DNA of 64,000 bases from Mesostigma viride (taxonomy: Eukaryota; Streptophyta; Mesostigmatophyceae; Mesostigmatales; Mesostigmataceae): positions 913,159 through 977,158 of the forward strand of contig RPFO01000406.1 of the NCBI GenBank assembly GCA_009746045.1. Direction: 5' to 3'. Within the stretch, counting starts at the first letter, position 1. Each line of letters starts with the position of its first letter. The notes below the pieces were generated by a model. The model ran no database searches, was not told where the DNA came from, and worked only from the letters and a program-made list of their open reading frames with translations. A program made the translations under genes and the position numbers. Below are positions 1 to 64,000 of the stretch, one piece after another.

Positions 1-1414
1 TATGACCAGCTAGTCCAAGAGATGAGCTCGCCTACTTTGTTTGAGGCTTGGAAGCTCGCCTTCTCCAAGGCATTGAAGGAGTGGTTGCAGTTTGAGTGTG
101 CTGCACCAACAGACAGGCGTCCCCCAGCATCAAGGAAGCTTGCTTTGAGATTTGTGCTGAAGAGGAAGGTTGTGGATGAGGTATCAGTGCCCCATGTCAG
201 ACCTGTCCTGAACGAGTATCACGGCACTGGCTGGGAGTCTGCTGGGAGAGGAGCTGTACACGCCAGGGATGCTGCATGACACGTGGAGAATTTTGCTGTG
301 TCTATACGTGGGGTTGCTGAACAGGGGAGCAGCTATGTCATCAGTGCTGCTGGACGTCAAGAGGGCATTTTTAAAATCTGATCTCGAAGTGGCCAGGAGG
401 GTGCGGAAGCAGGATGAGCCTTATTGTGTTGAGGTGCCTGCTATCTGGATTCTGGAAGCTGGAGCTGCATCAACATTTCCTGGTTATTCTGAAGGGCCTG
501 GAAGGACTCAGCTAGGTCGAGCCCTATATCATCTGGAGACTCACGCTGCAGGAAGCTCTGATCAGTGAGTGTGGCTTGAGAGTGTCTTCAGTTGATCCCT
601 GTTTGTTGCTGGCCCAATGGGAGGGTCTGCCAGTGTATGCTAGTTTGCATGCCAGAGATGATCTGCATTTGCTATAGCCCACACGACCTGGCTGAAGAAG
701 TTTATTCCTGTCATCGGTGGCAAATTTTCACTGGGCAAGGAGCTGTTGCAGGAGCCCAACAAGCCTGTAGTGTTCTGTGGAATGCAGGCTATCTACCCTG
801 TTCAAGAGGGATGGGGAGTGGAGTATCAGGCTTCAAGCTGGAGGAGATTATAAGCAGACCATTTTGAAGGCCTTGCATGCCAGAGAAGATCACCCAGGCT
901 GCAGGTCCTGAGTTGAGAGGCATGTGGGCCTGGTTTGCCAGCATCTGTGGTCCTTCTTTGATGGTCCATAGCAGAATGCCTGATGATGTGCTTGAGGATG
1001 AGAAGCCTCGAGTCATAGCCCGATTGGTGGAGAGTACCCCTGATCTGATTTTGTCTGGGATTGACTTTGCCCAGCCTATCACCTTGGAGATCTTCGTTGA
1101 CAGTTCCATGGATGCTCGCCAGGTTACCAAGGTCAGGGGGAGATCTGCTGCTCTGTTTGCTTTTTATCAGAGCAGGGCAAGTTTGTTCAGCTGGTACAGC
1201 AGACTGCAGAAGAGGGTCTGTATCAGTTCAGATGTGGCAGAATGCAGGGCCATATGATGTGAGGGGACCCAGTCCAGGTTGTGCATCAAGGAGTTAATGC
1301 TGGAGCTGGATTCAGTTACCCCTTGGTCCTTGCAGATGGAGACGTTATTGCTAACATGCAGACAGCATGGGTATGGTCCAGTTTGTTCACAAGCAGCTGT
1401 TATATACACACAGC

Positions 1415-2081
1415 AGTTATATACAACGATTCCTTCGGAATCGATACTAAGCGCTTAGTGTCGATTCCGCAGGAATCGATGTTTATAACTAAGACTGTTG
1501 CGACACGCCGGCATCCCGGGTTCGAATCCCGCTAGGATCGTTCCGGGGGTGGATTTTTCGCCTAGAAATGCGAATAACGTTGCGGACGCTAATCGTTCGG
1601 CCTAATTAATGTGCTATGTTAATCGAAAAAGGCAAGTGCTCTCCGCTTACTAGGCGGAGTACCAGCGCTAGCTATTCGACTGATATGATGTGCTCAACCG
1701 GCTAATCATCTGTGTTGTTCGACGTCGCTCCGAAAATCGGCTAAGTCCCCGAAATCGGCTATTTTCCACGCGATGTCTCGCTATAATCGACTAGGCCTAG
1801 TTCGGTGGCTCGCTGGGCACCGAGTATGATAGGCCGCTGGCCTCTGACCCCCTGTCGACTAGGAAATTTCGACAATCGAATAAGGAAAATTCGATAATCA
1901 AATAGGAAAGTTCGATGGTCGAATAGGCATCTTCGATAATCGAATAGCCAATTCGATGACCCGACTAGTATCGGCCTTAGCCTTGCCGGCGCAAGCAAAA
2001 GTTTTAGTTATATACAACGATTCCTTCGGAATCGATACTAAGCGCTTAGTATCGATTCCGAAGGAATCGTTGTATATAACT
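1415..2081. mobile_element. 667-bp foldback element with palindromic ends, inserted in copia relic
   Basis: This sequence splits the copia RNase H region. It starts and ends with the same 76-bp sequence (1415-1490 and 2006-2081), each copy itself a palindrome around AAGCGCTT; the right copy is perfect and the left has a few mismatches. The interior has no coding capacity. It carries a Pol III B-box-like string (GGTTCGAATCC at about 1519-1529) and, at 1850-1960, degenerate short repeats of the form TTCGATAATCGAATAGG. No target duplication could be identified. The outer AGTTAT/ATAACT ends match those of the LTR element at 2548-5010. Class of element unknown. Confidence 0.6.
2006..2081. repeat. 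Perfect 76-bp palindrome
   Basis: Reading either strand gives the same sequence, with the centre at the GC/GC step of AAGCGCTT. The left-hand partner at 1415-1490 is the same palindrome with several substitutions. It can form a 38-bp hairpin or cruciform. Confidence 0.9.
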
Positions 2082-2231
2082 GGCCAGAAGCCAGGATCTG
2101 GATTATTTGTTTGCTGAAGGAGTTTGGTTGACTTGAAGCATATCCCTGGAGAGGAGAACCCTGCTGATGCATTGACCAAGCTGCCACACAAGGCCCCAGC
2201 CCGGTACAATGTACTGAGGAAGCTCATATGA

Positions 2232-2542
2232 ATTAATGCTGACTGCCAAGTTGGTCTATCTGTCTAAAAGCTGAGAGCTGGGTCTAAAAGTCTCTGGCTG
2301 GATATCAGGCTGGGAGCTTGATTGTACATAATCCTGAGCACACCTTGAGGGGTGAGACATGTCTCTGGTGTGGGAATGTCTGACATTGTCTCTGATGGAG
2401 AGATGTCCATCTGGGGTTTTCATCTCAGACTGTCTGAGGTTTCCCCAGATCTGCGGTTTGTGGGCGGGGTTCGATTCCCTGGTGCCGTCTTAAGGCGGAG
2501 TTTCACGGACTGGCTGACCCATCCATCCATCATGCTGATGAG
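2232..2542. other. Non-coding, probably copia 3' region
   Basis: No gene seen. The stretch follows the copia stop codon and has short degenerate GT/CT-rich repeats. A GGTTCGATTCC string (about 2468-2478) resembles a tRNA B box, but no A box or tRNA fold was found. Confidence 0.4.
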
Positions 2543-2547
2543 GTGGC

Positions 2548-3072
2548 AGTTATGCACTGTGGCAAATGGAAGCGAACGTGTGTTTGATTATGCAATGGCT
2601 GGCATATATCAATCCATGCAAGCTTGCCAAGCTGGATTGCATGGGCACGTAGTAGGTTAGGGTAACCTAGCTATCCTGCACTAGTGCTAACCAATGCGAT
2701 GCTGGCTCCGTCCAGCTAGATCTACTCCAGCTAGGACTGATACGATGCCCTCAGGCACGACTGCCTAACAGCACTACGTGGATGATCCTGGACCTCCCCT
2801 ACGGGACCTCCGTACAGGACTAGCACTGCAGCCCACCTTGTGGTCCGGCCTCACAGCTCATCAACCCTACCACGTGCGTATCACGTGCGTGTGCCCTACA
2901 GATCTCAGTGCTAATATCTAGCACCCACGTGCCCAACATGGCACGTGCGGATCTAAACCCTAGTAGAGATCTGTCCAGTGTACTACACCACCGTCCAGGT
3001 CCGTATCCCACTTGGGAGACGGAGACAACGCCGTGTGTACAGATAGTCTAGGCCTGAAGCCCTAGAATAACT
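2548..3072. repeat. Left LTR of the 2548-5010 element
   Basis: Almost identical to 4481-5010; differences include small indels (CAT near the start, TCA near 4690). It ends at CTAGAATAACT, immediately before unrelated internal DNA. Confidence 0.85.
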
Positions 3073-3131
3073 CCCATTATTACTTTTCTTTGGGGAGTGA
3101 GGGGAAGACTCTTCCCACAACCCACTCCGTG

Positions 3132-3700
3132 CTAACCGCCTGTAGCGCTCCGCCACTCGCCGCTCACGTCGAACTGGCCCTGCCGCAATTCCCCCGACGC
3201 CCACTGCGCCTGCGAACGCTCGTGGCGCGCCCACACCTGTCGCTGCCTGCGCGAGCTCTCGTCGCACCGCACCAGCTGGCTCCGCAGCTCCATCCTCCTC
3301 GCCTGGCCACCAACTCCTCGCGCATCCGGTCGACTAATGCTGTGATCACAGTCTGTATTCCGACCAGACCGTGCAGCTCTTGCTGAATGTCGTCGGCGCT
3401 CCGGTGTGCCGGAACGACGATGGTCCGGACGTGCCGCAAGATGCGCTCCCAATCCTCGACCTGGTCGTCGACGAATTGTGCAAAATTGCGGTCAACAGGT
3501 GGCCGATCTGCAAGCAAGAGGGATAAATCTCGAACAACACGACGTAATTCAGGGGAAATAGAACCACCAGCAGCTTGTCGAGGAAACCGGAAATCCTGCT
3601 GCCGTGGTTCTTCCTGCACCATTCGACACCCGACGAGCTTCACGACGTCGTCAACGCTGCACGCAGCACACAGTAACAAACCTCCTGGTCGTTCCGTCGA
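3132..3700 (-). pseudogene. Helical/coiled-coil ORF inside the LTR element
   Basis: A minus-strand reading frame of about 170 codons that, with one frame change near 3290-3310, continues into a second helical stretch rich in R, E and Q. No known domain is recognised. Position inside an LTR pair makes a Gag-like protein possible, but there is no zinc knuckle or capsid signature. The frame starts right beside the inserted LTR-like repeat at 3716, which may have removed its true start. Confidence 0.4.
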
Positions 3701-3715
3701 GACTGCTTGTAACTT

Positions 3716-4425
3716 GAGTTAACGTTTTTAAGTGCAATGTATGAAGGATATGCAGCGATGCAGCAATTACACGAATGTGGTTGGAACGGAGCTTTGTTAA
3801 AATTGGATAAGCTTGCAGCACTCAGGCACTTGAGGCTTAGACACGAGCTTGCCAAGTCAAGGCAACACACGTGAGGCGGGCTCGCAAGAGATGACCAGTT
3901 GGCACTCAGTCTGGCCTATTCTTTATATACTTGTTCACTGTGCTTTGCTAGGCCTGAGCAGCCTCGTAGGGCCTGCTCAGTATTAACACCCCGGTTCAGT
4001 ATTATAATAACCTGTACAGCGTCCAGATCCTATACAGTAGGTCTGCCATACAGGCACAGTGACCACAGAGTACAGTCCACACAGTGATTATTGCATCTGC
4101 ACCCAATAGTCCAGGACTAAGCTGCCTGCGGTACCAACAGACCACAGGTTAAGGTTCCTATTTCCTGCGTACGACGAATTAATATAATACCGTCGTAGGT
4201 ACAGTACCTAATTCCTGTCAGCCCAGGAATTACTGTCGACCCCATATGTCGGCGGCACATATTCACGCACGACTTGGAAGATCAGCCGGCTCATGCTTGC
4301 GCGCGACCGGGAAGTCGAAACGCCATAACTTTCTTGATACTTGTCGGAATGAACTCGTTCCGGTGCCGCTGGAATCGTATAGATGTGCCGAATCAGGAAC
4401 ACGCCAATGCGCTTGGCGTTAACTC
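3716..4425 (-). mobile_element. LTR-like repeat B, copy 1
   Basis: A 710-bp repeat bounded by GAGTTAACG and CGTTAACTC, present again in inverted orientation at 5506-6209. Read on the minus strand it carries a TATA-like box in its last third, followed by about 200 bp, the usual U3-R-U5 layout of an LTR. No long TSD is visible; the two copies have GAG and CTC around a shared TTAA. A solo LTR is the simplest reading, and a TTAA-targeting DNA element is the alternative. Confidence 0.6.
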
Positions 4426-4480
4426 CGACATTGTTCGAGAGTAGATTGTAAAAAAAAACTGAGATTTTTTTAACAATGCA

Positions 4481-5010
4481 AGTTATGCACTGCATGTGGC
4501 AAATGGAAGCGAACGTGTGTTTGATTATGCAATGGCTGGCATATATCAATCCATGCAAGCTTGCCAAGCTGGATTGCATGGGCACGTAGTAGGTTAGGGT
4601 AACCTAGCTATCCTGCACTAGTGCTAACCAATGCGATGCTGGCTCCGTCCAGCTAGATCTACTCCAGCTAGGACTGATACGATGCCCTCATCAGGCACGA
4701 CTGCCTAACAGCACTACGTGGATGATCCTGGACCTCCCCTAGGACCTCCGTACAGGACTAGCACTGCAGCCCACCTTGTGGTCCGGCCTCACAGCTCATC
4801 AACCCTACCACGTGCGTATCACGTGCGTGTGCCCTACAGATCTCAGTGCTAGTATCTAGCACCCACGTGCCCAACATGGCACGTGCGGATCTAAACCCTA
4901 GTAGAGATCTGTCCAGTGTACTACACCACCGTCCAGGTCCGTATCCCACTTGGGAGACGGAGACAACGCCGTGTGTACAGATAGTCTAGGCCTGAAGCCC
5001 TAGAATAACT
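4481..5010. repeat. Right LTR of the 2548-5010 element
   Basis: Direct repeat of 2548-3072; followed by the right copy of the GTGGC target duplication. Confidence 0.85.
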
Positions 5011-5015
5011 GTGGC

Positions 5016-5505
5016 GACAGGTCCCCTGATTTTCCACGGACTCGGAATGAGTGTAGGAGCTTGTGGTTTTGCATGTGCTTCGCGTAGATGATTGTATCTG
5101 GTTCGATAAGGGGCAGCTTACCGTCGCCGACTCCTGTCTGGGGGTCAGCAATGTTTTCTGATGAGCTGTTGTGGGTGATCTGTGGGGTTTCGCCTAAGGT
5201 CCTGAAGGTTGTACATACTTAGAACTCAAGTTCTTCACTGAACACCTATGGGCTGCCACAGTTGGCCAACCTCTTGTACATGGGTCACACAACGAGCCTC
5301 CCATGCAGGAAGGGATAGGGACTCATTGTAATTTGTTTGTGCTCCTGAACCAGTATGGGTGCTATGTACATACAATAAGGAATCCAAGCTGACTGTCATG
5401 CCCAGAGGGTTGTGACTTGTAGTCGGGGAGGATGTCCAGTACCCATTGTGTGTGTTTGTATGTAGACTTGTGTGAGCTGCTACAGCTCAAGAAAAGAAAG
5501 AATTG
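5016..5505. other. Non-coding spacer
   Basis: I see no gene, repeat end or structured element here. It lies between the LTR element's right target duplication and LTR-like repeat B copy 2. Confidence 0.4.
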
Positions 5506-6209
5506 GAGTTAACGCCAAGCGCATTGGCGTGTTCCTGATTCGGCATATCTCTACGATTCCAGCGGCACCGGAACGAGTTCATTCCGACAAGTATCAAGAA
5601 AGTTATGGCGTTCCGACTTCCCGGTCGCGCGCGAGCGCGAGCCGGCTGTTCTTCCAAGTCGTGCGTGAATATGTGCCGACGGCATACTGGGTCGACAGTA
5701 ATTCCTGGGCTGACAGGAATAAGGTGCTGTACCTACGACGGTATTGGATTAATTCGTCGTACGCAGGAAATAGGAACCTGTGGTCTGTTGGTACCGCAGG
5801 CTTAGTCCTGGTGGACTATTGGGTGCAGATGCAATAATAATCACTGTGTGGACTGTACTCTGTGGTCACTGTGCCTGTATAGCAGACCTAGCTGCTGTAT
5901 AGGATCTGGACGCTGTACAGGTTATTAACTACTGTACCGGGGTGTTAATACTGAGCAGGCCCTACGAGGCTGCTCAGGCCTAGCAAAGCACAGTGAACAA
6001 GTATATAAAGAATAGGCCAGTGCCAACTGGTCATCTTGCGAACCCGCCTCACGTGTGTTGCCTTGACTTGGCAAGCTCGTGTCTAAGCCCTCAAGTGCCT
6101 GAGTGCTGTAAGCTTATCCATTTTTAACAAAACTCCGTTCCAACCACATTCGCATAATTGCTGCATTGCAACAATATCCTTCATACATTGCACTTAAAAA
6201 CGTTAACTC
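5506..6209 (+). mobile_element. LTR-like repeat B, copy 2 (inverted relative to copy 1)
   Basis: This is the same repeat as 3716-4425 in the opposite orientation, with scattered substitutions. An open frame of about 110 codons (to 5837) runs through its first half and is kept without stops for about 75 codons in the other copy. It is inserted within the LINE ORF1 relic that continues at 6215. Confidence 0.6.
6002..6010 (+). promoter_or_regulatory. TATA-like box in LTR-like repeat B
   Basis: The sequence TATATAAAG lies about 200 bp before the repeat's 3' end, where an LTR promoter would be. The inverted copy keeps the same motif near 3920-3930. Confidence 0.5.
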
Positions 6210-6214
6210 CTCCA

Positions 6215-6980
6215 GTACACCTTGGGCTTCTGGGGGTCCTGCTTGTGGCAGAGGTATTCCGGCCGGCCACGGGTCGCGTCGCTGCATGCTGCTGCTGAGC
6301 GGGGGTCAGGTCGTCGTCCAGCATCCAGGTGAGGTCGTGCAACCTCTTGCGTCGAGAAAGGAACCTCTGCTTGTCGTCACGGGAGGGGAAGCTAGGTGAG
6401 CATGCAGGACTGGTGGGGGAGCCGCCTTGTCCCGAGAGTGGGGAAGGGCCGGTGGCACCCACGCAGTTCTACTGACACTACCTCTCGGACCTACTACCAG
6501 GCCCATGAGGGTATAAGGAGCTGGTCCTTGAGCTCGTCGGCAAGGGTGGTTGACGTCTCACCTGCATGGCTTCTGGGGGAAGCGACGCAGCACCACCCGG
6601 CAGTCGCGGCGAGCGCGGTCGGTGGCCTCCTGTTGCTGGGCCTGGCGGTGGTCCTCCAGCTCCTGGAGCTTCGTGGCGATGGCGTCAGTGGTTGCATGAG
6701 GCGGTCGCTGACCGCAGCAGGTCCGCGTAGGATCGAGAGCGGCGGGAGGTCGCCAGCATCCTGCCGGGGTGGCTGGGATGCGATGGTCGGGCCGTCTGCT
6801 CCGCTATCTTTGGGACCTGTGTGGCCAGGGCCTTGGTGTGGGCGGTGATGGCTTCAAGCTTCTTCATGAGCACGCCACACTTACCCTCCACCTGGTGTCT
6901 AATCAATGTCCTCAAATGAGAAAATGTCCTCAAATGAGGACATTTTAAAGCATGGATACCATTTGTAATAACTAACACAT
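6215..6980 (-). pseudogene. LINE ORF1 relic
   Basis: Minus-strand frames, broken by shifts, give a helical stretch near 6905-6850 ('LMKKLEAITAHTKALATQ'), then 'SYADLLRSATA' near 6740-6700, then 'FLSRRKRL' with 'DDDLTPAQQQ' near 6370-6300. That order (coiled coil, then an RNA-binding domain with an 'eDlt..q' block) is the layout of L1-type ORF1 proteins, which coat LINE RNA. The end matches the better-kept ORF1 at 21404-21820 ('FLRRRKRL', 'VDDDLTLAQQQ'). It is interrupted upstream at the 20-bp near-palindrome at 6924. Confidence 0.6.
6924..6943. repeat. Near-palindrome flanking unknown insert, left copy
   Basis: The sequence ATGTCCTCAAATGAGGACAT is a 9-bp stem either side of AA. The same 20 bp recurs at 10757-10776, and a partial copy lies at 6906-6920. 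Confidence 0.7.
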
Positions 6981-9900
6981 GTCAACACATCCATGGGTAC
7001 GGTATGGAACCATGTTCATTTATGATATGTTCAAGAGTTGCAATGCTTAACATCCATGAAATATGCTCATTGTATAATTGTTTACGATTAATAAATGCAG
7101 GGGGGTCGCTACGCCAGTGACCAAATAGCACTCAAGTCAACAATATGCAGAAGGCATGGCCATGTACACCGTCCGCATTAGAAGTTTTAAATAAATAATT
7201 AGCTTCTGGAAAATGTTCTGGCTGAAAACCATAAAAAAAACAAAAGAAAATTAATTAATTAACTCCGGGGGCTGAGGACTGGACTCAACAAACAAACAAA
7301 CAAAATTAATTAACTCATGTGGGCACGGGGTCGTCGCCCTGTGAGAAAACAAACAAACACTTTATATTATATAATATAAAGTACATAAAACCTTCGAAAA
7401 TACCTTGGACAGGCGGGGAACATGAAATATCGTGAAAATCGAAAAAAACCCGCGAGACGCAGGCCGAGCGCGGGGTGAGGCGCGAACCAAGTGAACCGCT
7501 TTTGCATCCAGCAATCCACGCTCTACTGCCTCGGCAGGGCACGTCGGTCGGTACTCAGTAGAGGCTGAGGCCTGAGCGTGTCTACAGATGTACATGTAAG
7601 ATGTACTACTCATGTGCGATACTTATGGGCCTTGAGCAATTAAATAGGGTATCACTGACCTGAGACCTCCACTGACCATAGCCTGTGGCCGCCGAAAGGG
7701 GGGCCGCCGGGCCGGGTTGGGGACGGCGTGTACCATATCTACCAAACAAACAAAAGAAATTCAATTAAATAAGTACCCACGTGCCTTGAACGGCTGCAGG
7801 ACAAACAAACAAACAAAAGGTTAAATAATAAAAACCCGGGACTCTAACTGGCTCCCCAACAAACAATCCAGGGTTATTCGTAATGCAAATACGGCAAAAA
7901 TTGACCCATAATAACAAACTTCCAATGCGGACGGTGTAATGGCTGGACCGGAAAATGCACCCAGGGTGCCCACAACATGTCTATGTTACACCCTCGCAGT
8001 CCTAGACCCGGCAGCCTGCCAGGGGGGGGGGGGCACAAAATGTAACTGGCAGCCAGGGACCATGGTGCAGGCCAAACAGTGCTCAGGTGTAAAGCTAGCT
8101 CAGTCCAAATAGTGAAATATGAAGCAAATACTTGCCAAGGTTAGGTCCATGATCGTTAGTAGAGGCTTGGCTGCCACCACGGTGCTAAACCATGATGCTG
8201 AACCCTTACGTTATACATGAAACATATACTACAAAGAGGCACAAGTTGTAACACAAGCACAATGTAAACATGACAAGCTCAAGTTTCCAAGCCAGTCTTG
8301 ATCACTTGGACATGAGTTGAAGCATTAGAAACATATGGGCAAACATACCAGCAAGCCTTCAAAAAATTTTCAGCAACAAGGCAGTATATGTGTTGAATCA
8401 AACTACCACATCGCAATTAAGCACAGTGACTTCTACTTGCTGCTGTTTTGATAACGCAAGGCCGTTTACCTTTTTAGTGACGCAACGGGAAAATAAAGTA
8501 CTGCCCAGCAAACTTCCGTTACTCCCCGGACATAAACGTAATCAAAACCACAAAGTTGGGCATTGAGAAAAGCAACCGGAATTTATCACGTCTGCGGGAG
8601 TTATACTAAGGTTACAATCCGCTTAACACGCTTACTTAGAACGATGCGGTTGAGAACGACAGTCGCAACCTTGTTCTTGACGTGCGCCCAGGCCGCCAGC
8701 TGCGCGGGCCAGCTCAAGAAATATATATTAACCCATAGTCCGGGAATGGGTTTTTGGCATTTTTAGATCGACCCCTGAAAATGGAAAAAATCATAACTCA
8801 TAGGCCACGACTGGCAAATACCCCCAACCAAGGTGCTAGGAGTATCTACACTTGAAGTGCTTTCAGAAAATGCAATAACATCACGAGTCCATTCAGTGCT
8901 TTGCAAGATATTTACCGTCAAAGTTGGACAAAAGACGATCATTTTCAGGTAAGCAAAAGCCCCTTAGATAATAACACCTACTGGGAGGGTCAGGAACCTC
9001 AATATTAACATTGGACAGTTTCATTGGATAGTGCCACCATGCTTTCCTAGGGTCAGACCGCACGGATAGCCCACCTGACCTATATAATGCGCTCACTTAC
9101 GTGTGCGGGTTACGCGCGCGTAAGCAGCCATCCATGAAATGCCACACAGTTATGCATTGTATACAGCCACATAGGACTGTCAAAAGTGCTGGGAAGCAAA
9201 GAAGTTGCTAAACCAGCACTAACAGAATGGCATCCTCCAAAAGATACACCACAAACTGAGCAGATTTGGGGCTAATAGCACTCATACAGCAGGCATGGAA
9301 ACCTGCTGCAAGAGGCACTGATACACTCGCGAGTAAAATCGAGGTATAAACGACAGATTCCCGTGCAAACGACATGCAAACACGTTGCCGTACCTGGCTT
9401 GATCACGACCTTTCCGGGTTCTGCTGGCCGGGACCCTCATATCTCACACTGGCTAATGTTTCCAGGCATAGGCCGCCATAGCCGCATAGTGAATTCATCC
9501 GCCATGACTACCAGGTTGATGTTCTGTGCAAAGATGACCTATGAACGCATCCGAATTCACAGGGACGCTGCTCCGGATGTCCCGTACCAAAACTGGGTGC
9601 TCGGGCTGGCGCAGACTGCCGGGCCATAAGAAGAAAATCGAAATATGACACGCCATTACTAATCTGGTACTGACGACCAAGAAAGCAGTAATTTTCTACC
9701 TGTATTTTGCCAATGCTACATATCTGGCCACCCCTGACCTACGAAAATCATGCATCATCATTCTGAGCAACATTCTGAACTGTTACAAGCCGCGAGACGC
9801 AAAATTTCCTTGATAACGGCATGCTAGCAGCCATATCTAGTTACGCGCGCGAGTGAAAATTTCCCCCCAAAGTCACGTGATACTGTCTCAATACACGTTG

Positions 9901-10756
9901 TAATTACCAGGCTATGGCGAATATTACCCCCAAATCTATGCATCACCTTCGTCCTTAAGTGTTCCCAGACCCACCGGACAACTTCCCTCCGTCACGGGTG
10001 GCGCGGCGCTCAATGCCCGGAGCGCCGCGCCACCGGGAGTCAAACAGTGCGATATATCGATGGCACTGTTTCCGGACTAAGGGTGACGCGTGGGAAGCAC
10101 CCAGCCTTGCGGCAAAAGAAAAATATGACTCGCGCTCGCCCTGGTTTTCGCCAGGCGCGACTGCGACATCACGACGAAGAAATAGAGACTCTTTGACGCA
10201 TGCAACTGCCCAGGTCCCTCTTCTCCCCATGTCGCCCATAAGCCCATAAGCGTACCATAACACATACTCGCGATATCCGCAGTGCCTGGGCGGAAAAAGA
10301 AATTGTAAAACCGAACTGCGAACTGACCTATCATGTGATCTACGCAGCTCTCAGGTTTTCTTCAACAATGCCAAAATCCGTTCATGAACAAAATTTTCGA
10401 CATATACAAAGCACCTGCACGTGAAGAATAGCATATTCGAAATCACTTGATGACGATCTAAAATGCTGACTTCGTCCGGGGCAAAATAATGTCCTATAAC
10501 ATTCAGGCAAGCCTCGGAACTGGCGCGACCCCATAGCCGCCACTCGACAAAACACTCGATTGCATTGCGTTGTTCTTGCTATTGTAGGTACTTTTCGTCG
10601 CCTCGTATTTTCCAGGTACGGTCAACCCCTGTCGACCCCAGGGGCTTGGCGCGCTCAGTACCTATCCCAGTTTCGCGCCAAAACCCACCAAGTGACCCTA
10701 GGACCAAATTTGGCGCCAAAACCGCGCCCCTGACCCCCCCGTCTCAAACTAGGACT
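6944..10756. other. About 3.8 kb of non-coding DNA, possible insertion
   Basis: No convincing coding region. It contains (AAAC)n-like runs near 7290-7360 and 7740-7820, short TTAATTAA strings, a 24-bp palindrome of A/T and C/G at 7360-7383, a run of eleven G near 8021-8031, and a strong GC hairpin at 9997-10034. It is bracketed by copies of the same 20-bp near-palindrome, and the DNA on both outer sides reads as LINE ORF1-like minus-strand coding relic, so it may be one inserted element. Confidence 0.4.
9997..10034. repeat. Perfect 15-bp GC-rich hairpin
   Basis: Arms 9997-10011 (GGTGGCGCGGCGCTC) and 10020-10034 are perfectly complementary with an 8-base loop. The function is unknown and there is no adjacent gene. 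Confidence 0.8.
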
Positions 10757-10776
10757 ATGTCCTCAAATGAGGACAT
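10757..10776. repeat. Near-palindrome flanking unknown insert, right copy
   Basis: Identical to 6924-6943. Confidence 0.7.
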
Positions 10777-10784
10777 TTGGTTTT

Positions 10785-11040
10785 TGGACACTGGTTAAGG
10801 CGAGAGACAAGTGCAGCGTGCGTTTCCGATGCCTGCGCCGCGCTGTGTAGCGCCGTGCTGAACTCCAGGGTTCAGTTGTAGCTTGTGGACGACCCGGGTT
10901 TCCACATTGGAGTACCCGGGCCTCCACCGTGTTGAGCGTGGTGTTCAGCAATGTCATCTTCTCGGCCAGCGGCGCCAGGTCACGTGCTCCTCCAGCACTG
11001 CGCGGATGTCATTGAATTATGCATGCCGGGCAATCATTTG
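10785..11040 (-). pseudogene. Probable LINE ORF1 coiled-coil relic
   Basis: Minus-strand frames include 'MTLLNTTLNTVEARVLQ', with heptad-like spacing, before the frame breaks. It could be the N-terminal half of the ORF1 relic at 6215-6980, separated by the 3.8-kb insert. This is a weak assignment based on position and helical character. Confidence 0.35.
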
Positions 11041-11072
11041 TTTTCGCGCCTTTTGGGGTAATTAATTAATTA

Positions 11073-11349
<277 letters not shown>

Positions 11350-11350
11350 C

Positions 11351-11512
11351 CGGGAGGACCGGCTGGACCTGGAGGGCCAGCGGGCCCCATGGTCGGCGCG
11401 GACCTGGACGTCATATTGGCGTCAGCGCTTGTCGGTGGCGCTGACTCGGGCCATGGCTGACATCATGCTCCGCCGTACGCGGGCTGATTTTGCGGTGCAG
11501 CAGGGCTATTAG
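11351..11512 (+). pseudogene. C-terminal 53 codons of a restriction-endonuclease LINE (copy 1)
   Basis: An in-frame run from REDRLDLEGQ to the TAG stop. It is clearly homologous to the last 53 residues of the long LINE ORF at 13141-16407 (same TWxSYWRQRLS and RRTRADF blocks). The copy is 5'-truncated and followed by about 130 bp of 3' UTR. The full copy begins shortly downstream in the same orientation. Confidence 0.85.
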
Positions 11513-11727
11513 GTTCCTCCCGTTAGGAGTTTCCATTGGTCTTATCGTAGTATAGAGCTTTGACATGGCTCTGTATATAGGTTTATAGCTGGGCGCTTGC
11601 TTTGGTTTGAGTGATTTCACTCTGCTGTAAGTAATTATATTTGTAATGTATATCGTCCGGCCCCTCCGCGGGGTCCCCTGGCCCTGCCCCGCCTAGCTCT
11701 GGGGATCCACCTCCGACCAGCCCGGCG

Positions 11728-13140
11728 GTGGTCACTGACCTGCGTCCTCCTGTGCTTGAGGGGTCCCTGGCGGCTCTCCTCCCTGAGGCTGTGGGACACC
11801 CTGCGGCGACTCCTGTGGTGGGCCCCTGGTCGGCCGCGCTTGGGTCCCACGACTTCTCCATTTGGCCCCCCACCAACATTGCGGGCGTCAGCGCGCTCCG
11901 GCACGCCACGTTCTCATGGCTGTATTGCCCCTTGCTGTTGGACGCTGTCGGCTTGCACGCGGCGTTTCCTACGCTCCCACGGCCCCCTGAATTTAGTGCC
12001 CTTGTGGTTCGTGTCCGGCACATGCTGCAGGCAGCCTCCCCCCCTGTCCTTGCCTCCACGCTTTGGTTGGGGGTTTGTCCTCGAGGACTACCATGCCGGC
12101 GGCCGCCTGCCTTGGCACCTGCCCGCGGTGCGCCAAGAATGGCTCCCATGAATCTGGACGCTCAAGTGGCGCAGGCGGTGGTGCTCTTTGCTACAGCTGG
12201 GCTTGCCGTGCAGGCCCAGCAGGCCGCCCGTGCGACATATCTCGCTGGGGGGCCACCGACCACGCCTTGCTCGATCGCCCTCAGCTGCACACGTTTCTTG
12301 CCTCTGCCGGGCCCGGCTCGGCCGGCCTTGTTGCGCAGGCCCACGGGCGCTTGACTACGGCGGTCACCCCAGCGCAAGCCGCCCGCCTGCGCGTTGACTT
12401 CGGGGCTCCTGTCACCGTGCACGCCGGCGACCTGGTTCTGTACGATGCGGGGGGGGGCGTGTTCTTGAGCTGAGCGCGGGTGCGGCCGTGCCCGCCATCT
12501 TGCACGATGTGCTCGAGCTTGCGGGCATCCCCCATGTCTGGCACCCTGCTGGTCCGCGCCGCCGTCTTCTCTCCGCCGATGAGATCGCCCGACTGCCGAG
12601 CTGGGAGCTGGGGTGGGACGCGGCGCCCGCCCACTACGGGCCGGCCCACTTGGTGGATGTCACTGCCAGCGGCCCCTCCTGCCCCATCTGCTTGGACCTG
12701 CCTCGCCCTGGTGACGGTCTCTGCCGCCTCCCTGCTTGCGGCCACGTCTTCCATCAAGCTTGCATCGCCACGAGCTTGCACGCGACCTCCGCCACCTGCC
12801 CCCTTTGCCGGGCCGCGGTCCTTTCCCCCTTGCCTCCTGGCGTTCTCCCGCTGGGGCCCTCGCCCGTGTCCGTGCGCCGCCAGTCCCACGCGCCTGCCCC
12901 GACACCTGCCTCCCCTGTGCGTGGTCGTGGGTCGCGCGCCGGCTTGGCTGCCTCCTCCAGCGCCCCCCTCCCGGCCGTGGGGGCCGTCCCCGCGCCGGTC
13001 TTGTCCTCGGCTGCCACGAGCCCTGCTGACCGCCCGGCGGCCGGCCCCGCCCTGGGTTCCGCTGCAGCTGTAGTTCCTCTGGCTGAGGGTGCTCCCGACC
13101 CCTCCCCCTCTCGACCCGGGCGGCCCAACCGGGTGGGCGC
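11728..13140 (+). pseudogene. RING-H2 region of the REL-endonuclease LINE
   Basis: The 5' coding part of the long LINE, readable across three frames. Frame changes lie near 12060-12100, at the run of eight G near 12450 and near 13130-13140. A RING-H2 finger lies at 12680-12811: C-x2-C, then C-x-H-x2-H-x2-C ('CGHVFHQAC'), then C-x2-C ('CPLC'). RING-H2 fingers bind two zincs and often act as E3 ubiquitin ligases. The protein then has a long Pro/Ala-rich linker before the zinc fingers of the following frame. Whether it was a separate ORF1 or one fused polyprotein cannot be settled. Upstream of the RING, from 11728, no known domain is recognised. Confidence 0.65.
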
Positions 13141-16100
13141 ACCCCCTCAGATGGCTTCCATTATTGCCAAGTCGATGGTCCCCTTGGTGACCCGTGTGGC
13201 GCGCGCCTGCCCAACCGGAATTCGTTGCTGGTGCACATTCGGGCTTCCCACCCCCACATCACGGAGGCCGCCATGCGCGCCATGGACTGCTACCGCTGCC
13301 CGGCAGCCCATTGCCAGCGGATTTTTTCGATCCACGGGCGGTACCAGCATGAGCGGCAGTGCCGCCGCCAAACCCCCCAGAACGGCCTGCCCGGCGGCCC
13401 GGCGGCCGCACCGGCCTCCCGGTCCGGGGCGGCCCCTCGGTCGGCCCCTGCCCCTCCACCGGCATCGCAGGGTACGAGCGATCCGGGGGACCTCTCGGCA
13501 GGCTGGGCATTCCTGGCCACGCTCCCTTTTGCCGCCTGTGCGCGCAACCCTTGCATGACGCTCCCGGACGTCCCTCACCGCGCCCGGAGCTTGTTTACGC
13601 GCTGCGCCCTGCTTTCCCTGGCCCGGATGCATAGTCACCCTCTCGACGAACTCGGCCACAAGCTGTTTCTCGTCACCCCCCGGCTCCTCTTAGCGCCGTT
13701 GGAGCGGGGCGTGCGTGGCGTACAGGGTGCGGTCATCGCTCGCTGCCGGCGGTTCCTCCTCGGGGATTGGGAAGGGCTGTGGGCGCTGCAGCCTCCGGCC
13801 TCCACCCGGGTGTCGGGGGCCGCCTCCTTTGCCCGGGTGGAAGCTGACGTCATGCGGTTGGTGAAGGTAGGTGAATTGAGCCGGGCCATGCAAAAGCTTG
13901 AACTGACCGCGTTGGCTCCCTCCACTCCCCCGACCCTGCAGGCTTTGCGCGACCTTCACCCCGACGAACCGGCCTTTGCGGTGCCCGCCCCGGCCACCCC
14001 CCCGCCCCCGCCTATTGTCCTGGACCTGGACATCTTCACGGCTGTGCTGAAGGATCTGCCGAACGCCTCCTCCACCGGCCCCTCAGGCTGGCGCTACGAG
14101 CACCTCTCCGTGATGGCGGGCCATGGCGGGGCGACCGCACTCTTTGAGGCTGCCGCCGACTTGGCCGCGGGGTCCCTGGCCCCCGCGGCGCGCCCTTGGC
14201 TGGCTGGGGCACGCCTCATTGCCCTCCTGAAAGACGACGTCCCCCCGCCTGCTGGCCGCGTTCGTCCCATTGCTTGCGGCGAGGTCCTACGCAAGCTGGT
14301 GAGTAAGGTCATTTGTCGCCAAAAGGCCCCCGAGTTTCGCGCCTACTTCTGCCCCAACCGGAGTGATACTGAGGAGTCCGTCGCGGCCCAGCTTGGCGTC
14401 GCCACCAAAGGGGGCAGCGACATCATCGTGCACACAGTTCAGGCCTACCTCGAGACGCATCCGACCCATGTGGCGCTGAAGGTGGATTGCCACAATGCGT
14501 TCAATGCTGTCACCAAGGCTAGCATCTTTGAGGCCGTCGGCGAGGCGTTCCCTGACCTTCTTGCGTGGACAGCAGCCTGCTACGGCGAACCCACTCAACT
14601 CTCCTTCCTCATGGAGGATGGGACGTTCGCCGACATCGCTTCCCGCACGGGAACCCAGCAAGGTGACCCCCTCGGCCCCTTTTACCTGTCTGCCCCGCTG
14701 CACAAGGCTCTCCAAGGTGTCCACGCTGCGCACCCGGATGTCGTGCTCCTCGCCTATATGGACGATATCCATGCCCTTGGCCCGGCCGACGCTGTGGTTG
14801 CCGCCCTGGCTGCCCTTGAAGTGGCCATGGCGGCCATCAACCTTCGGCTCACCCTCCCCAAGTGTGCAGTCTTTTCGCCCCAGGGGGACTGCTCTGGCTT
14901 CCCCGCGGCTATCCCGGGGGCATTGGCGCGGGCGCGTGGTTTCTCGTGCCTGGGCGTCCCTGTGGGTGACCCTGACTACGTCGAAGAGGAGCTCCGGGCC
15001 ACCGTGGAACAGCGCACCCATGTCCTCGAGACTTGGGCGCGCCTCAAGGACCCCCAGACCAAAGGGCTCCTCCTGTGGTTTTGCGCCCACCCGCGGGTGG
15101 TTCACTGGCTCCGTGGCGCTCCCCCCCACTTGGTGCGGCTTGCCGCGGAAGGCCATGACGAGCGCATTCAGGCCGCCTTGCAGGTGCTCCTCCCCGGCCC
15201 TAGCCTGCCAGCTCACTCCATGCGCTTGGCCACCCTCCCCTGCCGCATGGGCGGGTGTGGGCTCACCCGCGCCGCCCGCCTCGCCCCCGCCGCCTTCCTT
15301 GGCTCTGTTGCTCAGGCCTGGGCGGAGATCCGCCGGTTGGTCCCCAGCGCCGTCAGCGCCATTCCCGACTTGGTCACCCCATCCCCCTTCCCCTTTGTGC
15401 AGGCTGTGCAGGATTCTTACCTCGGGATCCAGCAGGCTTGCGACCTCGTCCGCCCCGCTCAGGCCGTCCACCGTCGCCTGCCCCGGGGCACGCCCGGCGT
15501 GTCCACTGTCGTCAGTCCTAGTGTCTTCCCTGCCTGCGTTCATGAAAAACAACAAAAGACCTACGCGGGTATACTACACTGTGCCGACTGGATGGGTCTG
15601 CATGCGAGCTTGAACGATCAGGGGAAGGCTTGGCTTCACTCCGTTTCCCTTGAGGGGAGCGTGGGGTCCGCATTCCTGCGCGCCCTCCCCATGAGCCCTT
15701 TGTTCACGCTGGTTCCGGCCCTTTACGCCATCGCTCTCCGCCACCAGCTCTTTGCCCCGCAACCTCTCATCACGGCGGGTGCGTCCTGCGGCAGCTGCGG
15801 GCTTGCTCTGGATACTACTGGGACGCACTACATCGCGTGCATGGGTGGCCAGCAGAACCAGAACTGGTTCCTCTATCTCCATACCGCTCTCCTCCGGGTG
15901 GTGTGTGCCATGGTTCGGTCGGTCTTTCCCCACTCCACCATCAAGTGCGAGGACGCGGATGGGGCCGCCCTCTACTCACCCAACCACCGCCCCGACATTA
16001 CCGTGCTTGACTACGACGGGCAGGGTTGCCACCTGCTCATCGATGTCTCCGTGGCTCGGCCGCTTTCCGGTCGCCACATCCTCCGGGCGGCTGTGGATGC

Positions 16101-16407
16101 CGGCGCTGCTGCCGCTGTGGCTGAGCGCGACAAGTTTGCCTCCTACGGCAATGTGGGGCCCCACCGGGTCATCCCCTTTGTCCTTGAGGAGTTCGGGGCC
16201 ATGGGCCCCAAGACAGCGGAGTTTTTCCACGAGTGCCGCCAGCGCCGTGAAGACCGCCTCGACCTCGAGGGTCAGACCGCCCCGTGGTCGGCCCGCACGT
16301 GGTCCTCGTATTGGCGGCAGCGCCTGTCACTCGCCCTCACTCGCACCGTGGCTGATGTGTTATTCCGCCGCACCCGGGCCGACTTTGTCGCGACCCATGC
16401 GGTCTAG
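13141..16407 (+). CDS. LINE ORF2: zinc fingers, reverse transcriptase, restriction-like endonuclease
   Basis: An open frame of about 1,089 codons; its start is unclear because the frame enters from a shift upstream (first ATG 13273). It would nick target DNA and reverse-transcribe its own RNA in the nucleus. Order: a C2H2 finger (about 13159-13256, 'HYC..' to 'HIRASHPH'), a second finger ('CYRCPAAHC' with H and C partners, 13285-13360), then RT with 'SGWRYEH' near 14085, 'GTQQGDPLGP' near 14650 and YMDD at 14755-14766. The C terminus has a CCHC knuckle (C-x2-C-x9-H-x3-C, 15787-15840) and 'RPDI' plus 'LLIDVSV' (about 15988-16053), the catalytic PD..D core of the R2-type endonuclease. It belongs to the early-branching REL LINEs (R2/NeSL/HERO/Utopia-like); the exact clade is not determined. 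The frame is intact, so the copy is fairly young. Confidence 0.88.
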   Translation, partial: TPSDGFHYCQVDGPLGDPCGARLPNRNSLLVHIRASHPHITEAAMRAMDCYRCPAAHCQRIFSIHGRYQHERQCRRQTPQNGLPGGPAAAPASRSGAAPRSAPAPPPASQGTSDPGDLSAGWAFLATLPFAACARNPCMTLPDVPHRARSLFTRCALLSLARMHSHPLDELGHKLFLVTPRLLLAPLERGVRGVQGAVIARCRRFLLGDWEGLWALQPPASTRVSGAASFARVEADVMRLVKVGELSRAMQKLELTALAPSTPPTLQALRDLHPDEPAFAVPAPATPPPPPIVLDLDIFTAVLKDLPNASSTGPSGWRYEHLSVMAGHGGATALFEAAADLAAGSLAPAARPWLAGARLIALLKDDVPPPAGRVRPIACGEVLRKLVSKVICRQKAPEFRAYFCPNRSDTEESVAAQLGVATKGGSDIIVHTVQAYLETHPTHVALKVDCHNAFNAVTKASIFEAVGEAFPDLLAWTAACYGEPTQLSFLMEDGTFADIASRTGTQQGDPLGPFYLSAPLHKALQGVHAAHPDVVLLAYMDDIHALGPADAVVAALAALEVAMAAINLRLTLPKCAVFSPQGDCSGFPAAIPGALARARGFSCLGVPVGDPDYVEEELRATVEQRTHVLETWARLKDPQTKGLLLWFCAHPRVVHWLRGAPPHLVRLAAEGHDERIQAALQVLLPGPSLPAHSMRLATLPCRMGGCGLTRAARLAPAAFLGSVAQAWAEIRRLVPSAVSAIPDLVTPSPFPFVQAVQDSYLGIQQACDLVRPAQAVHRRLPRGTPGVSTVVSPSVFPACVHEKQQKTYAGILHCADWMGLHASLNDQGKAWLHSVSLEGSVGSAFLRALPMSPLFTLVPALYAIALRHQLFAPQPLITAGASCGSCGLALDTTGTHYIACMGGQQNQNWFLYLHTALLRVVCAMVRSVFPHSTIKCEDADGAALYSPNHRPDITVLDYDGQGCHLLIDVSVARPLSGRHILRAAVDAGAAAAVAERDKFASYGNVGPHRVIPFVLEEFGAMGPKTAEFFHECRQRREDRLDLEGQTAPWSARTWSSYWRQRLSLALTRTVADVLFRRTRADFVATHAV

Positions 16408-16419
16408 ATCCCTTCCAGG

Positions 16420-18102
16420 CAGTGTGAGCCAGTACGGCAATACGGCAATACGGCAAAACCTCGGCGTATTGCGTATTGCCGTATTATACGCGTATTATAC
16501 GCCAAAAAAAAAAAAGTGGTTTTTTGACCGGAAAAGTGGATTTTCAATTAGGATAAAATATTCTAAGGTGTTTATCCCATGGGCGTGCCTCTCAAAAACT
16601 CTAGCTAATGTCTCAATCTTGATGAAAAACAATACAATGCACGTAGAGGTCGCCGGTAGCCGTTTGACACTCACTTGGTTGTCTCATCAATTGTATGAAG
16701 TGTAATTAATTAATTAATTAGTTAATTATCACGTGACTGCGTCACGTGGGTGCCAATACAAAGTAGAGGAACCTTCAACCCCTGTACACAATGAGAGGGA
16801 GGGAGGGCGCCCTAGCTTCTCTCACTGCCACCGCCCACCAGTCGGTGGGCAGGCCACATCGAGCGCTCTATCCACATCACGGGGCCGGGGCGCATCACTG
16901 TGGGACAACCATTATTAACGATACCAGAGGTAGGCTGAAGCATAGCTGATGCTGTACAAGAAAGGTGAAGTGGGCTCAACGGGCGTCTGCTAAGGCATAA
17001 GCAAATGGCCACGCTGAGCCATGGCTGGGCTAATGTGATTGCGTTCATGCCACTCTAAACCGTTGGGGCTACTCTAAGCCGTTGGGGCTAGATCAGTATA
17101 CTATGCTCGATAAATACATGGCAAGTCATGCTATAATGTAAAAGCTATGTCGATTGCCCTCTTCTAGACAGCTGGCTAGAATCTATTCTGGGGGAGCCCT
17201 AGGGGGTGTCGACAGTTTGTTGTTTACATAAAGGTCATGAAGTGTGATACTCATCCACTGCATGGTATATAGATTGCTAATTGAACTAATTCCTTATTAC
17301 AACCATGAACTTATTGATAGGTATACGATTCGACCCAAAACCTTGATACAGTATGCAATAAAACGTGAACAGGATAGCACATACCAGATCAAAACCGCAG
17401 ATTAATTACCTTCCTTGCTGGAGCTAGCCGGATGCCCACCTCATCGATGTAGCTGCGAGCCGCTTTCCTGGCCGTCGTCGCCAATAAAACATGTCAGCAA
17501 TATATTTTACACATCTATCCGCGTACAAACGTATCGACTTATTTCCCGCCTAGTAACAGTTAGCACATGCACGGCGACCGACCTGGTCGCTGATCAAACG
17601 AGGTTGCTGCACCGAGCATAGGGTCGAGACATATCTGCGCACACCCAGGCGTTGCCTGCCAATGATATACGCTGTTTAGGACCTATGGATCATGCCTGCA
17701 AAATTGCAGTTCAAAATGTCAAGCCATGCTCCCATACCCGTCAGATTTCTGCACCTCCATGGCCGCGGAGGTCAACTATCATATTTATGCAAGTCGGTCT
17801 CGTTTTGCCATCGTTTACCCACGCCGTCAACTGGCAGAGATGACAAGCGGGACCAACCGTAGGCCCGTACTCCCCAAGTACGGTTCAGGCTGCGTACCTG
17901 CCTAGGTCAGCAACGCCAAAACTAGCTCTGGCGCCAAATTCCGGAGCCGGGCGCCGTATAATACGCGAAAAATACGTATTATGCGCCGTATTTGCGTTGA
18001 GAACGCAATACGGCGTATTTCTAGTACGTTAGTACGCCAAACCTCGCCGTATTGTATAATACGGCGTATTTACCGTATTATACGGCGTATTGGCGTACGC
18101 TG
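16420..18102. mobile_element. hAT-like non-autonomous DNA transposon, 8-bp TSD CTTCCAGG
   Basis: Inserted just after the LINE ORF2 stop. CTTCCAGG flanks it at 16412-16419 and 18103-18110. The termini CAGTGTGAGCCAGTACGGC (left) and CAGCGTACGCCAATACGCC (right, reverse complement) form imperfect inverted repeats starting CAGYG, as in hAT elements. Both ends carry arrays of TACGGC/GCCGTA and ATTATACGG motifs (16431-16503 and 17951-18095), typical of subterminal transposase sites. The interior has no transposase ORF. It contains a LINE-A-like 3' hairpin with a TTAA tail (16702-16750). Confidence 0.8.
16702..16750 (-). mobile_element. LINE-A-like 3' terminal hairpin with (TTAA)n tail
   Basis: On the minus strand, CACGTGACGCAGTCACGTG is followed by a TTAA-type tail, exactly as at the 3' ends of LINE-A at 21350 and 50473. 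The flanking DNA differs, so this is a related family or a divergent copy inside the hAT-like element. Confidence 0.6.
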
Positions 18103-18110
18103 CTTCCAGG

Positions 18111-19955
18111 CCTGCATGGTGGGCCGGCAGCGCTGTTGCTGCGTGTAGTTTTGTGATGTATAGTTAGTTGTACCTTGTGCCGCTGGCGTGATCCTTGGAT
18201 GTCTGTGTCAGATTACTATTAATTTCTTCAGGGTTATTCTCCCAGTTATCGGGTTTTTCCTTATGTTGCATGCCTGTCTTACCTCCGTAATCTATCATTC
18301 TCAATGAATGTATATCAAGGAGACAATAATCACAATATGTCCATATATGCACAGCTAGTCTACAATCTGGCCTTGAGCTAATCTTGCACGCAAACTATGC
18401 CTACCATGCTTTTTATATTTCCTAGGACCCACAGTTGGGGGTCGAAGTCTTTGGCAATGCATGCCCGCCCTACGCTGCTTACTGTATCCTGCATATCCGA
18501 CCATATACATGCATGCATGTATCTGAGTAATATCTGAGTAATATATCTTTTGGGGTAAATAATACCAACTTGGAGGTAAGGGTCTAGTAGTCAGTGCCAT
18601 AGTTTGTAGAACCATGCAGCGCTGTGACATAGCGAAAAGTTTGTGCGCTTCCATACGATGCATGCGTGTCCCGTCACCACCAGCTGCGGTCCTGGTTGCG
18701 GAGAACGTCCCATCCAAGTAAGCATAAAAACCTTGTAGTAGAGAAGGATGACAGTTTCAACGTCATGGTTGAGTAGCTACCCAAAAAATTGATATCGTCG
18801 GGTGTACAATTAATACGGCGTTGGATCGCCATGCGTCCAGGAATAGTTGTCTCACTTATTAATATGCCGATGCACTGTCATGCATGTTGTCGCTGAGGAT
18901 CGGCTTGAATGGGGCCGGTGAAGGGCCCCACGGCAACCTCCAGCACCGTCACTGTCGTAGACAGGTCGGGTAGTTTACGGACTATGGCTAGCTTACGGCT
19001 AGTTGATTGCACTGCCCTCACCTGCATGGAGAGCTAAGCGATCCAGCCAGTTGTCCGGGATGTGCTCAGGCTGCTGATGACAACAGCAAAGTGGAATCAC
19101 CAGCATTACTAACACCTGCCAGCCAGACTAGTAAACTAGAACTAGGCAATGCGACCGCGGCTGACAAAGGGAGGGGGGGGGCTTTGGCGAACCCTGTTGA
19201 TTTTGGCGAGCCCTGTTGAGGACCACCACCCTGCCATGTGGGCCCCATGGGCCATGATAATAAGGCTCATTAGCAATGGACTGAACCCGGCTCAGTTGGT
19301 CATGCATGGTGCACCCAGGGATGAGGCAACGGACAACCACACCATGCCAGCAAGGCGCCGGCTTGCGTACCTTCCTCGTGACCAAGGGAGTGGCAAGTAC
19401 GCAGTACATATCTTATAATCGCTGGTTGTCTCCTTGATCTTATAATCGCTTGAACCAGTTGATACCTCATCAACTCACCGAGAAAAGTTTAGTACCAGCC
19501 TTTTGCATAGTTTTTTGTTAATTATAGTATAATATAATAGTTTATAATAGTTTTTTGTTGTAATTTGGCTACCAGTCAGCGGCGGTACTAACTCCATCAC
19601 CATGCCCTGATAAACATCACCGGCGTCCTCCGGGCATTACCAGCGCTGCATACAGTAGCAGTATCCATGTGCTGTGTCCCAATCATCCCCTTTTCCCCAC
19701 CTCCTCATGAACCGTGCATTTCTTCATCGTGTGTGTTTCTGGCTTGCGTCCTGTTTGTTGCCTCCTTTCCATATGCATCCTGACATGGGCATGCATTGCC
19801 CATTAATGGGAGTGGGCTGTGCCTTACAGGTGTGAATGCGCCCTAAGGGTGGCTACCACGGTATCTGATCCCATTTCTGATGCCATGGTTATTTATAGTA
19901 AATAATTTTTGCGGACGACCCGACCAATATAATTGGGGGGCAATGGCACAACTGC
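18111..19955. other. Non-coding region
   Basis: The first 150 bp or so is probably the rest of the REL-LINE 3' UTR. Beyond that I see no gene, RNA or repeat end, only short AT-rich runs near 19510-19560. Confidence 0.45.
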
Positions 19956-20036
19956 TGGCCGACCTAGTGCCTGGCAGTTGCTGGCCGACCTAGTGGTCCC
20001 AGCCCAGTTTGAATACTGCATTTCCTCCCTGGCAGA
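19956..20036 (+). pseudogene. LINE-B ORF2 C-terminal scrap
   Basis: The plus strand reads 'LLADLVVPAQFE', matching the LINE-B C-terminal block 'LMADLVVPAQFEHRIHSL'. It then passes at about 20037 into LINE-A RT at a shared CTGACCT/CTGGCCGACCT string, which suggests a chimeric junction. A short repeat of the same scrap lies just before it. Confidence 0.55.
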
Positions 20037-21382
20037 ATTTACTAGCTGACCTCATTTATGCCGACGACATCACGCTCATCGAGAAGCCGGAGTCTGCCCA
20101 ACTTTGGCTGGACTGCCTGGCGCTCGAGGCTCGGGCGGTCGGTCTAGAAATCAGCCCCAAAACGGAGGCCCTGGCCCTCGGCATGGCAGGGCCCCCACCC
20201 ACACTCCGCCTCTTAGACGATGCCGAGGTCAACTACCCTCCTTCAGGCCGCTTCAAGCTGCTCGGCAGTTGGCTTCCCGACTGCGAGGACGACATGACGA
20301 CACGGATCGGCATGGCGTGGGCTCACCTCCATGACCACCGCCGCTGGTTGAGCAACCCCGCCCTACCCCGGATCGTCAAGCGTGACCTCTTCAAGGTCGT
20401 CATTCTGACGATCCTGACCTACGGTGCCGAGACGTGGACACTGATGCAGGAGCTGGAGCAACGACTCGACGGCAAGGTCACCAAGATGCTGCGCAAGGCC
20501 CTTAACATCCCCTTTGGTTTGCACATTAGTAATGAGGATTTGTACGCTGATTTGCCCTATGTTTCCCACATTATTAGGCACAGGCGCCTGGGCCTAGCCG
20601 GGCACCTGGCCCGCACAGATCAGGTAGATTAATTAATTAATTAATTAATAGACACGTGACTGCGTCACGTGAGCATAAGTCCTCGGTGGGAGGGGAACAT
20701 GGGATGGAATGGATGGTATAAGCTATCTAGGTCCTAGTTACAGGGGTGTGGGCACCGCGGCCAGAATCGCTATGAATGCCATACTTGGTCACACGCGGAG
20801 CCCCCACAGGCTTGGGGGTGGTCTCCTTCATCACTACTTGCCATCTATCCTTGCGCACCATCTGTCTCCATATTACAGACAAACCAGGAGGCTGCCCGGG
20901 GGTGAGCCCGTCACGTCTAGCTAGTGTAGCACATGTCCATGCCGAGTCAGGTAGATACATCAGATATAGACTAGCTGGCACCAAGCCCGCCCAGCCTGGG
21001 CGATATGTCCTCACCTGTCGTGCCCCCGGCCGCGCGCGGCAGGGCCGCCACCCGTGGACTTTTCGTGATAGACTCGGCATGGACATGTGCTACACTAGAC
21101 GTGACGGGCTCACCCCCGGGCAGCCTCCTGGTTTGTCTGTAATATGGAGGCAGATGGTGCGCAAGGATAGATGGCAAGTAGTGATGAAGGAGACCACCCC
21201 CAAGCCTGTGGGGGCTCCGCGTGTGACCAAGTATGGCATTCATAGCGATTCTGGCCGCGGTGCCCACACCCCTGTAACTAGGACCTAGATAGCTTATACC
21301 ATCCATTCCATCCCATGTTCCCCTCCCACTGAGGACTTATGCTCACGTGACGCAGTCACGTGTCTATTAATTAATTAATTAA
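20037..21382 (+). mobile_element. LINE-A, 5'-truncated, with (TTAA)n tail
   Basis: Starts within the RT at 'LIYADDITLIEKPES' (the YADD catalytic motif) and continues through the thumb and C-terminal region ('YGAETWTLM', 'RRLGLAGHLARTDQVD'). At 20629 it is interrupted by a reverse-oriented LINE-A fragment and resumes at 20957. It ends with the ORF2 stop at about 21288, a CACGTGACGCAGTCACGTG hairpin (about 21343-21361) and (TTAA)n at 21364-21382. The RT type (YADD, then a GHLaRt-type C-terminus) fits the APE-endonuclease LINE group, although the endonuclease itself is missing here. Confidence 0.8.
20630..20946 (-). mobile_element. LINE-A 3' fragment inserted backwards into LINE-A
   Basis: An inverted copy of the last 310 bp or so of LINE-A, with its (TTAA)n tail at the left. 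The host sequence CAGGTAGAT is duplicated at 20621-20629 and 20948-20956, so this is a separate target-primed insertion rather than a simple inversion. It creates a long inverted repeat with 21071-21370. Confidence 0.88.
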
Positions 21383-21403
21383 TGGAGGCAGATGGTGCGC
21401 AAG

Positions 21404-21820
21404 AACTTCGACATGGAAGAAGGTGAGAATTCCGAGAAGCTTGCACGTGCGTTTGAGAGCAAACTCCTTGCACGCATGGGCCTTCTTGGTGAGATCAAGC
21501 TGACCGCCCACCGCCTCCCCCGCGCGCGGGGTAAGGCGGGGGCGCCTCCGCTTCTTCTCATCTTTGATAGCCCAGCGGACAAGATTTCGTTTCTCAGACG
21601 CCGCAAGCGGCTCGAGAATACTCCCTTCACCGTGGACGACGACTTGACCCTGGCACAGCAACAACGGCGACGGGAGCTATGGCCGACCTACCTCCAGCTC
21701 CGGCAGACCAAGGCGGGCCAGCCGGTGTACTGGAAGGGGGCGGCCATCTACGTCGGCCACAAGCCCTGGCCAGCGACCCCCTCGACCACCGCGGCCCCAG
21801 CAACTCCAGCCCCAGCCTAG
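21404..21820 (+). CDS. LINE ORF1 RNA-binding domain (partial)
   Basis: The last 138 codons or so of an ORF1 protein, entered from the truncated 5' end of LINE-C. A beta-strand-rich half ('PPLLLIFDSPADKISFLRR') is followed by 'DDDLTLAQQQRRRELWP' and a basic C-terminus. This matches the RRM-like plus C-terminal domain arrangement of L1-type ORF1p, which binds LINE RNA. The 'eDlT..q..rR' block is shared with the ORF1 of LINE-B (49837-50448) and the relic at 6215. The frame is open to its TAG, but the start codon is lost. Confidence 0.6.
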   Translation, partial: NFDMEEGENSEKLARAFESKLLARMGLLGEIKLTAHRLPRARGKAGAPPLLLIFDSPADKISFLRRRKRLENTPFTVDDDLTLAQQQRRRELWPTYLQLRQTKAGQPVYWKGAAIYVGHKPWPATPSTTAAPATPAPA

Positions 21821-22255
21821 GGGAATACAGCAGTAGTGTAGAATAGTTAGATAGTGGCCTTGTACATGCCCGCCTACTACAGGCACTATACCAGCTTAGG
21901 CCTAGCCCTTTTTAGTCATGTACATGTGTGCCTATGATGAGCCACCCTCCAGATGATACCTAGCTTTATTTAATTATGCCGTGCCCGTGCAGGGGGTCAC
22001 TCCCTGCTGAGAAGCCATGCCCTAGCTTTTGTATAGCTGTGCTGATCTTCCCCACCTATGACAGGCTCCCCTTAGCTGGGCGTTGCCTGAAACTCTGGGT
22101 GGTGCAGGTGCCCTAGTGCACCTAGAGAAAGTGTTGTTTACATTCCCACCCTTGCAGGAAGTAGCTTAGAATGTATGATAGGCCATATGCCCCTTCTCTG
22201 GGCTATGTGCTACATATACTCCCAACGGAGTTATGTTACAATTCAATTCAATTCA
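21404..22255 (+). mobile_element. LINE-C copy 1 (ORF1-only), TSD ATGGTGCGCAAG
   Basis: Flanked by ATGGTGCGCAAG at 21392-21403 and 22256-22267. It contains an ORF1-type coding segment to 21820, then about 400 bp of 3' UTR ending in a CTCCCAACGGAG stem-loop and (AATTC)n. No RT is present: ORF1 goes straight to the 3' UTR, as in HAL1-type half-LINEs. Confidence 0.78.
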
Positions 22256-22276
22256 ATGGTGCGCAAGGATAGATGG

Positions 22277-22487
22277 ATCTTCCCCACCTATGACAGGCTC
22301 CCCTTAGCTGGGCGTTGCCTGAAACTCTGGGTGGTGCAGGTGCCCTAGTGCACCTAGAGCAAGTGTTGTTTACATTCCCACCCTTGCAGGAAGTAGCTTA
22401 GAATGTATGATAGGCCATATGCCCCTTCTCTGGGCTATGTGCTACATATACTCCCAACGGAGTTATGTTACAATTCAATTCAATTCA
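22277..22487 (+). mobile_element. LINE-C copy 2, 3' end only, 21-bp TSD
   Basis: A 211-bp fragment matching the end of LINE-C copy 1, including the terminal stem-loop and (AATTC)n. It is flanked by a 21-bp duplication (22256-22276 and 22488-22508) that begins with the same bases as the copy-1 duplication. Confidence 0.85.
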
Positions 22488-22951
22488 ATGGTGCGCAAGG
22501 ATAGATGGCAAGTAGTAATGAAGGAGACCACCCCCAAGCCTGTGGGGGCTCCGCGTGTGACCAAGTATGGCATTCATAGCGATTCGGGCCGCGGTGCCCA
22601 CACCCCTGTAACTAGGACCTAGATAGCTTATACCATCCATTCCATCCCATGTTCCCCTCCCACTGAGGACTTATGCTCACGTGACGCAGTCACGTGTCTA
22701 TTAATTAATTAATTAATTTCCTCCCTCTCTCTCGCTTGGACTGCTATGCGGAACAAGAAGAGGTTGCAGACCATTGTCCAGGCCCACACGCAAGCCCCTG
22801 TGGACAAGCCCCCCCCCCAAGGAGGAAGGGGCGCTTTGCTGAGTAGGGTAGTTAGGATTTTCTAGATTAGCTTGGATTTTATACTGACATACTGACTAGG
22901 TTGTCCCCAGTTTACAAATTAACCAATTTTACCCCGACTCCCGGAGGGCGC

Positions 22952-23577
22952 CGCCCGAGATTAAATAAGAGGTACCTTGAAATTAAATAAGAGGCATGCC
23001 TCTATCCAGATATATTTTTGGAGGCGAATTTCTATTGGCGTTAAGTTGTAGTATAGTACGACAACGTGTCAGACCGTATAATTTATTCCGACTTCTACAT
23101 TCAGTTCACCGCTTGGTCAAAAAAGGATCACTTATATCAAGAAAACAATAAAGATCACTTATATACCCTACTTCTCCGTAAAATCTCATCGACCGGGTTT
23201 CGAAACAACCCACGAACGCCGTAGATGCAGATCCAACGGAGCAAACAACGTCAAGACCGACGCGGCGCCAAATAGTCGCCACGGTTCCTTTTCTGCGAGC
23301 CATTTTACAACGTACGTCGCGCCGCGTCGTGTACCCAAGCCCTTTTCTGAACGTGAGATCCAAAATCCGCTTGCCAGACCGGGAACTCCGTCCAATACCG
23401 TCGTGCATTGAATTGAATTGGAACATAAGTCCTTCTTTCCGTCACCCTTGACATGTTTTCGTACAATACTACAAATTAACGCCAATAGAAATTCGCCTCC
23501 GAACATATATCTCGATAGAGCTATGCGTCTTATTTAATTTCAAGGTACCTCTTAATTAATCTCGGCCCCCGCCTTCC
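22952..23577. mobile_element. Inverted-repeat (foldback/MITE-like) element
   Basis: Arms of about 110 bp (22955-23050 and reverse-complement 23468-23570) share GAGATTAAATAAGAGG, then GGAGGCGAATTTCTATTGGC. About 420 bp lies between the arms. CCAATTTTACCCCGACT occurs just outside the left arm and about 35 bp beyond the right arm, so the target duplication is uncertain. There is no transposase; the minus-strand ORF at 23106-23426 resembles nothing I know. Confidence 0.6.
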
Positions 23578-23711
23578 GCTAATTTGCTAATTTGCTAAAT
23601 TTGCTAAAAAAGAGCCAATTTTACCCCGACTTGGAGTTAGCTTATTTAGGTTTCGCGGCTTCGCTCACCTCCATCCATCCAGGAAGGGAATACGTGCTAC
23701 ATGATCTCCCC

Positions 23712-23730
23712 TCGGATAATTAATTAATTA
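23712..23730 (+). mobile_element. Tail-only LINE insertion (19 bp) with 11-bp TSD
   Basis: The 19 bases TCGGATAATTAATTAATTA are flanked by ATGATCTCCCC on both sides (23701-23711 and 23731-23741) and split the LINE-B 3' stem-loop. It is best explained as target-primed reverse transcription that copied little beyond a TTAA tail. Confidence 0.75.
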
Positions 23731-24553
23731 ATGATCTCCCCACGGAGTCATGTTATAATTTAATTTTAATTTTTAATTTAATCGCACAGCTGCTGGGCGG
23801 GGGTGCTAGCCCTAACAAGGCATCAGTGGCAAGAAGAACAAAAAAAGACTTGGCTATAAGCAAAATCCCCCCCAGAAGGCTAGGACAATGGGCATTGAAA
23901 CAAGCACCCACAAACCCATGAATTCCACATAATAATGGCCCACCGGTTCAGCTGCAAACCATGCTAGCTATTCGGAACCCTGAATGACGAGGCTTACCGT
24001 GTCAATCATATTACTCTTAAAATAGAGACTGTATGTGCAAAAGGAAAACGTCGAAATGGGCCAGACCTCAGGTAAACACAACAACTCCTCTGGACACGCG
24101 ATAAGCATCTTATATGCACTTTCGTCCCAATCTAGCAACAATTCCTTGCCGGTAAAATGTAGGGGGATTTGCTTCTCGCCGTCGTAGGCCTAATCGCCTG
24201 TCAATCCGCAGTTTACTCTCACCCGGGTGAGCGACCGGTAGGGATTTGCTGCGGGAATATCTGTGATGACGGTGGGGTGGAGCACACCGGACTAACAATC
24301 GTCGGCGCTGGAGTAGGTGTTCAAGCGGCATCTTCGCATTACGGTTCCCAACCACTCAAGCAGTCAACGTCGTAGTTGCTTGCTAAAAAGATATTTATAA
24401 GTAATATATCGTCTGATGTTTCTTATGGTTGAATGTGTATAATGAACACGGTCCAGCAATGATAACACGACTCTATTGTCACTAGAGAGCACTAAGTTCC
24501 CAGTAGGTTCGTAGTAGGTTGAGTCTCATACCGGTTATTAGCCCCTATAGCCG

Positions 24554-25123
24554 GAATTCTCTGCTGCTGGCTGCGGCGTGGGACACAACAACAACAGTTA
24601 CAACAACAACAACAACAACAACAACAACCGGTAATTAGGTTGAGCTGTTGCAACTTGCAGACTTCAGAGGGATTGTTCGCCTTAGAAGAATTCGCCATCG
24701 TGTTCGCGTGTTCGGTCATTGTTGTTTTCGTTGTTTTCGTCTCTCCCAAATGATAAGTTTGTTATTGAATATATAACTCTGTTGCACCTTACTCGGCATG
24801 ATTCGTTCATACCAGGCAGAACACACCGCATCCCATCAGACCTGCGAAGTTAAGCTGCCTTGGGCCAGTTTAGTAGTGTGATCGGTGACGGCACGCGAAT
24901 CCCTGGTGACGAATTGTACCCTTTGCTTCGCCCCCATTTTGGGCAATTTATTTTGCTAGCTCTTACCTACATTTCTTTTGCCAATGTTTTAACGCACCGC
25001 GCCCGCCTTTTCCACCAGGGAATGCCAGTTCACACTACACCGCCTCGCCCGTACGAACACATGTTGTTGTTGTTCTTGTTCTTGTTCTTGTGTCCCACGC
25101 AGCAGTCAGCAGCAGAGAATTCT
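24554..25123. repeat. Inverted repeat around the 5S-like sequence, with (CAA)n
   Basis: The left arm GAATTCTCTGCTGCTGGCTG...GGGACACAA (24554-24590) and the reverse complement at 25087-25123 enclose a (CAA)n array (24589-24629) and the 5S-like sequence. The same arrangement recurs in units 2 (about 41872-42441) and 3 (about 55085-55648); the (CAA)n length differs between units. Confidence 0.65.
24795..24920 (+). rRNA. 5S rRNA-like gene, unit 1
   Basis: A 126-base sequence with the core of eukaryotic 5S rRNA: 'CATACCAG' near the start, 'GCATCCCATCAGA', then 'GAAGTTAAGC' and 'CTTGGGC' (the box A region), followed by weaker internal and C-box matches. The 5' and 3' ends pair over about 12 positions (GGCATGATTCGT with ACGAATTGTACC, one mismatch), forming helix I. 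TTTT, a Pol III stop, follows about 17 bases later. The box C region departs from the usual GATGGGTGACC. It could be a true but divergent 5S gene, a pseudogene or a 5S-derived SINE. It sits in a triplicated unit rather than in a 5S array. Confidence 0.65.
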
Positions 25124-25243
25124 ATTATTAGTGGCCGAGGGCCGGATATATTTAGTATCGGTGGTACTAACGAACACATGTAGGTTGGATCTACGCATAT
25201 CAACACTATCTATAATGCCACGTAGGGCGGCGCTGGTCCCGAC

Positions 25244-26231
25244 CAGTGAGGGTTGGGCGTATGTAAAGGGGGTGAGGAGTTGAAGTAACGTAAACTGACA
25301 CGTAAAATGGAAAAAAGGGTGGCGTAAAACGTAAAATCGACGTAAAGGTTTACGTAAGGAAAGTAAATACGTAACGTAACGTAAAAATGTAAAACCACAC
25401 TAAAGCTCATGCAGAAGCTCATATTTCCCACAATTTCCACAAGATTTCCATGCAAAAACTAGACACTGCACTGTCTGAAGTGAGACAACTATGCCTGGAC
25501 GCATCTGTCTGTGCACCACCGGCGCCGCGCCGACGCGGCGCGACGCAGCGCCATTGGGCCTACAAGAGCCCCATCACCTTGCAACCACCAGCCGACATTC
25601 CCACACGGGTTTACGTTACGTCCAGTTTACGTTATACGTCTTTACGCGTAAAATGACGTAGAAAGGCAACGTAAAGGATGACGTACGTAAAGGCATTACG
25701 TGCCCATTTTTGCCACGTAAGGCGTATAACCTAAAACACACGTAGTTACGTCAACGTAATTACGTGTTAATTAATTAATTAATTAGGAACATAACTCCGT
25801 TGGGAGTATATGTACCACATAGCCCAGAGAAGGGGCATAATATGGCCTATCATACATTCTAAGCTACTTCCTGCAAGGGTGGGAATGTAAAGGACCCTTG
25901 CTCTAGGTGCACCAGGGCACTTGCATCCCCATGATATTCAAGCTATGCCCAGCGATCGAAGGGGGAGCCTGTCATGGGGGGAAGATCAGCATAGCTATAC
26001 AAAAAGCTAGGGCATGGCGTCTCAGCAGAGAGTGACTCCCTGCATGGGCAAAACATAACTAAATAAAGCTAGGCATCATCTGGAGGGTGGCTCATCATAG
26101 GCACACGTGTACATGATTAAATAAAAGCGCGTGGCTTAGCTGGGATAGTGCCTCTTTTTATTTTTATTACGTGCCTCTTTTTATTTTAATTACGTGTTCA
26201 CGTAACGTAAACCCTTTTACGCCCAACCTTG
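25244..26231. mobile_element. hAT-like element with ACGTAA subterminal repeats, unit 1
   Basis: Near-identical 8-bp flanks GTCCCGAC (25236-25243) and GTCCAGAC (26232-26239). The ends share GGTTGGGCGTA as inverted repeats, beginning CAGTGAGG on the left. Dense ACGTAA/TTACGT motifs line both ends (25280-25395, 25608-25765, 26188-26220). There is no transposase. A minus-strand LINE-C (25769-26187) is inserted inside. The same element lies at 42562-43550 and 55769-56757. Confidence 0.7.
25769..26187 (-). mobile_element. LINE-C 3' fragment, TSD AATTACGTGTT (unit 1)
   Basis: A 5'-truncated minus-strand copy. It matches the 3' UTR at 22020-22240, including the CTCCGTTGGGAG stem-loop, and has a (TTAA)n tail at its left. 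An 11-bp target duplication lies at 25758-25768 and 26188-26198, inside the hAT-like element's repeat array. Confidence 0.82.
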
Positions 26232-26344
26232 GTCCAGACCACACAGAGCACCAATGGTCCAGGCCATAAAGTACGTAGCGCGGCGCGACTGCACTGCAGC
26301 CCACAGTATGTACTGAACAATTGACACGTCACTGGACCGAGTAA

Positions 26345-26854
26345 AAAAAAAAATTAATTAAATTATAACTGATGACTCCGTTGGGAGAGCATGTAGCACA
26401 TTTTCCCTTACTGGATGGATGGAGGTGGGCGAAGCCGCGAAACCGAGCTATTAATCTCAGATTATCAGTACTCTAATTAGCTAATCTAATCTAGAAAACC
26501 CTCGCTACTCTACTACTCAGCGAAGCGCCCCTTCCTCTTGGGGGAGGGGGCTTGCCCACAGGTGCTGGCGTGTGAGCCTGGACAATCGTCTTCCCGACTT
26601 CTTCTTGTTCTGCATAGCAGTCCATTGAGCAAGAGAGAGGGAGTGAATGCGATGTTCAAACAGGGCTGGGACCACTAGCTAGGTCGGCCAGCAACTGCTG
26701 TGGATAGGTCATGGCATGTTTACCCATCTTTCTAGGAATGTCCTTGGGGCCAGGCCAGGTCAGGATATGCCGCCCCGGCTGGCCAAGCCACTGGGGGCCG
26801 ACCCGGCAGACCGAGGTCGGTGTCTACCTGAGTGGTGCGAGTGCTCAAGATGGA
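26345..26854 (-). mobile_element. LINE-B-type 3' fragment, TSD TGGACCGAGTAA (unit 1)
   Basis: A 510-bp minus-strand fragment with the end of ORF2, the GACTCCGTTGGGAG stem-loop and an AATTAATTAAATT tail. TGGACCGAGTAA is duplicated at 26333-26344 and 26855-26866. The coding part shows frameshifts against LINE-B. Confidence 0.85.
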
Positions 26855-27274
26855 TGGACCGAGTAACAACCGGTCAAAAGGTCCTAACTACACGTAAACG
26901 TAGAAAAGTCAACAGTCGTAACCACGGACTGTTTCGGAATAGTAGCTGAGGCCACCAAGAACGTTAAGCCTCAATCAACTTACGGCTGTACAAACACAGT
27001 TTGTTACCCGCCGTAACACGCTAGGGCTGAGGGTTCGGGATGTGGCCCATCCTGGCCATGCACCCCCTTCTCGAGCCAGGGCCCACGGTCGGTGCCCTTG
27101 TGCTGCGCAACCCCAAGACTGCGCAGGGGGCGGCCCAGCACGTCCTTGTCCGGGATCCACTTTCTTTGTGGCTCCTGCGTCGCCATGACGGCTGGCCAGC
27201 CCCTGGATGAACTTCTTTTTCGGGGTTTAACGTACAGCCAGACTAGGCAGCAGTGGGAGGCTGTGCAAGCCCGC

Positions 27275-27847
27275 TGTTACGTCGCGTAACAATTCGTTGT
27301 AGTTACGGACGTAAATTAGGTCGTTTGCCTCGGTTGTCCCTAGGTTTACGTTTAGGCTCCTACCGGGACATTATTGTCCTCATAACAGTACTGTGGTACA
27401 TTGGGTGTCGTTGGGCGCCGCGCCGCGTACTTTACTAGTGGCCCTGATCCTGTGGTAGAATGTAGTGGACCAGCGTGCATCAGTAGATGTAGTGGACCAG
27501 CGTGCATCTGTAGGCGAGGGCCATGTCGGCCCGAGCGTGTTGGACCGTTGGTGACCATTTATGCGCGTTCTACCCCTTGTGTGTGCACTCGGCGTGTGTT
27601 AAATGAATTGACACATTTAGGCTTGGGTCACGGCAGTGTAGTTGTGTTTCCCTCCTCTATTCCTGGAGTAAACGGGTTTTGATAAATGGTTGTATGGCGT
27701 ATTATAGTAACACTTACGTTAATGCATTGAGATCAGCTCCGTCACGTTCGTCTTTCGCCAGAGGGTTGAGTAGAGGAGGCCTGACCAGTTTAGGTAGTAT
27801 CAGGCCCATTAGAGGTAGAGGTGGAGGTAGATATCCGCGGCGTAACA
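27275..27847 (+). repeat. 5' LTR of the Ty3 element
   Basis: 573 bp, TG...CA. Differences from the 3' LTR are A/G and T/C near 27381-27411, A/G and C/G near 27433-27448, T/A near 27716 and G/T near 27765. Confidence 0.95.
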
Positions 27848-27848
27848 A

Positions 27849-27863
27849 TGGTTCCGGAGGAAC
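27849..27863 (+). promoter_or_regulatory. Candidate primer-binding site
   Basis: TGGTTCCGGAGGAAC begins one base after the 5' LTR. TGG is the expected complement of a tRNA CCA end. The rest is self-complementary (GTTCC/GGAAC), so self-priming is an alternative; the primer tRNA is not identified. Confidence 0.5.
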
Positions 27864-28364
27864 TTCAGTAGGTAGTGAACGAGACGACTATCCCTTGCCA
27901 CATACACCTTTTCAAGACCCCTTCCGCGTCCAGGAACAAGAAGTCGACACTTCCTTGATAGGTAATGGGCGGGTCGCCTTCAAGCTAGGAGAGTAGTGCT
28001 GCCCGTTTCGGGACACGCTCTACCTAGAAGCTAGACCTGCTCGCAGCGGATAAATCCTTTCGTAGTTAGCCTGTCCTTCGCCTTGTTTTCCTGCTTACGG
28101 TTGTTTCCTGTCTTAGATAGGGGAGTATTACTGTTCGGAGACGATTAGCGTCGCAGTACCTACACCTTTTTCCTTGTGCTGCTGCTTTATTAGACGGCCG
28201 CACCCGCAGAGTTACGGGCGCTGTGTTAGGACGAGCGCTGGATATCCGGCCGCTGACTTAGGACGAGAGCTGGAAATCCGCCCTCTTCTTCTTTCGGTGA
28301 TCCAGATCGTCCAGCTAAGTCGCCTACCCCTACCCGTCTAGCTTGACATCACAAGACCCACCAG

Positions 28365-28860
28365 GTGAGTTATCATGAGTCAACGTCGTGTTTTTACTGC
28401 GCCTTCCCATTCATCTAGTGATAATAGTTTAGCTAAGTATTACGTAGTTATTACCCCTCAATGGTCAGCCATTTTCCTCTCTTGGTCAGATGCTAGGAAG
28501 ATAGTGCAAAATCGTACATATAATGTAATTAGGTATAAGAAATTTGTTACCTTCGAGGAAGCTCAACAATTCCTTATAGACCATAGCGTATCAGATCTAG
28601 GCCTACACGTACGTTCTACTCCTCATGGTCGCCCTCCTGTAGAAGCTCTAGATTTTGCTACCCCTCCTTCGTCTCCCCCTAAGAGGGCTGCATCCTCATC
28701 TAGCTTAGATACTCCTCTCACCTTAGAATTCGGTTCCCTATCCATTACTGTTGTTAAAAAGGATTGATTTAAATTGTTCCTTCTTTTAAGCCATTAAAAG
28801 CTTTTTCCTTTTCTTTCCTTGCCTTAATTAGGCCTTGTCCTTTATCCTTGTTGCTTTCAG
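28365..28860 (+). other. Candidate intron in the Ty3 leader
   Basis: The donor CCAG/GTGAGT (28361-28370) and acceptor TTGCTTTCAG (28851-28860), behind a strong pyrimidine tract (28801-28850), bound 496 bp. Splicing would remove the whole hybrid-binding ORF and bring the gag start at 28889 close to the cap. Inferred from sequence only. Confidence 0.5.
28375..28767 (+). CDS. RNase H1-type hybrid-binding domain protein (accessory ORF)
   Basis: A 130-codon ORF starting at an ATG 10 bases after the candidate splice donor. Residues about 21-68 ('KYYVVITPQWSAIFLSWSDA' and on to 'FVTFEEAQQFL') match the RNase H1 N-terminal hybrid-binding/caulimovirus-P6 fold: a YYVV strand, a W-S-A turn, 'W.da...v', then 'yKKFvTfeeAqqFL'. 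Such domains bind RNA/DNA hybrids or dsRNA. The C-terminal half is Pro/Ser-rich. Unlike gag and pol this frame is intact. It lies inside the candidate intron, so it would be made from unspliced RNA. A role in handling the hybrid made during reverse transcription is an inference. Confidence 0.7.
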   Translation: MSQRRVFTAPSHSSSDNSLAKYYVVITPQWSAIFLSWSDARKIVQNRTYNVIRYKKFVTFEEAQQFLIDHSVSDLGLHVRSTPHGRPPVEALDFATPPSSPPKRAASSSSLDTPLTLEFGSLSITVVKKD

Positions 28861-28888
28861 TTAGATTTGATCATTTACTTAAATAAAA

Positions 28889-30467
28889 ATGGATCCAGTG
28901 GGTGGTAACATGTCGCCTATACCTACCAATACTCCTACTATGAGTAATAATAATAATAATACTAACAACCATAACAACAATCGTGGTAACCGACGGGACT
29001 CACTTGAAACGGTGCACCATCTCACTCCTCAAGGTAATCTTCGTGCCTCACCTCCTTCTCCTTTGCTGGTGGTCGCCGTCGTCCCTCACTTACCCCTCCT
29101 ACCTATGAACAACGTCAACGTATGCAAGTCAGATTTAGTGATGACCCTTCCCTTACCCTGAACCAGGCCCCTGCCCCTCCTGCAACCTTGGCTCAACCCT
29201 CCAGCAGGTCCTCACTAACTAACAATGTTTTTAGGCCTCCTTCCCACCCTGTGCCTTCCATGCCTGCTCTTAACACGGGTCGTGCCTCTGCCCCTGTCGG
29301 TCCTTCTGGGCGCCCTAGTGCAGTTCCCTTTTACCCACCTGCTTCCTGGTCCTACCCTGAGACGGCCTATGAGGCAGCCCAGGTCCCTACCCGTGTGGCT
29401 GATTTAGAAGTTAATAGTGATTTCAGCACCATGCCCTAGATGATAGAAATTATGATCATTTTGCCTATTCCTCTCTTCGTGAGCAATATACTGTCCCCTT
29501 CTCTTATGGGCACCAGCCTGAAACGGTGGCCCCTTCTAGACCCCTACCCAAGACTTTTCCTCTTCCTTCCTTCTATCCCGCTTATGTAGCAGTGGAAGAT
29601 AGTGGCCCTATGGGAAAAACTGACTCTTCTAATCCCCCTAAGCCCCCTGCTCTTCCCCTCTTTGCTAACCTTCCCAAGCTGGATGTCAAGTCTACCCCTC
29701 AACAGTTTTTCACCTTTATTATGTTGCTTACCCAGAACACGGAGTCGTGGCAGAATCATAATAGATGGCGTCTTTCTGATGCTGTATTAGTTCCTCACTA
29801 TCTTACAACCTGTATTACTCCTGAGCTTGCTAACCTCATTCAGTGTGAGTCTTTGGCCTCTCATGCCTACCCTAACTCTGTAGCAGAATTGTTTAAGCGT
29901 TTAGAGAACCATTTAGTCCCTCCTGATTCAGATTGGCAGGATAGATTAGCCTTTGGTACCTTGCAGCAGGGTACTAAATCATTTAAGGAGTATATGAAAG
30001 AGTTTGATGCTCAGATGGTACGAATTAGGGATTTGTCGGGTGCAGAAGTACGTGCTCGCTTCCTCCAAGGCCTCAGTAGACCCTTATTACGTGAAGTCAA
30101 GCGCCAGTTCTCTGCCTACCGTTTTACTGATCTGCCCCTCAAGCATGTGCGCCAGCATCTCTTGCGTGTAGCAGATTTCTTCACCACCCCTTCTCTTCCT
30201 ACCCGTTCCCGTATTAATAATATTATCCTTACCCCTGAGGAGGAGAACTCCTATGTAGAAGAATTAGATATCTGTGTTACTGACCTTTCAGCCCTTGATG
30301 TCTCTCATATCACATGCTATCATTGTAAGGAAGTAGGTCATCTTAAACGTGAGTGCCCCAAGTTCCTTTCGGGTGCTCCCCCTCATCCCGACGCTCGCCC
30401 TCCTCGTACCCCTCAGCGTGCTCCTATTCGTCCTACTTCAGGACGCATTCCCTTCAGCTACCCCTAG
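28889..30467 (+). pseudogene. Ty3 gag (capsid and zinc knuckle), frameshifted
   Basis: Gag forms the particle that packages element RNA. The ATG at 28889 opens an Asn-rich and Pro-rich N-terminus. The frame moves by one near 29050-29070 and again near 29436, after which an open frame to 30467 carries the capsid region (about 29680-30200, retrotransposon-gag type with 'FKEYMKEFDAQ' and 'RFLQGLSRPLL') and a CCHC knuckle, C-x2-C-x4-H-x4-C ('CYHCKEVGHLKREC'), at about 30313-30357. Sequence after the stop still looks gag-like in another frame up to about 30624. The shifts may be real or base-calling errors. Confidence 0.82.
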
Positions 30468-30624
30468 TAGGCTGAATGCTGTGCAGACAGGCCCCAGGGT
30501 TCCCCTATGATAATCAGGCTCCCGCACCCTCTTCGCTCCCTCGTGACCCTCCAGCAGTGGCTTTTTCGCCAGGGTCTTCTTCGGGGTTAGTTCCTATGGA
30601 TTTGGGGGGGGAGGGGGAACAGTA

Positions 30625-31434
30625 GGCCTGTCAGCCGGGGGTAACCTGGACAGGTCCTTAGATAGTACCCCAGATAAAAATTTTTGCCTGCCTGTTTTTA
30701 TAACCTCTGTAGGAGCTGAATCTTCCCTACCACTACGTGTGCGTCCTCTTATGTTCTTGAATGGTGGTTTAACCGTCCCTCACACTGTTGTAGACCCCTT
30801 CTTGCATGCTGATGAACTCTTGAATGTCTCTGTGTTGGTAGATAGCGGTGCGGCTAGCTCCTTTGTGAGCGAGGCCCTAGTTAGGCGTTTAGGACTAGTC
30901 CCTACCCCTCACACCAAACCCGTTACTGTTCATTATGCTGATGGTCGCACCAGTCATTCCCCGGGTACGGTGTCCCTTCCCATGGTTATACAAGGACGTA
31001 CTGTCAACCTGACGGCCACTATAGGCCCTATCACTACCGCTGATGTATTACTAGGATTAGATTGGCACCAGGATAATAAGATTACTATTAATTATGATAC
31101 CATGGTCATTTGGTTTCCAGATAGCTCTTACTGGGTACCTGAACGTCATTATAGATTGGAAAATTTATCCTTGGTAGATATTACTCCTCCTACACCTGTT
31201 GATCCTCCTGTAAGACCTATACCTGAAGTATTAATGTCCAATGATGAGTTGCGTTCTGAACTAAAGGAATATGGATATTTATTATGTATGTTCCTTCAGT
31301 TAGAAGTACAGGAGATACCTATCACTAATAATAGTGTGGATATAGATATAAACACAGTGGATACAATAGGAGTGGGATTTACTGAAAATGAAATAGTAAG
31401 ATACATGGCTGTGATAGATTCCTCAAAGTTTTGA
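30625..31434 (+). CDS. Ty3 protease region of pol
   Basis: An aspartic protease that matures Gag-Pol. The active-site block 'VLVDSGAASSFVS' lies near 30835-30873 (DSG with flanking hydrophobics), and 'DVLLGLDWH' near 31044-31070 is the matching C-terminal motif. The frame is +1 relative to the capsid frame and runs to a stop at 31434, where the RT frame takes over within a few bases. The first ATG is 30751, but the protein is probably made as a fusion. Confidence 0.8.
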   Translation, partial: GLSAGGNLDRSLDSTPDKNFCLPVFITSVGAESSLPLRVRPLMFLNGGLTVPHTVVDPFLHADELLNVSVLVDSGAASSFVSEALVRRLGLVPTPHTKPVTVHYADGRTSHSPGTVSLPMVIQGRTVNLTATIGPITTADVLLGLDWHQDNKITINYDTMVIWFPDSSYWVPERHYRLENLSLVDITPPTPVDPPVRPIPEVLMSNDELRSELKEYGYLLCMFLQLEVQEIPITNNSVDIDINTVDTIGVGFTENEIVRYMAVIDSSKF

Positions 31435-33118
31435 AGAAAAGACTCCTTCTTATCCTCCTCCTCGTTCTGTTTTACACCGTGTAGTTATCAAGGACGGTGC
31501 AGTTCCTACGCACTCTCCGATGTATAGAATGGGCCCTACCGAGTTAAAGGAACTAAAACAGATTTTAGTGTCATTATTAGAAGCAGGATTGATAGAGCCT
31601 AGTAACTCCCCCTACTCAGCTGGTGTCCTGTTAGTTCCTAAGCCAAATGGCAAGTTTCGCCTAGTTACTGATTATAGGAAGTTGAATGATATTACTGTGA
31701 AGTCTAAATACCCTCTACCTCGTATTGATGATATATTTAATAAGGTTAAAGGTTCCACTTGTTTCACAGTACTGGATTGTGCGGATGGTTTTTGGCAGTT
31801 GCGGATAGCTCCTGAGGATTGCCATAAAACCGCCTTTGCTACCCCTTTTGGTCATTACCAGTTTAGAGTAGCGGCTATGGGACTCTGTAACTCGCCTGCC
31901 TCTTTTCAAATGTTAATGAATGAAGTGCTTAGACCTGTTATGGGAAATTCTCATCTTCCTCAGGTGTCCTCTGATCTAAAGGATCCTTCCTTCTCCTCTG
32001 TTTCTTTATCTGAGCATGACCGTTCTTGTGCTCAAGCTTACTTAGATGATATTCTTATTTACTCTCCTGATTTTGAAACGCACCTACGTGATTTAAAGAA
32101 AGTATTAGAAATAATGGCTGAAAATTCTTTGTGGGCGCGCCGTGCTAAAGTGCGTTCGGGTAGGAGTGTCCCATTTTTAGGGCACGTTCTGTCAGATGCC
32201 GGGGTCGCTACCGACCCGGATAAAACTAAGTCAATTCAGGAATGGCCTACTCCTACCGACGTTAAAGGTGTACGTAGTTTCCTAGGAATTGCTTCTTACT
32301 ATAGGCGTTTTATCCCGCGTTTCGCAACTATAGCAGCCCCTATTAATCATTTATTAAAGAAGGATATCCCCTTTGTTTGGAGTAGTGAATGTCAGTCGGC
32401 TTTTCAGTGCCTAAAATCCCTACTCCTTTCCCCTCCTGTACTCATCCTACCGGATACTACTAAACCCTTTGTTGTGGCTACAGATGCTAGTAAAGTAGCT
32501 ATAGGTGGTGTCCTTCTCCAGGATCAGGGTCAGGGCTTACAGCCAATTGAGTATATCTCTAGGACAATGCTCCCTGCGGAGCGTAACTATCCCGTACACC
32601 AGCAGGAACTCTTAGCTGTGGTGTATTGTTGCCACGCGTGGCAGCACTTCCTTAAAGGTGCTCAATTTGATGTCTGCCTGAATGAACCCTGTGAGCTAGA
32701 TCCTTATAGGTTAGTTATCCAAACGGATCATCGTCCCCTTACCCATCTTCTCTCCCAACCCAACCTTACCCCTCGGCAAGCGCGCTGGATGGAATTTTTA
32801 GCACAGTTTTCCCCTTTTAAACTTCAGTATGTCAAGGGTGTAGATAACATAGTACCAGATGCACTCTCTCGTCGTGCAGACTATTCCTTCTTCGAGGACC
32901 TTGATGTTCTCAATACTACTCTAGTTCCTACTACTATGGGTGTAACCCCTTATGGTGAACTACCTGATGATGAATCCTATGCCTACCTCTTTCATACAGC
33001 TGTTCGCATGCCTGATCTCCTTTCTCACGTAGGACTCTCTCTCCCGTGTGAGGCCCTTCCCGTGGCCTCGGTGGGGGGGAGGGGAAAAATAAAATTTCTA
33101 TACCGCTTAGCCATATAG
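31430..33118 (+). CDS. Ty3 reverse transcriptase and RNase H
   Basis: RT copies element RNA and RNase H degrades it. Motifs in order: 'SPYSAGVLLVPK' and 'RLVTDYRKLND' (about 31610-31690), 'LDCADGFWQL', 'FRVAAMGLCNSPASFQ', then the catalytic YLDD at about 32039-32050. Between the 'FQMLMNEVLRP' block and YLDD there are about 30 extra residues not usual in Ty3 RT. RNase H follows from about 32480 ('ATDASKVAIGGVLLQ', 'QQELLAVV', 'QTDHRPL', 'PDALSRR'), with about 18 extra residues after 'FLKGAQF'. The frame differs by one from protease and is lost near a G-rich run at about 33070. Confidence 0.92.
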   Translation, partial: FEEKTPSYPPPRSVLHRVVIKDGAVPTHSPMYRMGPTELKELKQILVSLLEAGLIEPSNSPYSAGVLLVPKPNGKFRLVTDYRKLNDITVKSKYPLPRIDDIFNKVKGSTCFTVLDCADGFWQLRIAPEDCHKTAFATPFGHYQFRVAAMGLCNSPASFQMLMNEVLRPVMGNSHLPQVSSDLKDPSFSSVSLSEHDRSCAQAYLDDILIYSPDFETHLRDLKKVLEIMAENSLWARRAKVRSGRSVPFLGHVLSDAGVATDPDKTKSIQEWPTPTDVKGVRSFLGIASYYRRFIPRFATIAAPINHLLKKDIPFVWSSECQSAFQCLKSLLLSPPVLILPDTTKPFVVATDASKVAIGGVLLQDQGQGLQPIEYISRTMLPAERNYPVHQQELLAVVYCCHAWQHFLKGAQFDVCLNEPCELDPYRLVIQTDHRPLTHLLSQPNLTPRQARWMEFLAQFSPFKLQYVKGVDNIVPDALSRRADYSFFEDLDVLNTTLVPTTMGVTPYGELPDDESYAYLFHTAVRMPDLLSHVGLSLPCEALPVASVGGRGKIKFLYRLAI

Positions 33119-34755
33119 CGACTAGGTCAGGAAAGTCTTATGAAAACGTAGTCCCTCTAGGACCTCCCCTTCTCTTTGGCAAGGCGGTAGGAGATCTCTT
33201 TAAACCTGTTCTGGATACTTCTGTAGCGATGCCTACCTCTGATCTTGAACGCCTTATTAGTAGATTTACGGCCACTGAGCCGGAAGCATTAGCTGCCATT
33301 GCTGCACATCCCCAACAATTAGGCAAGCACCCTTGTAAATTTGTAGGTGGGTTTTTATATGTGCAGATAGCAGATTCTCCCCCTCAATGGCGCCTGTATG
33401 TCCCTCCTATCTGTCGCTCCTCCTTGCTCTTTGAGTTGCATGACTTAGCTGCTCATCAGGGTGGTAAACGGGTACGGGACCTAGTAGCCCGCTCTTATTA
33501 CTGGCCTTCCCTTTATAAGGATGTAGATGAGTATGTTAGAACTTGTCAATCTTGCCAGGAAATGAAACCCAATAATGTAGGACAGATAGCAGAACCTAGG
33601 ACCTTGCCTGACCCCATCATGCCTTGGGATTCTATCATGATGGATTTTGTAGGACCTTTTAGAAAGAATGATAGGGGCAATGCCCAAATCCTTGTGTTCA
33701 TAGATCGTTTTACTCGTATGTGCCATCTTGTGCCGTGTCCTTTAGAACTCACCGCACGTGATTGCGCACGCCTATACCTCAATAATGTATATAGATATCA
33801 TGGATTGAGTAGGCAGTTTATTAGTGATAAGGATAAATTATTTACCTCAGATTTTTGGCAGCAGTTTTTCGCTGCCATCGGTACCAAGGTTACCTACGGT
33901 ACTGCCTACCACTCCTCCTCCTCTCATTTAGTAGAGCGTCTTAATAGAGTAGTAGAAGAAGCGCTTAGGCACTATGTTAATGGCTCGGGTAGTGATTGGG
34001 AGGATTATTTATGTTTGGTAGAGTTCTCCCTCAACAATTGTCCCCAAGCTGCGCATGGATATACGCCCTTCTTCTTAGATACTGGTAGACAGCCCCTTAC
34101 CCCTACCTCTCTCTTAGCTAGTCCTCTACGGGACAAGGATGATGTGTCCCGAGATACTGTAGAAGGTGTACAGTCCTTACTAGATAGAATGAAAACTGCT
34201 CATGACCACGCGATCTCAGGGTACCAAAAAGCTCAGGCTAAGTACCTTGCTAGGTTGCGTGCCTCCTTAGATAGACGAGCACCTGAGATAGAAATAGGAG
34301 ATCTAGTATTAGTAGAAGGCCCCCGTGTTGGCCGTTTTGCTCATAAGTTTGAAGCAGAACTGAAGGTCAAACTTAGGCCCGCCTTCTTAGGACCCTTCCA
34401 TGTGTTGTCTAGGGTAGGAAATTTCTTATATAAAGTCGATATCCCTACCTCTTGGCAAACGCATTCAAACACCTTCCATAGGAGCCAGCTTAAACTGTAC
34501 CACCCTAGTACGTTCGCTGGCAGGGAGTTAGCGCCTGCCCCTTTAGAGCATAACCCTGACACTGGGGAAGTAGAAGACGAAGTAGAAAGCATCGTGGCCC
34601 ATAGAGATATCAAAAAGGGCCGCGGTACCCAGCGTCAGTATAAAGTGAAGTGGATGTATGCTCGTAGTGAAGTAGATAAGGTTTGGTATACGGAGAGTGA
34701 GCTAGATGGGTGTAGTCGCCTGCTGCAGGAATATAAAACCCTGCACAAGCTCTAG
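33090..34755 (+). CDS. Ty3 integrase with C-terminal chromodomain
   Basis: The integrase inserts the cDNA; chromodomains guide chromoviruses to marked chromatin. An HHCC zinc domain ('LHDLAAHQGGKRVRDLV' to 'CQSCQ') lies at 33436-33560. DDE residues: Asp in 'MMDFVGPF' (about 33640), Asp in 'FISDKDKLFTS' (about 33820) and Glu in 'LVERLNR' (about 33930). The usual 'YHPQTDGQ' before it reads 'YHSSSSHL'. A GPF module follows ('FLGPFHVL', about 34388), then a chromodomain at about 34580-34740 ('VESIVAHRDIKKG', 'YKVKWM', 'WYTESEL'). ORF from 33229 to the stop at 34755; in-frame coding seems to extend back to about 33090. Confidence 0.92.
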
Positions 34756-34812
34756 TTGTAGGCCTTCTCCTCTCTTATGTTATGTCTGCTGTCGACGGGT
34801 GGTTGGTTGTCC

Positions 34813-34826
34813 CCTCCCCTCCGCAG
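34813..34826 (+). promoter_or_regulatory. Candidate splice acceptor before the extra 3' ORF
   Basis: A C/T-rich tract (from about 34808) ends CCGCAG, with the ATG of the next ORF six bases further on. It could pair with the leader donor at 28364/28365 to give a short env-like mRNA. Confidence 0.4.
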
Positions 34827-34831
34827 CCGTC

Positions 34832-36500
34832 ATGTCAGAGCCTACCCCTCCGGCTGAGAGCCCGCCGCCGTCCCTGCCCCTACCGGACCCTGAGCTGTAC
34901 TTCGAGGCCCTTCCGGGCCGTTGGGTGTCACGGTCTAGTTTCCCGGATGGCGTCGTGCATCCGGCCCTCCAGGCCCAGCATGCGGGCCTAGTCAGGGCGG
35001 CTCTCTTCGGGGTCACGTGGTACGGTCCTTCCCCTGCTGAGCCGCATCAGCTTGTTTTGCACGGGTTCGACGATGCCGGCCACTGTTTGCTAGAATGTGG
35101 CTCCAGCTGTCCAGCCCTGGGACAGATAGCTGCGATTCTCCAGTGCCCCAGGGTGTTTTCCTACCTTTCTACCCCTGTGGGCCGTTCCTGCCTACGGGAT
35201 GTATTCCCCTGGCTTCCGGCCGAGGGTGATGCGGAAATGGATGAGAACCCCTGCGACCTTTTACGGGCCGTAGAGTTCATGGAGATAGCAGACCAGAACG
35301 CGGGCGTAGGATTGGGCGACCCTACCCCTACGGACGCGCCGGTAGAGGCGCAGTATTCCCCTGAGTATTCGGCCTCCCCTGCGGCGTCTTCCTCGTCAGG
35401 GTCCGACGCGGCCCCCTGTTGTACCGGCTCCTTCTGCGCCTGTGCCGGTTCCTACCCCTTCGTCGGCCCCTGCCCCTTCGGCCCCGCGGTCTTTGGCTGC
35501 GGTTGTTCGGTCCAGTGGCCCTGACCCGCGCGCCACCCGCGCTGCCGATTCCCTTCGGGAGTTGTCAGAGGGCGATCGGGATCGGGCCCCTTCTGTGGTG
35601 CATGCGACTCCGGAGTCGCGCAACACGCCTGTCTTCGGGTATGGTATGTCTGCGCTCGCTTGCCGCCAGTGTGACCTGCCGCGCGCCTCCGCCGAGCTTG
35701 CCATTTTGCCCATGTCCTACGGGTTCTCCCAGGTGTGTCGGGCGCCGCGGGACCGTAACCTACCAGTTGATACTGATCGGCCTCCTTTCGACATGGTTAT
35801 TTTGGCTGATCCGGTGTTCCAGGGTGAGATCCTGGTTCGGCGCGTCCTGTACCGCTGGGCGCGGCGCCACAATGACTTGGACACCTACGGCGGGTTCCAG
35901 TGGGCTTACCCTCCGCCTCTGGGCATTATGGCCTCCGATGCTCTTACGGTAGATTTTCCTTCGGTGCCGGGTGCCACGTACAGCACCGTCCTTCAGCCCA
36001 TCCTAGAGTGGGATGCCCGTCGTCCAGCGCCCATCCCGGGCCAGGGTTTGGACTCTCGGGGTCATCCTCCTCCCCGGGCTAGCGACTACCTCGAGACGTT
36101 CGGGTCGCGACAGTGTGCCCGCCGGTGGCGCTCCCGCGAGATTCGACATATCCGGTTGTGGCCGTCCAACGTGGAGCCCCTGGTAGATCTGTTTTTCCCG
36201 ACGGGTATGCGCCCTCGGATCCGGTATCATCGCCTGCTCCTTCGGGCTCTCTGCCTGATCGCGGTAGAGCCTTTCCTACGCCTCTTTGCCTGCGGTTTCC
36301 TGGACTGGGCCCGGGGCCAGGTCGTTCTTACTCAGCATAGGTACTACTGGGCCTTCCTGGGCCTTTTTCCTGACGGCGTGTGGGCCGATGTTTTCCTCAC
36401 TGTAGATAGGCACGACAATGCTGAGGATGTGTCTCACTACCAGGCTTACCTGGATGTCCTGCTGGCCTCCCGTGGTACCTACCAGACGGATGGCCATTAG
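34832..36500 (+). CDS. Large accessory ORF between integrase and 3' LTR, unknown function
   Basis: About 556 codons if a single one-base shift at the C-run near 35410 is ignored (ATG 34832; first frame to about 35415, second to the stop at 36500). It sits where env sits in retroviruses but has no signal peptide, no clear membrane anchor and no fusion-type motif; the longest hydrophobic stretch is near 36240-36300. N-terminal part acidic and Pro-rich; the middle is a Pro/Ala/Ser linker; the C-terminal 280 residues look globular, with many W, R and Y. No known domain recognised. It is visibly more GC-rich than gag-pol, hinting at capture from elsewhere. Long uninterrupted frames argue for coding. 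Confidence 0.6.
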
Positions 36501-36852
36501 ATAGAGGGCCTTAGGCCCGACCTGAGGGTGTTGTCCCTCCGGTATGTAGAGTCGCCCTCATATTCTGGCCAGTTGACTGGTCGTTCTTGGTCCTTGGTGC
36601 TGATTGGTTTACTCTGTGTGTCCTGCCCAGTGCCGTTCCCCCCCGGCAAGGACTTTGTTCCAGGCAGTTGGGGGAACCTACCACCAGGCTTGGTGCTGGC
36701 TAACCCTACACCTCCAGGCGTGGTGGTGGAGACCGTGTGAACTATTGGTGCTTTGTATCTTGGATGGCCTGCCGACTGTGTTAGTGTGTGCTGGGTGCAT
36801 TAGGTTTCCTACCCCTTGTTTTCCTCCCTGAGCGTAGGGAGAGGGCTCCCTA

Positions 36853-36870
36853 CCTTTGTGGGGGGGGAGG
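36853..36870 (+). promoter_or_regulatory. Polypurine tract of the Ty3 element
   Basis: A run of G with flanking purines ending GGAGG directly before the 3' LTR, the expected plus-strand primer. Confidence 0.85.
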
Positions 36871-37443
36871 TGTTACGTCGCGTAACAATTCGTTGTAGTT
36901 ACGGACGTAAATTAGGTCGTTTGCCTCGGTTGTCCCTAGGTTTACGTTTAGGCTCCTACCGGGACATTATTGTCCTCGTAACAGTACTGTGGTACATTGG
37001 GTGCCGTTGGGCGCCGCGCCGCGTACTTTGCTAGTGGCCCTGATGCTGTGGTAGAATGTAGTGGACCAGCGTGCATCAGTAGATGTAGTGGACCAGCGTG
37101 CATCTGTAGGCGAGGGCCATGTCGGCCCGAGCGTGTTGGACCGTTGGTGACCATTTATGCGCGTTCTACCCCTTGTGTGTGCACTCGGCGTGTGTTAAAT
37201 GAATTGACACATTTAGGCTTGGGTCACGGCAGTGTAGTTGTGTTTCCCTCCTCTATTCCTGGAGTAAACGGGTTTTGATAAATGGTTGTATGGCGTATTA
37301 TAGTAACACATACGTTAATGCATTGAGATCAGCTCCGTCACGTTCGTCTTTCGCCAGAGGTTTGAGTAGAGGAGGCCTGACCAGTTTAGGTAGTATCAGG
37401 CCCATTAGAGGTAGAGGTGGAGGTAGATATCCGCGGCGTAACA
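36871..37443 (+). repeat. 3' LTR of the Ty3 element
   Basis: 573 bp, about 99% identical to the 5' LTR; followed by CCCGC. Confidence 0.95.
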
Positions 37444-37497
37444 CCCGCATGGGCATTCCGGGGATGTTTTCTTTTCACAGCCTCCGACATGGGGGGG

Positions 37498-38556
37498 CCA
37501 ACCAGGTAGACACATCACGTGGCCCCCCCGCAAGACTGCGCCCAGCTCAGCCTGGCCGGCACCTACTACTACTCACCTCTGGCCGGGCCCCGCAATGCTA
37601 GACGCCGCAAGGCCCTCACCTTCAAAGAATAGCTAGTAGAGGACATGGGGGGTCTAGGCCTCTCTGTGATTTGGCACAAGATGATGGACATTGAGGCCAA
37701 CTTGTGCAGGGCCCAGGTCATAGAGTCCTCAACGAACCCCCTCCCGTGGGGATCGGGCTTCGAAGCGCCCGCGTGTTTGCAAACGCGGGAAGCATGCTAG
37801 ACAAGACCCCAGTACTAGGGTAGAGGGCACCATAGATATAGAGTTGGCTTGATGTTGTAGATAGATTAGACCGGTAGGATTGCGTGTACATACCCATCCA
37901 TCCATCAATCCATCCATCCATCCATCCATCCATCCATCCATCCATCCATCCATCCATCCATCCATCCATCCATCCATCCATCCATCCATCCATCCATCCA
38001 TCCATCCATCCATCCATCCATCCATCCATCCATCCATCCATCCATCCATCCATCCATCCATCCATCCATCCATCCATCCATCCATCCATCCATCCATCCA
38101 TCCATCCATCCATCCATCCATCCATCCATCCATCCATCCATCCATCCATCCATCCATCCATCCATCCATCCATCCATCCATCCATCCATCCATCCATCCA
38201 TCATCCATCCATCCATCCATCCATCCATCCATCCATCCATCCATCCATCCATCCATCCATCCATCCATCCATCCATCCATCCATCCATCCATCCATCCAT
38301 CCATCCATCCATCCATCCATCCATCCATCCATCCATCCATCCATCCATCCATCCATCCATCCATCCATCCATCCATCCATCCATCCATCCATCCATCCAT
38401 CCATCCATCCATCCATCCATCCATCCATCCATCCATCCATCCATCCATCCATCCATCCATCCATCCATCCATCCATCCATCCATGAGTTCCATCAGGGTT
38501 AATGCTCCGTGACTCCCCAACGGGAGCACGATTTTTTGATATACACTAATTAATTA
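37498..38556 (+). mobile_element. LINE-D, 5'-truncated, with (CCAT)n array (unit 1)
   Basis: Inserted in the recombinase gene with ATGGGGGGG duplicated at 37489-37497 and 38557-38565. The first 250 bp or so codes, in broken frames, for a LINE ORF2 C-terminus ('NQVDTS', 'AQPGRHLLL'), parallel to LINE-A 'DQVDTSDRLAGTKPAQPGRYVL'. The 3' UTR holds the (CCAT)n array. It ends in a GCTCCGTGACTCCCC...GGGAGCACG stem-loop, TTTTTTGATATACAC and a short TTAA tail. Confidence 0.8.
37894..38484. repeat. (CCAT)n array, 591 bp (unit 1)
   Basis: Tetranucleotide array with two interruptions (CAATCC near 37906, CATCATCC near 38200). It lies in the LINE-D 3' UTR. All ORFs through it are artefacts of the repeat. 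Confidence 0.97.
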
Positions 38557-38841
38557 ATGGGGGGGGCGACGCACGGCGCCATCGCGGGCGAGTCGGCGGA
38601 GGCCATTCAGCTGCGCGGCCGGTGGGCTTCGGCCCTCTCGGTCACGCGCTACATTGGCCTCCACCGCAGCCTCCTGGGGCGGGACATCCTGCCCGCCCTC
38701 TGGGCTCAGGCGGCCCGGCCTGGGTTTTGACCCAGCGGCCTTTCGGCGCCACTTCGGTGGCGTCGAGCTTCCAGTTTTCATCTCTCGCCTTTTAGCTATC
38801 AACTGTCTGTGACCTCACCCTTGTGTGGGAGGTCAGGGGGG

Positions 38842-40583
38842 AATTAAATTAAATTAAATTAAATTAAATTAAATTAAATTAAATTAAATCAAATTATAAA
38901 ATGACTCCGGCCGTTGGGAGATCATGTAGCACATAATCCCGTGGATGGATGGAGGGGGGGGGGCAAAGCCGCGAAACCGAACTACATGTAATCTAACTCT
39001 AAGCTAATCTAATCTAGAAAACCCTACTTATTCTACTCAGCAAACTGAGCAAAGCGCCCCTTCCGCTTGGGGGGAGGGGGCTTGCCCACAGGGCGGGCGT
39101 AGTATGAGCCTGGACAATGGTTTTCCACTGCCTCCTCTTGTCCTGCATAGCAGTCCAAGCAAGAGAGAGGGAGTGAATGCGATGTTCAAACTGCGCTGGG
39201 ACCACTAGGTCAGCCATCAACTGCTGTGGGTAGGTCATGACATGTTTGCCTACCTTCTTAGGAATGTCCTTAGGGCCAGGCCAGGTCAGGATATGCCGTC
39301 CTGGCTGGCCAAGCCGCTGTGGGCCGGCCAGACCGAGGGCGGTGTCTACCTGGCTGGTGCGAGCAAGATGTCCTACGAATGCTGTCCTACGCTGTCTAAT
39401 CTCGTCCGAAATGCGAGGCATGCCCTGGTACAAAGATTCTAGATGCCTATGCGTGTCAAACCCTACATTCAGGGCCTGACGGAGCATCCTGGTTACCGTG
39501 CCGTTTAGCTTGGCCGCCATGCAGCGTGTCCGTGAGCGTCCATGTCTCGGCGCCATACGTGAGCATCGTGAGGACCAGGACCTTGAGGAGCATGCGCTTG
39601 CGGTGCTCGCCGAGGACCTTTGAGTGCCAGTAGGTTTTCAGCGAACGATGCCGAGCCCAGGCCAGGCCGATGCGGGTGTCCACATCGGCGGCGGTGTCAG
39701 GAAGCATGCTTCCCAGCATGCAGTTTAAAGCGATCACGAAACGGGACCTCCGTCCCGTCTAGCAGCCGTGGTAGCGGCGGGCGACTGGAAGCCCCAATCA
39801 CCATAGCCTCAGTTTTGACACTAATCTCCAACCCACCGCCCGCGCCTCCAAACCCAGACAGTCCAGCCAGGTCTGAAGTGCTCCGGGCGCGCGATGAGGG
39901 TGGTGTCGTCCGATGATCAAGTGGCCAGGCCGTAACCAGGTTTAACCCCGCCGTGCGCGCTGTCGTTAAGGTTCCAAGCCAGGCTCAGCCCCTTAATTAA
40001 GAGCAGTAAAGCGCGCACTTGCACAGACTTGAGCTCAGAGGTGATCGCCTGCAGGTCAGTAGGGTCGGCTGCGCCGGCAGGGGTGTCGGCATCGGCCGAG
40101 GTGTCGGATGCGGCCGCGATGGTCGCCAGCGGTTTGCAGAGTTCAGGACAGCATGTCAAGAGGCAGGAGGTGCGTAGCTGGTCGTCTTCCCATTTCCGCC
40201 ACTCAGCGGGGCCGTCAGGCACAGCCGCGCCGGTCTTGGGGTGGCGGATGATGTCGTCGGCGTCGTATCGGAATTTGAGGATTTGCAGCACGTTGTCGAC
40301 CGGCATGGTGAAAAATGCCCCAAAGTCGGCCGGTTCCAGGCGGGTGCCAAGGCTCGTATATTTGGTTAAAGCAGACGGTGAAGGCGGTGGCTTGGCAGGC
40401 GTGGGGGTAGCCTCGACGGCCATGGAAGTGATTTCCGTGGTACGCGGCTTCTTGGGAGCGGTGCCGACGAGAGGGCTGGCTGCGGCAAGAACGTCTCCCA
40501 GCGAGCGGGTTTCTGGGGCGGCAAGTGGGGGAATGGTTTTAACTAACCCGAGGGTGAACCTGGGTTGGGACAAGGTTAGCTAG
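38842..40583 (-). mobile_element. LINE-B deletion derivative (unit 1)
   Basis: The minus-strand 3' end has an (AATTT)n tail at 38842-38890, the stem-loop at 38901-38935 and the ORF2 C-terminus (stop about 39050). Reading leftwards, ORF2 is kept to the YADD region, then at about 40018 it joins ORF1 N-terminal coding at a GCGCGC string. About 3.5 kb (most of ORF1 and the APE/RT part) is missing compared with unit 2. The ORF1 piece (39950-40573) is open. Confidence 0.8.
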
Positions 40584-41306
40584 GTAGTTCAGTTTTCTTT
40601 TTTGCATGTCCTACGTATTTTTCGGCTGTTAGCCATGTAAGGAGATGTGGGTAGAGCAGGGCACAGCTGCTGTGGGCTGGCCCTGCTCACATATTAGTGT
40701 GCTCACTCTAGCATACAGATGGCAGTGTTGGGCCATCTGGTAGACATGTCTGTATTATTCCATCGTATAGAGCTAGCACACATATTGTAATAAACTTGAT
40801 GTTTTGTGGTGATGCATGCAACTCAAATCAAGGCCAGAAAAAATGGATTTGGTGAGCTATGCTCATTTTATCTATGACTAACCTGCTGAGCGGAGAATGC
40901 AACGCCGTATAGAACAAAGAGAAACAAAAAATTTCTGAAAATATATATATTTTTGTGCTGGCACCTGTACCCCAGCCACCCAGGTACGGGTTGGCTGGAC
41001 AGCTGGTTGCTATAAAAGGTGGGCTTCCATTCTAGGGAAGCAGGTTGTTTCTTTTGCCTCCCACCCACCCACCCTGGCAAAAAGGGGTAGAGCAGCGGCA
41101 CAGCTGCTGTGGGCTGGCCCTGCTCACATATTAGTGTGCTCACCCTAGCATACAGATGGCCGTGCTGCCATCTGGTAGACATGTGTCTCTGTTATTCCAC
41201 CGTATAGAGCTTACACACATATTGTATGTGGTTGTCTCTTTGATATTGTAATAAATTTGATGTTTTGTGGTGATGCATGCAACGCAAAGCAAGGCCAGAA
41301 ATGGAT
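40584..41306. repeat. Repeat with TATA box and duplicated 3' segment (unit 2)
   Basis: Two similar segments of about 200 bp (40651-40845 and 41097-41304, each with TGTAATAAA) enclose 250 bp with TATAAAA at 41021-41027. It looks like a promoter plus transcript end, perhaps the remains of an LTR or a small transcribed element. No coding sequence is recognised; the minus-strand ORF at 40868-41182 has no support. Confidence 0.5.
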
Positions 41307-41908
41307 CGTGTCAATCATATTACTCTTAAAATAGAGACTGTATATGCAAAAGGAAAACGTCGAAATGGGCCAGACCTCAGGTAAACACAACAACTCCTCT
41401 GGACACGCGATAAGCATCTTATATGCACTTTCGTCCCAATCTAGCAACAATTCCTTGCCGGTAAAATGTAGGGGGATTTGCTTCTCGCCGTCGTAGGCCT
41501 AATCGCCTGTCAATCCGCAGTTTACTCTCACCCGGGTGAGCGACCGGTAGGGATTTGCTGCGGGAATATCTGTGATGACGGTGGGGTGGAGCACACCGGA
41601 CTAACAATCGTCGGCGCTGGAGTAGGTGTTCAAGCGGCATCTTCGCATTACGGTTCCCAACCACTCAAGCAGTCAACGTCGTAGTTGCTTGCTAAAAAGA
41701 TATTTATAAGTAATATATCGTCTGATGTTTCTTATGGTTGAATGTGTATAATGAACACGGTCCAGCAATGATAACACGACTCTATTGTCACTAGAGAGCA
41801 CTAAGTTCCCAGTAGGTTCGTAGTAGGTTGAGTCTCATACCGGTTATTAGCCCCTATAGCCGGAATTCTCTGCTGCTGGCTGCGGCGTGGGACACAACAA
41901 CAACAGTT

Positions 41909-41945
<37 letters not shown>

Positions 41946-42112
41946 CCGGTAATTAGGTTGAGCTGTTGCAACTTGCAGACTTCAGAGGGATTGTTCGCCT
42001 TAGAAGAATTCGCCATCGTGTTCGCGTGTTCGGTCATTGTTGTTTTCGTTGTTTTCGTCTCTCCCAAATGATAAGTCTGTTATTGAATATATAACTCTGT
42101 TGCACCTTACTC

Positions 42113-42238
42113 GGCATGATTCGTTCATACCAGGCAGAACACACCGCATCCCATCAGACCTGCGAAGTTAAGCTGCCTTGGGCCAGTTTAGTATTGTGAT
42201 CGGTGACGGCACGCGAATCCCTGGTGACGAATTGTACC
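42113..42238 (+). rRNA. 5S rRNA-like gene, unit 2
   Basis: Nearly identical to the unit 1 copy; one change in the GTAGTGTGATCG segment (G to T). Helix I and the box A region are kept. Confidence 0.62.
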
Positions 42239-42561
42239 CTTTGCTTCGTTCCCATTTTGGGCAATTTATTTTGCTAGCTCTTACCTACATTTCTTTTGCC
42301 AATGTTTTAACGCACCGCGCCCGCCTTTTCCACCAGGGAATGTCAGTTCACACTACACCGCCTCGCCCGTACGAACACATGTTGTTGTTGTTCTTGTTCT
42401 TGTTCTTGTGTCCCACGCAGCAGTCAGCAGCAGAGAATTCTATTATTAGTGGCCGAGGGCCGGATATATTTAGTATCGGTGGTACTAACGAACACATGTA
42501 GGTTGGATCTACGCATATCAACACTATCTATAATGCCACGTAGGGCGGCGCTGGTCCCGAC

Positions 42562-43550
42562 CAGTGAGGGTTGGGCGTATGTAAAGGGGGTGAGGAGTTG
42601 AAGTAACGTAAACTGACACGTAAAATGGAAAAAAGGGTGGCGTAAAACGTAAAATCGACGTAAAGGTTTACGTAAGGAAAGTAAATACGTAACGTAACGT
42701 AAAAATGTAAAACCACACTAAAGCTCATGCAGAAGCTCATATTTCCCACAATTTCCACAAGATTTCCATGCAAAAACTAGACACTGCACTGTCTGAAGTG
42801 AGACAACTATGCCTAGACGCATCTGTCTGTGCACCACCTGGCGCCGCGCCGACGCGGCGCGACGCAGCGCCATTGGGCCTACAAGAGCCCCATCACCTTG
42901 CAACCACCAGCCGACATTCCCACACGGGTTTACGTTACGTCCAGTTTACGTTATACGTCTTTACGCGTAAAATGACGTAGAAAGGCAACGTAAAGGATGA
43001 CGTACGTAAAGGCATTACGTGCCCATTTTTGCCACGTAAGGCGTATAACCTAAAACACACGTAGTTACGTCAACGTAATTACGTGTTAATTAATTAATTA
43101 ATTAGGAACATAACTCCGTTGGGAGTATATGTACCACATAGCCCAGAGAAGGGGCATAATATGGCCTATCATACATTCTAAGCTACTTCCTGCAAGGGTG
43201 GGAATGTAAAGGACCCTTGCTCTAGGTGCACCAGGGCACTTGCATCCCCATGATATTCAAGCTATGCCCAGCGATCGAAGGGGGAGCCTGTCATGGGGGG
43301 AAGATCAGCATAGCTATACAAAAAGCTAGGGCATGGCGTCTCAGCAGAGAGTGACTCCCTGCATGGGCAAAACATAACTAAATAAAGCTAGGCATCATCT
43401 GGAGGGTGGCTCATCATAGGCACACGTGTACATGATTAAATAAAAGCGCGTGGCTTAGCTGGGATAGTGCCTCTTTTTATTTTTATTACGTGCCTCTTTT
43501 TATTTTAATTACGTGTTCACGTAACGTAAACCCTTTTACGCCCAACCTTG
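42562..43550. mobile_element. hAT-like element with ACGTAA repeats, unit 2
   Basis: Duplicate of 25244-26231 with the same flanks and the same internal LINE-C. Confidence 0.7.
43088..43506 (-). mobile_element. LINE-C 3' fragment (unit 2)
   Basis: Duplicate of 25769-26187 with the same TSD. Confidence 0.82.
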
Positions 43551-43663
43551 GTCCAGACCACACAGAGCACCAATGGTCCAGGCCATAAAGTACGTAGCGC
43601 GGCGCGACTGCACTGCAGCCCACAGTATGTACTGAACAATTGACACGTCACTGGACCGAGTAA

Positions 43664-44174
43664 AAAAAAAAATTAATTAAATTATAACTGATGACTCCGT
43701 TGGGAGAGCATGTAGCACATTTTCCCTTACTGGATGGATGGAGGTGGGCGAAGCCGCGAAACCGAGCTATTAATCTCAGATTATCAGTACTCTAATTAGC
43801 TAATCTAATCTAGAAAACCCTCGCTACTCTACTACTCAGCGAAGCGCCCCTTCCTCTTGGGGGGAGGGGGCTTGCCCACAGGTGCTGGCGTGTGAGCCTG
43901 GACAATCGTCTTCCCGACTTCTTCTTGTTCTGCATAGCAGTCCATTGAGCAAGAGAGAGGGAGTGAATGCGATGTTCAAACAGGGCTGGGACCACTAGCT
44001 AGGTCGGCCAGCAACTGCTGTGGATAGGTCATGGCATGTTTACCCATCTTTCTAGGAATGTCCTTGGGGCCAGGCCAGGTCAGGATATGCCGCCCCGGCT
44101 GGCCAAGCCACTGGGGGCCGACCCGGCAGACCGAGGTCGGTGTCTACCTGAGTGGTGCGAGTGCTCAAGATGGA
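43664..44174 (-). mobile_element. LINE-B-type 3' fragment (unit 2)
   Basis: Duplicate of 26345-26854 with the same TSD (43652-43663 and 44175-44186). Confidence 0.85.
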
Positions 44175-44643
44175 TGGACCGAGTAACAACCGGTCAAAAG
44201 GTCCTAACTACACGTAAACGTAGAAAAGTCAACAGTCGTAACCACGGACTGTTTCGGAATAGTAGCTGAGGCCACCAAGAACGTTAAGCCTCAATCAACT
44301 TACGGCTGTACAAACACAGTTTGTTACCCGCCGTAACACGCTAGGGCTGAGGGTTCGGGATGTGGCCCATCCTGGCCATGCACCCCCTTCTCGAGCCAGG
44401 GCCCACGGTCGGTGCCCTTGTGCTGCGCAACCCCAAGACTGCGCAGGGGGCGGCCCAGCACGTCCTTGTCCGGGATCCACTTTCTTTGTGGCTCCTGCGT
44501 CGCCATGACGGCTGGCCAGCCCCTGGATGAACTTCTTTTTCGGGGTTTAACGTACAGCCAGACTAGGCAGCAGTGGGAGGCTGTGCAAGCCCGCATGGGC
44601 ATTCCGGGGATGTTTTCTTTTCACAGCCTCCGACATGGGGGGG

Positions 44644-45751
44644 CCAACCAGGTAGACACATCACGTGGCCCCCCGCAAGACTGCGCCCAGCTCAGCCTGG
44701 CCGGCACCTACTACTACTCACCTCTGGCCGGGCCCCGCAATGCTAGACGCCGCAAGGCCCTCACCTTCAAAGAATAGCTAGTAGAGGACATGGGGGGTCT
44801 AGGCCTCTCTGTGATTTGGCACAAGATGATGGACATTGAGGCCAACTTGTGCAGGGCCCAGGTCATAGAGTCCTCAACGAACCCCCTCCCGTGGGGATCG
44901 GGCTTCGAAGCGCCCGCGTGTTTGCAAACGCGGGAAGCATGCTAGACAAGACCCCTACTAGGGTAGAGGGCACCATAGATATAGAGTTGGCTTGATGTTG
45001 TAGATAGATTAGACCGGTAGGATTGCGTGTACATACCCATCCATCCATCCATCCATCCATCCATCCATCCATCCATCCATCCATCCATCCATCCATCCAT
45101 CCATCCATCCATCCATCCATCCATCCATCCATCCATCCATCCATCCATCCATCCATCCATCCATCCATCCATCCATCCATCCATCCATCCATCCATCCAT
45201 CCATCCATCCATCCATCCATCCATCCATCCATCCATCCATCCATCCATCCATCCATCCATCCATCCATCCATCCATCCATCCATCCATCCATCCATCCAT
45301 CCATCCATCCATCCATCCATCCATCCATCCATCCATCCATCCATCCATCCATCCATCCATCCATCCATCCATCCATCCATCCATCCATCCATCCATCCAT
45401 CCATCCATCCATCCATCCATCCATCCATCCATCCATCCATCCATCCATCCATCCATCCATCCATCCATCCATCCATCCATCCATCCATCCATCCATCCAT
45501 CCATCCATCCATCCATCCATCCATCCATCCATCCATCCATCCATCCATCCATCCATCCATCCATCCATCCATCCATCCATCCATCCATCCATCCATCCAT
45601 CCATCCATCCATCCATCCATCCATCCATCCATCCATCCATCCATCCATCCATCCATCCATCCATCCATCCATCCATCCATGAGTTCCATCAGGGTTAATG
45701 CTCGTGACTCCCCAACGGGAGCACGATTTTTTGATATACACTAATTAATTA
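44644..45751 (+). mobile_element. LINE-D with (CCAT)n array (unit 2)
   Basis: Duplicate of 37498-38556; TSD at 44635-44643 and 45752-45760. Confidence 0.8.
45037..45680. repeat. (CCAT)n array, 644 bp (unit 2)
   Basis: 161 units with no interruption that I can see. Confidence 0.97.
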
Positions 45752-46227
45752 ATGGGGGGGCGACGCACGGCGCCATCGCGGGCGAGTCGGCGGAGGCCAT
45801 TCAGCTGCGCGGCCGGTGGGCTTCGGCCCTCTCGGTCACGCGCTACATTGGCCTCCACCGCAGCCTCCTGGGGCGGGACATCCTGCCCGCCCTCTGGGCT
45901 CAGGCGGCCCGGCCTGGGTTTTGACCCAGCGGCCTTTGGGCGCCACTTCGGTGGCGTCGAGCTTCCAGTTTTCATCTCTCGCCTTTTAGCTATCAACTGT
46001 CTGTGACCTCACCCTTGTGTGGGAGGTCAGGGGGGGAATTAAATTAAATTAAATTAAATTAAATTAAATTAAATTAAATTAAATCAAATTATAAAATGAC
46101 TCCGGCCGTTGGGAGATCATGTAGCACATAATCCCGTGGATGGATGGAGGGGGGGGGGCAAAGCCGCGAAACCGAACTACATGTAATCTAACTCTAAGCT
46201 AATCTAATCTAGAAAACCCTACTTATT

Positions 46228-49200
46228 CTACTCAGCAAACTGAGCAAAGCGCCCCTTCCGCTTGGGGGGAGGGGGCTTGCCCACAGGGGCGGGCGTAGTA
46301 TGAGCCTGGACAATGGTTTTCCACTGCCTCCTCTTGTCCTGCATAGCAGTCCAAGCAAGAGAGAGGGAGTGAATGCGATGTTCAAACTGCGCTGGGACCA
46401 CTAGGTCAGCCATCAACTGCTGTGGGTAGGTCATGACATGTTTGCCTACCTTCTTAGGAATGTCCTTAGGGCCAGGCCAGGTCAGGATATGCCGTCCTGG
46501 CTGGCCAAGCCGCTGTGGGCCGGCCAGACCGAGGGCGGTGTCTACCTGGCTGGTGCGAGCAAGATGTCCTACGAATGCTGTCCTACGCTGTCTAATCTCG
46601 TCCGAAATGCGAGGCATGCCCTGGTACAAAGATTCTAGATGCCTATGCGTGTCAAACCCTACATTCAGGGCCTGACGGAGCATCCTGGTTACCGTGCCGT
46701 TTAGCTTGGCCGCCATGCAGCGTGTCCGTGAGCGTCCATGCCTCGGCGCCATACGTGAGCATCGTGAGGACCAGGACCTTGAGGAGCATGCGCTTGCGGT
46801 GCTCGCCGAGGACCTTTGAGTGCCAGTAGGTTTTCAGCGAACGATGCCGAGCCCAGGCCAGGCCGATGCGGGTGTCCACATCGGCGGCGGTGTCAGGAAG
46901 CATGCTTCCCAGCATGCAGTTTAAAGCGATCACGAAACGGGACCTCCGTCCCGTCTAGCAGCCGTGGTAGCGGCGGGCGACTGGAAGCCCCAATCACCAT
47001 AGCCTCAGTTTTGACACTAATCTCCAACCCCACCGCCCGCGCCTCCAAACCCAGACAGTCCAGCCAGGTCTGAATGTGCTCCGGGCGCGCGATGAGGGTG
47101 GTGTCGTCCGCATAAATCAAGTCGGCCAGGCGGTAACCAGGTTTAACCCCGCCGTGCGCGCTGTCGTTAAGGATTTCCAAGCCAGGCTCGAACCCCTTAA
47201 TTAAGAGCAGTAAAGCGCGCACGTGCCCGGCGCATGACGTGATCAACGACAATAATGAACATATATGGGGACAGGACACAACCTTGCCACACCCCGTGGT
47301 GAAGCTAGGGGGAATGGTGGGGTGCATGGTGCCTTCCGCAGTCCGCACTACTGCCTGTGAGCCCTCATACAGTCGGCGAATGGCAGCAATAAACGCAGGT
47401 GGCACTCGATCCAGAGCTAGGATGGCCCAAAGAGCCTCCCAGAGGACCGTGTCAAAGGCCTTGATATAGTCAACAAAAATGAAGACCAGCGGCAAACTGT
47501 CAAGGGGAAGGCGATGCACCTCCTCCATCAACCGGCGCACGACAAACACAGCCATGACAGTGTTACGACCACGACGGAAACCCATCTGAGACTCACCCAG
47601 GTGTGGGTCCAGCGCGGCGCGGAGCCTGTGCAGCATCATGCGCATGAAGACCTTCAGCGCGGCGCTCTGGAGGCAGACACCCCGGTAGTTACCGGGGTCA
47701 GCAGCAGAGCCCTTCTTGTACAGCATGACGCGGATGGCCGTCTGCCCGACTCAGCAGGCGGAGGCTCGTCAGAAAGCAGGACACGGTTGCAGAACGCCAG
47801 CAGAAGATCCCTAACCGCCGGATCAGGCCGGGGTCTTCAGCAGCTCAGCAGAAAGGTGGTCGGCACCGACCGCCGCATCGCACCGCGCAGGCGAGCAAGG
47901 GTGCCGTCCAGTTCCTTCAAAGTGAAGGGGGGGACGACGGCGTCAGTGGCAAGGCAGCCCTCCTGCAAGGCGGCTGGGACTTGGTAGTCCGCGGCCGAGG
48001 AGGGTGGCGCAGGCGGCGGCGGGGGTCCGGCAACACCGAGACAGGCGGCCGTCTCGGGGTGAAGCGGCGGGGGAGGGGCGCGAGCCCCACCTGTCAAGGA
48101 AACATTGTGGGCCAACCAGCGGTCAAGGCTGACCGGCGCCGTGCCGTCCCCCGTGTGCTCCACCGGGGTGCGCTGCCGCGCCGGCCGCCGAGCCGGTCGA
48201 GGTGGTACCACATGTCCCTGCCCTGGTTGCGAGCTTGGCAGGCCTTGGCATCTGCGATGCACTTGGCCGCCTCTGCGTCCTGAGCATGGGCGTAGGCCTC
48301 CCCAAGGGCGGCCTTGAGCACCGGTTTCAGCAATGGGTCCCGGTTACGCTTGAGGCGGTGCCGGGCGGCCAAGACCTTGGGGTCCTGGCGGTAGAGCGGG
48401 CCGGGGCGGCGGCGGGGCATGACCGGCAGGTGCCGGGCCGCCAGCAGCGGGGAGCGGGCAGCAAAGCCCGCAAAAATGGCGGCGTTGGGAGCAGCCTGGT
48501 CCAGCTCGTCGACGTCCGCCCGGGCGTCCAGGGCCGACAGGTACTCCAGTCGGCACCGGTTCCGCTCGTGCTCGGCGTCCGTCCAGTCCTCAGGATCTCC
48601 TCGGACCGGGCGTAGAGCAGACCAGTCAGGGCGGGCCACTGGGGCGCGGCGCTTGGATGCGTGGAACCGGAGCCGAATGGTCGCACGCACCAGGCGGTGG
48701 TCAGAGCACACCGTGGGCGTGTCAAACACTCGGGTGTCCAGAACCGAGGTGCACCTAGCTGGGCTGCCGTACCACCACGTAGTCCAGACAGGCCTGTCGG
48801 CCGTTAGGGCCACGGAAAGTGACCAAGTCCTGTGAGGGACGTTGGAAGTGGCAGTTGACAGCAACCATGCATCCCGCTATCCCGCAAAAAGGCAGAAAAC
48901 AGGGGAGTGTTGTCGTTAGCAGCAGTGTCAGCAGGCGCAAAGCGACTGCCAGCAGTGCCCACGGGGAGCGTGGCATTGGCGTCGAGCAGCATAACCAAAA
49001 AGTGGCGGGCCGGAGTGACCCCCTCAAGGCTATGCAAGGAATCGAAGAACTCCTGGCGTTCCGACTCAGCTGGTAGACCACTATGGGGTGCGTAGCCCAC
49101 CCCCACCGTGAGGTGGTGCTTAGACCGCCCCTCGACGGAGGTGAAATGTGCTACCATAAGGCGTGGGGTGAGAAACTGCAGCGTGCTGAGGCTAGCAACT

Positions 49201-49760
49201 GCCAACGGCGAGCACAAAAGACCAACACCACCTTGGCCTGGTGTGCCACTGCCAGCGAAATAAAACCGCCAGCCACCTGCAAGGCGGTTAGTGCTCACCG
49301 TGCCAAATGGCACCGTGCGACGGTGCTCCTGCACACCGAGAATAGATACACGATGTGCAATGCAAAATGCGACTAGCTCCTCTACCCGGTAGCTATGGTC
49401 GTCATCTGCTAGCAATGTACGTGCGTTAAAAGTCGCGAGGGCCAAGGATGCCTGCTGGCCCACCAGGGGAGAACGGCGATGGAGGATGGGGGTGGATGTG
49501 GCGGGGGGTGGAGGTGGGGGTGGAACGGGGGGGGGAAGGGAAGCGGAGGAAATAGTGCTTTTCATCGCATTTATTTTGTCCTGCAGGCGTAGGATGCGAG
49601 CCTGCCGCCTGCTCTGGGTATTCGGGGATGCTTGCGCAACGCAGAGGCGTAGAAAATCTAGCATGCGTTGGGTGTTGCTAATCTTGCTGCTGAGAGCTGT
49701 CGTTCTAGCCCGAGATACCGGCACCACCATGTGTCTCAGTCGACTGTGAGGTCGATGCAT
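46228..49760 (-). pseudogene. LINE-B ORF2: APE endonuclease and reverse transcriptase
   Basis: Starts at an ATG at 49760. The apurinic-endonuclease-like domain shows 'LATFNARTL', 'VSILGVQEHRR', 'GVGLLC' and, after two shifts, 'LDYVVVR' and 'CSDHRLVRA' (about 49360-48660). The RT follows after more shifts: 'LYKKGSAADPGNYRGVCL' (about 47725), 'FIFVDYIKAFD' (about 47480), and YADD in 'LIYADDTTLIA' (about 47100). The C-terminus has 'YGAEAWTLT' and 'RRTAFVGHLART'. It nicks DNA and primes reverse transcription there. At least five frameshifts; the 'GvrQG' motif is disrupted near 47290. An APE-type LINE; the clade is not determined. Confidence 0.85.
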
Positions 49761-49836
49761 GGGAGTGGAACGGGGGATTGTTTAGAGGCTGTCCCCGAAG
49801 CCTGTTAGCCGCGAGCCGACGAGTGGGGTTGTCTAC

Positions 49837-50448
49837 TTACTGGAACCACCAGGGGCAGCACGCTTCGCACCACGAGACTCCACACGAGACTCCACATTGT
49901 CGGCCGGCGTCTACACGGACACCATCCAGGTAAGCACCAAAACGACCATCCCGCAACAGTCGCAGCTGCACACGCTTACCCCCCGGTACGCACTCGCCTC
50001 GTGCCACCACCACCTTCTCGCTATCAGTCCAGCACTTGCTCCTCGCCGCCAGCTGTGCCGGGGTGTAGTCTTCATCCATGCTGATGGGGTGGCCCTTGAG
50101 CAGACGACGGGCTCCCATCACCCGTTTCTGGTCGTTCACGGTGGCCATGGTGACCAGGACCAGGCCAGCTGGGCCTGGCAGGCGGATGGCCCTGTCAATG
50201 GTCACGTGATCGCACAGCTGCAGCAACCCCAAGAACGCGGGGCCCCGCAAGGCCTCGGTAAGTGCTTGTGCGGTGTCATGCTTGCCCTTCTCAACATTCT
50301 TGAGAATGATATTGCGTTGTCTGAGCTGAGCCACATTCTGTGACGCGACTGCGGTGGCAGCCGACTTAGCCGCCTGGGCGACTATGGCATCCAGGTTCTT
50401 CCCCGCCGCGTCCGCGAACGTGACCCGCTTGGGGGGGGGGGTGGCCAT
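49837..50448 (-). CDS. LINE-B ORF1, RNA-binding C-terminal part
   Basis: Starts at an ATG (50448-50446) that also falls inside the LINE-A target duplication. After a short basic segment comes a coil-like stretch, then an RRM-like half ('DHVTIDRAIRLPGPAGLVLVT') and a C-terminal block 'GHPISMDEDYTPAQLAARSK', matching the L1 ORF1p C-terminal domain. Its job would be to coat LINE RNA. The last 25 residues or so, rich in Cys and Trp, look like an out-of-frame tail. Confidence 0.6.
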   Translation of the reverse strand: MATPPPKRVTFADAAGKNLDAIVAQAAKSAATAVASQNVAQLRQRNIILKNVEKGKHDTAQALTEALRGPAFLGLLQLCDHVTIDRAIRLPGPAGLVLVTMATVNDQKRVMGARRLLKGHPISMDEDYTPAQLAARSKCWTDSEKVVVARGECVPGGKRVQLRLLRDGRFGAYLDGVRVDAGRQCGVSCGVSWCEACCPWWFQ

Positions 50449-53156
50449 TAATTAATTAATTAATTAATAGACACGTGACTGCGTCACGTGAGCATAAGTC
50501 CTCAGTGGATCGAGGGGAACATGGGATGGAATGGATGGTATAAGCTATCTAGGTCCTAGTTACAGGGGTGTGGGCACCGCGGCCCGAATCGCTATGAATG
50601 CCATACTTGGTCACACGCGGAGCCCCCACAGGCTTGGGGGTGGTCTCCTTCATCACTACTTGCCATCTATCCTTGCGCACCATCTGCCTCCATATTACAG
50701 ACAAACCAGGAGGCTGCCCGGGGGTGAGCCCGTCACGTCTAGTGTAGCACATGTCCATGCCGAGTCCATCACGAAAAGTGCACGGGTGGCGGCCCTGCCG
50801 CGCGCGGCCGGGGGCACGCCAGGTGAGGACATATCGCCCAGGCTGGGCGGGCTTGGTGCCAGCTAGTCTATCTGATGTATCTACCTGATCTGTGCGGGCC
50901 AGGTGCCCGGCTAGGCCCAGGCGCCTGTGCCTAAGAATGTGGGAAACATAGGGCAAATCAGCGTACAAATCCTCATTACTAATGTGCAAACCAAAGGGGA
51001 TGTTAACTCGTCGTCTGTCCCAACTCAGTCCTAATAATAGGACTGAGTTGACCTTTTTCAACCGTGTGTAGTGACTAGGTGGGGGGTCCATCCAAGATGC
51101 TTAGATGTGGGTCTATGGAGTATTTGATGTCCTCTTGCTGGCAAAAATACTACATCAGTGAAAACTTGACCCAAACTCCTAAAAATTACATGGATGTATG
51201 GCACCGTCGGCGAATTTGCATTTTTGTGTGGAAGCATGAGTGGCAAAAATTGAATAAATTCCATATGCATGTTAAAAAAATACAGGCATGTAAACAATAT
51301 AGTTCTTGACCTGTGGCAAAAAACTGGACTCAATTTGGCCACTGGCACTGCCTGCAACACGCCAAATACTGCCAGTCCTATACATAGGACTGGGCCATGC
51401 TAGCAATTTGCAAGCATGTAAGTGCGGTCATACTTCATAGTAGCGTGGCCACAAACCATGTCAATCAGCGCATTTCCCTTCAGGCATAATAGGAAAACAT
51501 ACTTGCATCATCATATTGCAGTTATATTGTACCTTAGTATGTGTGAAAGCCTATGCATACATATAGGGAATGCGTATGGATACGTAGCTACCAAGGGATG
51601 TATTATAAGTAATAACCACCGATATAATGGGTAGGTTAGTCACATTTAATTGTTCTTTACAAGAATGGACATGGATAAAACTGTATTACCTTGCCATGAC
51701 ATGGCCAAGATACCTGCTGGCACATTATGACAGTGGTTTATCACCAAGATTTTTCACTCACCCGTATAAGCTTGACAGTACCCTTGACGCAGCCCATGAC
51801 CACACAATCATGCAGTATGAACATAGCAAGAGAATAACTAACATCTATGAAAGTGTTTTAACCCATTCAGCACCTAAAACCTTGTACAGCCACGCTACGG
51901 TAAGGCAAATGCCTGGTAAGATCATCTAAAAATATGGTTTTAGAGAGGGGCAGGCAACGGTCAAGAAAGAGCAGCAAGACTCAAAACTGACAGCGCATCG
52001 CAAGCTTAAACTCATGTAAGAATACCAAGAAACGATGAAGCAGCGATATTCCAGCTTTACCTGGCACGGCTGGCGTTACCTTGGCCCAGGCGGTGCCTGC
52101 AAAAGTGGCACTTTGCGGCACACAAACCATGACGTGACAGAGTGGTCGAAATCATCAAATCTTTACTGCCACTAGACTTAATCTACGACAATACATGATA
52201 AAAGGTAGAAAGAAACCTATAAACCCTTCGATTTGATCCGGGAATCAATTGTAGTAATCCATTCCGTCGACCTGCCTAATCGCAGATTTTTCCAGCAAGA
52301 ACAGTGCCGACACCCAGTAAATCGCATCCCCGCGAGGTTAAAATTCACTTGTATCATCTTTAGGACATAAAAAATCTATTTCCTGGGTTTGGCCCGCAAA
52401 ATCGTCCGAAAACGTAAACTGCATGCATGGGCGCAAGCCGCCATGGCTAGGTCGTGCATTTCCGAAACTCACGTTTCGCGTGAAAATGTACCCTTACCAC
52501 CTGTACTTTCACCGTACGGTTAGCCGCCCAAACCAAATCCAAAAAAATCCCAAAAATATGTCCAAGAAAGATCTTTTCAAGTAGTATTTGAATAAATTTT
52601 GAGAAAATTTTTCTGCCAAATATTCCGACCGGGGCGAATTTTCTACAAAACCTCAAAATTAGGTCCTAAAATTAGGACTGAGGTGAACTCAGTCCTAAAA
52701 TTAGGACCAGGGACAGACGACGAGTTAAGGGCCTTGCGCAGCATCTTGGTGACGGCGCCGTCGAGTCGTTGCTCCAGCTCCTGCATCAGTGTCCACGTCT
52801 CGGCGCCGTAGGTCAGGATCGTCAGAATGACGACCTTGAAGAGGTCACGCTTGACGATCCGGGGTAGGGCGGGGTTGCTCCACCAGCGGCGGTGGTCATG
52901 GAGGTGCGCCCACGCCATGCCGATCCGTGTCGTCATGTCGTCCTCGCAGTCGGGAAGCCAACTGCCGAGCAGCTTGAAGCGGCCTGAAGGAGGGTAGTTG
53001 ACCTCGGCATCGTCTAAGAGGCGGAGTGTGGGTGGGGGCCCTGCCATGCCGAGGGCCAGGGCCTCCGTTTTGGGGCTGATTTCTAGACCAACCGCCCGAG
53101 CCTCGAGCGCCAGGCAGTCCAGCCAAAGTTGGGCAGACTCCGGCTTCTCGATGAGC
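50449..53156 (-). mobile_element. LINE-A, 5'-truncated, inside LINE-B ORF1 (TSD GTGGCCAT)
   Basis: Minus-strand copy starting in the RT just after YADD and ending in the CACGTGACGCAGTCACGTG hairpin (50472-50490) and (TTAA)n (50449-50467). GTGGCCAT is duplicated at 50441-50448 and 53157-53164. The ORF2 C-terminus (50549-51002 and 52729-53156) is open on both sides of the nested transposon. Confidence 0.87.
51007..52724. mobile_element. TTAA-flanked DNA transposon nested in LINE-A
   Basis: 1,718 bp between duplicated TTAA (51003-51006 and 52725-52728). The ends are 15-bp perfect inverted repeats, CTCGTCGTCTGTCCC, followed inside by hairpins built on ACTCAGTCCTAA/TTAGGACTGAGT at both ends. TTAA duplication points to the piggyBac or Kolobok groups; the end sequence does not show the usual piggyBac CCC start. 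The interior has no transposase, so it is non-autonomous. Confidence 0.85.
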
Positions 53157-53182
53157 GTGGCCATGGCCGCCTTTAATTCCAG

Positions 53183-53788
53183 CTATGTGGCTTGGGTGAC
53201 AGCAGAGTCAGCAGCCAAAGACTTGAGCGCGCCTTGCACAGACTTGAGCTCAGAGGTGATCGCCTGCAGGTCAGTGGGGTCGGCTGCGCCGGCAGGGGTG
53301 TCGGCATCGGCCGAGGTGTCGGATGCGGCCGCGATGGTCGCCAGCGGTTTGCAGAGTTCAGGACAGCATGTCAAGAGGCAGGAGGTGCGTAGCTGGTCGT
53401 CTTCCCATTTCCGCCACTCAGCGGGGCCGTCAGGCACAGCCGCGCCGGTCTTGGGGTGGCGGATGATGTCGTCGGCGTCGTATCGGAATTTGAGGATTTG
53501 CAGCACGTTGTCGACCGGCATGGTGAAAAATGCCCCAAAGTCGGCCGGTTCCAGGCGGGTGCCAAGGCTCGTATATTTGGTTAAAGCAGACGGTGAAGGC
53601 GGTGGCTTGGCAGGCGTGGGGGTAGCCTCGACGGCCATGGAAGTGATTTCCGTGGTACGCGGCTTCTTGGGAGCGGTGCCGACGAGAGGGCTGGCTGCGG
53701 CAAGAACGTCTCCCAGCGAGCGGGTTTCTGGGGCGGCAAGTGGGGGAATGGTTTTAACTAACCCGAGGGTGAACCTGGGTTGGGACAA
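53183..53788 (-). CDS. LINE-B ORF1, N-terminal part (unit 2)
   Basis: About 201 codons to a TAG at 53183-53185. No ATG opens it; the frame begins with TTG at the conserved block, so its true start is uncertain. Pro/Thr-rich N-terminus, a central W-containing block ('PAEWRKWEDDQL'), then an Ala-rich coiled-coil-like tail ('LQAITSELKSVQ'). Beyond the TAG the same frame continues through a few codons and, past the LINE-A insertion, into the ORF1 C-terminal domain. The TAG is probably a mutated CAG. A near-identical copy is at 39950-40573. Confidence 0.6.
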   Translation of the reverse strand: MSQPRFTLGLVKTIPPLAAPETRSLGDVLAAASPLVGTAPKKPRTTEITSMAVEATPTPAKPPPSPSALTKYTSLGTRLEPADFGAFFTMPVDNVLQILKFRYDADDIIRHPKTGAAVPDGPAEWRKWEDDQLRTSCLLTCCPELCKPLATIAAASDTSADADTPAGAADPTDLQAITSELKSVQGALKSLAADSAVTQAT

Positions 53789-53801
53789 GGTACCCCCATA
53801 G

Positions 53802-54528
53802 CTAGGTAGTTCAGTTTTCTTTTTTGCATGTCCTACGTATTTTTCGGCTGTTAGCCATGTAAGGAGATGTGGGTAGAGCAGGGCACAGCTGCTGTGGGCT
53901 GGCCCTGCTCACATATTAGTGTGCTCACTCTAGCATACAGATGGCAGTGTTGGGCCATCTGGTAGACATGTCTGTATTATTCCATCGTATAGAGCTAGCA
54001 CACATATTGTAATAAACTTGATGTTTTGTGGTGATGCATGCAACTCAAATCAAGGCCAGAAAAAATGGATTTGGTGAGCTATGCTCATTTTATCTATGAC
54101 TAACCTGCTGAGCGGAGAATGCAACGCCGTATAGAACAAAGAGAAACAAAAAATTTCTGAAAATATATATATTTTTGTGCTGGCACCTGTACCCCAGCCA
54201 CCCAGGTACGGGTTGGCTGGACAGCTGGTTGCTATAAAAGGTGGGCTTCCATTCTAGGGAAGCAGGTTGTTTCTTTTGCCTCCCACCCACCCACCCTGGC
54301 AAAAAGGGGTAGAGCAGCGGCACAGCTGCTGTGGGCTGGCCCTGCTCACATATTAGTGTGCTCACCCTAGCATACAGATGGCCGTGCTGCCATCTGGTAG
54401 ACATGTGTCTCTGTTATTCCACCGTATAGAGCTTACACACATATTGTATGTGGTTGTCTCTTTGATATTGTAATAAATTTGATGTTTTGTGGTGATGCAT
54501 GCAACGCAAAGCAAGGCCAGAAATGGAT
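53802..54528. repeat. Repeat with TATA box and duplicated 3' segment (unit 3)
   Basis: Duplicate of 40584-41306; TATAAAA at 54233-54239. Absent from unit 1, where unrelated DNA precedes 23998. Confidence 0.5.
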
Positions 54529-55325
54529 CGTGTCAATCATATTACTCTTAAAATAGAGACTGTATATGCAAAAGGAAAACGTCGAAATGGGCCAGACCTC
54601 AGGTAAACACAACAACTCCTCTGGACACGCGATAAGCATCTTATATGCACTTTCGTCCCAATCTAGCAACAATTCCTTGCCGGTAAAATGTAGGGGGATT
54701 TGCTTCTCGCCGTCGTAGGCCTAATCGCCTGTCAATCCGCAGTTTACTCTCACCCGGGTGAGCGACCGGTAGGGATTTGCTGCGGGAATATCTGTGATGA
54801 CGGTGGGGTGGAGCACACCGGACTAACAATCGTCGGCGCTGGAGTAGGTGTTCAAGCGGCATCTTCGCATTACGGTTCCCAACCACTCAAGCAGTCAACG
54901 TCGTAGTTGCTTGCTAAAAAGATATTTATAAGTAATATATCGTCTGATGTTTCTTATGGTTGAATGTGTATAATGAACACGGTCCAGCAATGATAACACG
55001 ACTCTATTGTCACTAGAGAGCACTAAGTTCCCAGTAGGTTCGTAGTAGGTTGAGTCTCATACCGGTTATTAGCCCCTATAGCCGGAATTCTCTGCTGCTG
55101 GCTGCGGCGTGGGACACAACAACAACAGTTACAACAACAACAACAACAACAACAACAACCGGTAATTAGGTTGAGCTGTTGCAACTTGCAGACTTCAGAG
55201 GGATTGTTCGCCTTAGAAGAATTCGCCATCGTGTTCGCGTGTTCGGTCATTGTTGTTTTCGTTGTTTTCGTCTCTCCCAAATGATAAGTCTGTTATTGAA
55301 TATATAACTCTGTTGCACCTTACTC

Positions 55326-55445
55326 GGCATGATTCGTTCATACCAGGCAGAACACACCGCATCTCATCAGACCTGCGAAGTTAAGCTGCCTTGGCCCAGT
55401 TTAGTAGCCGTGACGGCACGCGAATCCCTGGTGACGAATTGTACC
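55326..55445 (+). pseudogene. 5S rRNA-like sequence, unit 3 (deleted)
   Basis: Same sequence but with a 6-base deletion in the GTGTGATCGG region plus substitutions at CATCTCATC and TTGGCCC. This removes part of the internal promoter and helices IV/V, so it is probably a pseudogene. Confidence 0.6.
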
Positions 55446-55768
55446 CTTTGCTTCGTTCCCATTTTGAGCAATTTATTTTGCTAGCTCTTACCTACATTTC
55501 TTTTGCCAATGTTTTAACGCACCGCGCCCGCCTTTTCCACCAGGGAATGCCAGTTCACACTACACCGCCTCGCCCGTACGAACACATGTTGTTGTTGTTC
55601 TTGTTCTTGTTCTTGTGTCCCACGCAGCAGTCAGCAGCAGAGAATTCTATTATTAGTGGCCGAGGGCCGGATATATTTAGTATCGGTGGTACTAACGAAC
55701 ACATGTAGGTTGGATCTACGCATATCAACACTATCTATAATGCCACGTAGGGCGGCGCTGGTCCCGAC

Positions 55769-56757
55769 CAGTGAGGGTTGGGCGTATGTAAAGGGGGTGA
55801 GGAGTTGAAGTAACGTAAACTGACACGTAAAATGGAAAAAAGGGTGGCGTAAAACGTAAAATCGACGTAAAGGTTTACGTAAGGAAAGTAAATACGTAAC
55901 GTAACGTAAAAATGTAAAACCACACTAAAGCTCATGCAGAAGCTCATATTTCCCACAATTTCCACAAGATTTCCATGCAAAAACTAGACACTGCACTGTC
56001 TGAAGTGAGACAACTATGCCTAGACGCATCTGTCTGTGCACCACCTGGCGCCGCGCCGACGCGGCGCGACGCAGCGCCATTGGGCCTACAAGAGCCCCAT
56101 CACCTTGCAACCACCAGCCGACATTCCCACACGGGTTTACGTTACGTCCAGTTTACGTTATACGTCTTTACGCGTAAAATGACGTAGAAAGGCAACGTAA
56201 AGGATGACGTACGTAAAGGCATTACGTGCCCATTTTTGCCACGTAAGGCGTATAACCTAAAACACACGTAGTTACGTCAACGTAATTACGTGTTAATTAA
56301 TTAATTAATTAGGAACATAACTCCGTTGGGAGTATATGTACCACATAGCCCAGAGAAGGGGCATAATATGGCCTATCATACATTCTAAGCTACTTCCTGC
56401 AAGGGTGGGAATGTAAAGGACCCTTGCTCTAGGTGCACCAGGGCACTTGCATCCCCATGATATTCAAGCTATGCCCAGCGATCGAAGGGGGAGCCTGTCA
56501 TGGGGGGAAGATCAGCATAGCTATACAAAAAGCTAGGGCATGGCGTCTCAGCAGAGAGTGACTCCCTGCATGGGCAAAACATAACTAAATAAAGCTAGGC
56601 ATCATCTGGAGGGTGGCTCATCATAGGCACACGTGTACATGATTAAATAAAAGCGCGTGGCTTAGCTGGGATAGTGCCTCTTTTTATTTTTATTACGTGC
56701 CTCTTTTTATTTTAATTACGTGTTCACGTAACGTAAACCCTTTTACGCCCAACCTTG
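55769..56757. mobile_element. hAT-like element with ACGTAA repeats, unit 3
   Basis: Duplicate of 25244-26231 with the same flanks and the same internal LINE-C. Confidence 0.7.
56295..56713 (-). mobile_element. LINE-C 3' fragment (unit 3)
   Basis: Duplicate of 25769-26187 with the same TSD. Confidence 0.82.
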
Positions 56758-56870
56758 GTCCAGACCACACAGAGCACCAATGGTCCAGGCCATAAAGTAC
56801 GTAGCGCGGCGCGACTGCACTGCAGCCCACAGTATGTACTGAACAATTGACACGTCACTGGACCGAGTAA

Positions 56871-57381
56871 AAAAAAAAATTAATTAAATTATAACTGATG
56901 ACTCCGTTGGGAGAGCATGTAGCACATTTTCCCTTACTGGATGGATGGAGGTGGGCGAAGCCGCGAAACCGAGCTATTAATCTCAGATTATCAGTACTCT
57001 AATTAGCTAATCTAATCTAGAAAACCCTCGCTACTCTACTACTCAGCGAAGCGCCCCTTCCTCTTGGGGGGAGGGGGCTTGCCCACAGGTGCTGGCGTGT
57101 GAGCCTGGACAATCGTCTTCCCGACTTCTTCTTGTTCTGCATAGCAGTCCATTGAGCAAGAGAGAGGGAGTGAATGCGATGTTCAAACAGGGCTGGGACC
57201 ACTAGCTAGGTCGGCCAGCAACTGCTGTGGATAGGTCATGGCATGTTTACCCATCTTTCTAGGAATGTCCTTGGGGCCAGGCCAGGTCAGGATATGCCGC
57301 CCCGGCTGGCCAAGCCACTGGGGGCCGACCCGGCAGACCGAGGTCGGTGTCTACCTGAGTGGTGCGAGTGCTCAAGATGGA
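56871..57381 (-). mobile_element. LINE-B-type 3' fragment (unit 3)
   Basis: Duplicate of 26345-26854 with the same TSD. Confidence 0.85.
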
Positions 57382-57850
57382 TGGACCGAGTAACAACCGG
57401 TCAAAAGGTCCTAACTACACGTAAACGTAGAAAAGTCAACAGTCGTAACCACGGACTGTTTCGGAATAGTAGCTGAGGCCACCAAGAACGTTAAGCCTCA
57501 ATCAACTTACGGCTGTACAAACACAGTTTGTTACCCGCCGTAACACGCTAGGGCTGAGGGTTCGGGATGTGGCCCATCCTGGCCATGCACCCCCTTCTCG
57601 AGCCAGGGCCCACGGTCGGTGCCCTTGTGCTGCGCAACCCCAAGACTGCGCAGGGGGCGGCCCAGCACGTCCTTGTCCGGGATCCACTTTCTTTGTGGCT
57701 CCTGCGTCGCCATGACGGCTGGCCAGCCCCTGGATGAACTTCTTTTTCGGGGTTTAACGTACAGCCAGACTAGGCAGCAGTGGGAGGCTGTGCAAGCCCG
57801 CATGGGCATTCCGGGGATGTTTTCTTTTCACAGCCTCCGACATGGGGGGG

Positions 57851-58981
57851 CCAACCAGGTAGACACATCACGTGGCCCCCCGCAAGACTGCGCCCAGCTC
57901 AGCCTGGCCGGCACCTACTACTACTCACCTCTGGCCGGGCCCCGCAATGCTAGACGCCGCAAGGCCCTCACCTTCAAAGAATAGCTAGTAGAGGACATGG
58001 GGGGTCTAGGCCTCTCTGTGATTTGGCACAAGATGATGGACATTGAGGCCAACTTGTGCAGGGCCCAGGTCATAGAGTCCTCAACGAACCCCCTCCCGTG
58101 GGGATCGGGCTTCGAAGCGCCCGCGTGTTTGCAAACGCGGGAAGCATGCTAGACAAGACCCCTACTAGGGTAGAGGGCACCATAGATATAGAGTTGGCTT
58201 GATGTTGTAGATAGATTAGACCGGTAGGATTGCGTGTACATACCCATCCATCCATCATCCATCCATCCATCCATCCATCCATCCATCCATCCATCCATCC
58301 ATCCATCCATCCATCCATCCATCCATCCATCCATCCATCCATCCATCCATCCATCCATCCATCCATCCATCCATCCATCCATCCATCCATCCATCCATCC
58401 ATCCATCCATCCATCCATCCATCCATCCATCCATCCATCCATCCATCCATCCATCCATCCATCCATCCATCCATCCATCCATCCATCCATCCATCCATCC
58501 ATCCATCCATCCATCCATCCATCCATCCATCCATCATCCATCCATCCATCCATCCATCCATCCATCCATCCATCCATCCATCCATCCATCCATCCATCCA
58601 TCCATCCATCCATCCATCCATCCATCCATCCATCCATCCATCCATCCATCCATCCATCCATCCATCCATCCATCCATCCATCCATCCATCCATCCATCCA
58701 TCCATCCATCCATCCATCCATCCATCCATCCATCCATCCATCCATCCATCCATCCATCCATCCATCCATCCATCCATCCATCCATCCATCCATCCATCCA
58801 TCCATCCATCCATCCATCCATCCATCCATCCATCCATCCATCCATCCATCCATCCATCCATCCATCCATCCATCCATCCATCCATCCATCCATCCATCCA
58901 TCCATCCATGAGTTCCATCAGGGTTAATGCTCCGTGACTCCCCAACGGGAGCACGATTTTTTGATATACACTAATTAATTA
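57851..58981 (+). mobile_element. LINE-D with (CCAT)n array (unit 3)
   Basis: Duplicate of 37498-38556; TSD at 57842-57850 and from 58982. Confidence 0.8.
58244..58909. repeat. (CCAT)n array, about 666 bp (unit 3)
   Basis: Two CATCATCC interruptions (near 58255 and 58534). Confidence 0.97.
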
Positions 58982-60144
58982 ATGGGGGGGGCGACGCACG
59001 GCGCCATCGCGGGCGAGTCGGCGGAGGCCATTCAGCTGCGCGGCCGGTGGGCTTCGGCCCTCTCGGTCACGCGCTACATTGGCCTCCACCGCAGCCTCCT
59101 GGGGCGGGACATCCTGCCCGCCCTCTGGGCTCAGGCGGCCCGGCCTGGGTTTTGACCCAGCGGCCTTTGGGCGCCACTTCGGTGGCGTCGAGCTTCCAGT
59201 TTTCATCTCTCGCCTTTTAGCTATCAACTGTCTGTGACCTCACCCTTGTGTGGGAGGTCAGGGGGGGAATTAAATTAAATTAAATTAAATTAAATTAAAT
59301 TAAATTAAATCAAATTATAAAATGACTCCGGCCGTTGGGAGATCATGTAGCACATAATCCCGTGGATGGATGGAGGGGGGGGGGCAAAGCCGCGAAACCG
59401 AACTACATGTAATCTAACTCTAAGCTAATCTAATCTAGAAAACCCTACTTATTCTACTCAGCAAACTGAGCAAAGCGCCCCTTCCGCTTGGGGGGAGGGG
59501 GCTTGCCCACAGGGGCGGGCGTAGTATGAGCCTGGACAATGGTTTTCCACTGCCTCCTCTTGTCCTGTATAGCAGTCCAAGCAAGAGAGAGGGAGTGAAT
59601 GCGATGTTCAAACTGCGCTGGGACCACTACAGGGGTCACACGCAGTATCGCAACAAGAATCGCAACTACGCAACTTTCCAGGAGGACCAAAAAACACTTT
59701 TGTTGCGATTCTTGCGAGGACCGATTTGGACGAAAAGTTGCGAAACGGCAAACGCGTGGTATCGCAACTAAAGATACACCCCGACGTGAAGTATGTCACT
59801 CCTTGGCTGACCGGCGCGAAGAATCAACCGAACTGAAATGAGCGGCGTCAGAAAAATGCTATAGCCGCAGTCGCGCAACATCTAATGATGCGCACATTAT
59901 CTCGGGCTGGTTTTTACTTTTTACTGCGTCTACACGCGTTAATCATCACGGGGGTGACGATGAAAGGCAGCACTTGTTATTAGCTTCTGTATCATTGAAA
60001 TTTTCGCAACCAGTAGTTTTCGTATGATGTATTTCGCGTATTTCATCATCGTTCAGGGCCAGGAAAGTCTCGACGCCGTGATGAGATTGCCTTTCTGTCA
60101 TGAGATTGCTAGCTTTCCGCTAGCCTTCTTTTTGCGGTTTCGGC

Positions 60145-60691
60145 ATGGCGCAGTTTAGTGTACCTGCGGATACCGTCAACAAGGTAAAGTCGTTATATCA
60201 TTCGGTAAGTAATCTCGGACACGTTGTTGAAGGTTTGTGGTGTTAAGTTCGCTAACTTACTACTCCTGTGTACTAGTTTGTGGTTGTGGTTTTGTACAAC
60301 CGTCGTCGTAAGATTTTCATCAGTTTTGTTCATGATTAGCTGCGTCTGTACCTAATTTTCTAGAATGACGATTGATTTAACATCTAAAGGAGTTGTAGAT
60401 GGTAGCACGATGGTTTCTATTGCCTAAATTCTTCAGGAAAGATGGTATCATGGCCAGTTTTTTGTCAGCCTTTTGGCTTTGCTAGTAAAGGACGCCTGTG
60501 CAGTTGTGCAGTCCGTGCAACATCTATGGAGGCCCCAGTGCCTTGCTGACGTAGAAAAGAAGTTCGATGCAGTGTTTGTATATTTTCATCCTAGGCATGC
60601 AAATGGAGGTCATTTCTCATGTTCTGGATGCATGGGTAACACCGCCCCTTGCACCCCCTTGCTACGTGTGCATTTGGGCCTTGGTTTGTGA
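60145..60691 (+). CDS. Candidate two-exon gene in the TIR transposon, unknown function
   Basis: Exon 1 is 60145-60183 (ATG, 13 codons), followed by AAG/GTAAAG. The acceptor ATTCTTCAG ends at 60436. Exon 2 continues in frame from 60437 to a stop at 60691, giving about 98 residues. The joined frame has no stop, a hydrophobic stretch ('FFVSLLALLVKDACAVV'), then 'FSCSGCMG' near its end. A second donor-like GGTAAC at about 60634 could mean more exons. No known family. It may be the N-terminal part of a lost transposase or a chance arrangement. Confidence 0.35.
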
Positions 60692-61394
60692 AGACGTCCA
60701 ATATTGCATTATCACTTAACATTGCATTGTAAGTGTCTTTTTTATCGCACCCGTGCACCCCCCTGAGATTAGTGCTGTATTTAGCACCCATAGGACATAT
60801 AGGACATTGCAACATGACTAATGACATGACCCCGAAGTAACTCCCTATATGCGTGTGCTTTGGTCCCAGTATGGACACTAGATTGTTATCAGGCTGGTTT
60901 CTGGACATTATCATGCAAGGTGCAACCAGCCATAATTAGGGGTAGAGTTACACACTGGTCATCCAAGGGCTAAGTGCAGGCCAGCACGCGGTAAAATGGT
61001 GACTGTGCATTAATATTAAAAAATTAAATTACGACACGCAGACGCTACGCGTTGATCAGGCGTCGCGTGACCGCCATGCGAACATTAATAGTTGTCGCGT
61101 ATATTACATCCTCAATGATGTGGAGGCGGAGATGGAATGAGTATCTATAATGTAACCTTGAGTGACAGGGTTGCTGACACCACGGCCCGAATCACTGTTA
61201 TTACACTTGTACTGAATTGGGTCACATGCATACCCCCACCGACTTGGGGTTGGTATCCTTTATATATCCTGCCATGGACTGGAATCGTTGTCTCCTTGAA
61301 TACATGTATAACTCACATGGGTCAGGGGGCCTGCCCATATTCACCACTATATTAATCCCTAAAAGGTGCTTACACTGTCCTCGGTCGCATTCAT

Positions 61395-62160
61395 GCATGC
61401 ATTCGCGTATCCATGCATGCAATCACTTCCATCCCTGCAAGCATTCACGCATCCATGCATGCAAACACCATCCATCCACGCAAGCATTCACGTATCCATG
61501 CATGCAAACACCATCCACCCCAAGCATTCACACATTCATGCATGCAAACACCATCCATCCATGCTAGCATTCACGTATCCATGCATGCAAACACCACCCA
61601 TCCGTGCAAGCATTCACGTATCCATGCATGCAAACACCATCCACCCAGGCAAGCATTCACGTATCCATGCATGCAAACACCACCCATCCGTGCAAGCATT
61701 CACGCATCCATGCATGCAAACACCATCCACCCATGCAAGCATTCACGTATCCATGCATGCAAACACCATCCACCCCAAGCTTTCAGGTATCCATGCATGC
61801 AAACACCACCCATCCATGCATGCAAACACCATCCACCCATGCAAGCATTCACACATTCATGCATGCAAACACCATCCATCCCTGCAAGCATTTACGTATC
61901 CATGCATGCAAACACCACCCATCCCTGCAAGCATTCACGTATCCATGCATGCAAACACCATCCATCCCTGCAAGCATTCACGTATCCACGCATGCAAACA
62001 CCATCCATCCCTGCAAGCATTAATGCAATATCGATTCGTGTAATTAGCACCCATCCTGCGAGCATCCATGCAATTACCACCCATCCTGCGAACATTCACG
62101 TGCAATCCATGCATGCAGACACCGCCATCCATTCGATGCAAGCATTCACGTTTCCATGCA
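61395..62160. repeat. 43-bp minisatellite, about 15 units
   Basis: Imperfect tandem copies of a unit containing AAGCATTCACGTATCCATGC then ATGCAAACACCATCCATC. Some units lack a few bases or half a unit (about 61815). The long ORFs across it (to 290 codons) follow from the repeat lacking stops in several frames. Confidence 0.9.
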
Positions 62161-63016
62161 GCCACCCATCCTCGGCCCGCAGCATCAGGGTGAACACAGC
62201 ATTTCCCTTGCCCGGCCTGCGGCCGGACTGTAACACTGGACTGTCTCACCGCTTTAACAAAGACGGTTCAGGGCGATATATGTAGTCGCCTCAAAGTTGC
62301 ACCCGCACGGCCAGCAAATGCTGGGCCGCTGCCATCCCCACTTCACAAACACACCCTCTTTCAGAATCTGTCCAGTATTGTTGCCTAATGCATCCCCGTT
62401 CGAAAGAGCGACATAATGAAACCACACTGTGAATGAAACAACGCAGTTTGTTTAACATGCCACGGCGCCGACTATACCTCAAGACCATAGCTGTGTAATG
62501 TCGGCGGGACAATGACGGGGTAATGACGCGCAATGACGAGACGATGACGCGCGTGATGATTAGGGAACTGTTTGATAACGAAAAGTTAGTGGTTGTAGAC
62601 TAATTATAGGTCGTTGATTATTCAATGAAGAGGCGGCACACTTATGTTTTTGTTCATTATTGCACTGACTTCTGCGCGATGAATCCCACTGAACTGAACT
62701 GAACACCGCGCGGCCAATCAATCGTCAACGGCGGTAACTATTGCAAGTACATATCGGATCCTGCACGCCGACTGGCGACAATTTATTCCTTCCGGCGCAC
62801 GTGTACGGCGTACTTTTGGTATACTTGCCAGGTTTGTTGCGATTCTGTTGCATTGCGGAACTCTAGAATTGGTGGGTTTTCAGTTGCGGAACTAGGTGTT
62901 GCGATACTCGAGCACGCTCCCATTTTTCATCCAAACATCACTTTTGAAAAGTGAAGGTGCCATGGTGTGCCCATACCTGCCCTTAATCGAAGTGGATGAT
63001 AAAAATTTTTTTTTTG
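62161..63016. other. Non-coding right part of the TIR transposon
   Basis: No gene seen. TTGCGA-type motifs cluster near 62830-62910 and precede the right inverted repeat. Confidence 0.5.
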
Positions 63017-63653
63017 AGTTGCGATTCTTGTTGCGATACTGCGTGTGACCCCTGTAGGTCAGCCATCAACTGCTGTGGGTAGGTCATGACATGTTTGCCT
63101 ACCTTCTTAGGAATGTCCTTAGGGCCAGGCCAGGTCAGGATATGCCGTCCTGGCTGGCCAAGCCGCTGTGGGCCGGCCAGACCGAGGGCGGTGTCTACCT
63201 GGCTGGTGCGAGCAAGATGTCCTACGAATGCTGTCCTACGCTGTCTAATCTCGTCCGAAATGCGAGGCATGCCCTGGTACAAAGATTCTAGATGCCTATG
63301 CGTGTCAAACCCTACATTCAGGGCCTGACGGAGCATCCTGGTTACCGTGCCGTTTAGCTTGGCCGCCATGCAGCGTGTCCGTGAGCGTCCATGCCTCGGC
63401 GCCATACGTGAGCATCGTGAGGACCAGGACCTTGAGGAGCATGCGCTTGCGGTGCTCGCCGAGGACCTTTGAGTGCCAGTAGGTTTTCAGCGAACGATGC
63501 CGAGCCCAGGCCAGGCCGATGCGGGTGTCCACATCGGCGGCGGTGTCAGGAAGCATGCTTCCCAGCATGCAGTTTAAAGCGATCACGAAACGGGACCTCC
63601 GTCCCGTCTAGCAGCCGTGGTAGCGGCGGGCGACTGGAAGCCCCAATCACCAT

Positions 63654-63890
63654 TAATTAATTAATTAATTAAACTCGTGCTCCCGTTGGGGAGTCACGGA
63701 GCACCGAAGTGCTTTTAATCCCTGTGTGTGCACTACAGGAGAAAGGGCAGAGACCCCCAGTCTCCTTCATGCCAAAGGCATGCCACAGCTGCAATCGGGC
63801 GCGGCTAGCTAAAAGGACAGGCTAACGATCCGGCAAACTGTGGGTGCAATAAGACCCATGTGAGCATATCATAGCAAGCCATCACACATA
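63654..63890 (-). mobile_element. LINE-D 3' fragment, TSD CCAATCACCAT
   Basis: A 237-bp minus-strand fragment with (TTAA)n at its left and the CGTGCTCCCG...GTCACGGAGCAC stem-loop. CCAATCACCAT is duplicated at 63643-63653 and 63891-63901 in LINE-B ORF2. Confidence 0.87.
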
Positions 63891-64000
63891 CCAATCACCA
63901 TAGCCTCAGTTTTGACACTAATCTCCAACCCCACCGCCCGCGCCTCCAAACCCAGACAGTCCAGCCAGGTCTGAATGTGCTCCGGGCGCGCGATGAGGGT

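Follow-up and report, generated by a model that had tools for sequence, protein, structure and literature searches.

Chromoviruses (Ty3/Gypsy, Metaviridae) share a characteristic architecture: LTRs, a gag gene with a zinc knuckle, a Pol ordered as protease, reverse transcriptase, RNase H and integrase (PR-RT-RH-IN), and a Tf2-1-type SH3 domain plus chromodomain at the integrase end. The element that we describe here is built in the same way; unlike those relatives, it adds a long 3′ ORF and, before gag, an ORF for a putative duplex-binding protein together with a candidate leader intron. Among the matches listed in the open-licence literature, none was a chromovirus in which a duplex-binding ORF precedes gag. 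Ogre, which is not a chromovirus, also has an ORF before gag, and we know of no duplex-binding domain at that position in Ogre. Passages of PMC12786077 describe the Ogre/Tat group as plant Ty3/Gypsy elements with a functional intron, and sections of PMC9289625 report both that plant Ty3/Gypsy lineages carry additional ORFs and that a putative intron in Ogre separates gag from pol. Extra ORFs and introns as such are already known in plant LTR elements, to go by excerpts of three papers (PMC12786077, PMC9289625, PMC7264820). A candidate intron and an extra ORF are what our element has in common with Ogre/Tat as described in those excerpts; the difference is that the putative Ogre intron lies between gag and pol, whereas the candidate intron here lies before gag.

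Three further systems bear on the extra ORF. Caulimovirus P6/TAV shares its PF01693 domain; in a passage of PMC3836500 the CaMV protein is given as 520 aa, whereas the present one has 130 aa and is encoded in the leader of an LTR element. According to portions of PMC5902531, the motif also found in our accessory ORF sits in the part of CaMV TAV that activates TOR for polycistronic translation; the same portions state that TAV may assist the export of unspliced RNA, and that its TOR-activating part is dispensable for RNAi suppression. A precedent for an accessory RNA-fate protein in an LTR element is Cer1 of C. elegans, which, in a passage of PMC12786077, encodes a protein needed to export its own unspliced RNA; there the accessory protein comes from spliced RNA, whereas in the scheme proposed below it would come from unspliced RNA. 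Finally, the N-terminal domain of eukaryotic RNase H1 belongs to the same Pfam family, and its binding-face W and KK align with ours; unlike RNase H1, the accessory ORF is without the RNase H catalytic domain.

The element occupies positions 27275-37443 (+ strand) of the window, by which we mean the whole 64-kb stretch of DNA that was analysed. It is a complete chromovirus-type LTR retrotransposon by domain definition, with the following parts:

27270..27274, no strand: 5′ target-site duplication CCCGC (same five bases at 37444-37448)
27275..27847, + strand: 5′ LTR, 573 bp, TGTTACG...CGTAACA, 567/573 identical with the 3′ LTR
27848..27865, + strand: presumed primer binding site, directly 3′ of the LTR, placed by position only
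28889..30467, + strand: gag region with Retrotrans_gag and zinc knuckle, frame broken in the window copy
30739..31434, + strand: aspartic protease region (PF13975, E 2e-11)
31520..33118, + strand: reverse transcriptase and RNase H (PF00078, PF17919, PF17917)
33229..34755, + strand: integrase, Tf2-1-like SH3 domain and chromodomain (PF17921, PF00665, PF24626, PF00385)
36860..36870, + strand: polypurine tract GGGGGGGGAGG, preceding the 3′ LTR
36871..37443, + strand: 3′ LTR, 573 bp, recognized by LTR-LTR identity
37444..37448, no strand: 3′ target-site duplication CCCGC (same five bases at 27270-27274)

The class assignment follows from domain content and order by Pfam (gag, zinc knuckle, aspartic protease, reverse transcriptase, RNase H, integrase, Tf2-1-type SH3, chromodomain), with Pol in the PR-RT-RH-IN order and the chromodomain at the integrase C terminus (PF00385, E 3.1e-8, 33.8 bits against a cut-off of 25.1); the reverse transcriptase was compared by similarity search only. 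That search returned 5016 proteins at E <=1e-30 among 7982 scored; the best 120 of these 5016 were 33-47% identical, and no relative above 47% identity was among those 120 matches. In viral contigs, no relatives of either the reverse transcriptase or the accessory ORF were confirmed. The gag and pol frames of the window copy are interrupted several times. The element itself is common and recently active, being both young and high-copy.

The LTRs and target-site duplication are complemented by empty sites: the element is inserted in one unit of a large repeat, and two other units in the window retain the uninterrupted site (44583-44606 and 57790-57813), so the insertion is either younger than the repeat duplication or was missed by it. 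The repeat unit contains 5S rRNA genes (24799-24917, 42117-42235 and 55330-55442); the retrotransposon sits in the first of these three 5S-bearing units, and the other two keep the empty site. Elsewhere in the window are a 1044-codon ORF with a reverse transcriptase domain (13273-16407), likely a non-LTR retrotransposon, and long simple-repeat arrays that yield MDGW-repeat ORFs (37718-38493, 44863-45689 and 58070-58918).

Before gag, the element has an additional gene:

28375..28767, + strand: accessory ORF, 130 aa, with an RNase H1 N-terminal (hybrid-binding) domain at residues 21-66 (PF01693, E 8.6e-8)

This ORF is intact over its 130 codons. The match to PF01693 (RNase H1 N-terminal/caulimovirus P6 domain) takes in all 44 profile positions, at 32.7 bits against a cut-off of 21, and this is the only Pfam family found at E up to 0.1; at that threshold there is no RNase H catalytic domain, which sets the protein apart from an RNase H1 enzyme. 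The nearest solved structures by sequence are RNase H1 chains, weakly matched (best 3bsu_A, E 0.023; three matches at E up to 1). A single-sequence structure model, of low confidence (mean pLDDT 43), has the order beta-beta-alpha-beta-alpha, which we take to be that of the RNase H1 N-terminal domain. When the protein is aligned to the solved RNase H1 chains, its W37 and K55-K56 face residues that are, in what we take to be the human numbering, W43 and K59-K60. Mutation of W43 and K59-K60 in human RNase H1 is said, in a passage of PMC10639055, to compromise RNA:DNA binding. Judged from its sequence, the accessory protein consists of a duplex-binding domain of RNase H1 type and a tail and has no nuclease part; its predicted ligands are RNA/DNA hybrids or double-stranded RNA. 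The original prediction had described a chromovirus with an intact 130-codon ORF bearing an RNase H1 N-terminal/P6-type domain, and had suggested a search against the profile of that domain; the Pfam domain order, the unbroken frame and the profile match bear out the description.

A database search with the accessory protein gave one match among 41 candidates, namely P0001 (73 aa), which comes from an Alexandrium andersonii dataset. It spans accessory residues 58-130 and so takes in just the end of the domain; it is identical at 64/73 positions, including the final 19 residues. The similarity may reflect horizontal transfer, a shared host group or contamination. Since this sole protein homologue is from Alexandrium, we tested the window for the dinoflagellate spliced-leader motif, in what we take to be its sequence, and found 0 matches in the 64 kb at up to 3 mismatches. 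P0001 is this similar although the best reverse transcriptase identity is <=47% among the 120 matches listed of 5016.

We also searched the element's own genome (440 Mb, 2243 contigs) with the accessory ORF. This gave 1500 candidates, of which 150 were scored under a ranking that favours identical copies; all 150, the window's own included, were 100% identical in the ORF, with no stop. For comparison we used 30 copies with 1.5-kb flanks and two more, i.e., 32 distinct other copies over 40 loci. At 3 sites the window ORF departs from the form that most of the 30 copies have; all three are third codon positions, a pattern forced by the choice of copies with identical protein. In 3/30 copies, the gag frame from the 28889-type ATG stays open through the 457 codons read; it ends after 17-239 codons in 20/30, and after 90 codons in the window copy, and the exact start was not matched in 7/30. 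We take the ATG at 28889 to open gag because of the 457-codon frame in those three copies, which back this probable start.

These copies bear on whether the ORF has any role in the element at all. It might be a passenger, i.e., an RNase H1 fragment captured once and carried along, without function, by a recent burst: copies as near-identical as these would keep the ORF by recent common descent alone, and transposable elements do capture domains of this type, a captured Helitron gene of Pleurotus with pfam01693 having already been reported (in a section of PMC4289320). We nevertheless consider a passenger distinctly improbable, since the 64/73-identical homologue in another organism's dataset points to persistence beyond a burst, if it is not contamination, and since the ORF is whole in 30/30 copies as against a gag open in 3, ended early in 20 and unmatched in 7, a contrast that is biased by the ORF-based ranking of the copies.

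A second line of evidence concerns where the accessory ORF lies, which we describe by these features of the leader:

27694..27996, + strand: leader ORF, 100 codons, Arg/Gly-rich, starting in the LTR, putatively coding, no Pfam match
27968..28374, + strand: ATG-free leader, 407 nt, 0 ATG in 31/31 aligned sequences
28362..28370, + strand: candidate splice donor CAG/GTGAGT, present in 40/40 loci (32 other copies)
28365..28860, + strand: candidate leader intron, 496 nt (496 or 497 in 40 loci), putatively spliced
28831..28860, + strand: candidate acceptor ending ...TTTATCCTTGTTGCTTTCAG, from sequence scoring and copy comparison

The last exon base at the candidate donor is 28364, and the accessory ATG at 28375 stands 10 bases on. 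No other MAGGTRAGT lies on the + strand of the 64 kb, and this site is the top-scoring GT donor there by a generic matrix. The donor originally claimed just ahead of the ORF stands at the position described. On both strands of the 64 kb, CAGGTRAGT was found once against 0.95 expected by chance; the count is about that of chance, and what is notable is the donor's place. Because about one such donor is expected by chance per 64 kb, that place is all that speaks for splicing in the donor. The acceptor TTGCTTTCAG ends at 28860, with the gag ATG at 28889 following 28 bases on. Its score was reached by 324/1000 dinucleotide shuffles of 28768-28888, on which ground we rejected acceptor strength as proof of splicing, and was equalled at 28489 inside the accessory ORF; upstream of it there are only two YTNAY sites, both loose (28827 and 28844), with none of CTRAY type. 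Consensus donor and acceptor are thus present in the right order for a spliceosomal GT-AG intron, the acceptor not above chance; the predicted position of the acceptor stands.

Another observation is the spacing of ATGs. There is none in 27968-28374, nor between the acceptor and the gag ATG, in 31/31 aligned sequences (30 copies and the window); the first of these stretches is only mildly unusual, in that 5.6% of 2000 shuffles were also without ATG. The first ATG after 27968 is therefore that of the accessory ORF if the RNA is unspliced, and that of gag if it is spliced. The leader ORF that begins at 27694 is present in 30/30 aligned copies, at 87-119 codons, and overlaps the presumed primer binding site; it would interfere with a first-ATG model if the RNA starts before 27694. 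A fusion of this leader ORF to gag via the GT at 27961 was rejected by eye: the frames do not meet in the window, and in the exon form of other copies a stop comes first.

Donor and first acceptor are found 496-497 nt apart in 40/40 loci (32 other copies). As these copies are near-identical and were ranked by ORF identity, their retention of the ORF, donor and acceptor is weak, non-independent evidence of constraint; the comparison of copies that had been proposed as a check of the intron found all three present, in a set that does not test constraint. Intron-less copies would be a sufficient, not a necessary, sign of splicing, and a joined-exon query for the junction 28364/28861, the halves of which match all 40 loci exactly, gave 0 matches in the 440-Mb genome at up to 2 mismatches. 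An element as abundant as this one might occasionally have its spliced messages reverse-transcribed, and to that extent the absence counts against splicing; it fits no splicing, and equally spliced RNA that is not packaged, e.g., with a packaging signal in the intron, and does not decide between them. The idea that unspliced RNA yields the accessory protein and spliced RNA yields Gag is matched by the ATG spacing, and it is set back by the ordinary acceptor and the missing joined junction. On balance, we put at about even the chance that the gene for the duplex-binding protein lies within a spliced leader intron, which we regard as plausible but unproven.

Both proteins might instead be made from one polycistronic RNA without splicing, the accessory ORF being translated and gag reached by reinitiation or shunting, as in caulimoviruses, perhaps with help from the accessory protein. 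The 121 nt that separate the accessory ORF from the gag ATG hold no ATG, the genome has no spliced-junction copies, and a PF01693-type domain lies within CaMV TAV, the dsR part of which, according to a passage of PMC5902531, binds and activates TOR, which the transactivation of polycistronic translation requires. We think this rather unlikely, as it gives no reason for a consensus donor to stand 10 nt before the ORF, would have to contend with four other ATGs between 28375 and 28889, and appeals to TAV although Pfam finds here only the duplex-binding domain and not the remainder of that protein.

The 3′ end of the element contains two more features of interest:

34803..34826, + strand: second candidate acceptor, the best-scoring of the element, between the pol stop and the 3′ ORF, exact in 7/10 long loci
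34832..36500, + strand: 3′ ORF region, GC-rich, frameshifted in the window copy, no known domain

This acceptor ends 5 bases before the 3′ ORF ATG at 34832, and in the remaining three of the ten long loci the alignment stops short of it. Counting from an upstream ATG, two other copies keep the 3′ ORF open for 753 and 796 codons. Pfam gives no match for it, and its product has a single hydrophobic stretch, a borderline one. Six long loci extend over its later part, which there is ~9-13% different from the window copy; over the ten loci, the remainder of the element is mostly ~0.6-2.8% different, with one piece at the pol/3′ ORF border reaching 4.7%. The same six loci (L033, L034, L035, L036, L038 and L039) have ~630-640 bp extra in the 3′ ORF region relative to the window copy.

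Because the best acceptor-like site of the element just precedes this long ORF, one donor might serve two acceptors, at 28860 and 34826. Such an arrangement resembles retroviral splicing in its one donor and two acceptors, with the difference that here the accessory gene, not gag, would be on the unspliced RNA. Splicing could also be retrovirus-like, running from the donor to 34826 only, with gag expressed from unspliced RNA and the 28860 acceptor there by chance. Splicing to an env-like 3′ ORF is reported for plant elements such as Bagy2 (in a section of PMC7264820), and the relative scores of the two acceptors, with 28860 not above chance, agree with it; yet the gag message would then carry the accessory ORF ahead of gag, the 3′ ORF, on its Pfam result and single borderline hydrophobic stretch, is not clearly an envelope gene, and no junction of the 28364/34827 type is found in the 40 loci. 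We judge this version quite unlikely.

Returning to the leader-intron reading, we hypothesize that the leader acts as an intron that is weak or under regulation. The full-length RNA destined for packaging as genome would give the duplex-binding protein from the first ATG after a long ATG-free leader; RNA spliced 28364/28861 would give Gag-Pol, and a further splice, 28364/34827, might give the 3′ ORF product. More tentatively, the accessory protein may bind RNA duplexes or RNA/DNA hybrids formed by the element itself, and may help full-length RNA to escape splicing or to enter reverse transcription. In its boldest form, which we hold to be possible yet somewhat unlikely, splicing from the one leader donor would be three-way: unspliced genome RNA for the duplex-binding protein, one splice for Gag-Pol and a second for a 3′ accessory protein, with the duplex-binding protein controlling the balance and marking the RNA that is to be packaged and reverse-transcribed; the retrotransposon would then keep its genome and its message on separate RNAs.

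Given the abundance and youth of the element in its genome, the splicing reading is directly testable by RNA reads. If true, it would be a case outside the retroviruses in which splicing parts the genome RNA from the coat-protein message, and in which the intron itself codes for a protein, one that bears the caulimovirus P6 domain; Ty3/Gypsy elements would thereby be linked to the expression strategies of pararetroviruses.
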